Of a DNA stretch of 64,000 bases, positions 1-64,000 are shown one piece after another. Position 1 is the stretch's first letter. Each line of letters opens with the position of its first letter. A model generated the notes under the pieces. It did not search any database. It saw only the letters and a program-made list of their open reading frames with translations, and was not told the origin of the DNA. Source of the stretch: Streptomyces griseiscabiei (GTDB lineage Bacteria > Actinomycetota > Actinomycetes > Streptomycetales > Streptomycetaceae); NCBI RefSeq assembly GCF_020010925.1, contig NZ_JAGJBZ010000003.1, positions 248,001 to 312,000 on the forward strand, written 5' to 3'. The position numbers and the translations under genes were made by a program.

Positions 1-62
1 GGAGTGGGGCATGGACGGTTCCTTGGGTGGTGTCGTGAGATCGGTTGTGCTTGTGAGCGTGA

Positions 63-1739
63 TCAGCGTCGTCGCGCTTGAGGCTCCTGCGGGTGCGGAG
101 CGGTGGGGTGCTTGGCGGTGTGGTGCATCTTGGCTGCTTGGGCGCGTGAGCCGGGCGCGTGGCGTTCGCCGAGGCGGCGGATGCGCCAGGTCAGTGCTCG
201 GGCGGGGCTGTGGGCGTCGTCCAGCGTGCGCTGGTTGAGGGCCCGGTCGAGGAGCGCGGTCGCGTTGTGCCCGGCCGCTTCCGCCTCGGCGAGCACGGTG
301 GCCAGGGCGTCCCAGGCCGGGTCGGCCAGGATGCGCTCGGCCTGCTCGGGGACCGCCTCTCGGAGGTGGTGGGCGTAGCGGCGTTTGGTCTGCGTGCTGG
401 GTGCCCGGCTGGCGAGGCCGGCCAGGACCGGTCCGGTGACCTGCGCGTACGCGGCCCGCAGGTGGATGAGGGTCTGCTCGGCTGCCGCCTGCTGCTGGGC
501 GTGCTCTCGGGTGCGGTGCCAGTGCATCGCGTAGACGACCGCGGTGAGCGCGACGTCCAGCAGCATCGCCAGCCCGGCACCGTCGCCACGAGGTGCGGGG
601 TCCTTCCAGATTGCTTGGACGCTGCGGCGCAGGACGCGGGCGCTGGCGTGGTCGGCGGCGATGCGGGAGCGGGTGGCGCGCTCGAAGGCGACGGCGGCTC
701 GTTCGAGTTCTGCCCTCGCCGCGGCGGGGGCGGTGAGCGGGAGCAGGTCGAGTGCTCCGCCGAGCGCGGCCAGCTGGCCCTGGGCCACCGCGTCGTCGCT
801 GAGGGCCAGGTGGTGGGGGATGCGTTCGGTGGCAGCGGTGGCCTGGTGCCAGGGGCTGCCCGGACGGACAGCCACCGGTTCGGGGCCGGTGGCGACGAGG
901 CGTTGGCGGATCTTGGGCAGGGAGAGGTCGCCGGCGAGGGTGGACCCCGCGTAGAACACGGGCTCGCCCTTGTCGTTGGTGTCGCCGGGGAGGGCGAAGG
1001 TGCAGCCGAGCGTGTCGCCGGACGGGCCGAGTTTGAGGCGCACGGTCACCCCGGTCGCCTCCAGCAGGGCGAAGAACTCGGCCTCGGTGGAGGCGGCGCC
1101 CATCGCGCGGCGGACGCGCAGGCGCAGGATCTCGCGGGAGGTGGCGTCCTGGCCCAGGCGCTTGGCCTTGAAGTGCTCCTTGCTGGTGGGGCGCCTGGCG
1201 GCGGTGCCGTCGCCCGGCTTCAATCGCCTGAGCCCGTAGTCGACTTCGATCTGGCGGGCTTCCCTCTGCACGGCGCGGATGTCGTGGTCCCGCCGGGGGC
1301 GGCGGCCGTCCTGGCGTACGAGGGTGGCGGCGATGTGGATGTGGTCGTCGGCGTGGCGGACGGCCACCCAGCGGCAGGCTTCCTCGTCCCCGTCGGGGGC
1401 GATGCCGGCGGCGGCCACGATCCGGCGGGCGATGTCCGCCCACTGGGCGTCGGTGAGGATCGGGTCTTCAGGCGCGGCGCGGATGGGGCAGTGCCACACC
1501 GTGTATTTGGGTGCTTTGTCGCCCAGCATCTTCACGGGCTGGTCGAGCTGTGCGGCGAGCTGGGCCTCCACTTCCTTGGGGTCGCGGTGCGGGCTGCGGC
1601 CGGGGTCGGGGGCGAAGTCGTTCCAGGAGGCCACCAGGTGTGGGTCGATGTGCTCGTTGGCCCGGCCCTTGCCGAAGAGGTAGCCGATGGTGCGGCGCGT
1701 GGCCTGTGGCCCCTTGCCGAGGATGATCTTCGGGATCAA
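63..1739 (-). CDS. Relaxase / mobilization nuclease (MOBP-like)
   Basis: A 558-aa DNA relaxase, expected to nick the origin of transfer and lead the cut strand into a recipient. The N-terminal third carries the diagnostic metal-binding motif HADDHIH at residues 129-135. Tyr20, in a short motif near the N-terminus (TIGYLF), is the likely nicking tyrosine. The remaining two thirds are Arg/Ala-rich and helical, with no recognisable primase or helicase motif. The start lies 4 bp after the stop of the MobC-like gene on the same strand, so the two are probably one mobilization operon. No coupling protein or type IV secretion gene is visible, so the element may be mobilizable rather than self-transmissible. 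The left part of the element may lie outside the window. Confidence 0.85.
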   Translation of the reverse strand: MIPKIILGKGPQATRRTIGYLFGKGRANEHIDPHLVASWNDFAPDPGRSPHRDPKEVEAQLAAQLDQPVKMLGDKAPKYTVWHCPIRAAPEDPILTDAQWADIARRIVAAAGIAPDGDEEACRWVAVRHADDHIHIAATLVRQDGRRPRRDHDIRAVQREARQIEVDYGLRRLKPGDGTAARRPTSKEHFKAKRLGQDATSREILRLRVRRAMGAASTEAEFFALLEATGVTVRLKLGPSGDTLGCTFALPGDTNDKGEPVFYAGSTLAGDLSLPKIRQRLVATGPEPVAVRPGSPWHQATAATERIPHHLALSDDAVAQGQLAALGGALDLLPLTAPAAARAELERAAVAFERATRSRIAADHASARVLRRSVQAIWKDPAPRGDGAGLAMLLDVALTAVVYAMHWHRTREHAQQQAAAEQTLIHLRAAYAQVTGPVLAGLASRAPSTQTKRRYAHHLREAVPEQAERILADPAWDALATVLAEAEAAGHNATALLDRALNQRTLDDAHSPARALTWRIRRLGERHAPGSRAQAAKMHHTAKHPTAPHPQEPQARRR

Positions 1740-1743
1740 TGGC

Positions 1744-2346
1744 TCACCGCCCGTCTGTGATGCGGGCGACGGCGGTGTCCAACTCGGTGATGGACGCCTC
1801 GACGCGGTCCAGGAGCCGTTGGACGGTGTGGGGGTGGGGCAGGGCGCCGTCCATGTTGAGGTGCCGGGTGAGCTGGTTGAGATTGCTGCCGACTTTGCCG
1901 AGCTGCCCGTTGGCGGCCATCAGCGCCTTCACCAGAGCACGGTAGTCGGCGACGGCGGCGGTGGGATCGTCGGCGCGGGCGGCGGCGAGCGCGCATTCGG
2001 CCACGTAACCGCCGGGGTTCATGCGGCTGAGGGCAGCGGCGTACTGCACGAGGGCGATCTCGTCGTCGTTGTAGCGGGGATGGATGCGGCGCTTGCGCAG
2101 TTGCTTGTCACGCAGGCGGCGACGCGGTGCGGAGTGCTGCGGCACGTTCGACGACGAGTCGCTACCCCCTGTCCCGGTCGGCTCCCCCGGGCCGACCGAC
2201 TCCGGCGCCCCTGCGCCGGATGCCTCCGCCTCCCCCGGGGCGGGGGCCCGGTAAGGACTCCTTACCGGACAACTTGCTCCGGCTGAGGCCGGCGTTGTCC
2301 TCGCCTCCTGGTGGGTGGCGTGGCGTTCATGGTGTTCGTCGTGCAC
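1744..2346 (-). CDS. mobC: MobC-like relaxosome accessory protein
   Basis: A 200-aa plasmid mobilization relaxosome protein. The N-terminal ~70 residues are low-complexity (Pro/Gly/Ser). A basic stretch follows (RRRLRDKQLRKRR, residues 75-87), then a conserved helical domain with the family signature VGSNLNQLTRHLN at residues 152-164. MobC proteins bind oriT and help the relaxase open it. The gene sits directly upstream of the relaxase, 4 bp apart and on the same strand. Its promoter side faces the GGTCCC repeat field, which is where an oriT would be expected. The exact start is uncertain because the N-terminus is low-complexity. Confidence 0.8.
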   Translation of the reverse strand: MHDEHHERHATHQEARTTPASAGASCPVRSPYRAPAPGEAEASGAGAPESVGPGEPTGTGGSDSSSNVPQHSAPRRRLRDKQLRKRRIHPRYNDDEIALVQYAAALSRMNPGGYVAECALAAARADDPTAAVADYRALVKALMAANGQLGKVGSNLNQLTRHLNMDGALPHPHTVQRLLDRVEASITELDTAVARITDGR

Positions 2347-2513
2347 GTGTATATCTCCGTTGCGTGTTCGTGTCGGGCGGTCGAGCTGTGGAGGGGCCGG
2401 TCGACGATGGCTGCGGGCGACAGCTGCGACGGCTCGACTGTCGCGGGACGAGATCCGGGTGGGCTGTTGAGGTGGAGCTGGCGGGCGCGAGCTTCGGATG
2501 AACGGACGCGGCG

Positions 2514-2926
2514 GGGACCGGTCCCGAAATGCCGTGCCGCACGGTCCCCGTGCGGCTGGGGACCGTGGACGCGATGCTCCTCGGGGACCGGTCCCCGTGA
2601 CACGTCGTCAGGGGGACCGTCCCGCTAGGACGCACGGTCCCCGTCCCCGACGGTGCGAACCGGTGCGAACCGGTCCCCGTCGCCCGGGTGGATCCGGGGA
2701 CCGGCCATCAGCCCTCTGAGCTGCAGCTTCCGAGGAGCATCGGTCCCCTCTCGGTCCCCGGCGGGCCGTCGTCGCGGTCCCCGGGACACGGTCCCCACGC
2801 AGTACATTCACGACGGTCCCGCCCGGGACGGTCCCCACGAAGAGAAGGCGTGATCGCGGGGACCGTCGGTCCCCGATCCTCGGTCCCTGATTTCCAGCAC
2901 CCCGGTCCCCGGGACCGGGCGGTGGC
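2514..2926. repeat. Dense GGTCCC/GGGACC hexamer field, candidate oriT or replication/transfer locus
   Basis: I count 21 exact copies of GGTCCC (14) or its complement GGGACC (7) in about 410 bp. They are mostly extended to GGTCCCCG, and some are paired into perfect palindromes (GGGACCGGTCCC at 2514-2525 and 2584-2595; GGTCCCCGGGACC at 2914-2926). No convincing reading frame crosses the region. It lies upstream of mobC and downstream of the zinc-finger gene, both on the minus strand. It could be an oriT, a cis-acting transfer locus, a replication origin or a partition-like site. The function is inferred from position and repetition only. Confidence 0.6.
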
Positions 2927-2966
2927 AGGACCGTGCAGCCGTGATGGGGAGCCGGACCAGGCTCCG

Positions 2967-3656
2967 TCACGCGACCCGCCGGCGATCGAGTCGGGCAGTG
3001 GCGAGATCAATGCGCGACGGATGCGGAGTCGCACGTACGGCATTTCCTCTCGCAGCGCCTTCGGGACTCGCCCGTCGTTGACGGCATGGTGCGCCCACAG
3101 GCGCGTAGCACCACTCGCACCGGACGCTCAGTGTGTCGGGGACACCCTCGGCGACGGCGGCCTCGCGCGCGGCGCGGGTCGGCCGGTAGCGGGCCAACTC
3201 AGCGCGCACTGTCGGCGGGATACACGACCCGATCTCACGCAGACGTCCCTCGATGTCGCGGCGAGAGCCACTGCTGGTGATCTGCCGGTGCGTCGAAGGG
3301 GCGGCGGCCCCGACGGCGACCGCGCGCCGCGCGTGGAGCAACTCGGCTCGCCAGGCGACCGGATCGTCCGGGTCGGCAGCCGGCGTGGGGTCGGTGTGCC
3401 GGTCGAGGCGGGCACGTCGGTGGGCCCGCCATGTGCGGGCGACGTCCACGGGGAGGATCGGGTACGGCGAGTCCAGGACGTGATTCCGTACCGCCTCGCG
3501 GACGTCCCAGCCGTGGTCGGTGGCGAACGGCACGTCGCCGAGCAGTTCCTGCCACTGGGCGATCTGGTCACGGGCTTCGTCCGTGCCGCTGCGGATGGTG
3601 CGGGGGTCGAGGCGGCCGATGTAGGCCAGGACGGCGGCTACTTCGCGTCGGTCCAA
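2967..3656 (-). CDS. Zinc-finger hypothetical protein of an integrative element
   Basis: A 229-aa protein of unknown function. A C-terminal zinc-binding motif is visible: Cys180, Cys183, Cys191 and His212 in the pattern C-x2-C-x7-C-x20-H. This matches the small Cys3His finger common in actinophage and integrative-element proteins (C..C....G.PC...H..R). The upstream 170 residues are helical and Arg-rich, without a recognised domain. The start lies 7 bp after the stop of the upstream HTH protein, so the two are probably co-transcribed. Nucleic-acid binding is likely, but no more specific role can be read. Confidence 0.65.
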   Translation of the reverse strand: MDRREVAAVLAYIGRLDPRTIRSGTDEARDQIAQWQELLGDVPFATDHGWDVREAVRNHVLDSPYPILPVDVARTWRAHRRARLDRHTDPTPAADPDDPVAWRAELLHARRAVAVGAAAPSTHRQITSSGSRRDIEGRLREIGSCIPPTVRAELARYRPTRAAREAAVAEGVPDTLSVRCEWCYAPVGAPCRQRRASPEGAARGNAVRATPHPSRIDLATARLDRRRVA

Positions 3657-3663
3657 GGGCGGG

Positions 3664-4488
3664 TTACTCCGATCCGGTCGGTTCGTCGAGGGCGGCGAGG
3701 AGGGCGGCCATGTGCGCCTCGGAGCGCGTCATGCCGGCGGTGGGGGCGGCATCGGATGTGCCGCCGGGCACCGCGTAGAGGTTCGGGCGGCCTGGAGCGG
3801 GGGCGCGCTCGCGGGTGATCCAGGCGCGCCAGTCGGCGGCCCAGGCGGCTGCGGTACGGGGCGGGTAGGTCGCCCGGTAGGTTCTCCACTTCTCGTGGGC
3901 GGTCTGCAGGGCCGGCTCGCCGAGGCGGTCGAGGTGGCCGTGCTGCTGGAGCCAGGCCCGAGCGCTGTCGTCGATCTGCCACTGGTCGGCGGTGACGTGC
4001 TGAGCAGAGCTGCTGCTCTTACCGTTCACCTTCGGTTCTCTACCGTTCTGGGGGTCGGATTCCGTGCCCCCGCCGGGTCGGATTCCGTACCCTCCCGGGG
4101 TCGGATTCCGCTCCCCGGGGTCGGGTTCCGGCCCCCGCGTGGCGGGGCCGACAGGGTCGGATTCCGACCCCTCGCGGGCCGGATTCCGGTCCCCCTCGAC
4201 GCTCTGTTCGGCGAGGAACCGAGCGGCGCGCGGGAGGTGGTAGTACGTCTCTCCGCGTGGCCCTTTCCGATCGGCGAGCTGGACCAGCTCGCCGTCGGCG
4301 ACCAACTTGGCCAGGGCGTCACGTACGGCGGTACGGGAGGCGTTCGCCCGCTTCATGAGGGTGGGCACGGATGCGTACGCGATGCAGCGTCCGTCGAGGC
4401 AGCGGTCGGCGATCAACGCGAGCACCATGCGGGCGGTGCCCTTGCTTCGGCTGTGGTCCCACACCCACTCGCGGGCGTCGTAGCTCAT
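3664..4488 (-). CDS. Winged-helix replication-initiator-like protein
   Basis: A 274-aa protein. The N-terminal ~90 residues look like a winged-helix domain (WVWDHSRSKGTARMVLALIADRC, then VPTLMKRANASRTAVRDALAKL), as in replication-organizer proteins of phages and integrative elements. The middle segment (about residues 98-150) is a repetitive Gly/Pro/Asp linker encoded by six degenerate iterons. The C-terminal domain is a short helical region (ARAWLQQHGHLDRLGE, EKWRTYRATYPPRT). An initiator with iterons inside its own gene is a plausible arrangement. A transcriptional-regulator role cannot be excluded. Confidence 0.55.
   Translation of the reverse strand: MSYDAREWVWDHSRSKGTARMVLALIADRCLDGRCIAYASVPTLMKRANASRTAVRDALAKLVADGELVQLADRKGPRGETYYHLPRAARFLAEQSVEGDRNPAREGSESDPVGPATRGPEPDPGERNPTPGGYGIRPGGGTESDPQNGREPKVNGKSSSSAQHVTADQWQIDDSARAWLQQHGHLDRLGEPALQTAHEKWRTYRATYPPRTAAAWAADWRAWITRERAPAPGRPNLYAVPGGTSDAAPTAGMTRSEAHMAALLAALDEPTGSE
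4054..4188. repeat. Six degenerate iterons inside the initiator-like gene
   Basis: The core GTCGGATTCCG, or a one-base variant, occurs at 4054-4064, 4077-4087, 4100-4110, 4120-4130, 4156-4166 and 4178-4188. Spacings are 23, 23, 20, 36 and 22 bp, so most copies sit about two helical turns apart on the same face. They encode the low-complexity linker of the overlapping protein. Helical phasing inside an initiator-type gene suggests replication iterons. Confidence 0.55.
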
Positions 4489-4937
4489 GGGGCGGCGGCT
4501 CCTAGGTCGGGGCGGGCAGGGGGCGCGGGCCCGTGTCAGGCCGTGCGCGGTGGGGAGGGGGCGACGCGGCCTCGCCCCGGAGGGCCGAGGGACTGCCGGG
4601 AGGAAGGCTGGTGGCTTCGCCTGGCCAAGACAGCCACATCGACGCCGCAGAAGTCCAGCATTCCGCCGAGAAATCAGACAGCTGACGGCGAACGCTCACT
4701 CCGAGGCATTCCGAAAATGGTAATCCCAGAATGGCCGTTGCCGAAATCGGTTGCCCATGAGGGCGAGCCAGAAGGATCACATCGGGAAGCCGTTGACCTC
4801 CGTCGGGGCGCAAGCTACAACACAACACCCCACGTCAAAGCACCTGTCCGGCGACCCCAGTCGCCCCTCGCCCGATGCCCCGGATCTACGTGCGACGGCC
4901 CCTCCCGTCGTGCGGCCGGGCGAAACATAGCCGACGA
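4489..4937. other. Divergent intergenic region of the mobile element
   Basis: About 450 bp lie between the initiator-like gene (minus) and the XRE repressor (plus). The stretch around 4630-4800 is visibly less GC-rich than its surroundings. No frame has plausible codon usage. It should hold the divergent promoters and possibly an origin, but I see no specific repeated operator here. Confidence 0.4.
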
Positions 4938-4960
4938 TCGCCGGTTAACCAAACCGGCGA
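4938..4960. promoter_or_regulatory. Perfect inverted repeat at the XRE gene start (probable operator)
   Basis: Two 9-bp arms, TCGCCGGTT and AACCGGCGA, flank the 5-bp spacer AACCA. The repeat ends exactly one base before the first possible ATG (4961). Its size and position fit a self-binding site of the XRE repressor that follows. Confidence 0.5.
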
Positions 4961-5239
4961 ATGCGAGTTACCAATGGAGCCATGGCAGCACGATCCCTGG
5001 AAATCGGTCCGGCCGGAATAAGGACCGCCCGCACCATCGAAATCCTCCGCACCGAACGCGGTCTCGCCCAACGTGAGCTGGCCGCTCGCGTCACCGCCCT
5101 CGGCCGCCCGATGTCCAACACGATGCTGTCCCGCATCGAACGCGCCCAACGCCGATGCGACATCGACGACCTCGTCGCCCTGGCCCAGGCCCTCCGCGTC
5201 TCGCCGCTGGCTCTCCTCACAGGGAGCCGGTCCTACTAG
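4961..5239 (+). CDS. XRE-family HTH repressor
   Basis: A 92-aa protein with one Cro/C1-type helix-turn-helix: TIEILRTERGLAQRELAARV, then MLSRIERAQRRCDIDDLVALAQALRVSPLALL. It is probably the element's maintenance repressor controlling excision and integration. Two ATGs are possible, 4961 and 4982. The first directly follows a 23-bp inverted repeat and would give a nearly leaderless message. The second has only a poorly spaced GGAG. The gene is divergent from the initiator-like gene and lies upstream of the 8-bp repeat array and the xis-int pair. Confidence 0.8.
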   Translation: MRVTNGAMAARSLEIGPAGIRTARTIEILRTERGLAQRELAARVTALGRPMSNTMLSRIERAQRRCDIDDLVALAQALRVSPLALLTGSRSY

Positions 5240-5273
5240 GCCGCCCACCTCGGACCGAACCGGATCGTTGCTG

Positions 5274-5380
5274 CCCCGACGCCCCGACGCCCCGACGCCC
5301 CGACGCCCCGACGCCCCGACGCCCCGACGCCCCGACGCCCCGACGCCCCGACGCCCGGACGCCCGGACGCCCGGACGCCG
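5274..5380. repeat. 8-bp tandem repeat array (CCCCGACG)n
   Basis: About 13 head-to-tail copies of an 8-bp unit. The first nine or so read CCCCGACG and the last few CCCGGACG. The array lies between the XRE repressor and the excisionase. Because 8 is not a multiple of 3, an array this long is unlikely to be coding. It is too regular and too short-unit for a CRISPR array. It could be a slippage-prone spacer or a cluster of binding sites controlling xis-int. Confidence 0.8.
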
Positions 5381-5469
5381 CAGAGCAAAGGACCCACCGC
5401 CCTTGCACCACCTCGCAATACCCCCTGGCCTCGACCACTCCCAGCGCACCGAGCCGGAGGTGAACGCCG

Positions 5470-5682
5470 ATGCCTGACCGCCTCCTGACCGTCGCCGAGG
5501 CCGGCGAACTGCTCGGCACGGGCGAGCGCTTCGTCCGCCGCCTCATCGCCGAACGCCGCATCCGCTATGTCAAACTCGGCCGCCCGGTCCGCATCCCCGA
5601 GAGCGCGATCACCGAGTACGTCGAGGCGCGCACCGTCGAGCCGGTCCGCCGCGTCCGCGTCCGCTACGGGAAGGCGGCTTGA
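5470..5682 (+). CDS. xis: Excisionase / MerR-like DNA-binding protein
   Basis: A 70-aa protein of the excisionase helix-turn-helix class: LLTVAEAGELLGTGERFVRRLIAERRI, then VKLGRPVRIPESAITEYVEAR. Such proteins bind arm sites of the attachment region and steer the integrase towards excision. The stop overlaps the integrase start (TGATG at 5680-5684), so the two are translationally coupled. GGAGG lies upstream of the ATG. Confidence 0.85.
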   Translation: MPDRLLTVAEAGELLGTGERFVRRLIAERRIRYVKLGRPVRIPESAITEYVEARTVEPVRRVRVRYGKAA

Positions 5683-6833
5683 TGGCAGGGCGCAAGCCAC
5701 AGCGGCGGCGCGAGTTCGGAACGACGCGGAAGCTGTCGTCCGGCCGCTGGCAGGCCCGCTACGTCGGCCCCGACAGCCGGCGATACACCGCGCCGGAGAC
5801 GTTCGACACCAAGACCGACGCGCAGGAGTGGCTCAACCTCACCCGCGCCGACATCGAGCGCGACCACTGGCGCGACCCCGACGCCGGAGCCGTGAACTTC
5901 GAGAAGTACGCAGTCCGTTGGATGGAGGAACGGGGCCTGGCTCCTACCACCCTCGACCGCTATGACGGCCTCCTCCGCCTCCACATCCTGCCGGCCTTCG
6001 GGGGCAGGAACCTGGACGAGGTCACCTCGCCCTCGGTCCGCACGTGGCGCGCCGAACGCCTCAAGGCGACCGGCGCCACCACCGTCGCCAAGTCGTACCG
6101 CCTCCTGAAGGCGATCCTGCAGACGGCGGTCGACGACGAACTCCTGCGCACCAACCCGTGCCGGATCAAGGGGGCAGGCAAGGAGGAGGCGGACGAGCGT
6201 CCCACCGCGACCATCGAGCAGGTCTTCGACCTCGCCGACGCCATGGGTCCGCGCTGGCGCCTCATGGTCCTGCTCGGCGCCTTCGCCTCCCTCCGCCCGG
6301 AGGAACTGGCCGAACTGCGCCGTCGCAGTGTCGATCTCGACGAATGCTCCCTGCGGATCACGCTCGCCTCCCCCGAGCTGACCAACGGCAGGCGTGTCAC
6401 CGGCGACCCCAAGACCCGGGCGGGCAAACGCACCGTGTACCTGCCCGACTTCATGCTCCCGGAGTTGCGTCGCCACCTTCAGTGGTTCGCCGAGAAGGAG
6501 CGCGACGGCCTCCTCTTCGTCGGCGAGAAGGGCGCTCCCTTCCGCCGCTCGACCTTCGGTCGCAAGTGGCGCAAGGCGAGGACCAAGGTCGGCATGCCGG
6601 AGAACTTCCGCTTCTACGACCTCCGCCACACCGGCAACACGTTGGCCGCCGACACTGGTGCCAAGCTGAAGGACCTCATGGTCCGCGCCGGCCAGTCGTC
6701 GGAGCGTGCCCAGCTGATCTATCAGCACTCGACGGCGAAGCACCAGCGAAAGTTGGCCCACGGTATCGACGTGGAGGTGCGCCAGCAGTTGCGCGAGTCG
6801 AGTGCGGCGCGGCAGCAAGCACGCGAGGCGTAG
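5682..6833 (+). CDS. int: Tyrosine site-specific integrase
   Basis: A 383-aa tyrosine recombinase of the actinobacterial phage/integrative-element class. The arm-binding region is around residues 12-65, the core-binding SAM-like domain around 70-165, and the catalytic domain around 175-355. Catalytic residues visible are Arg205 (ASLRPEEL), Arg315 (DLRHTGN) and the nucleophile Tyr347 (IYQHST). Two positions usually occupied by histidine are Tyr312 and Gln338. The ATG at 5682 is preferred because it forms a TGATG overlap with xis. No tRNA gene lies beside it, so the attachment site is not evident. Confidence 0.9.
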   Translation: MAGRKPQRRREFGTTRKLSSGRWQARYVGPDSRRYTAPETFDTKTDAQEWLNLTRADIERDHWRDPDAGAVNFEKYAVRWMEERGLAPTTLDRYDGLLRLHILPAFGGRNLDEVTSPSVRTWRAERLKATGATTVAKSYRLLKAILQTAVDDELLRTNPCRIKGAGKEEADERPTATIEQVFDLADAMGPRWRLMVLLGAFASLRPEELAELRRRSVDLDECSLRITLASPELTNGRRVTGDPKTRAGKRTVYLPDFMLPELRRHLQWFAEKERDGLLFVGEKGAPFRRSTFGRKWRKARTKVGMPENFRFYDLRHTGNTLAADTGAKLKDLMVRAGQSSERAQLIYQHSTAKHQRKLAHGIDVEVRQQLRESSAARQQAREA

Positions 6834-6993
6834 ACCGTCGGCATCCTGCAGGCGATCCGTGAGTGGGTCGGCAAGCGCGGCGTCCCGGTCCGCCATCGTG
6901 CCGTCGCTGTCGGCTGCTACGTCACCGCCGCGGTTTCGAGGCGCTGCGACCGCCGGGGCCACCGTAGCCGAGCTGTTCACTCGGTGAGCCTTT

Positions 6994-7470
6994 TCAGCGT
7001 TGCCTCTCCAGGGTGAGGACGGCCTTGGTGATGACGGTCATGCGGTTGGGGCTGATGCGGGCCCTGCGGTAGATCTGCCAGGACTTCAGCCGTGCCATGC
7101 CGCGTTCGACGGGACCTCGGCGCCGGCGAGGGCGCGGTTGACGGTGTGCTGTGTGGGGGTGAGTTCGCCTCCGGGTGGTCGTTTGAGGCCGGTCGTGACC
7201 CAGGGGCCAGCGCCCTGGTAGGAACGGTCGGCCAGGATGGGGACTCCCTGTGGCTCGCAGATCTGGCTGATCCGGTGGCCGCGGGCCGCGGTCAGGTCAT
7301 GGGTGCGGCCCGACAGCGCGGGCGAGATCCACAGCAGCACCGTCGGCGAGCATCCGCATGGCGGCGGGCGGTGATGTGGTTTCGGTGGCGGCGGGGGCTG
7401 CGTTGCGAGGGCCGTTGCCCAGGCCCGGTGGGGTCGGTGGCCAGATCGTCCGCCTTCCGGTGTCGACATG
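6994..7470 (-). pseudogene. Decayed IS5-family (DDE) transposase
   Basis: Minus-strand fragments match the C-terminal half of IS5-type DDE transposases: LWISPALSGRTHDLTAARGH and GVPILADRSYQGAGPWVTTG. After a frame change near 7110 comes a typical C-terminal end (ERGMARLKSWQIYRRARISP, then VLTLERQR and a stop at 6994). The N-terminal half is missing and at least one frameshift is present, so it cannot be active. It separates the integrase from the stress island. Confidence 0.75.
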
Positions 7471-7695
7471 CGGAGAGGCCGTGAGAAAAGGGTGAGGCCC
7501 GACGTGTGAGCGCAGGCCTGGCCTACCCACGTCGGTGCTGATGCGTCCCGTGGGGCGGCACCAGCACACCTCAGGGCAGTTTCCGCAGCTCGAAGGGGTT
7601 GGGTGGCAGGCGATCAGGCCGCAACTTCCACTTTGACTCACAGGCGACCTGTTCGAATGCCGGCTGACCCGCACGCTGACCCCGGGCGCCCGCGG
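7471..7695. other. Intergenic remnant without a recognised gene
   Basis: This stretch, between the transposase remnant and the regulator stop, shows no frame with convincing codon usage. It probably belongs to the decayed insertion. Confidence 0.3.
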
Positions 7696-9429
7696 TCAGC
7701 GCCGCCCGCCCAGGATGATCTTCCAGACGCGCGTGGCCACCTGCAGATTGAGCCGGGTGTCCACATCCGCCAGGTCGCGGTCGCTGATCTCACGGATGCG
7801 CTGCAGGCGGTAGCGCAAGGTGCTGCGGTGGACGGTCAGCGCGGCGGCCGTATCGTCGTAGTTGCCTCCGCAGTCGAAGTAGCGCGAGAGCGTCTCCACC
7901 AATTCCGTGTCGTGCCCCGCGTCGTAGTCGATCAGCCGGCCGAGCCACTCTCGCACGAAGCCGTTGAGCTCCCGGAGATCGTTTCCGGGCCCCAGGATCC
8001 GGTACAGCCCGAGGTCGTCGAAGAACGTCGTCCCGCTGCGCTGGCGGGAGTTCTGCCGCACGTCCAGGGCCCGCAGTGCCTCCTGATAACAGCGGGGAAT
8101 GCCGTCCGGGGAGTCACAGCGGGTGCTCACCCCGATCGCTCCGTCGGGCGTCCCCAGCTCATGGGCCAGCGCCGCGTGGACGGCATCGTCGTCGGGCCTC
8201 GCTTCGGTCAGCAGGACCATCCGGTCGCCGCGACGGGTGATCAGCGGACGGGTCGCCATGGTGGCCGTCGCCTGCTCGACGGCACGGGTGAAGGAGCTGT
8301 TCGTGGGGTTGCCCGGCCAGCGCACCACGACCACGTAGTGAGTGCGTTGCAGGTCGTGGCCGACGGCTTCGGCCCGGGCGTAGGCACTCGTCTCGTCAGT
8401 GCCCTCCAACAGGTCGTCGATCAGCCGGCGGCGCAGCCGCAGTTCGACCTCGGTGAGTTCGCGCATATGCACGAGCTCCTGGGCAAGCGACTGCTGGGCG
8501 TGATCCAGGGCGATCATGGTCTGCTCGTCGGCCGTCGCCTCGGGGTCCTCGATGGCGAGTACGCCGAGGACGTCGCCGCGTGGCCGGGCCAGGGCGATCA
8601 GCCGGTCCTTGACTCTGACCGGTCCCGCCTCCCGCGCGACCTGGCTCAGCATCTCTTCCTGGGAGGTCGAGGACCGCACCGGATAGGGGTCGGGCCGGTC
8701 GGGACCGGCCCAGGACCTCAGGTTGCCGAACCGGTCCTCGATGAGCGCCGACAGCCCGGTGAGCTCGTACAGCGCTTGGGTGATGGCGTCCTCGCCGCCG
8801 CCGCGGGCAGCGACGCGGGCGAGGGTCTCGTGCACGGTCTTCTGCAGGTGCAGCTCGGAGCGCACTGTGTCCAACTGCCGCAGTGCGGCGTCCCGTTCGG
8901 TGCGGAGGCGGCTCATGACTGTCAGTGACAGGGCCGCCGATGTGAGCCTCACGAGGGTCGCGAGGAGGAAGTCCCCATGCTCATCGGGCTCGGACCGGGA
9001 GGAGACCACGATGTAGCCGAGCAGAACGCCGGACTCGCGCAGGCCGAACGCCCAGTTCCAGGACCGCTCCGGAAGGGATACGGAGCCGTCGGCGTCGCCC
9101 AGCTCCCTCATCCCCGTGTCGTCAACCGTGGGTGCTCCCGCGTCGTGGCCGGGGACACGGGACAAACCGTCGTTCGTCGCGAGGTAGCCGGCCTCGGCGT
9201 GGTAGGGACCGAGGGCACTGACGTGCCGCATGGCCAACCGCACGATCTCACTCTGCTCCGCGCAGGTGAACAGGGTGTGGGAGAGCATCAGCAGCCCGTG
9301 CGGGTCCAGCGCCGCGAGCGGACGGGGGTCGTGCCGTCCGGTGCCGGTGGTTTCGCCCGGGTGGCGGGTCACCTTCTGGCCGGAGACGTGCGGGAAGAGC
9401 CTCCGTGATGGATGGGAGGCCATGGTCAC
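7696..9429 (-). CDS. PucR/CdaR-family transcriptional regulator
   Basis: A 577-aa cytoplasmic regulator. The N-terminal ~330 residues are a GAF-like sensory region interrupted by a helical segment. The C-terminus is the PucR-type helix-turn-helix (LVETLSRYFDCGGNYDDTAA, then LTVHRSTLRYRLQRIREISD), which defines the family. The last residues, LNLQVATRVWKIILGGRR, are also typical. The gene is divergent from the chaperone run beginning at 9674, making it the obvious candidate regulator of that run. Starts at 9429 (MTM) or 9423 (MAS) are both possible. The signal sensed cannot be read. Confidence 0.8.
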   Translation of the reverse strand: MTMASHPSRRLFPHVSGQKVTRHPGETTGTGRHDPRPLAALDPHGLLMLSHTLFTCAEQSEIVRLAMRHVSALGPYHAEAGYLATNDGLSRVPGHDAGAPTVDDTGMRELGDADGSVSLPERSWNWAFGLRESGVLLGYIVVSSRSEPDEHGDFLLATLVRLTSAALSLTVMSRLRTERDAALRQLDTVRSELHLQKTVHETLARVAARGGGEDAITQALYELTGLSALIEDRFGNLRSWAGPDRPDPYPVRSSTSQEEMLSQVAREAGPVRVKDRLIALARPRGDVLGVLAIEDPEATADEQTMIALDHAQQSLAQELVHMRELTEVELRLRRRLIDDLLEGTDETSAYARAEAVGHDLQRTHYVVVVRWPGNPTNSSFTRAVEQATATMATRPLITRRGDRMVLLTEARPDDDAVHAALAHELGTPDGAIGVSTRCDSPDGIPRCYQEALRALDVRQNSRQRSGTTFFDDLGLYRILGPGNDLRELNGFVREWLGRLIDYDAGHDTELVETLSRYFDCGGNYDDTAAALTVHRSTLRYRLQRIREISDRDLADVDTRLNLQVATRVWKIILGGRR

Positions 9430-9673
9430 TCCGTTCTCCTCTGATCACCGGAGGCGATCGAGCGAGTCGTGGGAGCCACGCCTGGGCGTGTCCTGAGCAC
9501 CCAGCCTAGGCAAGGAAAACCGACTTGTGCGAATTTGAGCCTCGTTCTCGTGGACCGACCGGGCGCGGCGATTTCTGACCTGTCGGGTGCAGGCGGAGCG
9601 CGCTGCTCTCCTGCAACTCTGGGCTTGTCAGGGATCGCCCGGCGCGCTTGGCCGTGGCGGGAAGGAGTGGCTG

Positions 9674-10201
9674 ATGAATGAGCGTGCCCGCAGGACCATC
9701 GCCTCGTACACGACCTACCAGGAGGCGGAACGCGCCGTCGATCACCTGTCCGATCGGGGTTTTCCCGTCGAGACGGTGGCCATCGTCGGACAGGATGTGC
9801 GCCTGGTCGAGCAGGTGACCGGCCGCATGGGGCTCAGCGGGGCCGCCCTCCAGGGTGCGGCGAGCGGTGCCCTGCCCGGCGCACTGATCGGGTGGATCTT
9901 CGGGCTGCTGAACTGGCTGGACCCGGTCGTGTCGGGACTGCTCCTCGCCTTGTACGGGCTGATCTTCGGAGCACTCGTCGGCGCTCTGCTCGGCCTGCTG
10001 GTGCACGCGGCCCAGCGTGGCCGCCGGGACTTCGCCTCGGTGAGCTTCATGCAGCCCAGCCGATACGACGTCGTCGCCGACGACGCGGTCGCGGAGGAGG
10101 CGGTGCGGCTGCTTGCCGAGCTGCCCAGCGGGACCGGCACCGGCACAAGCAGCGGGGCCGGGAAGAGCAGGCGCCCGCGGAGCGGTCCCGCCGTCACCTG
10201 A
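9674..10201 (+). CDS. YflT/general-stress-17M-like membrane protein
   Basis: A 175-aa protein. The N-terminal domain resembles the general stress protein 17M family (TIASYTTYQEAERAVDHLSD, then VAIVGQDVRLVEQVTG). Two or three hydrophobic, Gly-rich helices follow at about residues 57-115. The cytoplasmic tail starts RRDFASVSFMQPSRYDVVAD. The ATG at 9674 is chosen because the similarity starts there and GGAAGGAG precedes it. It is the first gene of the chaperone run, 66 bp before dnaK, and may tether or report membrane stress. Confidence 0.7.
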   Translation: MNERARRTIASYTTYQEAERAVDHLSDRGFPVETVAIVGQDVRLVEQVTGRMGLSGAALQGAASGALPGALIGWIFGLLNWLDPVVSGLLLALYGLIFGALVGALLGLLVHAAQRGRRDFASVSFMQPSRYDVVADDAVAEEAVRLLAELPSGTGTGTSSGAGKSRRPRSGPAVT

Positions 10202-10267
10202 GCGAGTGCGGAAGACCGGGCGCGACTCCGAGGCCAACGGGGCCGCCTGTCGCGAAAGGAGTTCCTC

Positions 10268-12184
10268 ATGGCCAAGGCAGTAGGCATCGACCTGGGCACC
10301 ACGAACTCGGTGATCGCCGTCTGGGAGGGCGGCGAGCCGGCGGTCGTTCCCAACAGCGAGGGCAACCGCACTACACCGTCCGTGGTGGCCTTCACCGACA
10401 CCGGCGAGCGCCTGGTGGGCCAGTTGGCCCGCCGCCAGGCGATCCTCAACCCCAAGGGCACCATCTACTCGGCCAAGCGGTTCATCGGCCGGCACTTCGA
10501 CGAGATCTCCGAAGAGGCCAAGGCCGTCGCGTACGACGTGGTCGAGGGAGACGGCGGCGCCGCCCGCTTCAAGGTGCGCGACAAGCTCTACGCTCCCGAG
10601 GAGATCAGCGCGCAGGTGCTGCGCAAGCTCGCCGACGACGCCTCCAAGCAGCTGGGCGAGAAGGTCACGGAGGCGGTCATCACGGTGCCCGCCTACTTCA
10701 ACGACGCCCAGCGCACCGCCACCAAGGACGCCGGACGGATCGCCGGCCTGGAAGTGCTGCGGATCATCAACGAACCGACCGCGGCCGCCCTCGCCTACGG
10801 CATGGACAAGAAGCAGCACGAGACGGTGCTCGTCTTCGACCTGGGCGGCGGCACCTTCGACGTCAGCATCCTCGACGTAGGCGACGGCGTGGTGGAGGTA
10901 CGGTCCACGGCCGGCGACAGCCATCTGGGCGGCGACGACTTCGACCGCCGGCTGGTCGACCAGCTCGCCGACGGCTTCCAGAAGGAGAACGGCATCGACC
11001 TGCGCCAGGACCCCCAGGCCCTGCAACGCCTGTTCGAGGCCGCCGAGAAGGCGAAGACCGAGCTCAGCTCGGTGACCCAGACGCAGGTCAGCCTGCCGTT
11101 CATCACGGCCGACGCCTCCGGGCCCAAACATCTGACCACGACGATCATGCGATCCACGTTCGAACAGATCACCGGCGACCTGGTGGAGCGCTGCCTCGGC
11201 CCGGTGCGGCAGGCCATGGACGACGCCAAGGTCAGTGACAACGACATCGACGAGGTCATCCTCGTCGGCGGCTCCACCCGCATCCCCGCCGTCCAGAGCC
11301 TGGTGCGCAGGCTGACCGGGGGCAAGGACCCCAACATGAGCGTCAACCCCGACGAGGTCGTGGCGAAGGGCGCCGCGATCCAGGCCGGGGTCCTCAAGGG
11401 CGAGGTCAAGGATGTCCTGCTGCTCGACGTCACCCCCCTGTCGCTGGGCGTGGAGACACGCGGCGGCGTGATGACGAAGATCATCGAGCGGAACACCACC
11501 ATCCCGGTGCGCCGCACCGAGACCTTCTCCACCGCCGAGGACAACCAGCCCGCCGTCGACGTCGTCGTCCTGCAGGGCGAGCGTGAGCTGGCTGCCGACA
11601 ACCGGGTCCTGGGCCGCTTCCAGCTCACCGACATCCGCCCCGCGCCGCGCGGCGAGCCGCAGATCGAGGTCATCTTCGACGTCGACGCCAACGGCATCCT
11701 CAACGTCACCGCGCGGGACAAGGACACCGGAAAGGAACAGAGCATCACCATCAGCGAGAGCTCCAACCTCGACAGCAGTGAAGTCGAGCGGATGGTCCAG
11801 GAGGCCGAGAGCAATCGCGGACAGGACCAGGCCCTGCGCGAGGCGGTCGACGCCCGCAACGAACTGGACGCCATCGCCTACCAGGTCGAAAAGCGCCTCG
11901 GCGAGCTGGGCGACGCCGCGCCCGCGCACGAGAAGGCCCGCGCCGAGATGCTGGTGGCGGAGGCCCGCGATGCGGTCAAGAACGAGGCCGGCGTGGACAA
12001 GGTCCGACCGTTGGCATCCGAGCTCCAGCAGGTCTTCGCGGGCCTCTCGGCCCACCAGGCGGGAGCCGCCGCGGCCAGTTCCGCGGACACCGGCTCACCG
12101 GACGGATCCGGCCCCGGAGGGGCCACGCCGGACGGCGCCGGGGGCGACGACGATGTGATCGACGCCGAGTTCGACAAGGGCTGA
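10268..12184 (+). CDS. dnaK: Hsp70 chaperone DnaK, accessory paralogue
   Basis: A 638-aa ATP-dependent Hsp70. The ATPase domain starts with [20 protein letters not shown] and contains the phosphate loop [15 protein letters not shown] and the [16 protein letters not shown] motif. The substrate-binding domain includes [20 protein letters not shown], and the acidic tail ends [12 protein letters not shown]. The length is normal for the family. It is the second dnaK in the window; the housekeeping copy is at 50082. Unlike that copy it has no HspR inverted repeat upstream. GAAAGGAG precedes the ATG. It is followed 10 bp later by its own grpE. Confidence 0.97.
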
Positions 12185-12194
12185 GGTGCCCGCC

Positions 12195-12779
12195 ATGCCC
12201 ATCCCACCCCGGGACCGAGAGCCCGACCCGCCGCCGCAAGGCGCCGTACAGCCGCCGCGCGGAGACCTGACGCAGCCTGGACCGCGGACCGGAGAGGCCG
12301 AGCCCGAACCCGACGCCGCCACCGGAACCGCCGCACCTGACGACGCACACGCGGCCACGCTGCGAGAGGCCGAGGACCGCTGGCGACGCGCCCTGGCTGA
12401 CCTCGACAACCAGCGCAAACGCCATGCCAGGGAGCTGGAGCGGGTGGCCGCGTCCGAACGCGCCCGTACGGCAGCGGCCTTCCTGCCCGTCATCGACAAC
12501 CTGGAACTCGCCCTGAGCCACGCGACCGCCGACCCCGACGCGATTGTCGAAGGTGTCCGGGCCGTGCGTGACCAGGCCGTGAACGTCCTGGAGCGGCTGG
12601 GCTACCCGCGCCACGCGGAGAGCGGCGTGCCGTTCGACCCGGCCCGGCACGAGGTGGTCGGCGTGGTCCAGGATCCCGACGCCGATCCGAACACCGTGGT
12701 CCAGGTGCTGCGACCCGGTTACGGAGAGGCCGAGCGGCAGCTGCGACCTGCCGCCGTGACCGTCGCCAAGCGGGAGTGA
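12195..12779 (+). CDS. grpE: GrpE nucleotide-exchange factor, accessory paralogue
   Basis: A 194-aa GrpE, which releases ADP from DnaK. After a disordered, Pro-rich N-terminus comes the long coiled-coil (EAEDRWRRALADLDNQRKRH), then FLPVIDNLELALSHA and the beta domain with GVPFDPARHEVVGVVQDPDA. The ATG at 12195 is preferred because GAGG lies 8 bp upstream. A GTG at 12186 would add three residues. It sits between dnaK (10 bp) and dnaJ (6 bp), a normal chaperone operon arrangement. Confidence 0.92.
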   Translation: MPIPPRDREPDPPPQGAVQPPRGDLTQPGPRTGEAEPEPDAATGTAAPDDAHAATLREAEDRWRRALADLDNQRKRHARELERVAASERARTAAAFLPVIDNLELALSHATADPDAIVEGVRAVRDQAVNVLERLGYPRHAESGVPFDPARHEVVGVVQDPDADPNTVVQVLRPGYGEAERQLRPAAVTVAKRE

Positions 12780-12785
12780 CCGTCC

Positions 12786-13715
12786 ATGGCACGCGACTTC
12801 TACGAGGTGCTCGGCGTTCCGCGCACCGCCGACCGGGACGAGATCCAGCGGGCCTACCGCACCCTTGCCCGCACATACCACCCCGACGTCAACAAGGACC
12901 CCCAGGCGGAGGAACGGTTCAAGGAGGTCAATGAGGCCTTCAGTGTCCTGTCCGATCCGGAGCAGCGAGCCCGGTACGACCGCTTCGGCGGGGACTTCCG
13001 GAAGATCCCGGAGGACTGGGAGGAGCGGGTCGCCGCCGGCGCCGGCAGCGGCTTCCGGGGGACCACCGGCGGCGGTCCAAGGGTGCGGTACTCCACGGCG
13101 GGCTTCGGCGGCGAGGGGGTCGATGTCGAGGATCTGTTCGGCTCGCTGTTCGGCGGCGCCGGCCGGATGCGCGTGCCCGGCGCCGACCAGGAGGCCGAAC
13201 TGCCGCTCACCGTCGAGGAGGCCTATCGGGGCGGCCGCCGTACGGTCACCCTCGCCGGCCCGGCCGGGCAGCGGCGCTACCAGGTCGACGTGCCTCCCGG
13301 CGCCACCGACGGGCAGCGCATCAGGCTGGCCGGGGAAGGCGGGCGCGGCAGCGGCGACGACGCTCCCGCCGGGGACCTGTACCTGAGGGTGCGGATCCAG
13401 CCGCACCCCGAGTTCCGCCTCGACGGCCGGGACGTCCACGTGAAGCTTCCCGTCGCCCCGTGGGAGGCCGCGCTGGGCGCGACCGTGCCGGTGCGCACCC
13501 CGAGCGGTGCCACGGCGAAGGTGACCGTGCCCGCCGGGTCCTCCAGCGGACGGCGCCTGCGGCTGCGCGGCGAGGGCATGCCGAGCCCTCGCGGCGAGAA
13601 CGGAGACCTGTACGCGGAGCTTCGGATCATGGTGCCGCCCCGGCTGGGCGACCGGGAGCGCGAGCTGATGGAGGAACTTGCCGCCGTCTCCTCGTTCGAC
13701 CCCAGGAGGACGTGA
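12786..13715 (+). CDS. dnaJ: DnaJ/CbpA-type J-protein without zinc finger
   Basis: A 309-aa Hsp40 co-chaperone. The J domain is at residues 1-70, with the HPD motif in [21 protein letters not shown] Gly/Arg-rich linker follows, then two C-terminal beta domains ([36 protein letters not shown]). The four CxxCxGxG zinc motifs of canonical DnaJ are absent, so this is a class II or CbpA-like J-protein. That fits the CbpM gene immediately downstream. Its stop overlaps the next start (TGATG). Confidence 0.92.
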
Positions 13716-14086
13716 TGACCGACCGACCGCCCGAGGCCCGCCCGTCCCAGGCACACACGCACGAGGCGGGCGTGCACTACTACGCGATCGTGCCCGTGCC
13801 CAGGCTCTCCCTGGAGACCGTGGCCCGCCGCTCAGGCCTCCATCCCGACCTGATCCGTCGGTTCGTCGCCCTCGGACTGGTGGACGCCGGTCCTGACGCC
13901 TCCGGACGGCTGGTGTTCGCCCCCACGGCCCCGGCCGCCCTGGCCCGCGTTCAGCGGTTGCGCACCGGGCTGTGCCTGAACTACGCGTCCCTCGGTCTGG
14001 TGCTCGACCTGCTCGACCGCATCAGTTTGCTCGAAGCCGCGCTGCGGCGTGCAGGCATGAGGAGTGATCTACCACCATGGACATGA
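13715..14086 (+). CDS. cbpM: CbpM-like chaperone modulator (MerR-type HTH)
   Basis: A 123-aa protein with a MerR-like helix-turn-helix: [20 protein letters not shown], then [21 protein letters not shown] helical C-terminus follows ([20 protein letters not shown]). This is the CbpM architecture, in which the protein binds the J domain of CbpA and inhibits it. The position corresponds to that of HspR in the housekeeping operon, so a repressor role is the alternative. It overlaps both neighbours (TGATG with dnaJ; 10 bp with clpB). Confidence 0.7.
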
Positions 14087-16716
14087 ACCGCCTGACCCAG
14101 AAGTCACAGGAAGCCCTCCAGGAGGCCCAGAGCGCCGCCGGCCGCCTGGGCCACACCGAGGTCGACGGCGAACATCTGCTGCTCGCCCTCCTCGACCAGG
14201 AGGAGGGACTGATCCCGCGGCTGCTGCAGCAGTCGGGCACCGACCCGGAGGAGTTGCGCGCGGCCGTACGCGAGGAGCTCTCCCGTCGGCCCAAGGTGAC
14301 CGGCCCGGGCGCGGCGCCGGGTCAGGTCTTCGTCACCCAGCGCCTGGCCCGGCTGCTGGACGCGGCGGAGCGGGAGGCCAAACGCCTCAAGGACGAGTAC
14401 GTGTCCGTGGAACACCTGCTGCTGGCGCTGGCCGAGGAGGGCTCGGCGACCGCCGTCGGACGCCTGCTGAAGGAGCGGGGCGTGACCCGGGACTCCTTCC
14501 TCGGCGCGCTCACCCAGGTCCGCGGCAATCAGCGCGTGACCTCCGCCAACCCCGAGGTGGCCTACGAGGCTCTGGAGAAGTACGGCCGTGACCTGGTCGC
14601 CGAGGCCAGGGCCGGGCGGCTCGACCCCGTCATCGGACGGGACGCCGAGATCCGCCGCGTCACCCAGATCCTCAGCCGCAAGAGCAAGAACAACCCCGTC
14701 CTGATCGGCGACCCCGGCGTCGGCAAGACCGCCATCGTGGAGGGTCTGGCCCAGCGCGTCGTGCGCGGTGACGTGCCCGAAGGACTGCGCGACCGGACGG
14801 TGTTCGCCCTCGACATGGGCTCGCTCGTGGCGGGCGCCAAGTACCGCGGCGAGTTCGAGGAGCGCCTCAAGGCCGTGCTGAGCGAGGTCAAGGCCGCCGA
14901 GGGGCGGATCCTGCTCTTCGTCGACGAGTTGCACACGGTCGTCGGCGCGGGCGCCGCCGAAGGGGCCATGGACGCGGGCAACATGCTCAAGCCCATGCTG
15001 GCCCGCGGCGAGTTGCACATGATCGGCGCGACCACCCTGGACGAGTACCGCAAGCACATCGAGAAGGACGCCGCCCTCGAACGCCGCTTCCAGCAGGTCC
15101 TGGTCGAGGAGCCGAGCGTGGAGGACACCATCTCCATCCTGCGCGGGCTGCGCGAGCGCCTGGAAATCTTCCACGGCGTGAAGATCCAGGACACCTCACT
15201 GGTCGCCGCGGCCACCCTCAGCCACCGCTACATCACCGACCGTTTCCTGCCCGACAAGGCCATCGACCTTGTCGACGAGGCATGCGCCCGGCTGCGTACC
15301 GAGATCGACTCGATGCCCGCCGAACTCGACGAGCTCACCCGCCGGGTGACCCGCCTGGAGATCGAGGAGGCGGCCCTGTCCAAGGAGACCGACCCCGCCA
15401 GCAAAGCCCGCCTGGAGGAACTGCGCAGGGAACTGGCAGACCTGCGCGGCGAGGCCGACGCCAAACGCGCCCAGTGGGAGGCCGAACGGCAGGCGATCCG
15501 CCGCGTGCAGGAACTGCGCCAGGAACTGGAGCAGGTCCGTCACGAGGCGGAGGAGGCCGAACGCGCCTACGACCTCAACCGCGCCGCCGAACTCCGCTAC
15601 GGCCGCCTCCAGGACCTTGAGCACCGACTCACCGCGGAGGAGGAACAACTGGCCTCCAAACAAGGGCAGAACCGGCTGCTGCGCGAGGTCGTCACCGAGG
15701 AGGAGATCGCCGAGATCGTCGCCGCCTGGACCGGCGTCCCCGTCTCCCGCCTCCAGGAGGGCGAACGCGAGAAGCTGCTGCGCCTGGACGACATCCTGCG
15801 CGAGCGGGTCATCGGCCAGGACGAGGCCGTCAAGCTGGTGGCCGACGCCATCATCCGCGCCCGCTCCGGCATCCGCGACCCCCGCCGCCCCATCGGCTCG
15901 TTCATCTTCCTCGGCCCCACCGGCGTCGGGAAGACCGAGCTGGCCAAGACCCTCGCCCGGGCCCTGTTCGACTCCGAGGAGAACATGGTCCGCCTCGACA
16001 TGAGCGAGTACCAGGAGCGGCACACCGTCAGCCGGCTCGTGGGCGCGCCGCCCGGATACGTCGGCTACGAGGAAGGCGGCCAGCTCACGGAGGCGGTACG
16101 CCGCAAGCCGTACTCGGTCGTGCTGTTCGACGAGGTCGAGAAGGCGCACACCGATGTCTTCAACACCCTGCTGCAGGTCCTCGACGACGGACGCATCACC
16201 GATGCTCAGGGCCGTACGGTCGACTTCCGCAACACCGTGATCATCATGACGTCCAACATCGGCTCCGAGCACCTTCTCGACGGCGCCACCGCCGAGGGTG
16301 AGATCAAGCCGGACGCACGCGCCCTGGTGATGGGCGAACTGCGCGGGCACTTCCGCCCGGAGTTCCTCAACCGCGTCGACGACATCGTGCTGTTCAAGCC
16401 CCTCGGCGAGCGCCAGATCGAGCGGATCGTGGAGCTGCAGTTCGACGAACTGCGCCGCCGCCTCGCCGAACGCCGCATCGCCGTCGAACTCACCGACGCC
16501 GCACGGGAGTTGATCGCCCACCAGGGCTACGACCCGGTGTACGGGGCCCGGCCGCTGCGGCGCTACATCTCGCACGAGGTCGAGACGCTGGTCGGGCGCG
16601 CCCTGCTGCGCGGCGACGTCCAGGACGGCGCGACGGTGCGCGTCGACGCCCAGCACGGAGAGCTGGCGGTCACCTACGACCAGCCCGAGGACGTGAAGGG
16701 GGCGAGGGCGGCATGA
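14077..16716 (+). CDS. clpB: ClpB-type AAA+ disaggregase
   Basis: An 879-aa Hsp100 disaggregase that works with DnaK to rescue aggregated proteins. The Clp N domain (residues 1-150) carries two repeats. The first AAA+ domain has Walker [14 protein letters not shown] and Walker [11 protein letters not shown] full coiled-coil middle domain follows (about residues 400-530, Glu/Arg-rich). The second AAA+ domain has [40 protein letters not shown] and the sensor region [15 protein letters not shown]. It overlaps cbpM at its start and the thioredoxin gene by 4 bp at its end, so it belongs to the same transcript. No IGF/IGL-type ClpP loop was noted. Confidence 0.95.
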
Positions 16717-17171
16717 GTACCGTGCAGGCCACCAACGTCACCTGCCCGCACTGCGGGCGCACCAACCGGGTACCCGTGGCCGCAGAGGGCCACCCCAGGT
16801 GCGGCAACTGCAAGCAGCCTCTGCCGTGGACGGCCGACGCGGGCGACGACGACTTCGCCAAGGTGGTCGAGCAGGCCACCGTGCCCGTCGTCGTGGACCT
16901 GTGGGCCACCTGGTGCGGCCCCTGCCGCATGGTGAGCCCCGCGCTGGAGAAGGTCGCCGCCGATCTCGCGGGGAAGATCAAGCTGGTCAAGGTCGACATC
17001 GACAAGAACCCTCGCCTGGCGCAGCGGTTCGAGGTCCAGGCGGTACCGACGCTGCTGGTCCTCGACAAGGGCCGGACCATCGCCCGACAGGCGGGTGCCG
17101 CACCTGCCCCTGCCCTGCGGCAGTGGGTGGAGCAGTCGATCGCGGGCCACGAACCGGCCGGGAAAGGTTGA
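16713..17171 (+). CDS. trxC: Thioredoxin 2-like protein with N-terminal zinc ribbon
   Basis: A 152-aa thioredoxin. Cys11, Cys14, Cys30 and Cys33 form a zinc ribbon as in TrxC. The active site WCGPC is at residues 67-71 in [20 protein letters not shown], and the cis-proline region is [11 protein letters not shown]. It reduces cytoplasmic disulfides. The gene overlaps clpB by 4 bp and is followed 6 bp later by the UBP-finger gene, tying redox repair to the disaggregation genes. Confidence 0.93.
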
Positions 17172-17177
17172 TCAGCC

Positions 17178-17441
17178 ATGACCGTACGAACCGATCCCCA
17201 CCTCGCGCTCGTCCGGCCGGTCCAGCCACTGACCCCCGAAGGGTGTCAGGAGTGTCTGCTGCTCGGCTCCCCGTGGGTCCACCTCAGGCTCTGCCTGACC
17301 TGCGGCCACGTCGGCTGCTGCGATTCCTCGCCGAACCGGCACGCCCGCCTTCACGCCGCCGCCGACGGCCATCCGATCGTGCGGTCGTTCCAGCCCGGCG
17401 AGGACTGGCGGTGGTGTTTCGTCCACGAGGCGTTCGTGTGA
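17178..17441 (+). CDS. UBP-type zinc finger protein
   Basis: An 87-aa protein that is essentially one UBP/ZnF domain: CQECLLLGSPWVHLRLCLTCG, then HVGCCDSSPNRHARLHAAADGHPIVRS and DWRWCFVHEAF. It has the ordered Cys/His pairs of the ubiquitin-hydrolase zinc finger, found as stand-alone proteins in actinobacteria. Its partner is unknown, but the position immediately before the reductase fusion (TGATG overlap at 17439-17443) suggests a linked function. Confidence 0.85.
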   Translation: MTVRTDPHLALVRPVQPLTPEGCQECLLLGSPWVHLRLCLTCGHVGCCDSSPNRHARLHAAADGHPIVRSFQPGEDWRWCFVHEAFV

Positions 17442-19222
17442 TGCCCCGCGACGAGACGCGGCCGAGCCCGGCGCCCGTGCCGGACGAGACGGAGGGGAGC
17501 GTTCCCTTCGAGACCGCCGACATCTACGGCGCCTATCCCCGCCTGCCGGACGACCAGATGGCCCGCCTGGCGCGGCATGGCCGGCGGCGCGCGGTCGACG
17601 CCGGTGACGTGCTGATCCGGGAGGGGGAGCGGTGCGAGACGTTCTACATCGTCCTCAGCGGCTCGGTCGCCATCGTCGAGGGCTACGGCACGGCCGACGA
17701 ACGTCTGCTGCGTGTGCACGGCCCCGGCCGCTTCATCGGTGAACTCGGCCTCCTGAACGGGCAGGTGGCCTTCTACACCGCCCTGGTCAGGGCCCCCGGC
17801 GAGGTCCTCGCCCTGTCCATGGACCAGCTGCGTGACCTGGTGACCCGCGACTCCGTCCTCGGTGATGTGGTGCTGCGCGCCTGCCTGGGCCGCCGTGCCC
17901 TGCTCGTCGGGCAGGGCGCCGGTTTCCGCATCATCGGCTCGCGCTATTCGCCCGACACCCGGCGGCTGCGCGAGTTCGCCGCCCGCAACCGGCTGCCGCA
18001 CCGCTGGATCGACCTGGAGACCGACGAGGAGGCCGAGGAGCTGCTGCGCCGCTTCGGCGTCGGCCCCGAGGAGACACCGCTCGTCATCTGGCGGAACACC
18101 ACGCTGTTGCGCAACCCCAGCAACGCGGAACTGGCCCGGCTCATGGGCCTGCCCTCGCTGCCTGCCGGAAACCATCACGGCGATCTCCTGATCGTCGGCT
18201 CCGGACCCGCCGGCCTCGCCGCCGCGGTGAACGCCGCCTCGGAGGGCCTCGACACGACCGTGGTCGAGGCCATGGCCAGCGGCGGCCAGGCCGCCACGTC
18301 GTCCCGCATCGAGAATCTGCTCGGTTTCCCCTCCGGGATCTCCGGCGCCGAACTCACCGAACGCGCCGTGCTCCAGGCCGACAAGTTCGGCGCCAGGATC
18401 AGCGTCCCGGCGGAGGCGGCTCGGCTCGAACAGCGCGACGGGCACTACGCCGTCGGGTTCGCCGACGGCAGCGAAATCACCGCCCGTACCGTCGTCCTGG
18501 CCACCGGCGCCCACTACCGCCGGCTCCAGGTGCCCGGCATCGAGGCGTTGGAGGGCACGAGCGTCCACTACTCGGCGACCGTCTACGAGGCTCAGCAGTG
18601 CCGTACCGACCCGGTGGGGGTGGTCGGCGGCGGCAACTCCGCGGGTCAGGCCGTGCTCTTCCTGGCCGGGTACGCCCCGCAGGTGTATCTGCTCGTCCGT
18701 GGGCCGAGCCTCACGGCGCACATGTCCCGCTACCTGATCGATCAGATCGAGCGCCACCCGCGGGTCCGCGTGCTGCTGCACACCGAGATGACCGAGGCAC
18801 TCGGCGACAAGGCGCTGGAGGCGGTCACCGTGGTCGACCACCGTACGGGCGAGCACCGCCGGCTCGCGCTGCGGGCCCTGTTCGTCTTCACCGGCGCCGA
18901 ACCCCACACCCAGTGGCTGTCCGGCGCGCTCGCCCTCGACGCGCGCGGCTTCGTGCTCACCGGCGCGGAGGCGCAGGCCTGCTCCGTCCCCGGGCTGTGG
19001 CAGAGCCAGGGCCGCGACTGCCTGACCTTGGAAACGAGCCTGCCCGGCGTCTTCGCCGCCGGCGACGTCCGCAGCGGCTCGGTGAAACGCGTGGCCTCCG
19101 CGGTCGGCGAAGGCTCGATGTGCATCCACTTCGTGCACCGCTACCTGAACCACACGGCCGCGCCCGGCGGCACCGACAGCTCACCGCACACCCGTCCGAA
19201 GGAGTCCGCTTGGCTCGCATGA
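17441..19222 (+). CDS. cNMP-binding / thioredoxin-reductase-like fusion flavoprotein
   Basis: A 593-aa three-part protein. Residues ~33-150 form a cyclic-nucleotide-binding fold (GDVLIREGERCETFYIVLSG; GRFIGELGLLNGQ). Residues ~160-240 look like a thioredoxin/glutaredoxin-type insert (RRLREFAARNRLPHRWIDLE). Residues ~248-580 are a pyridine-nucleotide reductase with FAD motif GSGPAG (253-258) and NAD(P) motif VGGGNSAG (395-402). The CxxC redox pair of true thioredoxin reductase is missing; that region reads HYSATVYEAQQC (376-387). It therefore probably passes electrons to another acceptor. The start at 17441 overlaps the preceding stop. Confidence 0.85.
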   Translation: MPRDETRPSPAPVPDETEGSVPFETADIYGAYPRLPDDQMARLARHGRRRAVDAGDVLIREGERCETFYIVLSGSVAIVEGYGTADERLLRVHGPGRFIGELGLLNGQVAFYTALVRAPGEVLALSMDQLRDLVTRDSVLGDVVLRACLGRRALLVGQGAGFRIIGSRYSPDTRRLREFAARNRLPHRWIDLETDEEAEELLRRFGVGPEETPLVIWRNTTLLRNPSNAELARLMGLPSLPAGNHHGDLLIVGSGPAGLAAAVNAASEGLDTTVVEAMASGGQAATSSRIENLLGFPSGISGAELTERAVLQADKFGARISVPAEAARLEQRDGHYAVGFADGSEITARTVVLATGAHYRRLQVPGIEALEGTSVHYSATVYEAQQCRTDPVGVVGGGNSAGQAVLFLAGYAPQVYLLVRGPSLTAHMSRYLIDQIERHPRVRVLLHTEMTEALGDKALEAVTVVDHRTGEHRRLALRALFVFTGAEPHTQWLSGALALDARGFVLTGAEAQACSVPGLWQSQGRDCLTLETSLPGVFAAGDVRSGSVKRVASAVGEGSMCIHFVHRYLNHTAAPGGTDSSPHTRPKESAWLA

Positions 19223-19263
19223 CACCCAGCGGGCGACGAGATCACGAGAAGGAGAAGGAGGCG

Positions 19264-19767
19264 ATGGAGATGGCCACGCCCGTCCGGCGCCACCGCGGTG
19301 GCGCGATGCAGGACAGGCCCCTTGGCTGGGCACGCAATCCGCTGACGGAGTTCGACCAGCTGCTCGGCGAGATGAGCGGACTGATCGAATCCACGGTGGG
19401 AGGCACGGCGCCCGCAGTCGCGTGGACACCCCTGGCGGATGTCACGGAGTCCGACGACGCCTTCCACATCGAGATCGAACTCCCCGGCGTCAAGAGCAAG
19501 GACATCAACGTCGACGCGAACGGCCAGGAGCTGGTGGTCACCGGAGAGATCAAGGAGAAGGAAAGCAAAGGCGTCCTGCGCCGGAGCACCCGCCGTATCG
19601 GATCCTTCGAGTACCGGCTGCGGCTGCCCGGAGAGGTCGACACCGAAAGGATCAATGCGCGGATGTCGGACGGGGTGCTCAACATCACCGTCCCCAAGGC
19701 CGAGGTCGCGAAGCCCCGGCGCATCGAGATCAGCGAGACGAGTGAAGGCACCGAGAACAAGGCCTGA
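19264..19767 (+). CDS. Hsp20 small heat-shock protein
   Basis: A 167-aa alpha-crystallin-type chaperone that holds unfolding proteins for DnaK and ClpB. The crystallin domain runs from about residue 55 (WTPLADVTESDDAFHIEIEL) through FEYRLRLPGEVDTERINARM to GVLNITVPKAEVAKPRRIEI. The ATG at 19264 is preceded by repeated AAGGAG. An in-frame ATG at 19219 overlaps the reductase stop and would add 15 residues. It is the last gene of the continuous plus-strand run that starts at 9674. Confidence 0.93.
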   Translation: MEMATPVRRHRGGAMQDRPLGWARNPLTEFDQLLGEMSGLIESTVGGTAPAVAWTPLADVTESDDAFHIEIELPGVKSKDINVDANGQELVVTGEIKEKESKGVLRRSTRRIGSFEYRLRLPGEVDTERINARMSDGVLNITVPKAEVAKPRRIEISETSEGTENKA

Positions 19768-19871
19768 GACGCGAACGCCGCGGTTCCGGGCACCCATCCG
19801 GCACCGCGGCCGGGCCGGCGAGGCTTCGACCCCCGAGGTGACTCATGAACGACATCTCGTATGACAACCCC

Positions 19872-20153
19872 TCACGGCGGCGGCGACCCGGCGCGCGGCT
19901 CCCCACCGGCTTCCTTTCGGCGCCGCAGACGCCAGGCACGCAGCAGCCGAAGGGGGAGCAGACCCAGCGGTGCTCGCCGGCCCATGTCCGCTTGGTCCTC
20001 GCGGTCGAATGCCCGTGCGTAACGCGCGGCGTCCTGTGCGGTCGGGTATCGCTTGCTTCCCTCCGCTCCGCACCCACGCGCGCAGCGCCAGAGCATCGTG
20101 TCGCCCTCATGGAGAAAGCGAAAACGGTGTCCCAGAAGGTGGCAGCGCAGCAC
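19872..20153 (-). CDS. Small zinc-binding DUF1660-like protein
   Basis: A 93-aa protein with likely zinc ligands at Cys4, His9 and a later CxxxC: MLRCHLLGHRFRF, then TMLWRCARGCGAEGSKRYPT. A helical segment DAARYARAFDREDQADMGRR and a basic tail follow. The pattern matches a small conserved actinobacterial family of unknown function. It lies alone on the minus strand between hsp20 and the transporter. Confidence 0.65.
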   Translation of the reverse strand: MLRCHLLGHRFRFLHEGDTMLWRCARGCGAEGSKRYPTAQDAARYARAFDREDQADMGRRAPLGLLPLRLLRAWRLRRRKEAGGEPRAGSPPP

Positions 20154-20242
20154 AGAAGACCACCCTATGCGGACCGGTCCGTACCGGCCTGTTCTGTCCC
20201 TCCAAAGGCAACAGCCCGTGGCCCTGAACGAGGAGGCATGGG

Positions 20243-22174
20243 ATGACCAGCACCGCCGAACTCGGTGTCGTCACGACCAAGGTCCCCGCCCGGCTCGACC
20301 GGCTGCCGTGGTCCCGATTCCACTGGCGGATCGTCATCGGTCTGGGAACCGTCTGGATTCTGGACGGACTCGAAGTGACGATCGTCGGGGCGGTTGCCGC
20401 CCGTATGACCGAGCCGGGCAGCGGCATCAACCTGACCAGCGCCGACATAGGCACTGCCGCCGCCATCTACGTGGCAGGCGCATGTGCGGGCGCTCTCCTG
20501 TTCGGGAGGCTGACCGACCGGTACGGGCGCAAGAAGCTGTTCATGCTCACGCTCGGCATCTACATCCTCGCCACCGTCGCGACCGCGTTCGCCCACGACG
20601 CCTGGTACCTCTACCTCGCCCGCTTCATCACCGGTATGGGCATCGGCGGAGAGTATGCCGCGATCAACTCGGCCATCGACGAGCTGATTCCGGCCCGCAA
20701 CCGCGGGCAGGTGGATCTGGCCATCAACGGCAGCTACTGGATCGGTGCGGCGCTCGGCAGCCTGGTCGCCGTGCTGCTTCTCAACGAGAGTCTGCTGGCG
20801 GCCGACCTCGGCTGGCGGCTGGCCTTCGGCCTGGGCGGCATTCTGGGCCTGGGCATCATGCTGGTACGCCGCCATGTGCCGGAGAGTCCGCGCTGGCTGT
20901 TCATCCACGGGCATGAGGACGAGGCTGAACGCATCGTCGACCGGATCGAGGCCGAGGTGCGCCAAGAGACCGGCCGCGAGCTGCCGGAACCGGGCGAGGC
21001 GGTCACCGTACGACAGCGCGACGTCATCCCGTTCAGGGAGATCGCCGGCGTGGCTCTGCGGCGGTACCGGCGTCGCGCCATTCTCGGTCTGGCGCTCTTC
21101 GTCGGACAGGCGTTCCTGTACAACGCGATCGTCTTCGACCTGGGCACGATCCTGAACGGCTTCTTCGACATCGGCTCCGGCTCGATCCCCTACTTCCTTG
21201 CCATCTTCGCGTTCGCCAACTTCCTCGGACCACTCCTTCTCGGCCGACTGTTCGACACCGTCGGCAGAAAACCGATGATCGCGGGCACCTACTTCGGCTC
21301 GGCGGTCGTGGCAGCCGTCCTCGCCGTCCTGCTGATCAACGGCTCCCTCACCGCATGGTGGTTCTTCCTACTGGTCTCGCTGACCTTCTTCGTGGCGTCC
21401 GCGGGAGCGAGCTCGGCCTACCTGACGGTGAGCGAGGTCTTCCCCATGGAGACCCGAGCCCTGTCCATCTCGCTGTTCTTCGCGATCGGTACGGCCGTGG
21501 GCGGAATCACCGGCCCCCTGCTGTTCGGCCACTTGATTCACACGGGCGATGCCGACCTGGTGGCCATCGGCTTCCTCGTCGGAGCGGCAGCCATGGCGCT
21601 GGGCGGGCTGGCCGAGGTCTTCTTCGGTGTCCGGGCCGAACAACAGTCCCTGGAGAACATCGCCCGCCCGCTCACCGCTGAGGAAGCCGAGGCGGACTGG
21701 CGCAACGAGCCCGCCCCACAGGACGCACGAGACCGCCTCCGGCCCGCGCACGTCCGACAGGCCGAGCACGAGCGGGAGCTGCGGATGGCCGACCGCACCG
21801 CCCGCCGCCGGGAGCGGGAGCGCGCCGGAGCCCGCCGTTACCGCCCGGGAACCGGACCGGGCAGCACCCTGTACTCGCCGGGGATGGTCGGTACCGCGGG
21901 CACGGCAAGCCGTACGTCCGCCATGGCTGAACAACGCCTCGACGACGAGATCGAACAGATCACCCACGCGCTCCAAGAAGCCGGCCCGACGAGCCGCGAC
22001 CGACTCGAACAGGCCGTGGGCGGCCGTACCTGGGGCCCCGGACGCTTCCACCGTGCCCTGCGTGAATCCGAGCGGGAGTCCCGGGCCAAGGGCCTCGCGG
22101 ACGGCGGCTACGCGCCGACGGACGGACCCGCACGGCCCGACAGCCCACCGCGCGACCGCCACGACCAGCGGTGA
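20243..22174 (+). CDS. MFS transporter (sugar-porter type) with long cytoplasmic tail
   Basis: A 643-aa major facilitator. The first ~460 residues contain about 12 membrane helices with family loops: GRLTDRYGRKKLFMLTLGIY after TM2-3, VPESPRWLF after TM6, GRLFDTVGRKPMIAG in the second half, and SEVFPMETRA. The substrate cannot be deduced. Residues ~463-643 form an unusual hydrophilic tail of about 180 residues. Its basic stretch (ADRTARRRERERAGARRYR) is followed by a helical section that could be a small DNA-binding-like fold (DEIEQITHALQEAGPTSRDR). It is followed 21 bp later by a DUF2267 gene. Confidence 0.85.
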   Translation: MTSTAELGVVTTKVPARLDRLPWSRFHWRIVIGLGTVWILDGLEVTIVGAVAARMTEPGSGINLTSADIGTAAAIYVAGACAGALLFGRLTDRYGRKKLFMLTLGIYILATVATAFAHDAWYLYLARFITGMGIGGEYAAINSAIDELIPARNRGQVDLAINGSYWIGAALGSLVAVLLLNESLLAADLGWRLAFGLGGILGLGIMLVRRHVPESPRWLFIHGHEDEAERIVDRIEAEVRQETGRELPEPGEAVTVRQRDVIPFREIAGVALRRYRRRAILGLALFVGQAFLYNAIVFDLGTILNGFFDIGSGSIPYFLAIFAFANFLGPLLLGRLFDTVGRKPMIAGTYFGSAVVAAVLAVLLINGSLTAWWFFLLVSLTFFVASAGASSAYLTVSEVFPMETRALSISLFFAIGTAVGGITGPLLFGHLIHTGDADLVAIGFLVGAAAMALGGLAEVFFGVRAEQQSLENIARPLTAEEAEADWRNEPAPQDARDRLRPAHVRQAEHERELRMADRTARRRERERAGARRYRPGTGPGSTLYSPGMVGTAGTASRTSAMAEQRLDDEIEQITHALQEAGPTSRDRLEQAVGGRTWGPGRFHRALRESERESRAKGLADGGYAPTDGPARPDSPPRDRHDQR

Positions 22175-22195
22175 CCGGGACAGAAGGAGGCAGCG

Positions 22196-22588
22196 ATGAA
22201 GTACGACGGATTCCTCGCCCGCGTACGCGAGCGAGGCGAATACAACGACCAGGACGAAGCCGCGGACGTCACCAACGCCGTGCTGGAAGTACTGGCCCAA
22301 CGGATCAGCCCGGGAGAGGTCAAGGACCTCGCATCCCAGCTGCCCGGCCCGCTGCGACAAGTTCTGGACCGTGCCACGCCGCAGCAGGCCCAGAGCTTTG
22401 GGATCGAAGAGTTCTACCGCCGGGTCGCCGAGCGCACCAATGCCCGGCCGCGGACGGCGCAGTGGGACGCCAGCGCGGTCCTGACCACCGTCGCCGACGC
22501 CGTCACCGGCGGTGAACTGAACCAGATCATCAGCCAACTCCCCTCCAGTTACGCGGTCCTGTTCGGCAAGGCCGACCTCGCGGACTGA
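22196..22588 (+). CDS. DUF2267 domain protein
   Basis: A 130-aa protein made of a single DUF2267 domain, starting KYDGFLARVRERGEYNDQDE. The duplicated helical pattern is visible (VLEVLAQRISPGEVKDLASQ; LTTVADAVTGGELNQIISQL), ending YAVLFGKADLAD. The family is widespread in actinobacterial stress clusters, without a defined biochemical role. GAAGGAGG precedes the ATG, and it is probably co-transcribed with the MFS gene. Confidence 0.85.
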   Translation: MKYDGFLARVRERGEYNDQDEAADVTNAVLEVLAQRISPGEVKDLASQLPGPLRQVLDRATPQQAQSFGIEEFYRRVAERTNARPRTAQWDASAVLTTVADAVTGGELNQIISQLPSSYAVLFGKADLAD

Positions 22589-23177
22589 CTGGTCCCAGAT
22601 GTATTAACCATGAGCGTTGTCAACGCTGGGCGGGCTTGACCATGGCGAAGGCCTCCGTGTGAGGTGGAGGTGTCCAGGCCGGAGCCGTGCGGCACTTGTC
22701 GTGGTCGTAGCCGCGGTCCGCACGATGCGTCGGTGTCAGTTCTTGGTCTGCGCGGCCGGATACGACGTGTTGCGGCCGCGGTCAGTGCCGTGGTCGGGCG
22801 TCCGTCGGGTGGCCCTCGGCCAGCTCCTTCGCCGGCGACGAGGAAGAACGCGGCGAACAGCAGCACGGCCGTGCCGGTGAGAACAACGGCCGCTGGGCCG
22901 GCCCGCGACGGAACTCGGCGGCGGTGAGGCGCGACGCATCACCTTGGCCACCGATCGGCCACCGAACTGCAGCGAGTCCGCCGCGGGCGCACGCTCTGCC
23001 TGCTCCACGAGCCGGCGGCGGCGCTGCCCCTCCCCGCGGGCGCGACCTGGTGGCCGGGTGGTCGCGCGCACCAGCGCCGTGCGCGCGTACGCCGACTGAC
23101 GGCAACCGCGGGACCGGACCTGCCGCGGCAGCCCCGCTTGACCGGTGTGAGCGGTCGCGTGTGGCAAGAATGGCCCC
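22589..23177. other. Intergenic region without a supported gene
   Basis: About 590 bp follow the DUF2267 gene. Frames here are Arg/Pro-rich shadows without start signals. A short minus-strand hydrophobic stretch (LLFAAFFLVAGEG, near 22810-22870) hints at the tail of a lost membrane protein, but there is too little to call it. Confidence 0.35.
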
Positions 23178-23840
23178 ATGCACATGGTGATCGCGGGTGG
23201 CCACGGAAAGATCGCGCGCCGGCTGACCCGGCTGCTCTCGGCGCGCGGCGACAACGTCACAGGGCTGATCCGCAATCCGGACCACGCCGACGACCTGCGC
23301 GCGGACGGCGCGGAACCGGTGGTGTGCGATCTGGAGCACGCCTCGGTGGACGAGGTGGCCGGCCACCTCGGCGGCGCCGACGCGGCACTGTTCGCCGCGG
23401 GCGCCGGACCGGGCAGCGGCGCGGCCCGCAAGCGGACGGTGGACCGGAACGCGGCCGTCCTCCTCGCCGACGCGGCCGAGCGCGCCGGGACGCGCCGCTT
23501 CCTGGTGATCTCCTCGATGGGTGTGGACAGCCCGCCGCCGCCCGGCACCGACCCGGTGTTCGCCGCCTACCTGAAGGCCAAGGGCGAGGCGGACGCCGAC
23601 ATCGCCTCCCGTCCGGGACTGGACTGGACGATTCTGCGCCCGGGGATGCTGACGGACGACCCCGGTAGCGGACGCGTCACGCTCGCTGAGCACACCGACC
23701 GCGGCCAAGTGCCGCGCGATGACGTGGCCGCGGTGCTCGCGGCCCTGTTCCACGAGCCCAGGACCGCCGGGCACATCCTTGAGCTGATCAGCGGGTCCAC
23801 CCCGGTCGAGGAGGCGGTGCGCGCCGTGGCCGGCGGCTGA
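23178..23840 (+). CDS. NAD(P)-binding SDR/NmrA-like protein
   Basis: A 220-aa atypical short-chain dehydrogenase. The Rossmann start is HMVIAGGHGKIARRLTRLLS (GGxGxI type), followed by the expected VVCDLEHASVDEVAGHLGGA and RFLVISSMGVDSPP segments. The YxxxK-like position reads YLKAKGEADADI, then LDWTILRPGMLTDDPGSG. Such proteins act as NAD(P)-dependent sugar epimerases/reductases or as redox sensors; the substrate is unknown. The start is ATG 23178 or 23184. Confidence 0.85.
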   Translation: MHMVIAGGHGKIARRLTRLLSARGDNVTGLIRNPDHADDLRADGAEPVVCDLEHASVDEVAGHLGGADAALFAAGAGPGSGAARKRTVDRNAAVLLADAAERAGTRRFLVISSMGVDSPPPPGTDPVFAAYLKAKGEADADIASRPGLDWTILRPGMLTDDPGSGRVTLAEHTDRGQVPRDDVAAVLAALFHEPRTAGHILELISGSTPVEEAVRAVAGG

Positions 23841-23879
23841 CGCCGCACTCCGCCCTCGCCCGGGTGCGGGTCGTGACTC

Positions 23880-24440
23880 ACACCCGGGCGCTTCGAAAGG
23901 CGCTGCGCAGCGAGGCCGACTCGGTGGTCCGCAGGCTGAGGGACAGCTTGCCGCTTGCCGCCTCTGGGTCTCTGGGCGCGTGTTCGCCATGGATGGATGT
24001 GCCCGACTGCCGGTCGTCGGGGCAAGGCCGGCGTAGGGGGCGAGGTGGGCGGCGGTGGGGAAGCCGGTGCCGGTGCCCCGATGGACGGCGGTCCGTTCGT
24101 CGAGCGCGTCGAAGACGTCGTCGATCAGCCGGGTGGCCATGCGCGGGGGCCTTGGGGCGGATCAGTGCGACGAGTCCGCGACGGGAGCGCAGCGTGTGCG
24201 GCATGGCGCGGGCGGCGTCCGGGATCACCGCGGCGTCCCTGGCGTCGGTCTTCGCCTCGCCCGGGTGGAGGTCGGCGATCCGGCGCGTCGCGGGTCCGGG
24301 CAGGCGGGCGACCAGGCAGCCCGCTTCGCGGGCAACGGTCGGCGGCACCGCTCGCAGCTTCGGCGGGGCAGTCGTCCCGTGTCCGGTGAGCCGCTGCTGA
24401 AGCCGCTCAAGCGCCGACCAGTCCGGTTCCCGCACCACCA
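23880..24440 (-). pseudogene. Decayed IS110-family transposase
   Basis: Minus-strand fragments of a DEDD transposase of the IS110/IS116 family: EAKTDARDAAVIPDAARAMP in one frame, DDVFDALDERTAVHRGTG and GFPTAAHLAPYAGLAPTTGS in another, and SGTSIHGEHAPRDPEAASGK in a third. The order of these pieces follows the intact family but the frame changes several times and the middle is deleted. It interrupts the stress island between the SDR and aldehyde dehydrogenase genes. Confidence 0.8.
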
Positions 24441-24476
24441 GCTCGCCATGGAGAGCGCGGTCGACCGACTCGTAGA

Positions 24477-25901
24477 TCAGCCCAGCACTTCTTCGATCGG
24501 GGCGTCGGCATCCACGTAGCGCACGAGCTTGCGGTTCGCGAATTCCACGATGCCCACGTCACCGAGTTCGCGCCCGTATCCGGAGCGCTTGATGCCGCCG
24601 AAGGGCAGCTCCGGTCGGGACGCCGTCGGGTGGTTGATCCACACCATGCCCGTCTCCAGCCGGTCCGCGACCCCGCGAGCACGTTCCGGGTCGGCGGCGA
24701 AGACGGCGCCTCCCAGGCCGTAGGGGGAGGTGTTGGCCAGTGCCACGGCCTCGTCCTCGTCCGCCACCCGGTAGACCGCGGCGACGGGGCCGAAGAGCTC
24801 TTCCTGGTAGGCCCGCATGTCCGGTGTGACGTCGGTGAGAAGGGTCGGCTCGACGAAGGCGCCCGGCAGGGCGGGCCGCCCGCCGCCCAGCACTACCGTG
24901 GCTCCCTTGTCCACCGCGTCACGAACCTGCTCCATCAGGAGTTCGGCAGCGGCCTCCGAGGACAGCGGGCCGAGCGTGGTGGCGGGGTCGAAAGGATCTC
25001 CCGGTTTCACCTCGCTCATCCGGTCGCGCAGCCCGCCGAGGAAGGCGTCGTAGACGTCGGCAAGGACGATGAATCGCTTGGCCGCCACGCAGCACTGCCC
25101 GGTGTTGCCCATCCGGCCGAGGAACGCGGCGTACACGGTGCGTTCGAGGTGGTGACCGTCCAGTACGACGAAGGGATCGCTGCCACCCAGTTCGAGGACG
25201 GACTTGGTGATGTTGCGGCCGGCGATCTCGCCCACGCTCACGCCCGCCCGCTCGCTTCCGGTCAGTGACGCTCCCTGCACACGAGGGTCATCGATGATCT
25301 TCCCGACGTCTCTGCCCCGCACGAAAAGATTGGTGTAGACCCCGGTCGGGACACCCGCATCCATGAACAGTTGCTCGAGTGCCAGTGCGGACTGGGGGCA
25401 GTTACTCGCGTGCTTGAGCAGGATCGTGTTGCCGAGGACGAGGTTCGGCCCCGCGAATCGGACCACCTGATACAGGGGGAAGTTCCACGGCATCACACCG
25501 AGAAGGACACCGAGCGGCTCGTTCACCAGCACGGCCGTGCCCTTGGCCACCGGCAGGGGGCGCTCTTCCAGCAGGTCGGGGCCGTGGTCGCCGTAGTAGG
25601 TGAGGATGTCGGCCGCGAGGTCGACCTCCGCACGGCTGGAGTCGATCAGCTTGCCGACCTCAAGGGTCAGGAGGTGAGCCAGTTCCTCCTTGCGCTCCCT
25701 CATGAGCCGGCCGGCGCGTTGTACGAGGGCCCCCCGGTCGGCCGTAGACCGGGCACGCCAGTGGGGAAAGCCACGGTGCGCCGCGTCGATCGCGCGACCT
25801 ACGTCCTCCGCGCTCAGGGCCGGGAACTCCCGAACTCGCTCGCCGTTGTACGGGTTGACCGTGGCGATGGGGCTTCCCTGGCTGGTGACATGGGCGTCCA
25901 T
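24477..25901 (-). CDS. gabD: NAD(P)-dependent aldehyde / succinate-semialdehyde dehydrogenase
   Basis: A 474-aa aldehyde dehydrogenase. Catalytic residues are Cys271 ([12 protein letters not shown]), Glu237 ([11 protein letters not shown]) and Asn140 ([10 protein letters not shown]). The length and the [18 protein letters not shown] region fit the succinate-semialdehyde dehydrogenase group, though substrate assignment within the superfamily is only probable. The ATG at 25901 is chosen because AGGGAGG precedes it; an upstream ATG at 25925 lacks such a site. It may detoxify aldehydes formed under stress. Confidence 0.88.
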
Positions 25902-26169
25902 GACGCCTCCCTGGAGTTGTGACACCTCGGGTGTGCGGACCGTAACGGCCGTGCTCGGGAGGTGATCAGCCAGGGGGTCCAGCGGACGTGACCCACCATC
26001 CGAGTCCGGGACAGCCGAGATGCGGGCCGATCAGCCTGGGGTGCCGGTGTTTGGACTCGGACGTGGACGATGCCCTGCGACGGGCCGGCGGGATCGTTGC
26101 GGCAGTCGAGGAGGCAGAGCACTCTGATGCCGTTGGGCCCTGGCCTGCACCGTCTGGCCCGGTTGCCGC

Positions 26170-26619
26170 TCACAGCAGGAGGTCGAAGACGGCTCGGGCC
26201 TCGTCCCAGTGCTGGGTTCGAGGGTTCTTCAGGTCGGGGTGGAGGATCTTGAAGCTCTGGGCAAGGGCCAGGCTGAGGCCGCCGATGATGTCCGGGTAGG
26301 CCGCCTCGGTCTCCTCGTCGGGCGTGCGGTCCAGAGCGGGATGGGCGGCGAGCTGTTCCAGGATTGGCTTGAGGTCCACCTCCTGGTCGATCTTCCGGAA
26401 GTGGTGAATGCTCTCCTGCAGGCCTTTCGTGATCGGCAGGTCACTGGTCCGGATGATGTCGCGCCCGTTGGCCTTGGCAGTGGCCTGGGCGACGGTCAGC
26501 AGATCGTAGAGCTTGGCGTCGACGAAGTCGCTGTAGCGCTTGAGATCGTTCTTGTCGACGTCCAGCCCCGCGGCGGCCCGGAAGAACCTTTCGAACCTGG
26601 CGATGGACATCACGGTCAT
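26170..26619 (-). CDS. DUF1931 doublet-histone-like protein
   Basis: A 149-aa protein of the DUF1931 family, bacterial proteins whose fold is a single-chain pair of histone folds. Two similar helical halves are visible: ARFERFFRAAAGLDVDKNDL with VDAKLYDLLTVAQATAKANG and RDIIRTSDLPITKGLQESIH, then YPDIIGGLSLALAQSFKILH. The DLPITKGL segment corresponds to the histone L2/alpha-3 pattern. DNA binding is plausible but not shown by the sequence. The start at 26619 matches the family's N-terminus. Confidence 0.85.
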   Translation of the reverse strand: MTVMSIARFERFFRAAAGLDVDKNDLKRYSDFVDAKLYDLLTVAQATAKANGRDIIRTSDLPITKGLQESIHHFRKIDQEVDLKPILEQLAAHPALDRTPDEETEAAYPDIIGGLSLALAQSFKILHPDLKNPRTQHWDEARAVFDLLL

Positions 26620-27064
26620 GACGGCAACCTCCGGCTGCGGGGGTCGGGGTGGGTTCCGGCCCCTGGGCTTTCCAGCCAGCCTGGCCTGCGGAGGCGCGCG
26701 AACGCATGCGCATGCCGGGCTCAATCGGCCTCCCCGTATTGCCCTGCCAGGCCCAGGCGTCCGACTGCCCGGGTCGTCGGACGGGCGTGCGGACCGACGG
26801 CAGGGCCGGAGAGCGCTCGGGAGAGGCCGGTGCGCAGGAGCCCGATCCGGATGACGCGGCCCATACCGTCCGCCAGCCGTTTCCCGACGCCGGGGAGGAC
26901 ATGGCGCGCCGTGCCTCGCAGGCGTTGTGGATTTCCCGTATAGCTGGGCTTTGCGGACTCTGGCTGAAGGCGGGGGACAGCGTGTCACGCGGCGTCGACG
27001 TTACCTCGGCGGCGTCTGTGGGCACTTAGGAGCGGCAGAGGCGGCCGATGAGGAGGGTGCAGCC
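26620..27064. other. Divergent intergenic region
   Basis: About 445 bp lie between the DUF1931 gene (minus) and a membrane protein gene (plus). Promoters for both should be here. I find no repeat or conserved reading frame I can support. Confidence 0.35.
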
Positions 27065-28198
27065 ATGCAGGTGTCGTCGCGGGGCGTTACGGTCGTGGCT
27101 CTCCTGGCGGATCCGGACGCGCCGACGGAGATCGCGCGGCGCATGGCCCGGACCCTTTCTGCTCGGCTCGCCGACAGATCGGGCCAGGCGCGACGGTTCG
27201 ACGTCGAGGTGGTCAGTGAGCCCTTCACCGCGGGGACGGAAGACCCGCCCACCTTGATGCGCCGGATCATGGACCGTGGGAGTACGGAGAACTGGGACAT
27301 CGTCGTGGCCCTCACCGACCTTCCGCTGCACTCACACGGGCGCAGGCTCGCTGTGAATGTGAATCACGCACACGGCCTGGCGCTGCTCTCTCTACCCTCC
27401 CTGGGAGGCATGCGACTGCAGACGAGGGCCCGGCGGGCCGTCGAAGAAGCCGTGCTGGGCATGGTGGGTCCGCAAACCACCGGGGCTGCAGGACCTCCGC
27501 GAAGTCAGCCGCTGTCGGGGCCCTCCGCCGATCACCTGGAGCCTGTTCATCCCGGCCGAACCGCTGAGAAGGAGACCGACGACCTTCGGTACGTCGTCAA
27601 CGGGCCGCGCGGTTACCTGCGGGTGCTCGCCGGTATGGTCCGCGCCAACCGGCCGTGGCGGCTGGTGCCGGGCTTGTCGAAAGCCCTGGCGGCGGCGCTC
27701 GCCACAGGGGCGGTCGCCACCGTGAACTCCACCGTCTGGAACCTGGCCGCGTCCCTCAGCACGCCACGCCTCGTCATCGCCGCGGTCGGATCTGTCGCGA
27801 TCATGATCGGCTGGCTGATCATAGACGCGGAGCTGTGGCATCGATCGGCGCAGAGCTCGCCGGAGGCGAGGCAGAGGGCGTGGTTGTACAACGCCTCGAC
27901 GGTCGCGACCGTGGGTATCGGGGTGCTCGTCTGCTACGTGGGTCTGATGGTCACCAACTGGGTGTGGGCGCTGTTCATCCTCAACGATCAGGTGTTCGCC
28001 TCCATGACGCGAACCCCGTTGCACGCCGGGGAGTACCTGACGCTGGCCTGGTTCGTCGCTTCGGTCGCCACCGTGGGCGGCGCGTTGGGATCAGGCTTGG
28101 AGAGCGACGAGGCGATCCGGGCGGCCGCCTACTCCAAGCGCGAACAGGAACGTCGCCACATGCTCCAGGACGACCACGCTGACCAGCCCTCGAAGTGA
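27065..28198 (+). CDS. Membrane protein of unknown function with cytoplasmic N-terminal domain
   Basis: A 377-aa protein. The N-terminal ~140 residues are soluble and alpha/beta (GVTVVALLADPDAPTEIARR; NWDIVVALTDLPLHSHGRRL). The C-terminal half has about four membrane helices: ALAAALATGAVATVNSTVWN, LVIAAVGSVAIMIGWLII, VATVGIGVLVCYVGLMVTNW and TLAWFVASVATVGGALGS. I do not recognise the family beyond conserved actinobacterial membrane protein. The ATG at 27065 follows GAGGAGG. It precedes the FUSC gene by 81 bp. Confidence 0.7.
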   Translation: MQVSSRGVTVVALLADPDAPTEIARRMARTLSARLADRSGQARRFDVEVVSEPFTAGTEDPPTLMRRIMDRGSTENWDIVVALTDLPLHSHGRRLAVNVNHAHGLALLSLPSLGGMRLQTRARRAVEEAVLGMVGPQTTGAAGPPRSQPLSGPSADHLEPVHPGRTAEKETDDLRYVVNGPRGYLRVLAGMVRANRPWRLVPGLSKALAAALATGAVATVNSTVWNLAASLSTPRLVIAAVGSVAIMIGWLIIDAELWHRSAQSSPEARQRAWLYNASTVATVGIGVLVCYVGLMVTNWVWALFILNDQVFASMTRTPLHAGEYLTLAWFVASVATVGGALGSGLESDEAIRAAAYSKREQERRHMLQDDHADQPSK

Positions 28199-28279
28199 AC
28201 CGCCACCAGCGCACATGGCTCCTACAGCGGCGGCGCGGTCGACGCGACCTGGCGGAACGCTCCGGCTAGGCTCACACCC

Positions 28280-30457
28280 GTGACGTGGCTGCGGGCCTTC
28301 AGGGAGGTCATGCGATCCGGGCTCACGATCGAGGAGACGCGGCTGGAGCCCTTGCTCGCGCTGCGCACGGCCGCTGGGGTGGCGATCGTCATCGGACCGG
28401 CCCTGTGGCTGGTCTCCCCCGCGTACGCCGCATCGGCCGCCCTCGGTGCCTACTCCGCGGGTGCGGCCACCTTCCAGCGCACCTGGCGGCCACGCAAGGT
28501 GATCGCGCTCGGCGCGGGCGCGGGTCTGGCGCTCAGCACCTTCGTGGGCTACCTGGCGGCAGGGCGACTCGTGACGTTCCTCCCGCTGCTGGCCGTATGG
28601 GCCTTTGCCGCGGGGATGGCGTGGGCCGTCGGATCGACCGCTGGAATCGTCGCAGCGACGACCGTCGGCAGCATGCTGGTGACCATCACCCTGCCGACGA
28701 GCGTCGAGCGAGCCCTGGAGCACGCCGCGATCATCGCGCTGGGAGGCGTGGCGCAGGCCGTGCTGATCTTGCTGTTCCCGATCCGCCGTTGGGGGGCGCA
28801 CCGTGACGCGCTCGCCGACGCCCTGGCCGCCATGGCGGACTACGCCCGCCGACTGCGACACGAACCGACCGCCCCGTTCGACCCGGAGCCGTTGATGACG
28901 GCCCGGGACGCGGCGGCCGTGACGCCGTCACAGGCCCGCACCCGTCCCCCCGTCCTCCACGGCCCCCGGGGCCTCGCCGAGCGCATTCGGCCGGTCGTCG
29001 CAGCGCTCGCCGACCCGGACATCGGCGCCCCGGCGGAGGGACCCGGGCGGGACCGCGCACGGGAGCTGCTCGACGCGGCCGCCGACGTGCTGGACGCGGC
29101 TGCCCGTTCGATCCGCCGCGGCATTCCCGCCGAGGTGCCGTCCGGGAGCGCGGACGTCCTGCGCGTCGACGAGGAGCATGAGGTGCTGGAGGGTCCCGCG
29201 CGGCAGGCCGCCGAGCGGCTCGTGGAACTGCTCGGCGAGGCGTTGGAAGTCGCCGGGAGCGGCGGTGTGCGCGGGAAGGCGCCCACGCCGCCCGGCCCCG
29301 CGAGCGGCCAGTTCCGGGTGCGCCCGACCATGTTCCGGCTGGTCCCGGTCGTCCTTCGAGCGGTCCGCCGTGAGCTCCGCCCGGACTCGCCCGTATTCCG
29401 GCACGCCGTCCGCCTGGCGGTGGTGGCCGTGCTGGGCTATCTGATCGCCTCCCGGCTACCCCTCGGCCACGGCTACTGGGCGCCCATCGCCTCAGTGATG
29501 GTGATGCGGCCGGACTTCCACCAGACGTACGCGCGTGCGGTGGCCCGTTTCGCCGGAACCCTGGCGGGGGTCGCGTTCGCCACCGCGATGGTGCGGGCCC
29601 TGGGCCCGGACGCCCACGTGTTCGGCGTGCTGGCGGTGGTCTCGGCGGGCCTGTCGTACACGCTGATCCGTACCGGCTACGCCTACTCCCAGTGCTTCAC
29701 TGCCGCGTACGTCGTCTTCCTGCTCGGCATGGGCGGCCAGGCATGGGAGCAGACGGTCCCGGAACGGGTGGTGCTCACCCTGTTGGGCGGGGCCCTGGCA
29801 ATGCTGGCGTACGTGGTGTTCCCCGCATGGGAGACACTCCGGCTGCCGGGCCGGCTTGCGGACTGGCTCGCCGCCAACGGCCGTTACGCGGCCGCCGTGC
29901 TCCGCAGCTACGCCGAACCGACCCGGGAGCATCGCGCCGACATGCGCAGGGCACTGCTGGCAAGCAGGGAGGCACGTGCCGCCTGGCAGGAGGCCTACGA
30001 CCAGGCAAAGCATGAACCGGTCCGTCCCAGGGGTCTGACGTCGCGTGAGGCGGAGGAGGCGCAAGAGGCGCTCCAGGGGTTCGGCCGGGCGGCGATGCTC
30101 ATGGAGAGCCACGTCCCGCGGGACGTCAGCCGTTCAGTCCCCGAGGCGGATCGGTTCGCCGAGGCCCTGGAGGAGGACACCGCGCAGGCGGCAGTCGACG
30201 TCCGCGAGCACCGGAATCCGGACTGGGCGCGCGTGGCGGAGGCGCTCCACGCCTGGGAGGGGGGCGCCGCCCGGGAACGGAGCCCGGTGCTACGACGCGG
30301 GGCGGAATTGCAGAAGCGGGCCCTGGAGGACCTCACGACGGCCGTAAGCCGCACCCCCCTGGAACGTGACGTCGGATCCGCTCTCGAGGAGCAACGGGTA
30401 CGGGGAGCCGCGGCTGCGGAAGGTGACGGATCAGGACCCGCGCGCCGGGGTGGGTGA
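28280..30457 (+). CDS. FUSC-family membrane protein (aromatic-acid exporter-like)
   Basis: A 725-aa protein with the two-module FUSC architecture: an N-terminal membrane block (residues ~25-175), a long cytoplasmic region, and a second membrane block (residues ~370-535) starting FRHAVRLAVVAVLGYLIASR. The latter contains GHGYWAPIASVMVMRPDFHQ, the family's signature segment. A cytoplasmic helical tail follows. FUSC proteins are associated with efflux of aromatic acids or with envelope stress. The start is GTG. The end overlaps the convergent PsiE gene by 27 bp. Confidence 0.85.
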   Translation: MTWLRAFREVMRSGLTIEETRLEPLLALRTAAGVAIVIGPALWLVSPAYAASAALGAYSAGAATFQRTWRPRKVIALGAGAGLALSTFVGYLAAGRLVTFLPLLAVWAFAAGMAWAVGSTAGIVAATTVGSMLVTITLPTSVERALEHAAIIALGGVAQAVLILLFPIRRWGAHRDALADALAAMADYARRLRHEPTAPFDPEPLMTARDAAAVTPSQARTRPPVLHGPRGLAERIRPVVAALADPDIGAPAEGPGRDRARELLDAAADVLDAAARSIRRGIPAEVPSGSADVLRVDEEHEVLEGPARQAAERLVELLGEALEVAGSGGVRGKAPTPPGPASGQFRVRPTMFRLVPVVLRAVRRELRPDSPVFRHAVRLAVVAVLGYLIASRLPLGHGYWAPIASVMVMRPDFHQTYARAVARFAGTLAGVAFATAMVRALGPDAHVFGVLAVVSAGLSYTLIRTGYAYSQCFTAAYVVFLLGMGGQAWEQTVPERVVLTLLGGALAMLAYVVFPAWETLRLPGRLADWLAANGRYAAAVLRSYAEPTREHRADMRRALLASREARAAWQEAYDQAKHEPVRPRGLTSREAEEAQEALQGFGRAAMLMESHVPRDVSRSVPEADRFAEALEEDTAQAAVDVREHRNPDWARVAEALHAWEGGAARERSPVLRRGAELQKRALEDLTTAVSRTPLERDVGSALEEQRVRGAAAAEGDGSGPARRGG

Positions 30458-30958
30458 CGGCTCCGGAGACGGGGAGCGCCGCATCTCCTGGAGCGGGAAG
30501 TAGTCCGCGGGCCGCGTTGAGCGCCGCCACACGTACACCGCTGTCGCCATCACGAGAATCAGCCCCGCCAGGATGAGCAGTTCGATCCCCTCGGTGTTCC
30601 ACCGGAAAGACTTCTCCGCCTCGGCCGTCACGATGAGCACCTTGCGGATGCCGGCAATCAGGCCGACGACGAGGAACGGCTCCGCGTCGAGGGTCTGGTT
30701 CCTGATGGTGAGTCGGACGGTGTGGAGCAGCTCGGCCACGATGAACAGCACAAGGCCGTTGTCCAGCGCGGAGAGAACGACCGCCTCCTCGCGGTACGGC
30801 CCCTGGATCGACCTGATGACGTCTCGGACCACACCGACGGTCAGAAGCCCCGCGAGCAGTACGAGGAGCCCAGCGACGACGAGGTGGATGCCGTCCTCGA
30901 TGAGCTGCAGGAGGCCCTGTACCCGGCCGCCCTCGATCTTCGGGAGAATGGGTCGCAC
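30431..30958 (-). CDS. psiE: PsiE-like phosphate-starvation/stress membrane protein
   Basis: A 175-aa membrane protein with about four helices: VVAGLLVLLAGLLTVGVVRD, VLFIVAELLHTVRL, PFLVVGLIAGIRKVLIVTAE and LILAGLILVMATAVYVWRRS. The pattern GLVLFIVAELLHTVRLTI and ..PFLVVGLIAGIRKVL.. is characteristic of PsiE. PsiE is also a component of proteobacterial heat-tolerance islands, which matches this neighbourhood. The short tail is disordered. Confidence 0.85.
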   Translation of the reverse strand: MRPILPKIEGGRVQGLLQLIEDGIHLVVAGLLVLLAGLLTVGVVRDVIRSIQGPYREEAVVLSALDNGLVLFIVAELLHTVRLTIRNQTLDAEPFLVVGLIAGIRKVLIVTAEAEKSFRWNTEGIELLILAGLILVMATAVYVWRRSTRPADYFPLQEMRRSPSPEPSPTPARGS

Positions 30959-31267
30959 AGTCAGATGCTAGGGGTGCCCCGGCCCGCAGGCGCGGCGTGC
31001 TGCCGAACGGGTGAACGAGCGGATCCCTCTCTGTGGTGGCAGCCTGAGGGAAGCGGCGAGGCGCGACATCACCGAGGCCTACCCGGCGGCAGGACAAGGG
31101 TGAGTCCCTGGACGTCCGCAATCTGCCGAGTTCTTACCGATCCGCAAGCGATAGCGAGACTCTGCGTTGCCGGAGTCGCGCGAAGCGATGGCGGGGAACC
31201 TGTACTGGGCCCGTTGCCGCGTGGCGGGCGGACCGTGCCGGAGGACGCGAAAGCACTGGAGTGTGTG
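30959..31267. other. Intergenic region upstream of the acetate kinase gene
   Basis: About 310 bp between psiE (minus) and the kinase gene (plus) must hold promoters for both. No gene, repeat or recognised operator was seen. Confidence 0.3.
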
Positions 31268-32410
31268 ATGAGTGCCGACAGCTCCCACGAGAGCCTTGGT
31301 GGTCACGTACTGGTCCTTGATGCCGGCTCTTCGAGCCTTCACATCGCACTGTTCGCGGCGGACGGCGAACGGGTGGCGGATCGAGACGCCTCGGAGCCTC
31401 CGGGGCCTGCTGCGGCGGTGGAACTGCGGAACTTCCTCAGCGAGGTGCCCACTCCTGCGTCGGTGGGTCACCGCATCGTCCATAGCGGTCCGCACCTGAC
31501 CGGACATACGCTGATCGACGCACGCGTACGGGCTCTGCTGGCGGACGTCGCCGATCTCACACCACTGCACGTGACGCCTGCCCTGAGTGTGGTCGATGCC
31601 GCACGAGAACTCCTGCCCGACGTTCCTCATGTCGCCTGCTTCGACACCGTCTTTCACAAGGATCTGCCGACAGAGGCGCGCACGTACGCCGTGCCGGAGC
31701 GATGGCGAGCCGAATACGGGCTGCGCCGGTACGGCTTCCACGGGCTTTCCTACTCGTGGGCACTGCAGAGGACGGCGCAGGCCCTGGGCCGACCCGTCGA
31801 CGACCTCCAGGTCGTGCTCGTGCACTTGGGCGGCGGCTGCTCGGCCTGCGCCGTCCGGAACGGACGCAGCGTGGACACCACCATGGGCCTCACTCCGCTG
31901 GAAGGCCTGGTGATGAGCCGGCGCAGCGGCAGCCTCGACCCCGGCGCGCTGCTGTGGCTGCAGCGGCGGCAGGGTCTGAGCACGGACGAATTGGATGACA
32001 TACTCCACCGGAATTCCGGACTGCTCGGCCTCTCCGGTACTTCGGGAGACACCCGGGACCTGGTGCGTGCCCGCGCGGAGGGTGATGCCGCGGCCGCGTT
32101 GGCGCTGGCGACCTTCACACTCAGCTGCCGCAGGGGCATTGCCTCGGTGGCCGCCTCGCTGGACCGGCTGGACGCGCTGGTCTTCACCGGGGAGATCGGC
32201 GAAGACCAACCCGAGGTACGCGAGGAGATCTGCTCGGCCCTGACTGTGCTCGGTGTACGAGGCGGGCTGCTCGTCCCCGAGCTGGAGGATTTGATGCGGG
32301 AAGGCCTCCGACGCATCGATCAGGCGGCGGGAGGTGTCCCGGTCCTCGTGGTCGCAACCGGCGAGACACAGCAGATCGCCGCCGAGACCCGACGGGTGCT
32401 CGGCATGTGA
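31268..32410 (+). CDS. ackA: Acetate-kinase-family protein, divergent
   Basis: A 380-aa ASKHA-fold carboxylate kinase. The family order is intact: LVLDAGSSSLHIALF, GHRIVHSGPHLTG, CFDTVFHKDLPTEARTYAVP, RRYGFHGLSYSWAL, LVHLGGGCSACAVRNGRSVD, DTTMGLTPLEGLVMSRRSG, LGLSGTSGDTRDL and VFTGEIGEDQPEVREEI. It deviates at usually conserved sites: the first motif has Asp where AckA has Asn (NAGSSS), and HLGNG reads HLGGG. No phosphotransacetylase or phosphoketolase gene is adjacent. The start at 31268 is where similarity begins. Confidence 0.85.
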   Translation: MSADSSHESLGGHVLVLDAGSSSLHIALFAADGERVADRDASEPPGPAAAVELRNFLSEVPTPASVGHRIVHSGPHLTGHTLIDARVRALLADVADLTPLHVTPALSVVDAARELLPDVPHVACFDTVFHKDLPTEARTYAVPERWRAEYGLRRYGFHGLSYSWALQRTAQALGRPVDDLQVVLVHLGGGCSACAVRNGRSVDTTMGLTPLEGLVMSRRSGSLDPGALLWLQRRQGLSTDELDDILHRNSGLLGLSGTSGDTRDLVRARAEGDAAAALALATFTLSCRRGIASVAASLDRLDALVFTGEIGEDQPEVREEICSALTVLGVRGGLLVPELEDLMREGLRRIDQAAGGVPVLVVATGETQQIAAETRRVLGM

Positions 32411-33139
32411 CTGGCCGAGGAAACTGCCGGCACATCCACACTTGCCTGGCCCGCGCAAAGAACCGGTCTCCTGCACCAAGACGACACGGGGGCGCGGCGA
32501 CGTCTGGTCCTGTATGCCGCTCCTGTCTGGTCACGGGCTGAGGTTCCACTGACCAGCATCAGAGCCCCGTACCGCCCCTTCGACGCCCGTAGGACACCCT
32601 GCGACCCCGACTGGCTAGCCCTCGGCATCCCGGTGCTGGTCACACGAGGCTTCAGTTCGCAGCCCTGCGTCGGAAACGCTCGGACTGCCTGTTCAGATCC
32701 TGAACCGGGAGCGCCGCTCAGAATCTGAACGGGGGGGTCGCTCAGATTCTGAGCGGCCGCGATGTTGCGGGCAGCGAGGACGTACTTGTCGCACCGGCAG
32801 CGACGACATGCAGCCACCAGCACCCCTGCCGCGGGTGGGGCGGTCTCCTTGCGCGGTAGGCACCGTGCGCGAGGCCGTGAACGCGTCCTCCACGACCTCG
32901 CCGACCGGGCCGCCGCCAGAGTTCCTCATCCGCCAGCGCGAACTGACGTTTTGCATTAGCGACTTCACGGTCTCACTAGCCAGAAGTGGCGCAGGTCACA
33001 GAAAGTGCGTCTCACCATTCGAGATATTCGGCTGACGCACCATCAGGAGTCACCCCTTGATGTGCACCTTGGGGGCACGCTGGCGGGACTTAGGGCACGC
33101 AAAGGGCACGCAACCCCCAAATTGGACTAGACAACAAAC
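32411..33139. other. Non-coding border region with possible transposase remnant
   Basis: About 730 bp separate the stress island from tRNA-Gly. A minus-strand frame near 32740-32823 (CRRCRCDKYVLAARNIAAAQ) resembles the zinc-ribbon end of IS605 OrfB/TnpB proteins, but too weakly to call. A plus-strand frame at about 33085-33125 (LGHAKGTQPPNW) resembles the C-terminal end of actinobacterial tyrosine integrases. Both are likely scars. Confidence 0.3.
32691..32754. repeat. Three phased 15-bp palindromes
   Basis: GTTCAGATCCTGAAC (32691-32705), GCTCAGAATCTGAAC (32716-32730) and GCTCAGATTCTGAGC (32740-32754) are near-perfect odd-centred palindromes. Successive starts are 25 and 24 bp apart. They form either an operator array or the subterminal structures of a decayed insertion element. 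No intact gene starts nearby. Confidence 0.65.
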
Positions 33140-33166
33140 AAACCCCAGGCCGCTGACCTGGGGTTT
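33140..33166 (-). terminator. Terminator of tRNA-Gly
   Basis: A perfect 10-bp hairpin (AAACCCCAGG / CCTGGGGTTT, 7-nt loop) lies directly 3' of the tRNA. On the minus strand it is followed by a T-rich run, a good intrinsic terminator. Confidence 0.8.
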
Positions 33167-33171
33167 CATCG

Positions 33172-33245
33172 TGGAGCGGGTGACGAGAATCGAACTCGCG
33201 CTCTCAGCTTGGGAAGCTGATGTTCTACCATTAAACTACACCCGC
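33172..33245 (-). tRNA. tRNA-Gly (anticodon CCC)
   Basis: On the minus strand a full cloverleaf can be drawn. The acceptor GCGGGTG pairs with CACCCGC, the anticodon stem TCAGC/GCTGA encloses loop TTCCCAA (anticodon CCC), and the T-loop is TTCGATT. CCA is encoded at the 3' end (33172-33174). It reads GGG glycine codons. Its 3' end faces the stress island, the usual side for element integration. Confidence 0.95.
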
Positions 33246-33299
33246 GTAAGACGCCGGTCGGTGCCGGTGTCGGAACGCGTCGTCACTTTACCTCATGTC

Positions 33300-33328
33300 G
33301 GGCCCCACGTGCTGAAGGCGTGGGGCCC
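33300..33328. terminator. Hairpin GGGCCCCACG/CGTGGGGCCC
   Basis: A perfect 10-bp stem with a 9-nt loop lies between tRNA-Gly (minus) and the small zinc-ribbon gene (plus). There is no U-tract on either side, as is common for Streptomyces terminators. Confidence 0.5.
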
Positions 33329-33541
33329 GGTGGTGTTTCCGGGGTGGGGACGGGGCTGCGGGGCGCGGGAGTTGGGGCGTACGGTGGGGGCGCGGAAGAG
33401 GGTCCGGGTGGGGCTCGGCGGGATCGGAGTGCCGCCTGGAGGGCCGTCCCAATCATCCCGTAATGTGGCGGCTCGTCGTCAGGTCGACGTAGGTAGGTCG
33501 ACAGCCAGACGCGGCTCTTGGGGAAGGGACTCTTGGACTTG

Positions 33542-33700
33542 ATGGAGCGCACCGTCGTCCGCTGTGCCGATGGGCACGTGTTCAGCACCGCTTCGTTCCC
33601 GATGCAGCAGGCCGAACGCCTCGGTCCTGGTCGGCTCATGCGCTGCCCACGCTGCGCGCGCTTGCGCAGCGTCGTGCCGGTGGCGTTGGAGAAGCGGTAA
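33542..33700 (+). CDS. Small zinc-ribbon-like protein
   Basis: A 52-aa protein with three cysteines: [18 protein letters not shown], then [15 protein letters not shown]. The CADGH and CPRC pairs could bind one zinc. Codon usage is typical of the host. It is upstream of dcd on the same strand. The function is unknown. Confidence 0.6.
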
Positions 33701-33794
33701 CCACGACCACGGACGCCCACGGCTGTCCGTCGTGAAGGCGCGCGGAGTCCGTCCTGATGGTGGGCGGCCCGCGCGTCTTGCGTATCCTCGGGGC

Positions 33795-34370
33795 GTGCTT
33801 CTCTCAGACAAGGACATCCGGGCCGAGATCGACGCCGGTCGGGTGCGGATCGATCCGTACGACGAAACCATGGTGCAGCCGTCGAGCGTCGACGTGCGTC
33901 TCGACCGCTTCTTCCGGGTGTTCGAGAACCACCGGTATCCGCACATCGACCCCTCCGTCGAGCAGTCGGATCTCACCCGGCTCGTCGAACCCGAGGGCGA
34001 CGAGCCCTTCATCCTCCACCCCGGTGAGTTCGTGCTCGCGAGCACCTACGAGGTCATCTCGCTCCCCGACGATCTCGCCTCGCGGCTGGAGGGGAAGAGT
34101 TCCCTCGGCCGTCTCGGTCTCGTCACCCACTCCACCGCCGGGTTCATCGACCCCGGCTTCTCCGGGCACGTGACCCTGGAGCTGTCCAATCTCGCGACGC
34201 TCCCCATCAAGCTCTGGCCCGGTATGAAGATCGGTCAGCTGTGTCTGTTCCGGCTCAGTTCGCCGGCCGAGTTCCCGTACGGCAGCGAGCGGTACGGCTC
34301 CCGCTACCAGGGGCAGCGCGGGCCGACCGCCTCCCGGTCCTTCCTCAACTTCCACCGGACCCAGGTATGA
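33795..34370 (+). CDS. dcd: dCTP deaminase
   Basis: A 191-aa enzyme deaminating dCTP to dUTP in pyrimidine deoxynucleotide synthesis. The whole family pattern is visible: [60 protein letters not shown] (with catalytic Glu in the next segment, ..GHVTLELSN) and [11 protein letters not shown]. The start is GTG at 33795, giving the usual length. It overlaps the next gene by 4 bp (ATGA). Confidence 0.97.
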
Positions 34371-34885
34371 GCGCCGCCCCGGCCGCCCGCGAGAACCTCA
34401 CCTACGAGGCCTTCGGCACCGCCGTACGCGAACTCGCCCAGACCATCGCCGACGACGGGTACGAGCCCGACATCGTGCTCAGCATCGCCCGCGGCGGGGT
34501 CTTCGTCGCCGGCGGGCTCGCGTACGCCCTCGACTGCAAGAACATCCACCTCGTGAACGTCGAGTTCTACACCGGCGTCGGCACGACCCTCGACATGCCC
34601 GTCATGCTCGCCCCCGTCCCGAACGCGATCGACTTCTCCGACAAGAAGGTCCTGATCACGGACGATGTCGCCGACACGGGCAAGACGCTCAAGCTCGTCC
34701 ACGACTTCTGCCTCGACGCGGTGGCCGAGGTCCGGTCGGCCGTGATCTATGAGAAGTCCCACTCCCTCGTGAAGTGCGAGTACGTGTGGAAGCGGACGGA
34801 CGACTGGATCAACTTCCCCTGGAGTGTTCTGCCCGTGGTGCGGAAGTCGGGGGAGCCGGTCACCCCGTCGAAGGAAGCCCTTTGA
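34367..34885 (+). CDS. Phosphoribosyltransferase
   Basis: A 172-aa type I phosphoribosyltransferase-fold protein. The PRPP-binding motif is [17 protein letters not shown], with the flexible loop upstream and [20 protein letters not shown] at the N-terminus. The C-terminal hood contains [10 protein letters not shown], as in xanthine/hypoxanthine-type enzymes. The exact base is not determined. It is translationally coupled to dcd, consistent with nucleotide salvage. Confidence 0.9.
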
Positions 34886-35010
34886 CCCGGCGTTCCTTCG
34901 GGTAGTCGGGAAAGCTCTTCGGGCCCCCCGCCCGTGAACCCTTCCGGCCGCTTCGGACAACAGGGGGTGGAACGCACTCCACTCCTACTGCACGAAGAAG
35001 CGAGGGCCTC

Positions 35011-35604
35011 GTGGGGGACCCACCCACCGACGACGCGCTGGTCGTCCAGGAATCCCTGGAGCGGCCGGAGATCTTCGCCACGCTCTACGACAGACACGCC
35101 GCCGAGATCCACCGGTATGTGATGCGCCGGCTGGGCGACAGCCACGCCGACGACATCACGGCGCAGACCTTCCTCATCGCCTTCCGCAACCGCGCCCGCT
35201 ACGACGTCGCGCGCGCCAGCGCCCGGCCGTGGCTCTACGGCATCGCCAGCAACCTCATCGGCAGCCACCGCCGTTCCGAGGTGCGGGCGCTGCGGGCGCT
35301 GGCCCGTACCGGCGTCGACCCGGTGGCCGAGTCCTGGTCGGAACGGGCCGACGAGCGGGTGACGGCCGAGGCCTCGCAGCAGGCGCTGGCCGGGGCGATC
35401 GCGTCCCTGCCCGCGAAGGACCGGCATGTACTGCTGCTGGTCGCCTGGGCGGACCTGACCTACCAGGAGTGTGCCGACGCCCTCGGGGTGCCGGTCGGCA
35501 CGGTCCGCTCCCGGCTGAGCCGGGCACGGCGCAGGATGCGCACGGCGCTCGGCGCCGACCCCACCCTCGTAAGCGACCACCACGGGGCGGTAACCCATGG
35601 ATGA
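35011..35604 (+). CDS. ECF-type RNA polymerase sigma factor
   Basis: A 197-aa extracytoplasmic-function sigma factor. Region 2 reads FATLYDRHAAEIHRYVMRRL, DDITAQTFLIAFRNRARYD and RPWLYGIASNLIGSHRRSE. Region 4 reads LAGAIASLPAKDRHVLLLVA and YQECADALGVPVGTVRSRLS. The start is GTG at 35011. It overlaps the following gene by 8 bp, the normal arrangement for a sigma factor with a CU044_5270-type partner that probably acts on it. Confidence 0.92.
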   Translation: MGDPPTDDALVVQESLERPEIFATLYDRHAAEIHRYVMRRLGDSHADDITAQTFLIAFRNRARYDVARASARPWLYGIASNLIGSHRRSEVRALRALARTGVDPVAESWSERADERVTAEASQQALAGAIASLPAKDRHVLLLVAWADLTYQECADALGVPVGTVRSRLSRARRRMRTALGADPTLVSDHHGAVTHG

Positions 35605-36553
35605 CATGACCAAGGTGCACGAGCTGCGCGCCGACGCGCCGACGCCGGACCGGGTGCGGCTGCTTCCCGGCCGCCAGAAGCTGCTGGGAGCGGCGCGGCA
35701 GGGATCCGCCCGCAGGGTGCGGCTGGACTGGCGCGTGATGGCCGCGGGGGGCGTCGCGACGGTGGTCACCATCGCGGTGCTGGTGACCATGCTCGTCGGT
35801 GGCGACCGACCCGAGCGCGGCGTGCAGCCTGCCGGCCCGGACCTGACGTCCGCGACGGCACTCCTGGAGCGGGCGGCGGAAGTGGTGTCGCGGCAGCCGG
35901 ATCCGCATCCGCGCGACGGCCAGTGGGTCTATCTGGAGACCGCGCGGTGCCAAGACGGCGCGTCGGACGCGGCGCCCGATGACAAGCCCGAGGTGAGCGA
36001 GGAGTGGGTCCAGTACGACAGCCCCGTGCGGGAGGACGACAAGGACGGCGACACCGAGCCCTCGCAGCGGCGGCTGTATCGCCTGCTCGCCTCGCTGCCG
36101 GACGACCCCGCCGAGATCCGGAAGCGGGCGGCGGAGATGTTCCCCATGGGCAAGGACAGCGGCCTGACGGGTGAGCAGCGCGAGACCTTCGCGCTCCTGG
36201 CGACCCTCGACGAGGCCTATCCCGTGCCTCCGCGGGGGATGGCCAGGCTCTTCCGTGCCCTGGCCGCGGACCCCGGGATCGAGGTGGTCCCGCACCTGGT
36301 GAAGGACCCCATGGGGCATGACGCCATCGCCGTGTACCCGGACCGCGGCAGCAAGGCCGTTCAGCGCCAGGAGTACCTCCTCGACCCCGACACCTTCCAG
36401 TACCGGGGACGGCAGACCATCGCGGTGCGCGACTACGAGGTGACGTACGAGGACGGCTCGTCGGCCGGGCTCTCGTACAAGAAGGGCGAGGTCACCTTCT
36501 GCGAGATGAAGACGACCCAGTCCCTCGTCGACCGGGACGGCGAGAGGCCCTGA
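35597..36553 (+). CDS. CU044_5270-family membrane protein (probable anti-sigma partner)
   Basis: A 318-aa protein. A cytoplasmic N-terminus (RVRLLPGRQKLLGAARQGSA) is followed by one membrane helix at about residues 50-73 (VMAAGGVATVVTIAVLVTML) and a large extracytoplasmic domain. That domain carries the family pattern WVYLETARCQDG, RRLYRLLASLPDDPAEIRKR and YLLDPDTFQYRGRQTIAVRD. The family regularly accompanies ECF sigma factors. It overlaps the sigma gene. Confidence 0.85.
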   Translation: MDDMTKVHELRADAPTPDRVRLLPGRQKLLGAARQGSARRVRLDWRVMAAGGVATVVTIAVLVTMLVGGDRPERGVQPAGPDLTSATALLERAAEVVSRQPDPHPRDGQWVYLETARCQDGASDAAPDDKPEVSEEWVQYDSPVREDDKDGDTEPSQRRLYRLLASLPDDPAEIRKRAAEMFPMGKDSGLTGEQRETFALLATLDEAYPVPPRGMARLFRALAADPGIEVVPHLVKDPMGHDAIAVYPDRGSKAVQRQEYLLDPDTFQYRGRQTIAVRDYEVTYEDGSSAGLSYKKGEVTFCEMKTTQSLVDRDGERP

Positions 36554-36641
36554 ACCGACCGGGCGCTTCGAACTCTCGGACGGGTTCACGGTGTTGGGCG
36601 TCCGGTGTGCTGAGGATGTGCGGCATCAGGCCCTTTGACGC

Positions 36642-36668
36642 GACCGGCCCCTCCCCGAGGGGCCGGTC
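36642..36668. terminator. Bidirectional hairpin between convergent genes
   Basis: A perfect 11-bp stem (GACCGGCCCCT / AGGGGCCGGTC) with loop CCCCG lies between the CU044_5270 gene (plus) and the secreted protein gene (minus). Confidence 0.75.
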
Positions 36669-36690
36669 GTGGTCCGTCCGTGAGGCGTCG

Positions 36691-37527
36691 TCAGTCGGCC
36701 GGGCGGGCGCGGACTCCCCACTGTTCGAAGTCGTAGACGGTCTCGTTGATGCGGAAGCCGTCGACCGCGCCGATCCACATGAAGTCGCGGCCCTTGCCGA
36801 CGGCGGCGGTGAGGATGGTCGCCGGGTCGCCGGCGTCCTGGAGCGCGGCCTTCACCGTGGCGAAGTCGCACAGGTCCGACTGTTCGCAGTTGGTCGCGGG
36901 GCCTGCGGCGCCCGTGAGATACCAGGTGCCGGTCTTGGTGGCGTCGAGGTAGTCGGTCCAGCGGTTCGTCACCGGGGCGGCGTCCGGTACCCACACCAGC
37001 GTGGAGTAGTTGATGTTGTGGTTGGGGGCGGCCAGGTTCGGGTCGATCTCGAACCTGATGTTCGGCATGTTCGGCGCGCCCCCGCCGTAGCCGACGTTCT
37101 CGCCCGTCTGGAACACATGGAAGCCGACCTGGGTCAGGCCCGACACCGGCTTGCTGAAGAAGTCGACCTCATTGCCGAAGTCGACCTTCTCGCTGGTGGG
37201 GGTGAGGGTGGTGGAGTCGTTCGCCACCTCGATGCCGAGACTGCCCCGGCCGTACGGGGGCCGCCCCTCCGGGCCCAGGACGCCGAACGAGCCGAAGGGG
37301 CCGTTGCGCAGTTGGGCCACGGGGGAACCGATCGTGTTGCGGGTGATCACCCCCCAGTGGTCCGAGCGGCCCTGGTGGCCGCCTCCGTTTCCGTCTCCGT
37401 TTCCGTTCTCGCCCCCGTGGCCGTCGGCCGACGCGCTTCCGGGGAGTACCGCCGCGGACAGGGCGACAAGCAGCGTGGCCAGGAGCACCGTTCCCCGGCG
37501 GACGCCAAATCGAGCTTTCACACGCAC
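36691..37527 (-). CDS. Secreted protein of unknown function
   Basis: A 278-aa exported protein with a Sec/Tat-like signal peptide (MRVKARFGVRRGTVLLATLL, cleavage after about residue 35, SASADG). The mature part starts with a Gly/Asn linker, then a beta-rich region (IGSPVAQLRNGPFGSFGVLG; TQVGFHVFQTGENVGYGGGA). Two cysteines (CEQSDLC) could form a disulfide. I do not recognise a catalytic family; a jelly-roll binding domain is possible. Confidence 0.65.
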   Translation of the reverse strand: MRVKARFGVRRGTVLLATLLVALSAAVLPGSASADGHGGENGNGDGNGGGHQGRSDHWGVITRNTIGSPVAQLRNGPFGSFGVLGPEGRPPYGRGSLGIEVANDSTTLTPTSEKVDFGNEVDFFSKPVSGLTQVGFHVFQTGENVGYGGGAPNMPNIRFEIDPNLAAPNHNINYSTLVWVPDAAPVTNRWTDYLDATKTGTWYLTGAAGPATNCEQSDLCDFATVKAALQDAGDPATILTAAVGKGRDFMWIGAVDGFRINETVYDFEQWGVRARPAD

Positions 37528-37636
37528 TCCTTGTGGAGGTGTTCAGGGTTCAGGACTCGGTCACGTTATCTGACGATATGTGAATAAATGATGATGATTT
37601 ATGGGGTGGAGGGGCATTTCGTTCGTTTGCTGGCAT

Positions 37637-37679
37637 ACGGCAGGGCCCCGACGCAGCGACTGCGTCGGGGCCCTGCCGT
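37637..37679. terminator. Strong terminator downstream of the Yip1 gene
   Basis: A perfect 19-bp stem (ACGGCAGGGCCCCGACGCA and its complement) has a 5-nt loop. It lies between the convergent-side ends of the secreted-protein promoter region and the Yip1 gene stop. Confidence 0.8.
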
Positions 37680-37711
37680 TACGAGGGGCGGAGGTGTTCC
37701 TCCTCCGGCTT

Positions 37712-38671
37712 CTAGAACGTGCCCAGCTTGATCAGGGACAGGATCGCCACCAGCTGGATCGCCGAGGCGCCCAGCGCCTTCGGCCACGGGAGGTCGTGGG
37801 ACTTGGAGACCATCACGGTCAGCAGGGCGCCCGCCGCGACCCAGGTGATCCAGCCGAGGATCTGGACGAAGGAGGCGTCGCCGCCCGCGAACATCGCGAC
37901 GATCAGACGGGGCGCGTCCGTGAGGGACATGATCAGCATGGAGAGGCCGACCGTGGGCTGCCAGGCGCCGTCGCCGCCGAGCTGGCGGGCCAGGGTGTGG
38001 GTGACCACGCCCAGTACGAAGGTGCTCACCACCATCGTCACGGCGGTGACGAGGACGATCGGCACGGCGTTCGAGAGGGTCGCGTTGATCGCGTCCTCGC
38101 GGGCACCGTCGAAGCCGAAGACCGCCAGCAGGCCGTACAGGAACGTCACGACGAGGGCGGGGCCCCAGACCGCGTAGTCGCGCATCACCAGGAACGTCTG
38201 GCTCGGGCTGGTGACGATGCCCTTCAGCAGGGCCTTCCAGGGCAGGCGCGGGCCGAGTGGGGCCGCCGGGGCGTTGCCCGCGCGGTAGGTGTCGCCCTGC
38301 TGGTACGGGTCCTCGCCGACGGAGAACATCTGGGTGTGTCCCGGGTTGTTGGCCGCGTAGGGGTCCACGCCGCCGCCGTGCGGGTGCCCGCCGTCGTCGC
38401 CGAAGTACTCCGGCTCGCCGTGGTTGCCCGGGCCCGGGTGACCCCCGTGGTTGCCCTGAGCCCCGTAACCGCCGCGCTGCCCGCCGTGCGTCTGCGGCCA
38501 GCCGCCCTGGGCGCCGCCCCGGCCACCGCCGTACGGCGGCCCCGGGGGCGTCTGGGGGTAGCCGTACGACGGGCCGCCGGCCTGCGGGGCCTGCTGTCCG
38601 TACGGAGGGTTGTGCGGTCGCGTTTGAGGAGCGCCGTTGTCCCGGCCGCGTCCGATCCTGAATCCAGCCAC
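37712..38671 (-). CDS. Yip1-domain integral membrane protein
   Basis: A 319-aa protein. A long Gly/Pro/Gln/Tyr-rich cytoplasmic N-terminus of about 145 residues precedes a Yip1-type domain with five membrane helices. Visible segments include SQTFLVMRDYAVWGPALVVT, LVTAVTMVVSTFVLGVVTHT and VTWVAAGALLTVMVSK. The GTG at 38671 (VAGFRIGRGRD) is preferred; an in-frame ATG at 38752 would add 27 low-complexity residues. Yip1 proteins are implicated in membrane trafficking or homeostasis; the bacterial role is unknown. Confidence 0.8.
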   Translation of the reverse strand: MAGFRIGRGRDNGAPQTRPHNPPYGQQAPQAGGPSYGYPQTPPGPPYGGGRGGAQGGWPQTHGGQRGGYGAQGNHGGHPGPGNHGEPEYFGDDGGHPHGGGVDPYAANNPGHTQMFSVGEDPYQQGDTYRAGNAPAAPLGPRLPWKALLKGIVTSPSQTFLVMRDYAVWGPALVVTFLYGLLAVFGFDGAREDAINATLSNAVPIVLVTAVTMVVSTFVLGVVTHTLARQLGGDGAWQPTVGLSMLIMSLTDAPRLIVAMFAGGDASFVQILGWITWVAAGALLTVMVSKSHDLPWPKALGASAIQLVAILSLIKLGTF

Positions 38672-38864
38672 GTCATCGAACGTACCTGGTCCCGGGCGGC
38701 CGCGTGCCGGGCCGGGGCCAACCGGCCCGGCTTTGCGGCCGAGCTGTGACATCCCCTAAGGGGTCGTCAGGGAGGCATCAGGGAGCCGTCAGGGAGGCCC
38801 GGGGATGCCCGGGAGGCGGGTGCGGGGTGGGTCGGAGGAGGCGTTCCCGCAGGCCCGCGCGGCC

Positions 38865-40343
38865 TCAGTGGCTGCTCATGTACGTGCCGTACGACAGGGC
38901 CGACGCGGGGGACGGCAGGCCCAGGTTCTTCGGGGTGAGGGCGCGGGAGTTCGTGACGGAGGTCTTCGGGAAGACCCAGACGCCGCCGGACTTCGCGTTC
39001 TCCCCCGGGGCGCCGACGGCCGTGTCCGGGACGCCGTCCTTGTCGTAGTCGCCCGTCGCGACGGCGGTGCCGAAGGCGTCGTTCGCCTCCGCCACGCCGG
39101 GGACGTGGGGGCGGTCCTGGTGGTAGGGCACGGAGGTCGCCTCGCCGAACCTGTCGACGATGCCGCCGGCGTGCCCCAGCAGCAGCGTGGCCGCGCCGGC
39201 CGCCTTGCGGCTCCCGATGGCCTCGCCGGGGGCGCCCGCCACCAGGTCGTCGCGGCCGTCGCGGTTGACGTCCAGCACGGCGAGGGAGGCGCCGAAGCGG
39301 TCACCGGCCTCGGCGACGCCGTACACGCCGACCGTGTCCTGGTTGAGGGTCTGGGAGCGCAGACCGAAGGAGCCCTTCGCGTCGCCGTACTCGATGTGGA
39401 TGCCGCCGCCCTTGGCGTACGACTCCGGGCCGCACGGGTCGTCGATGTTCTCGTCGGCGATCTCGCGGCACTCGCCGAGGGCCAGGTCGTCCAGGCCGTC
39501 GCCGTCGAAGTCGCCGGCGGCGAGCGCGGAGGCGGCGCCGTTGTCGGAGTTCCAGGTGTTGGTCATCTGGCGCTCCGCCTCGTCCCACGTCCACAGCCGG
39601 ACGTGCGACTGGGTGAAGGGGACGTCGATCGTGTGGTAGGCGAGGGCGAGGTCGTCCGTGCCGTCGGCGGTGAAGTCGCCGGTGGCCAGGAGCGGGGCGC
39701 GACCGCCCATCGGGGTGGCGAGGACGGTGGTGACGACGAGGTTCTCGCCGTTGTCCACGGCGGCCCGCATCACGACCTTGTCCCGGCCGCCGACGACGAG
39801 ATCCCGGCCGCCGTCGCCGGTCAGATCGGCCGCCGCGACCGACCAGCCGTACGCCGACTTCGCCGACGGGCCGAGCAGGGCGTTGGACCCCGGGCCGGTG
39901 CCGCGCTCCGAGCCGCCGACGACGACGACCGCGCCCGCGTCCGCGCCGCGGCCGGAGACGTCCTCGCCGGGCGCGCCGACGATCAGCTCCGCGAGGCCGT
40001 CGCCGCTCAGGTCCCGCAGCAGGACGGACGCGCCGAAGCGGTCGCCCGCCTCCGGGCTGCCGGGGACCTCGGCGGTGGCCTGGCTGACCCGGATGCTCCC
40101 GTACCGGCCCAGGCCCTTCGGGCCGCCCCAGACGAGGTTCACATAGCCGGCCGCCGCCTTGCCGCTCACGGTTCCGGTGGGCACGCCGACGGCCAGGTCC
40201 GCGTAGCCGTCGCCGTTGAAGTCGCTGGTCAGGGGGGAGGAGGCGGGGGCGGGCGCGGCGGTCGCCGGGTACGGGACGAGGGCCAGCGCGAGTGCTGCCG
40301 TGGCCGCGGTGGTGGCGGCCAGGGCGTACGTCCGTCTGTGCAC
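38865..40343 (-). CDS. FG-GAP/VCBS-repeat secreted protein 1
   Basis: A 492-aa exported integrin-alpha-like beta-propeller. The signal peptide is about 33 residues (ending ATAAPAP). At least six FG-GAP repeats follow, each with a calcium-loop pattern DxNGDGxxDLxxG, for example FNGDGYADLAVGVP, GDGLAELIVGAPGED and VNRDGRDDLVAGAPGEA. The function is probably extracellular binding; no catalytic motif is seen. It is paralogous to the proteins at 42083 and 43538. Confidence 0.88.
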   Translation of the reverse strand: MHRRTYALAATTAATAALALALVPYPATAAPAPASSPLTSDFNGDGYADLAVGVPTGTVSGKAAAGYVNLVWGGPKGLGRYGSIRVSQATAEVPGSPEAGDRFGASVLLRDLSGDGLAELIVGAPGEDVSGRGADAGAVVVVGGSERGTGPGSNALLGPSAKSAYGWSVAAADLTGDGGRDLVVGGRDKVVMRAAVDNGENLVVTTVLATPMGGRAPLLATGDFTADGTDDLALAYHTIDVPFTQSHVRLWTWDEAERQMTNTWNSDNGAASALAAGDFDGDGLDDLALGECREIADENIDDPCGPESYAKGGGIHIEYGDAKGSFGLRSQTLNQDTVGVYGVAEAGDRFGASLAVLDVNRDGRDDLVAGAPGEAIGSRKAAGAATLLLGHAGGIVDRFGEATSVPYHQDRPHVPGVAEANDAFGTAVATGDYDKDGVPDTAVGAPGENAKSGGVWVFPKTSVTNSRALTPKNLGLPSPASALSYGTYMSSH

Positions 40344-40514
40344 GGGGGGCTCCAGGTGATGGCCGGATATCGGGGTGGGGTGGTGGCTGGTTCACCTGTG
40401 TGACACCTGGAGGCCGCGTGGGGTTGTGCGGGCGGGGTCACGGGCTCGGGCCGAGGGCTCGGGACCAGGGTTCGGGCCGACGGCTCGGGTCCACGGCTCG
40501 GATCCGGGGCGGGG

Positions 40515-40937
40515 CTACGCCCAGAACTCGCTCTCCTTGTCCAGGTCCTCCTGGCACTCGTCGATGTCCGTCATCCTGTCGCCGACGATCCGGAAGACGA
40601 GACAGCCGTTCTGCTCGATCCGCCTGCCGCCGCGCTCGGCGGTGTAGCGGTGCACGGAGACCGCGTGGCCCCGGCCGTCCACGCAGATGTGACTCAGCTC
40701 GACGCTGAACGTTCCGGCGGTCTCCTCGAAGAGCCGCTGGTAGAGACCGATGATCGCGTCCTGCCCCTTGTAGTCGCCCGACAGGAGGTGGCTGCCGGGG
40801 ACGTGGTGCGTGCAGTCCGAGGCCATCAGGCCCCGGAGGGTGTCCATGTCGCCCCTGGTGAAGGCTTCGTAGCCCTTGCGGACGAGCGCTGCGTTCGGGT
40901 GTTCGGCCATGGGGATCGCCGGCTTTCCGCTGCTCAT
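40515..40937 (-). CDS. NTF2/SnoaL-like fold protein
   Basis: A 140-aa protein of the SnoaL-like NTF2 superfamily: ALVRKGYEAFTRGDMDTLRG, LLSGDYKGQDAIIGLYQRLF, then LVFRIVGDRMTDIDECQEDL. The fold is a cone that binds small molecules. The family includes isomerases, hydrolases and non-enzymatic binders, and nothing here decides between them. The start is 40937 or 40910 (MAEHPN). Confidence 0.8.
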   Translation of the reverse strand: MSSGKPAIPMAEHPNAALVRKGYEAFTRGDMDTLRGLMASDCTHHVPGSHLLSGDYKGQDAIIGLYQRLFEETAGTFSVELSHICVDGRGHAVSVHRYTAERGGRRIEQNGCLVFRIVGDRMTDIDECQEDLDKESEFWA

Positions 40938-41129
40938 GGTGGTTGCTGCCTGTAGGGGCAATTCTCGTCGCGTACCTGGGGCTTCGCGAGCGCTCGCGTG
41001 TGCGCCGGGGGCGCACCACCTGGTCGTCACGAGCGAGTCATTACGCTCTGTAAGTGATCGCGTGCGAGGTGTGAGTATTTCCTGTGGGGCTTTCGTGACC
41101 GTGTGTCCATGAGAGGAGTGGGAGGTGTC

Positions 41130-41999
41130 ATGTCGCTCTACCTGTTCGACGACGCGGACGGCCGGGCGCGGGCGCGGCTCCCCGTCCTGGAGGCGCGGTA
41201 CGACCACGGGTCGCGCAAGGCGTTGGAGAGCACCGGGGTGGGGCCGGGCTGGAGATGCCTGGCGGTCGGGGGCGGCGAGGGCACCCTCGGGCGCTGGCTG
41301 GGGGAGCGGGTGGGGCCGGGCGGGGAGGTCGTCGTCACCGGCGTCGATCCCCGCCGGGCCGTGCGGAGGAGACTGCCCCCGCAGGTACGGCTGTCGGCGC
41401 ACGACATCACCGGCGGCACCCTCCCCGGGGACGGGTTCGACCTGGTGCACGCCCGGCTGGTGCTGCTCCGGCTGCCGCAGCGGTTACGGGTGCTGGAGCG
41501 GCTGGTGGAGGCGCTGCGGCCGGGCGGGTGGCTGGTGCTGGAGGAGTTCGACTGCGGCTGGACGCCGGTGCTGGCCGCGCCGGAGGACGAGGCGGGGGTG
41601 CTCTTCGAGCGGGTGCACCGGGCGCTGCTGCAGGCGCTGGAGATGGTGGGCGCCCAGCCGCTGTGGGGGCGTCAGGTGGTCGGCGCGATGATACGGGCGG
41701 GGCTGCGGGGGGTGACGGCGACGACGTACGCCGAGGCCTGGGCCGGGGGCGGCGAGGGCATCCGGCTGCACCGAGCCAACATCGAGCGGGCGGTCGAGCG
41801 GACCGGCGAGGCGGAGGCCCGGGTCGGCGCCACGCGCATCGGCGGGACCTGGTTCGGGGACGGCGAACTGCGCCGGTTCCTGGAGCTGCTGGACGACCCG
41901 GGGTTCGTCGTGAACTCGTATCCGATGGTGAGCGCGCGGGGGCGGCGGGCCGGGGGCGCGGCGGCGGGCCCGGTGCCGGAGGGAGGGGCCGAGTGGTGA
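41130..41999 (+). CDS. SAM-dependent methyltransferase
   Basis: A 289-aa class I methyltransferase. Motif I is WRCLAVGGGEGTLGRWLGER (GGGEG replaces the usual GxGxG). The acidic motif II is VVVTGVDPRRA, and motif III lies around FDLVHARLVLLRLPQRLRVL. Motif IV is LRPGGWLVLEEFDCGWTPVL. A helical C-terminal substrate region follows. The ATG at 41130 has GGGAGG upstream; an in-frame ATG at 41109 is possible. The substrate is unknown. Confidence 0.85.
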   Translation: MSLYLFDDADGRARARLPVLEARYDHGSRKALESTGVGPGWRCLAVGGGEGTLGRWLGERVGPGGEVVVTGVDPRRAVRRRLPPQVRLSAHDITGGTLPGDGFDLVHARLVLLRLPQRLRVLERLVEALRPGGWLVLEEFDCGWTPVLAAPEDEAGVLFERVHRALLQALEMVGAQPLWGRQVVGAMIRAGLRGVTATTYAEAWAGGGEGIRLHRANIERAVERTGEAEARVGATRIGGTWFGDGELRRFLELLDDPGFVVNSYPMVSARGRRAGGAAAGPVPEGGAEW

Positions 42000-42082
42000 C
42001 AGCGGCTGCCCGCGGCGGTCTGCCGCACCGGCGGCGGCCGGGCGGCCGGCGGCCGTGTCGCCGTCGGCCGCCCGCCACCGGG

Positions 42083-43462
42083 TCACTGCAGCATGCCCTC
42101 GACGGTGTCGCCGCCCACCACGGTCGCCCCGGCGGTCGTCACGCCCTTCGCCGAACCCCGCAGCAGCAGCGAGCCGTTGCCCGCCGCGATGTACAGGTCG
42201 GCCCTGCCGTCGCGGTCGGTGTCGCGGAGGCGGACCGTGCCGCCGAAGGACTCGTCGGCCACGGCGCCGGGAACGCCGGGGCTGTTGCGGGCGAACCACT
42301 GCGAACCCTTGCCCGTCAGGCCGGACCTGGAGCCGTGCAGGACATGGACGCCGCCCGCGTACTCCTGGTCGCCGATCTTCTCGCCGTACGCGCCGATCGC
42401 CAGGTCGCGGTAGCCGTCGCCGTTCACGTCACCGGCGGAGACCGAGGCGCCGAACCGGTCGCCGCGCTCGGCGCCGCCCGCGATCCCGGCGGTGTCCTGG
42501 GTGAAGCGGGCGCTCTTCGACGGGCCGGACGAGGCGCCGTACCAGACCGACACGCGGCCCTTGCCCTTGTCGTGGATCTGTGTGCCGATGGCGATGTCGC
42601 CGTAGCCGTCCTTGTCGAAGTCGGCGATGACGCCGTCGCCGCCGCGCCCCGCCTGGCCGCCGTCGCCGTTCAGGCGCTCCAGGCGGAGGGTCTTGCCGGG
42701 GTACAGCTTCGTCTTGCCGCCCTTGACGAACCAGGCGTCCGAGGCGATGTACGTGTCGGTGACCACGTCGCCGATGACGACCAGGTCGGTCCTGCCGTCC
42801 TTGTCGACCTTGCCGGAGACCAGGGCGGTGGCCCAGAAGGAGGTGTTCTCCTTGTCCAGGACGGTGACCGAACCCTTCACCCCCGACCTGGTGATCGCGC
42901 CCCGGTAGACGTACGTCCTGCTGTCGCGGACCAGGGCCAGGTCCTGGTGGCCGTCGCCGTCGAAGTCACCGGTGGCGAGGTCGGCCGCCCGGCCGGATAC
43001 GCCCTTCGGGCCCTTGAACGGGACGGTCGTGCCGCCGGACAGGCCCTTCTTGCCGCCCCACAGGACGGTGACGGTGCCGTTGTCCTTGTGCGCGCCGACG
43101 TTCTCGCCGTTGGCGGAGACCGCGAGGTCGCCGTAGCCGTCCTTGTCGAAGTCCGCGGCCGTGCGGATCTCGCCGAAGAAGTCGTCCCTCTCGTCGGCGC
43201 CGGGGACGCCCGCGCTCGCCTGGTCGATGAACTGCGTCTTCGTACCGGGCCCGCCGCCCGCCGTGCCGAAGGTGACCAGGATTCCGCCGCCCTCGCTGGC
43301 GAAGTCCGGGCCGTGGGAGTAGACCGCGTAGTCGCGGTGGCCGTCGCCGTTGAAGTCGTCGGCGTACTTGGCGGGGGCGGCGGCTGCGGGCGTGGCCAGG
43401 GCGAGTGGGGTCAGGCCGGAGACGAGGAGGCCTGCGGCCAGGAGGAAGGGGCGGGTGCGCAA
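42083..43462 (-). CDS. FG-GAP/VCBS-repeat secreted protein 2
   Basis: A 459-aa exported beta-propeller. The signal peptide is FLLAAGLLVSGLTPLALATP, ending near AAAAPAK. About seven repeats follow with DxDxDGxxD loops (FNGDGHRDYAVYSHG; FDKDGYGDLAVSANGE; VNGDGYRDLAIGAYGE). The C-terminal repeat ends LYIAAGNGSLLLRGSAKGV. It is closely similar in plan to its two neighbours, so the three probably arose by duplication. Confidence 0.88.
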   Translation of the reverse strand: MRTRPFLLAAGLLVSGLTPLALATPAAAAPAKYADDFNGDGHRDYAVYSHGPDFASEGGGILVTFGTAGGGPGTKTQFIDQASAGVPGADERDDFFGEIRTAADFDKDGYGDLAVSANGENVGAHKDNGTVTVLWGGKKGLSGGTTVPFKGPKGVSGRAADLATGDFDGDGHQDLALVRDSRTYVYRGAITRSGVKGSVTVLDKENTSFWATALVSGKVDKDGRTDLVVIGDVVTDTYIASDAWFVKGGKTKLYPGKTLRLERLNGDGGQAGRGGDGVIADFDKDGYGDIAIGTQIHDKGKGRVSVWYGASSGPSKSARFTQDTAGIAGGAERGDRFGASVSAGDVNGDGYRDLAIGAYGEKIGDQEYAGGVHVLHGSRSGLTGKGSQWFARNSPGVPGAVADESFGGTVRLRDTDRDGRADLYIAAGNGSLLLRGSAKGVTTAGATVVGGDTVEGMLQ

Positions 43463-43537
43463 AGGGAGGGCTCCGGAACGAGGTGGGAGAGGGCCCGCAC
43501 CCTTGGGGGCGCGGGCCCGATCGGTGGACGGAAGACG

Positions 43538-45013
43538 TCAGTTGGCCGCGTTGCCGCCGAACAGCGGGGACGCGTCCGTCGAGACGCCGACCGAGGACGT
43601 CGACAGAGACCGCGAGCCGGTCGTGGTGATCTTCGAGCCGTTGGAGGGCAGGTAGACGACCGAGCCGTTGCCGCTGTTCTCGCCGTACGCGCCGACCGTC
43701 AGGTCCGCCCTGCCGTCACCCGTGACGTCGGTGAGCTTGACCTCGGAGCCGAAGAAGTCGTCCCCCTCGTCCGAGCCGGGGACGCCCGCCGTGGACTGGG
43801 CGAGGTACTGGTAACCGGAGGTCGTGTCGACGCCGGAGGCCGAGCCGTAGAGGACCGTCACCGCGCCCGCGTTGACTACGCCGTTCAGGTTCTCGCCGGC
43901 CGCGCCCACCACGAGGTCCTGGAAGCCGTCGCCGTTGATGTCGCCGAGCGAGATCTCGTTGCCGAAGAAGTCGCCGCGCTCGGAGGAGCCGGGGACGTTG
44001 CCGGTGTTCTGGGTGACCGAGGTGGCGCCGGCCGGGCCGGAGGCCGAGCCGTAGACGATGTGGACCTTGCCACCGGTGGCGGACTCGGGCACGGAGGGCT
44101 CGCTGCCGTCCTTGGACGGGTCCCACTCGGAGCCGGTCACGATGTCGCCGTAACCGTCGCCGTTGACGTCACCGATGCCGGTGATGATGCCGGGCTTCAG
44201 CTTCTGCGCGGACGCGGCCTTCAGGCCGGTGGTCGTGCCGGGCACGTAGTAGTTGGCGTTCCAGTTGTACGCGCTGTCCGTCTCGAAGCCGTCGACGATC
44301 AGGTCGGTCCGCTTGTCCCCGTTGACGTCGCCCGCCGTGAGGTTGAGCGGGCCGGTGCCGTCGCCCGACATGATGGGCGGCTTGACGGTGTAACGGGCGC
44401 CCGCCGTACCGGACTTGCTGATGCCGGCCTTGAAGACGTGGATCGTGCTCGATGTGGCCCCGACCGCGAGGTCCTCCGTCCCGTCGCCGTCGAAGTCGCC
44501 GGCCGCCAGGGACTTGCCCCACCTGTCGTGGGCGGAGGGCGTCGGGTCAGCGATCGTCGTGGCGCCTGACAGGCCCTTCGACGAGCCCCACACGATCGCG
44601 ACCGTGCCACCGTCCGCGTCGCCGGAGACATCCTCCAGGTACGCGGAGACGGCGAGGTCGTCGTAGCCGTCGCCGTTGAAGTCGCCGTACGCGCTGACCC
44701 AGCCGAACGCGTCGTTCGTCTCGGCGCTGCCGGGCACACCGGTCGTGTTCTGGCTGATCGTGGTGCGCTTGGCGGAGGTCACACCGCTCGCCGAGCCGTA
44801 GAGGGCGACGATCTGTCCGGCGCCCTTCTTGCCGCCGACGGTGGCGGACCCTGCCGCGTACGCGACGTCACCGAACCCGTCGTTGTTGAAGTCCGCCACA
44901 GGGTGGTGGACCGAGTCGGCCGCCGTCGCCGTAGCGGCCGAGAACGTGAGCAGACCGCCCGTCAGCGCGACCGCGGAGGCCGTCGCGAGGGCGAGTCGCA
45001 GATGCTTGTGCAT
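43538..45013 (-). CDS. FG-GAP/VCBS-repeat secreted protein 3
   Basis: A 491-aa exported beta-propeller. The signal peptide starts MHKHLRLALATASAVALTGG with a cleavage site after ATATAA. Seven repeats follow with the Ca-loop consensus (FNNDGFGDVAYAAGS; FNGDGYDDLAVSAYLEDVSG; INGDGFQDLVVGAAGENLNG; GDGRADLTVGAYGENSG). The start at 45013 coincides with the signal peptide; upstream in-frame sequence is not conserved-looking. Confidence 0.9.
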   Translation of the reverse strand: MHKHLRLALATASAVALTGGLLTFSAATATAADSVHHPVADFNNDGFGDVAYAAGSATVGGKKGAGQIVALYGSASGVTSAKRTTISQNTTGVPGSAETNDAFGWVSAYGDFNGDGYDDLAVSAYLEDVSGDADGGTVAIVWGSSKGLSGATTIADPTPSAHDRWGKSLAAGDFDGDGTEDLAVGATSSTIHVFKAGISKSGTAGARYTVKPPIMSGDGTGPLNLTAGDVNGDKRTDLIVDGFETDSAYNWNANYYVPGTTTGLKAASAQKLKPGIITGIGDVNGDGYGDIVTGSEWDPSKDGSEPSVPESATGGKVHIVYGSASGPAGATSVTQNTGNVPGSSERGDFFGNEISLGDINGDGFQDLVVGAAGENLNGVVNAGAVTVLYGSASGVDTTSGYQYLAQSTAGVPGSDEGDDFFGSEVKLTDVTGDGRADLTVGAYGENSGNGSVVYLPSNGSKITTTGSRSLSTSSVGVSTDASPLFGGNAAN

Positions 45014-45268
45014 GCGGGAATCTCCTGCTGCATGCGGGACGCCTGGCAGACGTCCGCAGTCAATGGGGTGCCCTTCCTGTCCGTGTTCGCCCGGAGTTGG
45101 TACGGGGTTCACGGGAAGTTGGCGAACAGGAGACCGGTGGAGTGGCGGGAGGGTTGTACGGCAGTTCGAGAAAGTTCTGCGGGTCGCGCGGTCCGAACGT
45201 TCCGCCGCGCTGGCGCGTCTGCGGTGCGAGGCAACGACAGACAGGCCGTCGAACCGGTGGGAGACGAG

Positions 45269-46099
45269 ATGCTGAGCGGTACCCGTGTACGAATCGCCCT
45301 GGCCGTCCTGGCGACGATCCCGTCGGCCGTCGGGTGCGCGGCACTGGACACAGGGGGCACGAGTTCGGCCTCGTGCGTGTTCGCCGTGGACCACGACGAC
45401 CGGCAGTACGTCGAGGTGGGCGAGGTCGACGTCGTCCTCGGCGCGAAGGCGGGCACCGCACGGGACTCGGTCTGCGAGGACCAGGGCGGCGGCGAGGAGG
45501 ACCGGGTGGCGGCCGGGGACCTGACCGTCTACGCGGCCTACGCCATCAAGGGCGTGGACACCGAGGACGCGATCGCGGTCCGTGAGTCACCGGGGGGCGA
45601 GGTGCGCGTCCTGGTCCACATCACCGAGGACGAAAGCACGAACGCGGCGGCCGAGCGCCTCTTTGGGAAGGACGGGCGGGGCGGCGAGGGTGACGTCGCC
45701 GGAGAGGGTGACGACGCGACCGCCCTCGACGAGGTGCCCGAGGACGATGGCGGTGACGGCGGTCCCGGCAGCGGCCACAGCGGCAGCGGCCCGGTTCCGG
45801 CGAAGTGTGTGTTCGTCGTGGACTACGGCGGCGACAGCTACCTCGACCGGGGCGACGCGAAGATCGAGCTGGGGGCCAAGGCCGGGAAGGCCCGCGCGGT
45901 GCCGTGCGACGACACTCCCGGCGAGGCCGACCCCTCGGCCGAGCCGGCGCTGTTCCAGGCGTACACGATCAAGGGGCTGGACCCGGCCGATGCCATAGCC
46001 ATCCGCTCCTCGGCGGACGAGGAGCCCCACTTCATGGTGCGCTCGGGCGACGACCTGCCGCCCGAGGTCGAGGAGTTGCTGGCGATCGATGGGCGGTGA
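45269..46099 (+). CDS. Putative lipoprotein with two tandem homologous domains
   Basis: A 276-aa exported protein. The N-terminal signal ends SAVGC, a weak lipobox, so lipid attachment is likely but not certain. Two copies of one ~90-residue domain follow. The first runs SCVFAVDHDDRQYVEVGEVD to DTEDAIAVRESPGGEVRVLV and the second KCVFVVDYGGDSYLDRGDAK to DPADAIAIRSSADEEPHFMV, each with a cysteine pair. A Gly/Asp linker separates them. The function is unknown. The ATG at 45269 follows GGGAGACGAG. Confidence 0.75.
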   Translation: MLSGTRVRIALAVLATIPSAVGCAALDTGGTSSASCVFAVDHDDRQYVEVGEVDVVLGAKAGTARDSVCEDQGGGEEDRVAAGDLTVYAAYAIKGVDTEDAIAVRESPGGEVRVLVHITEDESTNAAAERLFGKDGRGGEGDVAGEGDDATALDEVPEDDGGDGGPGSGHSGSGPVPAKCVFVVDYGGDSYLDRGDAKIELGAKAGKARAVPCDDTPGEADPSAEPALFQAYTIKGLDPADAIAIRSSADEEPHFMVRSGDDLPPEVEELLAIDGR

Positions 46100-46140
46100 G
46101 CCGGCCGGGCCGTCGGCGCGGTGGCCCGCGCGAGTGCCAC

Positions 46141-46178
46141 GACGACGCCCCCGGTCCGAGGGGACCGGGGGCGTCGTC
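46141..46178. terminator. Bidirectional hairpin between convergent genes
   Basis: A perfect 17-bp stem (GACGACGCCCCCGGTCC and its complement) with a 4-nt loop lies between the lipoprotein gene (plus) and the Fe-S membrane protein gene (minus). Confidence 0.8.
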
Positions 46179-46207
46179 GTACCGACTGCCGTGCGCGTGC
46201 GCGGCGC

Positions 46208-48487
46208 CTACTTCACCGGCTGCGGCTCCGGCTCGCTCTCCGTCTCCGCCTCGCCCGCCGGGGGCTCGTCGTCCGGGACCGGGGTCTTGACGGACTCCAG
46301 CAGCAGCTGGGCGACGTCGACGACCGTGATGGACTCCTTGGCCTTGCCGTCGTTCTTCTTGCCGTTCACGGAGTCCGTGAGCATGACGAGGCAGAACGGG
46401 CAGGCCGTCGAGACGATGTCGGGGTTGAGGGAGAGGGCCTCGTCGACGCGCTCGTTGTTGATGCGCTTGCCGATCCGCTCCTCCATCCACATCCGGGCGC
46501 CGCCGGCGCCGCAGCAGAAGCCGCGCTCCTTGTGGCGGTGCATCTCCTGCTGGCGCAGGCCCGGGACGGCCGACATGATCTCGCGCGGGGGCGTGTAGAT
46601 CTTGTTGTGGCGGCCCAGGTAGCAGGGGTCGTGGTAGGTGATCAGACCCTCGACCGGGGTCACCGGCAGCAGCTTGCCCTCGTCGATGAGGTGCTGGAGC
46701 AGCTGGGTGTGGTGGATGACCTCGTAGTCGCCGCCGAGCTGCGGGTACTCGTTGCCGAGGGTGTTGAGGCAGTGCGGGCAGGTGGCGACGATCTTCTTCG
46801 CCGACTTCGGCTTCTTCGTCGACTCGTCCTCGTCGTCCTCGCCGAAGGCCATGTTCAGCGCGGCGACGTTCTCCATGCCGAGTTCCTGGAACAGGGGCTC
46901 GTTGCCGAGACGGCGGGCGGAGTCGCCGGTGCACTTCTCGTCGCCGCCCATGATCGCGAACGTGACGCCCGCCATGTGGAGCAGCTCCGCGAAGGCCTTG
47001 GTGGTCTTCTTGGCGCGGTCCTCCAGGGCGCCGGCGCAGCCGACCCAGTAGAGGTACTCGACCTCGGAGAGGTCCTCGATGTCCTTGCCGACGACCGGGA
47101 CCTCGAAGTCCAGCTCCTTGAGCCACTCCAGGCGCTGCTTCTTCGCCAGGCCCCAGGGGTTGCCCTTCTTCTCCAGGTTCTTGAGCATCGTGCCCGCCTC
47201 GGACGGGAACGCGGACTCGATCATCACCTGGTAGCGGCGCATGTCGACGATGTGGTCGACGTGCTCGATGTCGACCGGGCACTGCTCGACACAGGCGCCG
47301 CAGGTGGTGCAGGACCACAGGACGTCCGGGTCGATGACGCCGTTCTCCTCGACGGTCCCGATCAGCGGGCGCTCGGCCTCGGCCAGGGCCGCGGCGGGCA
47401 CGCCCGCCAGCTGCTCCTCGGACGCCTTCTCCTCGCCCTCCATCGACTTGCCGCCACCGGCCAGCAGATACGGGGCCTTGGCGTGCGCGTGGTCGCGCAG
47501 CGACATGATCAGCAGCTTCGGGGAGAGCGGCTTGCCGGTGTTCCAGGCGGGGCACTGCGACTGGCAGCGGCCGCACTCGGTACAGGTGGAGAAGTCGAGG
47601 ATGCCCTTCCAGGAGAACTGCTCGACCTGGGAGACACCGAAGACGTCGTCGTCACCGGGGTCGGTGAAGTCGATCGGCTTGCCGCCCGAGGTCATCGGCT
47701 GCAGACCGCCCAGCGCCGTGGCGCCGTCGGCGTTGCGCTTGAACCAGATGTTCGGGAAGCCGAGGAAGCGGTGCCAGGCGACGCCCATGTTGGTGTTCAG
47801 CGAGACCGTGATCATCCAGATCAGCGAGACACCGATCTTGATCATCGCGGTGAGGTACACCAGGTTCTGCAGGGTGCTCGGGTCCAGGTCCCGGAAGGCC
47901 ACGACCAGCGGGTACGAGGCGAAGTACCCGGCCTCGTAGTGCTCCACGTGGTGGATGGCGCCCTCGAGACCGCGCAGGGTGTAGATGGCGAGGCCGATGG
48001 TGAGGATGACGTACTCGACGAAGTACGCCTGCCAGGCCTTGGAGCCCGCGAAACGCGACTTGCGGCCGGCCCGGGAGGGCAGGTTCAGCAGCCGGATGGC
48101 GATCAGCACGAGGATGCCGAGGATCGTCATCACACCGATGAACTCGATGTACATCTCGAACGGCAGGAAGCCGCCGATCACCGGCAGCGTCCAGTCGGCC
48201 TGGAACAGCTGGCCGTACGCCTGGGCGAGGGTGGGCGGCAGCGTCAGGAAGCCGATCGCGACGAACCAGTGGGCGAAGCCCACGATCCCCCACCGGTTCA
48301 TCCGGGTGTGGCCGAGGAACTCCCGGGCCAGGGTGATCGTGCGCGCCTTCGGGTCGTCCGTCCGGCTGCCCGCCGGTACCGGCTGACCGAGCTTCACGAA
48401 CCGGTAGATCTGCGCCACGGCCCGCGAGATCAGCGCGACGCCGACCACGGTCAGGACCAGCGACACGATGATCGCGGCGAGTTGCAT
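46208..48487 (-). CDS. Heterodisulfide-reductase-like Fe-S membrane oxidoreductase
   Basis: A 759-aa membrane-bound electron-transfer protein. About five N-terminal helices (NarI-like; HTRMNRWGIVGFAHWFVAIG with haem-ligand-type histidines) precede two [4Fe-4S] motifs (CTECGRCQSQCPAWNTGKPL; CTTCGACVEQCPVDIEHVDH). Two CCG domains follow, including YHDPCYLGRHNKIYTPPREI and GFCCGAGGARMW. This is the plan of GlpC/HdrD-type reductases linked to acyl-CoA oxidation or quinone reduction. The start at 48487 (MQLAAIIVSL) has GAGGAGC upstream. The physiological donor is not known. Confidence 0.9.
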   Translation of the reverse strand: MQLAAIIVSLVLTVVGVALISRAVAQIYRFVKLGQPVPAGSRTDDPKARTITLAREFLGHTRMNRWGIVGFAHWFVAIGFLTLPPTLAQAYGQLFQADWTLPVIGGFLPFEMYIEFIGVMTILGILVLIAIRLLNLPSRAGRKSRFAGSKAWQAYFVEYVILTIGLAIYTLRGLEGAIHHVEHYEAGYFASYPLVVAFRDLDPSTLQNLVYLTAMIKIGVSLIWMITVSLNTNMGVAWHRFLGFPNIWFKRNADGATALGGLQPMTSGGKPIDFTDPGDDDVFGVSQVEQFSWKGILDFSTCTECGRCQSQCPAWNTGKPLSPKLLIMSLRDHAHAKAPYLLAGGGKSMEGEEKASEEQLAGVPAAALAEAERPLIGTVEENGVIDPDVLWSCTTCGACVEQCPVDIEHVDHIVDMRRYQVMIESAFPSEAGTMLKNLEKKGNPWGLAKKQRLEWLKELDFEVPVVGKDIEDLSEVEYLYWVGCAGALEDRAKKTTKAFAELLHMAGVTFAIMGGDEKCTGDSARRLGNEPLFQELGMENVAALNMAFGEDDEDESTKKPKSAKKIVATCPHCLNTLGNEYPQLGGDYEVIHHTQLLQHLIDEGKLLPVTPVEGLITYHDPCYLGRHNKIYTPPREIMSAVPGLRQQEMHRHKERGFCCGAGGARMWMEERIGKRINNERVDEALSLNPDIVSTACPFCLVMLTDSVNGKKNDGKAKESITVVDVAQLLLESVKTPVPDDEPPAGEAETESEPEPQPVK

Positions 48488-48519
48488 TTCGGGGCTCCTC
48501 GGGCCTGCGAGGGGAGTCA

Positions 48520-48533
48520 TTACTAAGCGGTAA
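48520..48533. promoter_or_regulatory. TTAC-N6-GTAA inverted repeat in the Fe-S gene leader
   Basis: TTACTAAGCGGTAA lies about 33 bp upstream of the Fe-S oxidoreductase start on the minus strand. Its position suits a repressor operator, and TTAC/GTAA arms of this kind are common for TetR-type regulators. Confidence 0.4.
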
Positions 48534-48665
48534 CTTATGCAGTCCGTCTGAGACTACCCAGTTCTCCTGCCGCACTGTAGCCAGGGGGGCGGTGATCTGC
48601 GTCGCTGAGGGTTGCCTGAGTGCGGCCCCGTCATACCCCGGGGCGGCCGTGGGGCGACTTCGGGG

Positions 48666-48697
48666 CGATCGTGTTATTTCAAAACGATCGTGTTATT
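48666..48697. repeat. Direct repeat CGATCGTGTTATT, 19-bp period
   Basis: The 13-mer occurs at 48666-48678 and again at 48685-48697. It lies about 40-70 bp upstream of the GTG of the WecA-like gene, in an AT-richer patch. It is probably a regulatory site for that gene. Confidence 0.5.
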
Positions 48698-48734
48698 CAT
48701 GCGAAATTGTGACATTCGCGCCTAACTTGGATCC

Positions 48735-49919
48735 GTGCTGTACGGAATCCTCGCCGCCGCCTCCGCCCTGTTGCTGACCGCCGTGCTCTCGGCGGCCGTC
48801 CGTCTGCCCGCGCTGCGGCTGGGGATCGCCGAGCGGCGCCGGGGGCGGCGGGTGCCGCTGCTCGGCGGTGTCGCGGTGATGGCCGGGGTGGGGGCCGTGG
48901 CCTGGGTGGGGGAGTGGAGCGGGGTCGCCCCGCTGGGCCAGGAGGCCGGGCGGCTGATCGTCGTGGGGGCCGGGCTCGGGCTGCTCGGGCTGGTCGGTGA
49001 TGTGTGGCGGCTGCCGGCGGTGGTGGGGGCGGCGGGGGTGGTCGTCGCCGCCGCGCTGGTGGTGCCGTACCGCGATCTGGGGGTCCTGGGCGGGATGGCC
49101 GGGGTCTGCTGGATCGCTCTCGTGGTGCACGGGTTCAAGGGGATGGCCCGGTCGGACGGGGTGCTCGGCGTGGTCGGAGCGGTCACCGCGTTCGCGCTGA
49201 GCGGGTGCGCGGCGGCCGAGGTCATGGACGGTCTGGCCACCCTCTTCAGTGTGCTGGCCGCCGCGCTCACCGGGTTCCTGATGCACAACTGGCCGCCCGC
49301 GCGCGTCGTGCTCGGCACCTGCGGGGCGCTGTTCGTGGGGTTCGTGCTCGCGGGGGGCGTTCTGCAGGTGTACGCCGTCGGGTACGGCGCCGGCGTCGGG
49401 GCGCCCTTCGCCCTCACCGCCGTGGCCACCGCCGACGTGGTCCTCGCGCTGGTCTCGCGGAAACGGGCGGGACGGGAGCTGTGGCGGGGCGGGCCGGACC
49501 ATCTCGCGCACCGGCTGCGGCGGATCGGGCTCACGCCGCCGGGGGCGGTGGTCGTGCTCGGGGTGTGCGCGGCGGGTTCCACGGGGGTCGGGCTCGCCAT
49601 CCACATGCTGTGGACGGAGCCGCGGTTCGCCTGGTGGGTGGCGGGGGCGACCGGGGTGGTGGTCCTGGGGATGCTCTTCGTGCCGACCGGTGCGCCCCGG
49701 CCGGCGCCCGCGGCCCCCGCGACCCGGGCCGGCCGCTCGGTCCCGGCCGCCGCGACCGAGGTCCGCCGTCCGCCGGCCACGGCCGCCCGGCCCGTCCCCA
49801 CGGGGGTCCATCGTGCCCGGCCCATTCCGAGCGGGCGGGCGCCCGCTCCGTCGTCCCGGCCCCGGCGGTTCCGCGAGCAGGAGGCGGCGGAACTGGGGCG
49901 GAGGGGGTGGGTGGGGTAG
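48735..49919 (+). CDS. WecA/MraY-like membrane protein with degenerate active site
   Basis: A 394-aa polytopic protein with about ten helices and the overall plan of polyprenyl-phosphate GlcNAc-1-phosphate transferases (ERRRGRRVPLLGGVAVMAGV, FLMHNWPPARVVLG). Catalytic motifs are damaged: DDxxD reads VGDVWRL (only Asp89), NxxDGxDG reads HGFKGMARSDG, and the GDxGS motif reads GTCGA at 194-198. It may have lost transferase activity. The Pro/Arg-rich C-terminal tail is cytoplasmic. The start is GTG at 48735. Confidence 0.75.
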   Translation: MLYGILAAASALLLTAVLSAAVRLPALRLGIAERRRGRRVPLLGGVAVMAGVGAVAWVGEWSGVAPLGQEAGRLIVVGAGLGLLGLVGDVWRLPAVVGAAGVVVAAALVVPYRDLGVLGGMAGVCWIALVVHGFKGMARSDGVLGVVGAVTAFALSGCAAAEVMDGLATLFSVLAAALTGFLMHNWPPARVVLGTCGALFVGFVLAGGVLQVYAVGYGAGVGAPFALTAVATADVVLALVSRKRAGRELWRGGPDHLAHRLRRIGLTPPGAVVVLGVCAAGSTGVGLAIHMLWTEPRFAWWVAGATGVVVLGMLFVPTGAPRPAPAAPATRAGRSVPAAATEVRRPPATAARPVPTGVHRARPIPSGRAPAPSSRPRRFREQEAAELGRRGWVG

Positions 49920-49988
49920 GGCGACACCCACCCTCGTACTCTCATTTCCCCAGGTCAGCCCTCGGTTGCGTATAAGCAAAACATAAGA

Positions 49989-50009
49989 GTTGAGCCTCCT
50001 CGACTCAGC
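49989..50009. promoter_or_regulatory. Imperfect HAIR-like repeat (HspR box)
   Basis: GTTGAGC-N7-ACTCAGC keeps 5 of 7 bases in each arm of the HspR consensus and the exact 7-bp spacer. It is a plausible second HspR site upstream of dnaK. Confidence 0.5.
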
Positions 50010-50013
50010 TCTG

Positions 50014-50040
50014 TTGACCCATCGGGGGGCGTCATGCACA

Positions 50041-50042
<2 letters not shown>
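50014..50042 (+). promoter_or_regulatory. Candidate dnaK promoter
   Basis: TTGACC at 50014-50019 is followed, after 17 bp, by the weak -10 CACACT (50037-50042). The -10 overlaps the perfect HspR box, which would allow direct repression. Confidence 0.4.
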
Positions 50043-52618
<2,576 letters not shown>

Positions 52619-52672
52619 CGCCGACGGCGTACACGGTGGCGTGCACGGTGAGTGGAAGGAGGGACGTCGCGG

Positions 52673-53851
52673 ATGAGTACCAAGGACTTCATCGAGAAGG
52701 ACTACTACAAGGTCCTCGGCGTCCCCAAGGACGCCACCGAGGCCGAGATCAAGAAGGCGTACCGCAAGCTCGCCCGCGAGTTCCACCCGGACGCCAACAA
52801 GGGGAACACCAAGGCCGAGGAGCGCTTCAAGGAGATCTCCGAGGCCAACGACATCCTCGGTGACCCCAAGAAGCGCAAGGAGTACGACGAGGCCCGCGCC
52901 CTCTTCGGCAACGGCGGCTTCCGCCCCGGACCCGGCGCCGGCGGCGGCTCGTTCAACTTCGACCTGGGCGACCTCTTCGGCGGCGGCGCCCAGGGCCAGC
53001 AGGGCGCGGGCGGCTTCGGCGGGGGCATCGGCGATGTCTTCGGCGGCCTGTTCAACCGGGGCAGCTCCGGCACCACCCGGGTGCAGCCCCGGCGCGGCCA
53101 GGACATCGAGTCCGAGGTCACGCTGAGCTTCACCGAGGCCATCGAGGGCGCCACCGTGCCCCTGCGGATGTCCTCGCAGTCGCCCTGCAAGGCCTGTTCG
53201 GGCACCGGCGACGCCAACGGCACCCCCCGGGTGTGCCCGACGTGCGTCGGCACCGGGCAGGTCGCGCGGGGCTCCGGCGGCGGTTTCTCCCTGACCGACC
53301 CCTGCCCGGACTGCAAGGGCCGCGGACTGATCGCCGAGCACGCCTGCGACATCTGCAAGGGCTCGGGCCGCGCCAAGTCCTCCCGCACCATGCAGGTCAG
53401 GATCCCGGCGGGCGTCTCCGACGGCCAGCGGATCCGGCTGCGCGGCAAGGGCGCCCCCGGTGAACGGGGCGGCCCGGCGGGCGACCTGTACGTCGTCGTC
53501 CATGTCGACCCGCACCCGGTGTTCGGCCGCAAGGACGACAACCTCACGGTGACCGTCCCGGTGACCTATCCCGAGGCGGCCCTCGGCGGAGAGGTCCGGG
53601 TCCCGACCCTGGGCGGACCGCCGGTCACCCTGAAACTGCCTCCGGGCACCCCCAACGGCCGTACGATGCGGGCCCGGGGCAAGGGCGCCTTCCGCAAGGA
53701 CGGCACCCGCGGGGACCTGCTGATCACGGTCGAGGTGAGTGTCCCGCAGGACCTGTCGGGGAAGGCTCGTGACGCGCTGGAGGCGTATCGCGAGGCGACC
53801 GCGGGCGAGGACCCGCGAGCGGAGCTGTTCCAGGCCGCGAAGGGAGCATGA
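52673..53851 (+). CDS. dnaJ: DnaJ (class I, zinc-binding)
   Basis: A 392-aa class I Hsp40. The J domain carries the HPD motif (REFHPDANKGNTKAEERFKE), followed by a Gly/Phe-rich region. Four zinc motifs follow: CKACSGTG, CPTCVGTG, CPDCKGRG and CDICKGSG. The C-terminal substrate domain includes GKGAPGERGGPAGDLYVVVH. The ATG at 52673 is preceded by AAGGAGG. It contrasts with the zinc-less J-protein of the accessory operon. Confidence 0.97.
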   Translation: MSTKDFIEKDYYKVLGVPKDATEAEIKKAYRKLAREFHPDANKGNTKAEERFKEISEANDILGDPKKRKEYDEARALFGNGGFRPGPGAGGGSFNFDLGDLFGGGAQGQQGAGGFGGGIGDVFGGLFNRGSSGTTRVQPRRGQDIESEVTLSFTEAIEGATVPLRMSSQSPCKACSGTGDANGTPRVCPTCVGTGQVARGSGGGFSLTDPCPDCKGRGLIAEHACDICKGSGRAKSSRTMQVRIPAGVSDGQRIRLRGKGAPGERGGPAGDLYVVVHVDPHPVFGRKDDNLTVTVPVTYPEAALGGEVRVPTLGGPPVTLKLPPGTPNGRTMRARGKGAFRKDGTRGDLLITVEVSVPQDLSGKARDALEAYREATAGEDPRAELFQAAKGA

Positions 53852-54327
53852 ATGTGATGGACGGCCGCCGTAGACAGAATCCACTGGGTCGGGCGTACGA
53901 GCTGACGGAAGAGACACCGGTGTACGTCATCTCGGTGGCCGCCCAGCTCTCCGGTCTGCACCCGCAGACCCTGCGCCAGTACGACCGTCTCGGCCTGGTC
54001 TCCCCGGACCGCACCGCCGGGCGCGGCCGTCGCTACTCGGCCCGTGACATCGAACTGCTGCGCACCGTCCAGCAGTTGTCGCAGGACGAGGGCATCAACC
54101 TGGCCGGCATCAAGCGCATCATCGAGCTGGAGAACCAGGTCGCCGCGCTCCAGTCCCGGGTCGCCGAGATGGAGGCCGCCCTCGACGGCGCCGCCGCGGC
54201 CATGCGCCAGCGCGAGGCCGCGGTCCACGCCTCCTACCGGCGTGACCTGGTGCCGTATCAGGAAGTGCAGCAGAGCAGCGCGTTGGTGGTGTGGCGGCCG
54301 AAGGGGCGGCAGCCAACCGCGGACTGA
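53848..54327 (+). CDS. hspR: HspR, MerR-family heat-shock repressor
   Basis: A 159-aa autoregulator binding HAIR elements. The MerR-type HTH is TPVYVISVAAQLSGLHPQTL with RQYDRLGLVSPDRTAGRGRR, followed by YSARDIELLRTVQQLSQDEG and the coiled coil NQVAALQSRVAEMEAALDGA. DnaK acts as its co-repressor in Streptomyces. The start overlaps dnaJ (ATGA at 53848); an in-frame ATG at 53857 is the alternative. Confidence 0.96.
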   Translation: MNVMDGRRRQNPLGRAYELTEETPVYVISVAAQLSGLHPQTLRQYDRLGLVSPDRTAGRGRRYSARDIELLRTVQQLSQDEGINLAGIKRIIELENQVAALQSRVAEMEAALDGAAAAMRQREAAVHASYRRDLVPYQEVQQSSALVVWRPKGRQPTAD

Positions 54328-54345
54328 CCGCCCGAACGTCCGAAG

Positions 54346-54393
54346 TACGCGCGGGGCCCGGAGGTTCACCTGAACCTCCGGGCCCCGCGCGTA
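54346..54393. terminator. Bidirectional terminator, 23-bp perfect stem
   Basis: A complete palindrome with a 2-nt centre, with arms beginning TACGCGCGGGGCCCGGAGG. It lies between hspR (plus) and the membrane protein gene (minus) and closes both transcripts. Confidence 0.9.
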
Positions 54394-54442
54394 GCTGAAA
54401 CGACCAGCCCTCCTGATCCGATTCAGCGTTCCTCGCGGTCCG

Positions 54443-56539
54443 TCACCGAAAGCCGCCGCCCTGGTGTCCGGGCTGGTTCGGCGGAGTGACCGGGGTCCGG
54501 CCGGCCGGAGGCTGCGACTGAGGTGGCGGGGACGGCCACGCGGGCTGGTGAGGCGTGGGCGGGTACGGCTGCTGGGGTGTCACCGGGGGCTGGATGGACG
54601 TGTGCGGCTGATGCTGCGGTACGGACGCTCGCTCGGCGGGGGCGGGGCTGTGCTGCTGCGGGGGTGTGTCGACTTGGGGAAACGGCTGGGTACTGACCCG
54701 GTCGAGCAGGACGATGTTCGGGTTGCAGTCCCCGGCGTGCACCTGCACGGCCCCGCCCGCCTGTCGCTCCACCACCAGCAGGCTGAACTCGGCGAGAGCC
54801 TGGAGCTGTGTGGGTTCGAGGGCGTACTCGTAGACGCGCTGCCGCCCGGTGGCCAGGCTGGTGCTGTCGCTCTCACCCGTTGTGCGGGTCGTGGACTCGT
54901 TCGTGCCGTGCGTGACGGTGGTGGAGACGCCGGACGTCGTGCTGTGACTGCGGCCGGAGTTGGTGGAACTCGCCACCGAGAGCGGGTTGAAGGCGCCCTG
55001 ATAGGTGGAGGAGCTGTTCCGGCCCCGGGTGACGGAACTGCTCTGGGTCGTGCCCCTGCTCGTGGACGAGCCGAGCGTGCTGGCGATGGACGTGTTGACG
55101 GTCCGCCCTTCCGTGTCCGTCAGGGTGTGCAGGACGAAGGAGTGGTGACGGCCCATGAAGTCGGCGGCGATCATGGCCTCCTGATGGTTTCCGAGCCGCA
55201 TGAAGCCGACTGTGCCACCGCCGATCAGCTGCTCTCCCGCGTCCCTCAAGTGTGCGTGCACAAAGGTGAGTTGAGCGCCGTGCCGCTCGCAGACCTGAGC
55301 CAGCTGTTCGAGATGGCGCCGCTGCAGACCCTGCTCACCGAGAGCCACGATCACGGACGGGGCGGCCTCCTCGAAGGAGGACAGCCTCCGCATCACGCTC
55401 TGCACGGCCAGGTCGGCCAGCAGCTCCGTGCTCGCCGAGCCGGCCCCGGGGTCGAGAGCGACACAGGTGAGATATCCCGGACCGCGCCCCCCGCGCGCCG
55501 TGCCCAGTTCCACCAGTGGATCCACGAAGGACACCAGCCGGAACAGGCTGTCCCGTATCTGGTCCTTGTTCTTGTCGCTGAACAGGTCGTCCGCGATGAT
55601 GTTGCGCTCGTCCCTGCTCAGCACCTTGGTGTCGTCGTCCTCACCGATCAGCACACGCAGCCCGGCGCCCAGCCGGGCCAGGGAGACGTCGGCGCCCAGC
55701 ACGCCGCACACCTGCGTGAGAACCCGGGCGTAGACGGCCCGCTCGGCCCGGCCGGACTCGGCGTTGTCACCGTTCATGGCCTCGACCAGGGCCTGCACCA
55801 GCTCGTGCGGTGCGAGGGCGCTGACGATGCCGCTTTCCGCCATCCGGCTGGGCAGCAACTGCACATCCACGGGCAGACCGCAGACTTCGGCGAGCACGGA
55901 CAGCTCGCGGCAGATCAGGGCCTGTGTCAGGTCCAGCACGATCAACGGCCGGTGGCGCAGAGTCGAGGTGCCGAAGACCGAGAGGAAGCCCTCGCGGCCG
56001 CGCTGGCTGCCCCCGAAGATGTCCAGCCGCCGGGTGTCCGGGTCGTAGGGGAGTGTGCCCCAGGCGTCCATGCCGCCGATCCACTGCTGCTGATGGCTCT
56101 CGTGGAACTGCCGACGCTGGTGCCAGGACTGCCACGCGTGCTGGAAACGCTGTTCCTGTGTGGTCTTCTGCGCCGCGCGGGCGCGGGTGGCGGAGCGCAA
56201 CTGCCATGAGGCGTAGGCCAGGTGAGCGGCCCCGAAGGCGATCACGGCCGCACTGATCGCGTTCACGGCGGGGCCGACAAGGAGGCTCAGCAGATAGCAC
56301 ACCACCGCGGCACTGACACCGAAGGCGAGCGCGGACCGCAGGCGGGCCTTGCGGCTGAGCCGGGCGGCCTCCACGCGGGTGTCGTACTCGGCAGGCAACT
56401 CCTCACGCTCGGGCTCGGGCTCGACGAAGGGCTGACGCAACGACTCGGGGTCGCGGTGGATCCAGCCGAGGCGCTGGCCGGGGTCGAAGAGGCGCTGATA
56501 ACGGCCGAGAGGTCCCGACTCGGTGCTTACGACGGTCAT
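54443..56539 (-). CDS. Membrane-anchored, degenerate HerA/TraG-like protein
   Basis: A 698-aa protein. Two adjacent membrane helices lie at about residues 70-112 (LAFGVSAAVVCYLLSLLVGP; VNAISAAVIAFGAAHLAYAS). A cytoplasmic domain with an ATPase-like plan follows, in which the P-loop is replaced by GGSQRGREG (176-184), without lysine. Downstream are a Ser/Thr-rich segment (about residues 500-570) and a terminal region resembling TraG-type C-termini (AVQVHAGDCNPNIVLLDRVS). The tail is Pro/Gln-rich. It diverges from the HerA-calpain operon and probably works with it. The start at 56539 has GGGAG upstream. Confidence 0.7.
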   Translation of the reverse strand: MTVVSTESGPLGRYQRLFDPGQRLGWIHRDPESLRQPFVEPEPEREELPAEYDTRVEAARLSRKARLRSALAFGVSAAVVCYLLSLLVGPAVNAISAAVIAFGAAHLAYASWQLRSATRARAAQKTTQEQRFQHAWQSWHQRRQFHESHQQQWIGGMDAWGTLPYDPDTRRLDIFGGSQRGREGFLSVFGTSTLRHRPLIVLDLTQALICRELSVLAEVCGLPVDVQLLPSRMAESGIVSALAPHELVQALVEAMNGDNAESGRAERAVYARVLTQVCGVLGADVSLARLGAGLRVLIGEDDDTKVLSRDERNIIADDLFSDKNKDQIRDSLFRLVSFVDPLVELGTARGGRGPGYLTCVALDPGAGSASTELLADLAVQSVMRRLSSFEEAAPSVIVALGEQGLQRRHLEQLAQVCERHGAQLTFVHAHLRDAGEQLIGGGTVGFMRLGNHQEAMIAADFMGRHHSFVLHTLTDTEGRTVNTSIASTLGSSTSRGTTQSSSVTRGRNSSSTYQGAFNPLSVASSTNSGRSHSTTSGVSTTVTHGTNESTTRTTGESDSTSLATGRQRVYEYALEPTQLQALAEFSLLVVERQAGGAVQVHAGDCNPNIVLLDRVSTQPFPQVDTPPQQHSPAPAERASVPQHQPHTSIQPPVTPQQPYPPTPHQPAWPSPPPQSQPPAGRTPVTPPNQPGHQGGGFR

Positions 56540-56797
56540 GAGTGGGGCTCCCGGCCGGTCAGGCGACAGAGGTCTCGGGCGCGCAGGCGCCAATGGAACA
56601 GTGGATGCGTGGACATGAGCCCGGCCGGGACACCCTCATCGGGCGAGGGCGGCAGAAGATACGCCTGTGTTGATTGAACTCGCCTCCATGCCCGCCGAAG
56701 CGGAGAGCCAGCTGATGATCCACAGCCGGGACATGCTGCACGAAAGCACGTTCCCAGTCCAGCGATGGTGCCCGGAGCGACGTCACAGTTGCAAGGC
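56540..56797. other. Divergent intergenic region of the HerA-calpain locus
   Basis: About 260 bp lie between the two divergent transcripts. No gene with convincing codon usage is seen. Promoters for both directions must lie here. Confidence 0.35.
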
Positions 56798-56826
56798 TTG
56801 GCCCTCGGCGCGCGCGACTCTAAGGT
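56798..56826 (+). promoter_or_regulatory. Candidate promoter of the small ORF-HerA-calpain operon
   Basis: TTGGCC (56798-56803), a 17-bp spacer and TAAGGT (56821-56826) lie about 30 bp upstream of the first gene. The spacing is ideal and both boxes are near consensus. Confidence 0.45.
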
Positions 56827-56857
56827 GTAGGCGCAAGATCGACAACAGGGGGGGAAG

Positions 56858-57043
56858 TTGCCAACAAAGCCGCTCGTGCACGAGCCTGCCCAACTGAAGG
56901 ATCCCGCCCTTTCTTTCGCGCTGCCGGACATCTCCGGCAGCGACTTCAAGCCGTACGGAAGCGGGCCCGCGTATGCGCGTCCCGTACGCCCGACCCGTTA
57001 CTGCTGCTACGCGATCCGCGGGCAGCGGGCGGGAGGGGTCTGA
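56858..57043 (+). CDS. Small 61-aa protein, first gene of the HerA operon
   Basis: A 61-aa reading frame with a TTG start at 56858, preceded by the strong site AGGGGGGGAAG. It has strongly G/C-biased third positions, like its neighbours, and ends 4 bp before the HerA ATG. The sequence PTKPLVHEPAQLKDPALSFA, then SGSDFKPYGSGPAYARPVRP has a Cys-Cys pair near the end (RYCCYAIRGQ). There is no signal peptide or membrane segment. I do not recognise a family. Close coupling suggests a regulatory or structural subunit. Confidence 0.6.
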   Translation: MPTKPLVHEPAQLKDPALSFALPDISGSDFKPYGSGPAYARPVRPTRYCCYAIRGQRAGGV

Positions 57044-57047
57044 TCCC

Positions 57048-59885
57048 ATGGACCACACGGCTTCCGGCGGCACGTGGCAGCGTTTCGCCGGCATGGAGAC
57101 CTGTCTGCTGCGCGAGGTCCCTCGCGGGCGGCCTGCCGAGGACCGGGCCCCCGGGTCCGGCGACGACCTGCACGCGCAGCGGCTCGCCGCGCTGATCTCC
57201 GCCCATCACACACGGCGGTTCCATGACCCGGCAGGCGGCGCGGTGTTCGTCGGGTGGGCACGCCGGGCGGTGGACCGGCCGATCGACGTCCTGATCGGGG
57301 GGAGCGCGCTGCTCGGCGGCCGGGCGGACGCGGACGGCGGCGATACGGCTCTCCTGCGGCTCCCCGCCGGAGCGCGCGGACTCGTCGTGCCGACGGGGGC
57401 GGCGGCCTCCCTGCTCGCGGAGTTCCCCCACTGGAGCGTCGTCGAGGGCGTGACCGACGGGCTTCTCGTGGACGACGCGGTCAATGCCACGGGAGCGGCC
57501 AACGCCACGGGGCCGGGTGCCGCCCGCCTGCGGCCCACCCTGGAGGACTGTCTCCTCGGGGTATGGCAGGAACCCTTCGCCTGGCTGGTGTTCGCCGAGC
57601 CGGTGGCCGACGCCGATCTCCATGAACTCACCGGTGATGTCGCCGACGAGCAGCGCAGGGCCCAGTCCAAGGCGGACGGTTCGCCCGAGTACGCCATCGC
57701 GGCGGCCCGGTTGGAACGCCGGCACAAGGAACTCGCCAAGGCGTCGGCCACCGGACTGTGGAGCATCCGGCTGCTGGCGGGAGGACGTACGGCGGAGGAG
57801 GCGACCCGGGTGGCCGCGCTGGTCTGCGCATCGGCGGACCTGGAGGGCCTGCCGTACGCGCTCCGCCCGACCGGACGGGTCGCGGACCTGGCCTCGGCGC
57901 TCGGCGGAGTCCTCCCCGCTCCCGAGCAGTACCCCTTCCACGCCGGTTCCGACCTGCTCGCGACACTGGCCCGGCCGCCCGCCCAGGAGATACCCGGCGT
58001 ACGGTTCGCCCTGCGGCCGGAGTTCGACGTCACTCCGGAGACCACCGGGCGACCCGCTGCCCCCGACGCTCCGGCGCCGGTCAGCCTCGGCTCGGTGCTC
58101 GACCGCAACCGCAGGCCCGTGGGCGACCTGGAGCTGACCCGTTCCACCCTCAACCGGCACACCTTCGTGTGCGGGGCGACCGGCGGCGGCAAGTCCCAGA
58201 CCGTGCGGGGTCTGTTGGAGGCGGCCACTCAGGTGGGCATCCCCTGGCTGGTGGTGGAGCCGGCCAAGGCCGAGTACCGGTTCATGTCGGCCCGGCTCGG
58301 CGACACGAGCGAGGTCGTCGTCATCAAACCCGGCGACCCCGACGCGCTACCGGCCGGCCTGAACCCCCTGGAGCCCTCGGCGTACGCGAACGGCGAGCGC
58401 TTCCCCCTCCAGACGCATCTCGACATGGTGCGCGCGCTGTTCCTGGCCTCCTTCGACCCGCAGGAGCCGTTCCCGCAGGTCCTCAGTGCCGCACTGACCC
58501 GCTGCTACGAGGACCTGGGCTGGGACCTCACCCTCGGCGAACCGCTCGTCCCCGGCACCGAACCGCGCTATCCCACGTTGGAGGACCTGGAGCACATGGC
58601 CCTGCGCGTCGTGACGGACATCGGCTACGGCAAGGAGGTCGCCGACAACGTCCAGGGCTTCATCAAGATCCGCCTCGCCAGCCTGCGGCTCGGCACGACG
58701 GGGCGCTTCCTGGAGGGAGGCCGTCCGCTCGACTTCGGTGAACTGCTGCGCCGCAACGTCGTCTTCGAGATCGAGGACGTCGGTGACGACAAGGACAAGG
58801 CGTTCCTGATGGGCACGATCCTCATCCGCCTCGTCGAGTACCTGCGCATGGAACAGCGCGTCACGCGCCGACTCTCCTTTCCCCTGCGCCACTTGAGCGT
58901 CTTCGAGGAGGCGCACCGGCTGCTCCGCCGCGTGGAGGAGGGCGGCGCGGGTGCGCACGCCGTGGAGATGTTCGCGGGTCTGCTGGCCGAGATCCGGGCA
59001 TACGGCGAAGGGTTGATCATCGCCGACCAGATCCCCTCCAAGCTCCTTCCCGACGTCATCAAGAACACCGCGGCCAAGGTCGTCCACCGCCTCCCCGCCC
59101 AGGACGACCGCGAGGCGGTCGGCGCGACCATGAACATCACGCCGGCCCAGTCCGAGTACCTGGTCACCCTTCGGCCGGGCGAGGCGGCGGTCTTCACGGA
59201 CGGCATGGACTACCCGCTGCTGGTGCGTATGCGGGACGGGACGGCCCGCGAGGACGCGGGCGCGATCCGCCCGGCGTCGGCGGCCACACTGACGGGCGAT
59301 CGCAGCCGCACGTGCGGCCCCTGCTGCACACCGGATCCGTGCACCCTGCGTGATCTGCGCAGGGCCCAGCGGCTGATGGACCAGCCCGAACTCCGGATCG
59401 CGTTGTGGGCGGAGATGGCGGTCGCGGCGCATCTGCTCGGGTGGACCACGCCACTGCCGGGCGAGGTTGTGCGGCGGGCCCTGGAGCCGCACCGGGGCCG
59501 TCTCCTGGACTGCGCGATCGGCCAGGCCGTCGACCGCGCCGTACACAGCCGAGTGGGCGCGCCCGCGGCCCCGGAGGCACTGGCCGAACACGTGGCCGCG
59601 ATGATGCGCGCCCAACTCGACGGACAGGATCCATGTCCGGTGGCGGAGCCGCGATTCAAGGCGGCGAAGGGTACGGGCACCAGGGCCTACTACCACGGAC
59701 GCCTCGCGACGCCGTCCGTGCTGGAACGGATCGTCGGGTGTGCGGATCCTTCGGAGAGGTGGTCCGAGCAGTTCTCCCGAGTCCTCACCTGCTTCGAACG
59801 GGTACCGAGGCGGACGCGGGGTGACCGGCCGGTCATGAGCAGGGGGCACGAAGTGACCGTCGACATCAAGGGGTCCGGGGCGTGA
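57048..59885 (+). CDS. HerA/VirB4-like ATPase (DUF87 type)
   Basis: A 945-aa motor ATPase. An N-terminal region of about 370 residues (which may contain a HAS-barrel-like section) precedes Walker A GATGGGKS (376-383) in FVCGATGGGKSQTVRGLLEA. Walker B LSVFEE is at 616-621, followed by the conserved AHRLLRR. A C-terminal Cys cluster C-x2-CC-x4-C (756-765) may bind metal. HerA-like proteins form hexameric DNA or polypeptide pumps. The start follows the small ORF closely, and GTGA overlap couples it to the calpain gene. Confidence 0.85.
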   Translation: MDHTASGGTWQRFAGMETCLLREVPRGRPAEDRAPGSGDDLHAQRLAALISAHHTRRFHDPAGGAVFVGWARRAVDRPIDVLIGGSALLGGRADADGGDTALLRLPAGARGLVVPTGAAASLLAEFPHWSVVEGVTDGLLVDDAVNATGAANATGPGAARLRPTLEDCLLGVWQEPFAWLVFAEPVADADLHELTGDVADEQRRAQSKADGSPEYAIAAARLERRHKELAKASATGLWSIRLLAGGRTAEEATRVAALVCASADLEGLPYALRPTGRVADLASALGGVLPAPEQYPFHAGSDLLATLARPPAQEIPGVRFALRPEFDVTPETTGRPAAPDAPAPVSLGSVLDRNRRPVGDLELTRSTLNRHTFVCGATGGGKSQTVRGLLEAATQVGIPWLVVEPAKAEYRFMSARLGDTSEVVVIKPGDPDALPAGLNPLEPSAYANGERFPLQTHLDMVRALFLASFDPQEPFPQVLSAALTRCYEDLGWDLTLGEPLVPGTEPRYPTLEDLEHMALRVVTDIGYGKEVADNVQGFIKIRLASLRLGTTGRFLEGGRPLDFGELLRRNVVFEIEDVGDDKDKAFLMGTILIRLVEYLRMEQRVTRRLSFPLRHLSVFEEAHRLLRRVEEGGAGAHAVEMFAGLLAEIRAYGEGLIIADQIPSKLLPDVIKNTAAKVVHRLPAQDDREAVGATMNITPAQSEYLVTLRPGEAAVFTDGMDYPLLVRMRDGTAREDAGAIRPASAATLTGDRSRTCGPCCTPDPCTLRDLRRAQRLMDQPELRIALWAEMAVAAHLLGWTTPLPGEVVRRALEPHRGRLLDCAIGQAVDRAVHSRVGAPAAPEALAEHVAAMMRAQLDGQDPCPVAEPRFKAAKGTGTRAYYHGRLATPSVLERIVGCADPSERWSEQFSRVLTCFERVPRRTRGDRPVMSRGHEVTVDIKGSGA

Positions 59886-61624
59886 GTGAGCTTCAAGGGG
59901 CCGACCGTTCGCCCGCGCCGGAGGCGGCCCCCCGGCCGTGGGAGTCGGCGGACACCGCCGCACCGCCGGAACCGGAGACCGCGGAGTCCTTCCCCGACTC
60001 GGGTGACGACACGCTTGGTGGCCAGCCACTGGAACCAGGCGAACCCGCTGAACCGGAGGAGCCCGCGGAGCCCTGGGAACCTGCGGAGTGGGGGCAGCCG
60101 GAGGAGTCGACGGAGTCTGCAGAGCCGTCGGAGCCCAACGGGCCTGAGGCTTCGGAGGAGCCAGAGGAGCCAGAGGAGCCAGAGGAGTCGACGCAGTCCG
60201 CAGAGCCGGCGGAGCCCAACGGGCCTGAGGCTTCTAACGATCAGAACGATCAGAACGATCAGAACGATCAGAAGGATCAGGAGGAGCCGGAGGGCCCCAA
60301 AGAGTCCGAAGACTCGGAGGATCTTGAAGAGCCGGAGGCGACGGAGGAGTTCGCAGATCCGGAGGAGCCCGCGGAACCTGAGGACCTGGCAGATCCGGAG
60401 GAGCCACAGGGCTTCGAGGAGCCGGAAGTTCCCGGGGAGTCGGAGAACACGGAGAACTCGGAGGACCCGGAGGAGTTCGCAGTCCCAGAGGAGCCTGAGG
60501 AACTGGAGGCGGAAGGCCCTTCGGAGCCGGAGCCGGAGGAACACACGGAGCATGACGCCGCTGACGGTGATGACGCCGCTGACGATGCAGACGGGCTCGC
60601 CTCAGTGGACGGAGAGCCGGAGTCGGCCGATTCCCCGGACGGTGAGCAGGGGACGGAGGACACCGAAGAGGGCGGCTCGGTGGAGCCCAGCGACTCCGGT
60701 GACACCATTCAGGAGACCGTCGATCGACCTCCCCTCGCGAACATGCGTTTCGACAAGGGCTTTGAGATCAAGGGCCTGACATATGGGGACCCGATCAACG
60801 AGAACCCCGCGGGCAAGGTGCCGCTCTTCGACGGACCGCCCACGCGGGAGCAGACCGCACAAGGCCGGTTGGGCGACTGCGGTGTCATCGCGTCGATCGG
60901 AGCCGTGGCCGGCCACAGACCCGAGGTGATCACGAACGCTGTTCAGGAAAATTCCGATGGCACCTACACGGTCTCGCTGTACGGCGCGGCTTTCGGCGCG
61001 GACGGCATCTGCCGAGCCACGGAACGACGGATCGAACTTCTCGTCAAGCCCGACCTGCCCATTGTCGAGGGCAACCCGAGCACGCCGGTCTTCGCGGCGT
61101 TGAGAGGTTCCGCGTGGGGCGCGGTACTGGAGAAGTCGATGGCCGGTGTCGACCAGACATGGGAAGACGGTCGCAGGAGCGGATGGGAGACGATCTGGCA
61201 GGCGAACCCCAAGTCCGGAGCCTCCGACGGCCCCATCCCGGCCGGCTACGAGCGGCTCAACCAGGGCCTCGACCAGTGGGGCCAGGCCGAGATACTCACT
61301 CAGCTCACGGGCAAGGACAGCGCCGTGTACCGATTCCCCCAGGGCGCGGACGCAGACACCGCGCTGGAGAGCCAGCTACGGCAGCGACTCGCGGACGGCA
61401 AGCCGATCCTGGCCGCAACGCGTCCGCTCGACACGGAGGCGGGGGAGCAGGCACTGCCGAACAATCTGGTCGCCGGGCACGTGTACGAGGTGGTCGGTGC
61501 GGAGGACGGCTTCGTGCGTCTGCGGAACCCGTGGAACATGGCTCACCCGGAGCCGGTGAAGGCCGAGGAGTTCATCGAGAGCTGCAGCTACAAAGGGTGG
61601 GGCTACTACGCCACGCTCGCGTAA
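59882..61624 (+). CDS. Calpain-family (C2) cysteine protease with acidic repeat region
   Basis: A 580-aa protein. Residues ~30-270 are a Glu/Pro/Ser/Asp-rich, highly repetitive, acidic segment including five NDQ/KDQ units. From about residue 285 a calpain-fold domain follows with catalytic Cys333 (QGRLGDCGVIASIGA), His533 (VAGHVYEVVG) and Asn549 (RLRNPWNM), the complete C2 triad in the correct order. There is no signal peptide. The start is GTG overlapping the HerA stop. It is followed 81 bp later by a small protein gene that recurs after a decayed second protease. Confidence 0.88.
   Translation: MSELQGADRSPAPEAAPRPWESADTAAPPEPETAESFPDSGDDTLGGQPLEPGEPAEPEEPAEPWEPAEWGQPEESTESAEPSEPNGPEASEEPEEPEEPEESTQSAEPAEPNGPEASNDQNDQNDQNDQKDQEEPEGPKESEDSEDLEEPEATEEFADPEEPAEPEDLADPEEPQGFEEPEVPGESENTENSEDPEEFAVPEEPEELEAEGPSEPEPEEHTEHDAADGDDAADDADGLASVDGEPESADSPDGEQGTEDTEEGGSVEPSDSGDTIQETVDRPPLANMRFDKGFEIKGLTYGDPINENPAGKVPLFDGPPTREQTAQGRLGDCGVIASIGAVAGHRPEVITNAVQENSDGTYTVSLYGAAFGADGICRATERRIELLVKPDLPIVEGNPSTPVFAALRGSAWGAVLEKSMAGVDQTWEDGRRSGWETIWQANPKSGASDGPIPAGYERLNQGLDQWGQAEILTQLTGKDSAVYRFPQGADADTALESQLRQRLADGKPILAATRPLDTEAGEQALPNNLVAGHVYEVVGAEDGFVRLRNPWNMAHPEPVKAEEFIESCSYKGWGYYATLA
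60101..60280. repeat. Coding repeats in the calpain gene
   Basis: A 53-bp direct repeat occurs at 60101-60153 and 60183-60235, with five mismatches or fewer. GAGCCA triplets lie between the copies (60156-60182). Five 9-bp AACGATCAG-type units follow at 60236-60280. These encode the acidic low-complexity stalk and show recent slippage. Confidence 0.8.
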
Positions 61625-61705
61625 CTCACCTTGGCGAACAAGGGCGTATCCGGACGTACCGGAACATGCGGAAGTATCCAGCGCACGGAGAGAGGGAAAG
61701 AAGAG

Positions 61706-61987
61706 ATGCAGGACGAGTTGGTCATTCACTCCGGACAGGTCACCACCACAGTCGGAGGTGGCCGTATCGGTGGGTTGAGCAGTGCTCCCCCCACCGGATC
61801 GGAACGGGCCGAGGCGAGGCTCGCCATCAGTGAGGTGGACGGCACGGAACGATATGAGCAGCTTCACGTGGGCGACACCTTCGAGGTGGACGGCGAGGCA
61901 TGGCGCCTCACGGACATCCGGTACTCGAGTGCCGGGCAGTGGGCGGTCGTGGCCGTACCGGCGGTTTCGGCTCTCCCCGACGCATGA
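61706..61987 (+). CDS. Small beta-rich protein A, partner of the calpain gene
   Basis: A 93-aa protein: DELVIHSGQVTTTVGGGRIG, then GDTFEVDGEAWRLTDIRYSS and GQWAVVAVPAVSAL. It is predicted beta-rich, without cysteine or signal. It is clearly homologous to the protein at 62301. It could be an inhibitor, substrate or structural partner of the protease. I recognise it only as a small Streptomyces family of unknown function. Confidence 0.75.
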   Translation: MQDELVIHSGQVTTTVGGGRIGGLSSAPPTGSERAEARLAISEVDGTERYEQLHVGDTFEVDGEAWRLTDIRYSSAGQWAVVAVPAVSALPDA

Positions 61988-62104
61988 GCCGAGGCGGTTC
62001 GACGGCGCGGGACCGGTCCGACTTCAGGTGATCTGCACACCTGTCACACATCAGCCGGACGACGGAATGCCGATCCTGGTGGGAAACCGGGAGGCGGACG
62101 CGGA

Positions 62105-62231
62105 ACTGGCGAGGTGACACTGCTCCCGCGGGGCACCGCTCCGAAGCCATCGAGAACGCCGTCCCCGCGCTGGAGGTGCACCTGCGGCGGCAGCTCGCGG
62201 ACAGCAGAACGATCTTGGCCGGTGATCGGTG
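62105..62231 (+). pseudogene. Decayed fragment of a second calpain domain
   Basis: In one frame LLPRGTAP and, after a frameshift, IENAVPALEVHLRRQLADSR, followed by TILAGDR and a stop. This aligns with FPQGADADTALESQLRQRLA, then DGKPILAATR of the intact calpain. The catalytic parts are absent. It lies between the two paralogous small genes, implying duplication of a protease-small-protein pair. Confidence 0.65.
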
Positions 62232-62300
62232 AAGGGCGGCCAGGGCATGCGGACAACCCGGAAAACACTCCCGCTCGGAGTATGTGGAGAGGAGATTCGT

Positions 62301-62564
62301 ATGACACGGGACAAGTTGGTGATCCGCTCCGGGCAGCTCACGAGGACCGAAGAGGGAAAAGTCGGAGGGGTGAGCAGCGCATCGGCCACCGAGTCGCGAC
62401 CTGCCCGCGTGAAGCTGGCGGTTGTCGACGCCGACGGCACGGAACACAAGGAGCGCCTGGGGCTGGACGACACCTTCCCCGTGGGCTCGGAGACCTGGCG
62501 CTTGATGGACGTCACGCACTTCGCCGACGGCAGGTGGGCGGCCGTGGCGGTCCCGCAGACGTAG
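62301..62564 (+). CDS. Small beta-rich protein B, paralogue of 61706
   Basis: An 87-aa protein: TRDKLVIRSGQLTRTEEGKV, then LGLDDTFPVGSETWRLMDVT and GRWAAVAVPQT. The match to the protein at 61706 covers the whole length. GAGAGGAG precedes the ATG. It survives intact although the protease fragment before it has decayed. Confidence 0.75.
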   Translation: MTRDKLVIRSGQLTRTEEGKVGGVSSASATESRPARVKLAVVDADGTEHKERLGLDDTFPVGSETWRLMDVTHFADGRWAAVAVPQT

Positions 62565-62756
62565 CCGTCTCGATCACTGTGCCCGAGGATTCCACCTCCC
62601 CGGAGACACCCGACGCATGACGTGGCCATGATCACCGGCCGGGTCGCGGGGCCGATCGGGAAGGTGCCCCGTGGTCGGCGCCGGGTCGCTGAACCAAGGG
62701 GCCGGGGACAGCGTCTCACCAGGGGAAACGCGTACATCGGTGTCGGGGAGGCGCAC

Positions 62757-63263
62757 ATGGCCATGGTCGGACTGTTCTGGATCGCCGAGGACGGCGGGGT
62801 GTACGTCGGGGCGCGGCCGGAGGGGTACGGGTACGGGGTGCGGCTGACGCGGGACTGGGTGGAGGCGCTCGGGACCGACCAGAGCGCCGTGTGGGGCTGG
62901 TCGGAGATCCGGTCGGTCGCCGTGCGGTACGTACGGATCAGGTCCGGCGCCAGGCTGCTCGCCACCACGGCCGTCGACCTCGCCCTCAACGCCGTCGCGG
63001 GGGGTGGTGACGCCGCGGCTGCGTTCGAGGTGCACCTGGAGACCGCCGACAGGACCGTCGAGCTGAACGCACAGCTGGCCGCTTCCCTCGGCGGCTACGT
63101 CCAGTCCGAGTACGACCTCTCCGTCGCCCTGCTGGAGCGCCTGGCGGCGGGTACGGCGGAGGTCGACACCCTCGCGGAGTGGGGCCGCGTCCACGCCGCC
63201 GAGGGGACCCCGCGGCGCGAGGTGCGGGAGGCCCTGCTGCGGACGTGGGCGACCGGGGACTGA
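62757..63263 (+). CDS. Hypothetical protein with N-terminal PH-like region
   Basis: A 168-aa soluble protein: AMVGLFWIAEDGGVYVGARP, EALGTDQSAVWGWSEIRSVA and AFEVHLETADRTVELNAQLA. The alternating beta strands suggest a PH-like barrel; the C-terminus is helical (LLERLAAGTAEVDTLAEWGR). GGGGAGG precedes the ATG. No family is recognised, and it may or may not belong to the calpain locus. Confidence 0.6.
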   Translation: MAMVGLFWIAEDGGVYVGARPEGYGYGVRLTRDWVEALGTDQSAVWGWSEIRSVAVRYVRIRSGARLLATTAVDLALNAVAGGGDAAAAFEVHLETADRTVELNAQLAASLGGYVQSEYDLSVALLERLAAGTAEVDTLAEWGRVHAAEGTPRREVREALLRTWATGD

Positions 63264-63617
63264 GCCGCGAGCCGGCGCGTGCCGTGCGGGGGCGGCTGGT
63301 CGAGGAGCGTGGGCGGCTGCCGCTCATCGAGGACCGGGCCCCGCATGAGGTCCGCGTTCACGTGAGGTCCGCCACCCGGCGCGTACGTCCCGTCGAGCGG
63401 TGGTGCTGACCGACACCGTGGGGACGGCGCTGATCCCGGACGCCGTCGAGCCCGGCCCTCGCCCTGGCCATGTCCGACCCGTCGGCGATCGGCCACCCCG
63501 CTGACCTGCGGCCCGCACCTCCAGGACTTCCGCCCGCACCACTACGAACCCCCTTCGTCCTCAACCCCCGCCCGTACGGCACCCCTTGATGACGCGGCGG
63601 AGTCGGCGACAGCCGCC
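63264..63617. other. Probable gene remnant without an open frame
   Basis: Plus-strand frames give LTDTVGTALIPDAVEPGPRP, MSDPSAIGHPADLRPAPPG and YEPPFVLNPRPYGTP, but with frame changes between them. It looks like the end of a lost gene; I cannot name it. Confidence 0.3.
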
Positions 63618-63658
63618 GGCCCCCGTTCCGTGAAGGCCGAGCGGCGACAGCGGGGGCC
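63618..63658 (+). terminator. Hairpin terminator
   Basis: GGCCCCCG / CGGGGGCC with a 25-nt loop is followed by CTTTGCTTT. It probably ends transcription from the calpain-side genes before the lipoprotein gene. Confidence 0.5.
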
Positions 63659-63804
63659 CTTTGCTTTACCCTCTTCACACCGAGACCACACAAGGCTGTT
63701 GTCATCTCGTTAAGTGATTAGTCCTTGACGCTGAGGTGATCACCGCGTTGGCTTTCAGCCACCTGGGTCGCAGTTGCTGCACCCACGCCCGGAAGGCCCT
63801 TGAT

Positions 63805-64000
63805 GTGAACGCCCGTACCACCCGCACCACCCCCAGCACTCGTATACGTCGTCGCACCACCGCTCTGCGCCGGACCGCCACCGCCCTCGCCGCCTCGGCC
63901 GCGGCCGTCTCCCTCGCCTCCTGCGGGGTCGTGGACGTCGGCGACAGCGCGGAGGCGAGCCCCACGAAGGGCGACGACATCACGGTGGGCGTGCTGTTCC
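63805..64000 (+). CDS. ABC-type sugar solute-binding lipoprotein (partial)
   Basis: The first 65 residues of a protein cut by the window end. A basic N-terminus, the hydrophobic ALAASAAAVSLASC stretch and lipobox SLASC (Cys40) mark a lipoprotein. DDITVGVLF is the usual first strand of xylose/ribose-type periplasmic binding proteins. The start is GTG at 63805; GGAAGG lies upstream. In other streptomycetes, as I recall, a solute-binding protein gene follows hspR, so the HerA-calpain block may be an insertion. Confidence 0.75.
   Translation, partial: MNARTTRTTPSTRIRRRTTALRRTATALAASAAAVSLASCGVVDVGDSAEASPTKGDDITVGVLF

Follow-up and report, generated by a model that had tools for sequence, protein, structure and literature searches.

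The 64,000-nucleotide stretch of Streptomyces griseiscabiei DNA analysed here, termed the window, carries what is probably a polymorphic-toxin system in which a type IV secretion-like motor pair forms the fixed part. The pair is conserved, its two members share a fold and one of them has a dead P-loop; the cargo behind it is swappable, has immunity-type neighbours and belongs to a block of sparse, island-like distribution. The exchange of toxin and immunity genes is well supported, and we infer that the toxin is exported; read from sequence, the locus looks like an undescribed route by which soil bacteria could attack neighbouring cells. Of the three options left by an earlier note, a polymorphic toxin and a secretion/assembly machine are now favoured together, and defence is less favoured.

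All ORFs that the earlier note listed in the window were found at their coordinates, and the layout of a divergent membrane-protein gene beside an operon of motor and calpain genes was borne out, with starts corrected and a second DUF6406 gene added. The minus strand encodes a membrane-anchored pseudo-ATPase of VirB4/TrwB fold, termed DEGEN (54443..56539, 698 residues), which probably starts at ATG 56539 rather than TTG 56593, since this start was chosen by the codon-usage caller and the nearest homologue has 700 residues. All other genes of the locus lie on the plus strand. The VirB4/HerA-type motor ATPase (57048..59885, 945 residues) displays an intact Walker A motif, GATGGGKSQT, and its start was placed at ATG 57048 because 15/15 aligned homologues begin there or later. 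The cargo gene (59882..61624), whose ORF shares 4 bp with that of the motor, encodes an acidic low-complexity N-terminus (~270 residues) followed by a C-terminal calpain-family cysteine protease. The small-protein gene previously described after the calpain is present, although it is one of two encoding DUF6406 proteins (61706..61987, match 5.9e-14; 62301..62564, match 1.4e-12), both candidate calpain-immunity proteins. A possible leader ORF of 61 residues with a TTG start (56858..57043) is uncertain. Its proposed membership of the operon is doubtful and it was not confirmed as a real gene, a full-length match being obtained in locus L019 only (33%, 7e-5), while in L017 and L018 just the first 19-27 codons matched (E 0.2 and 1.0). 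An Rfam scan of 53500-64000 returned nothing. The insertion site is bordered on the left by a MerR-family regulator (53857..54327), which is presumably hspR, a DnaJ label being likewise presumed, and on the right by a Peripla_BP_4 solute-binding gene (63736..64000, match 1.4e-62), of which the window holds only the start and which extends to contig position 312962.

The motor has the same fold as HerA. Its best NCBIfam match, to the DNA-translocating ATPase CedD (7.6e-14), lies well under the cut-off of that entry, and among the 7 window proteins submitted to PADLOC the motor alone was matched, to HerA entries. Motor relatives are present in many actinobacterial genera. A search of phage records was unproductive, giving two unannotated records at 27-30% identity. 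Within Streptomyces, the motor was matched in 8/101 genomes, own genome included and one match being weak (7.3e-4), while hspR is present in 101/101, own genome included; a block common to most Streptomyces was thus ruled out. The adjacency of hspR and the solute-binding gene in other streptomycetes, stated in the earlier note, was confirmed by a gap of 289-474 bp in 6 of 20 hspR neighbourhoods, against 9,408 bp in the window, the 20 being hand-picked with long contigs favoured and including genomes that carry the motor elsewhere. The restricted occurrence of the motor and the empty sites together support the proposed island-like acquisition. A copy of the locus is carried by plasmid pSCL4 of S. 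clavuligerus, the industrial clavulanate producer, where an independent annotation reads hypothetical protein, ATP-binding protein, ADP-ribosyltransferase and hypothetical protein; the first hypothetical protein is DEGEN by profile.

DEGEN comprises an N-terminal transmembrane hairpin, a degenerate P-loop (GGSQRGREG), a Ser/Thr-rich insertion and a Pro/Gln-rich tail. The absence of the P-loop lysine, already noticed in the window protein, is family-wide, the position being occupied by Trp in 27, Arg in 25 and Lys in 0 of 52 sequences. Sequence homology between DEGEN and the motor was undetectable (profile comparison probability of 0.1), their folds alone matching, and a PDB sequence search with DEGEN gave chance matches only. 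DEGEN calls were obtained at 73 of 101 non-redundant motor loci; at 66 of the 73 no more than one gene separates it from the motor, and DEGEN is oriented divergently from the motor in 39 loci and co-directionally upstream in 26. The 28 loci with no called DEGEN include two in which a six-frame search recovered it (L035 and L044), several contig ends and 14 others with >5 kb on both sides. Among 118 genomes of the class, all 10 that carry the motor (E <= 1e-40) fall among the 15 that carry DEGEN (profile E <= 1e-5; Fisher 3e-11), leaving five genomes where DEGEN has no motor match.

The gene behind the motor varies. A slot gene, on the same strand and within 200 bp after the motor, was found in 51 of the 95 loci with room and overlaps the motor stop in 25 of the 51; these loci are a non-random sample, many from a search ranked by likeness to the window (best 80 of 115 confirmed relatives). 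Genes were called with our own codon-usage script, which missed the motors of L030, L084 and L180 as well as the calpains that L018 and L023 do carry, the latter two loci being among the 44/95 counted with no slot gene. A low-complexity N-terminus is present in 23/51 slot genes against 4/181 control genes (Fisher 6e-14), with a threshold fixed after the first cargo proteins had been seen and controls drawn from the same loci at distances >3.5 kb from the motor, their lengths unmatched. An MS[ED] start was observed in 11/51 slot genes and 3/181 controls (p 4.9e-6), an excess that may be partly due to the overlap with the motor stop. Toxin-type domains identified by Pfam in the slot comprise calpain, Scabin-like ART, ADPrib_exo_Tox ART, TNT, RHS, WHH nuclease and Zeta, in addition to an RNase match below cut-off, and slot genes on plasmids encode an ART and, below cut-off, RelA_SpoT. 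Exchangeable C-terminal toxin domains are therefore found in a constant setting, as in polymorphic toxins. Such an exchange is seen between L017 and L019, whose motors are 91.4% and DEGENs 90.5% identical and whose cargo similarity is undetectable. Fourteen of the 51 slot genes belong to one Actinomadura membrane-protein cluster, presumably DUF1361-like (4 of these overlap the motor stop), and three are presumably MurT-like. Many motor loci have no visible toxin, and Pfam identified no toxin family in many of the slot genes scanned, a subset of all slot genes. Its scan of L055, L074, L093, L168, L174 and L179 found nothing; judged by eye, these would be GIY-YIG (L179), C39-like (L168), HNH-like (L074, L093) and REase-like (L055, L174). 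The cargo proteins scanned contain no WXG/LXG, PAAR or signal peptide. The N-terminus of the window cargo matches no Pfam domain, and so no recognised trafficking domain, and displays no Sec-like stretch (maximum 15-residue hydropathy of -0.7 in the first 70 residues).

In the window, the slot is occupied by a calpain (Peptidase_C2 match of 1.7e-11). The Cys-His-Asn triad reported earlier is intact and lies in the Peptidase_C2 domain, as in calpain (C2) peptidases, with C333, H533 and N549 invariant in 10 distinct aligned calpains, the window's included; a PDB sequence search with the calpain protein gave nothing. The HerA-calpain combination, put forward as a unit, does not survive, because the ATPase is mostly found apart from the protease and other loci carry different cargo: calpain occurs in 9 of 104 motor loci, which rules out a fixed pair, and each calpain in those loci stands behind a motor. 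A DUF6406 gene lies directly 3' of the calpain in 9/9 loci, but DUF6406 also turns up apart from calpain, as a weak match in L072 and as genes of two further genomes. Other immunity-type neighbours are Barstar, by an RNase-like cargo, SUKH-1, by a WHH nuclease, and an HD_4 hydrolase, and behind each of the two ADPrib_exo_Tox genes a small protein is encoded, the two small proteins being homologous (4e-12). Toxin and immunity-type genes thus stand side by side, as expected of polymorphic toxins, and DUF6406, on which a search of the open-access literature found nothing, would act as a calpain inhibitor. The family gains in this way a testable role, that of inhibitor of a bacterial calpain.

The nature of the cargo bears on whether the system could instead serve intracellular, abortive anti-phage defence, in which the HerA-like motor would sense foreign DNA or another cue and free the protease or a different effector within the infected cell, with the small proteins as antitoxins. 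Such a role is rather unlikely: the cargo includes RHS, TNT and exotoxin-type ARTs as well as a WHH nuclease beside SUKH and an RNase-like protein beside Barstar, all of classes familiar from inter-bacterial toxins, the partner is a membrane pseudo-ATPase and not SIR2 or a nuclease, and no PADLOC partner was present among the 7 window proteins. It is also unlikely that the motor pair is older and does a job of its own, in the envelope or in DNA translocation, with toxin-immunity cassettes that merely hitchhike behind it or act as addiction modules. Loci L173, L175 and L176, with MurT/GatD-like neighbours and no toxin, are consistent with such a machine, as are the slots with no called gene, the CedD match and four of the five genomes with DEGEN only (L203-L206, L202 being the fifth), where DEGEN adjoins presumably MurT/GatD-like genes and the surrounding stretch contains no motor. 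However, the overlap of slot genes with the motor stop, the low-complexity N-terminus that is rare in controls and the replacement of toxins behind near-identical motors point to a functional link between motor and cargo. That the calpain is no toxin but serves to mature or regulate the motor complex, as its overlap with the motor gene might suggest, is highly improbable, since ARTs, nucleases, RHS and others occupy the same slot and few motor loci contain a calpain.

A polymorphic-toxin system thus remains the preferred reading. In it, the VirB4/HerA-type ATPase (57048-59885) would supply the power, and DEGEN (54443-56539), with the same fold and a dead nucleotide site, would serve as the motor's membrane anchor and as receiver of the cargo. 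The long, disordered acidic cargo N-terminus, devoid of a Sec-like hydrophobic stretch, would be the part recognised and the C-terminus the swappable toxic part, in the window a calpain-type protease. Cargo would be pumped from the hypha to act on competing cells and kill rivals, while the DUF6406 proteins would shield the producing strain and its kin. More tentatively, the locus might encode a minimal, self-contained actinobacterial protein-export machine, made of a motor and an inactive membrane partner with no VirB/ESX scaffold, that injects polymorphic toxins recognised via a disordered acidic N-terminus, and would then be a new type of secretion system. A channel protein was looked for and not found, the VirB6/TrbL profile PF04610 being unmatched across the whole genome; this profile matches 3/14 control genomes, above cut-off in 1, and a diverged VirB6 could escape it.

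A search of the open-access literature found no paper on the system and one 2025 paper with a single sentence on a similar neighbourhood. In that sentence (mBio 2025, PMC12691689), a signal-peptide-free 'cluster A' alarmone synthetase of Streptomyces albireticuli co-occurs with TrwB, TrwK and TrwI; exchangeable cargo, a pseudo-ATPase and other toxin families do not appear in the part of the paper drawn on here. The two neighbourhoods, set side by side by description rather than sequence, are probably the same system, because an S. antimycoticus plasmid locus combines the motor/DEGEN pair with an HD_4 hydrolase and with cargo that resembles RelA_SpoT below the cut-off. With the HerA anti-phage systems (HerA-SIR2, HerA-DUF4297) the locus shares the motor fold, but those have a fixed nuclease or NADase, whereas here a membrane pseudo-ATPase is combined with a variable toxin and an immunity-type gene, and no fixed SIR2, nuclease or DUF4297 partner was found downstream. 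Type VII secretion couples EccC to WXG/LXG toxins, in contrast with the 7 window proteins, in which Pfam and NCBIfam identified no WXG/LXG or other ESX family. Bacterial calpains are described as C2 peptidases of rare and patchy occurrence, present in a minority of Streptomyces (Rawlings 2015, PMC4631099), a reviewer of that paper suggesting WXG-fused calpains as secreted toxins; the sections of it considered here draw no link to HerA or DUF6406. Known polymorphic toxins (2012, PMC3482391) have in common with this system a trafficking part that stays constant, C-terminal toxin domains that can be exchanged and immunity genes next to the toxin, but the trafficking routes in the portion of that work used here involve no VirB4/HerA motor with an inactive TrwB-like partner. 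Type IV secretion systems differ in their ATP-binding VirD4/TrwB coupling protein, as the TrwB-like partner described here lacks the Walker lysine in 52/52 sequences while keeping fold and membrane anchor, and in VirB6, unmatched by PF04610 in this genome. In the parts of a 2025 review consulted (PMC12857230), the evolution of Gram-positive type IV systems as dedicated effector translocators is a long-standing question with one strong case, and S. suis 89K is apparently the first such translocator (section 22). The present locus is a candidate for that question, in which a VirB4-like motor and an inactive partner resembling a coupling protein are linked to toxin/immunity cassettes.

Re-derivation of the open reading frames (ORFs) in the window returned the coordinates reported by the earlier note. 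The plus-strand VirB4/HerA-type ATPase (57048-59885; the motor), whose start was set at 57048 by homologues, matched Pfam HerA_C above and DUF87 just below the cut-off, and was assigned as HerA-like by NCBIfam (below cut-offs) and by PADLOC. The third gene (59882-61624) displays a Pfam Peptidase_C2 match (1.7e-11), and the intact Cys-His-Asn calpain triad previously ascribed to its product was borne out, with C333, H533 and N549 invariant across 10 distinct aligned calpains. Two small genes (61706-61987 and 62301-62564) matched Pfam DUF6406, while neither the minus-strand membrane pseudo-ATPase (54443-56539; the partner) nor the 61-aa ORF matched a Pfam family at its cut-off. NCBIfam NF033849, "serine-rich protein", matched the motor core (2e-7) and, within the partner, its Ser-rich part (2.5e-4), in each case far below cut-off, hinting at motor/partner fusions elsewhere.

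Motor loci were drawn from named GTDB contigs (80 of the 115 confirmed ones were returned), relatives, a genus sample and a class sample, giving 105 loci with the window included (L-numbers denote individual loci); removal of three without a motor gene >300 aa in the gene calls and of one duplicate left 101. A partner homologue was called in 73 of the 101, separated from the motor by at most one gene in 66 of these, and a six-frame search revealed two further partners (L035 and L044). The partner is divergent from the motor in 39 loci, co-directional upstream in 26 and downstream in 8. Among 118 class genomes, the motor was found in 10 (E <= 1e-40), all of which belong to the 15 with a partner (profile, E <= 1e-5). 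In four of the five partner-only genomes, those with readable stretches, the partner adjoins MurT/GatD-like genes and no motor lies in the stretch. In L173, L175, L176 and L203-L206, the pair, or a partner without motor, adjoins such genes and no toxin was seen. These neighbours, which by eye we take to be MurT/GatD-like, suggest an envelope-related setting for the pair or lone partner in some actinobacteria. No partner homologue was found in a distant motor clade (L104, L109, L178, L179), where the motor is instead preceded by a small protein that has a single hydrophobic segment. A peptidase cluster, c2, occurs in 25 loci (L017 8196-9020 and 24 others) and often adjoins the partner gene; its L019 member is a Peptidase_M48 (1e-19), and none was seen beside the partner in the window.

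That an exchangeable toxin and its immunity accompany this pair is well supported. Of the 95 loci long enough to show it, 51 have a same-strand gene <=200 bp behind the motor, in what we term the slot. In 23 of these 51 slot genes, versus 4 of 181 control genes, the product begins with a low-complexity stretch that contains few large hydrophobic residues; the remaining 28 slot genes include 14 from one Actinomadura membrane-protein cluster and three MurT-like genes. The slot product, or cargo, is a calpain in nine distinct loci, and the slot scan also revealed a Scabin-like ART (3.3e-37), ADPrib_exo_Tox (3.5e-28) and TNT (3.4e-21), the L008 and L107 entries in the ART/TNT scan being one and the same gene. 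Further matches were RHS repeats (1.2e-71), a WHH protein (5.6e-11) followed by SUKH-1, an RNase below its cut-off (5e-4) followed by Barstar (5.5e-19), and Zeta (2.8e-18), located upstream of the motor in L026. Counting the RNase, a recognised toxin-type domain lies in or near the slot in 16 of 104 non-duplicate loci; the scan covered part of the slot genes and found no toxin family in the other proteins scanned. DUF6406 directly follows the calpain in 9/9 calpain loci, from Streptomyces to Microlunatus (the window, L018, L019, L020, L022, L023, L024, L030 and L167), and L072 has a weak DUF6406 match and no calpain. DUF6406 exceeds its cut-off in 3 of 61 sampled Streptomyces genomes, S. griseiscabiei included, and one of the two remaining genomes has it next to a pentapeptide gene and a SUKH-1 gene (3.9e-11).

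Two Actinomadura gene clusters are frequent immediately upstream of the motor, c17 (7 loci), with an acidic N-terminus and conserved C-terminus, and c13 (8 loci), exonuclease-like by a weak Rv2179c-like match; these genes (L029 8903-9967, L038 9043-9996, L032 3899-4474) are perhaps another cargo type.

Exchange of cargo is seen between L017 and L019, where motors are 91.4% and partners 90.5% identical, while similarity between their cargoes, a Scabin-like ART and a calpain, respectively, is undetectable. The site is bordered by the MerR-family gene hspR (53857-54327), found in 101/101 Streptomyces, and by a solute-binding gene (Peripla_BP_4, from 63736), 9,408 bp apart in the window. Among 20 hspR neighbourhoods, the solute-binding gene lies 289-474 bp downstream in six, follows one to five other genes in six and is absent from the stretch in eight. 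The block is also near hspR in L017-L020 and L167, and the interval resembles a variable insertion site. In L134, L138, L139, L141, L147 and L150, hspR and the solute-binding gene are separated by one to five other genes; the interval is possibly an insertion hotspot in other Streptomyces.

Plasmid records with a motor match numbered 44, of which two were opened. S. clavuligerus pSCL4 carries, in order, partner, motor, an "ADP-ribosyltransferase" (PF03496, 2.1e-24; 4-bp overlap) and a small protein homologous to that behind the ART of L025 (4e-12). On the S. antimycoticus plasmid, partner and motor are accompanied by a cargo whose RelA_SpoT match (4.4e-4) falls short of the cut-off, by a 94-aa protein and by an HD_4 gene (2.2e-21).

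The gene overlap, the co-inheritance and the type IV secretion-like folds would be explained most economically by export of the toxin by the motor. What weakens this proposal most is that a visible toxin is missing from many motor loci and that no channel component was found. The accessible part of the literature yielded no description of a motor/partner/toxin system. In PMC12691689, one sentence mentions a Streptomyces alarmone synthetase adjoining TrwB, TrwK and TrwI, a neighbourhood that probably represents the same system.
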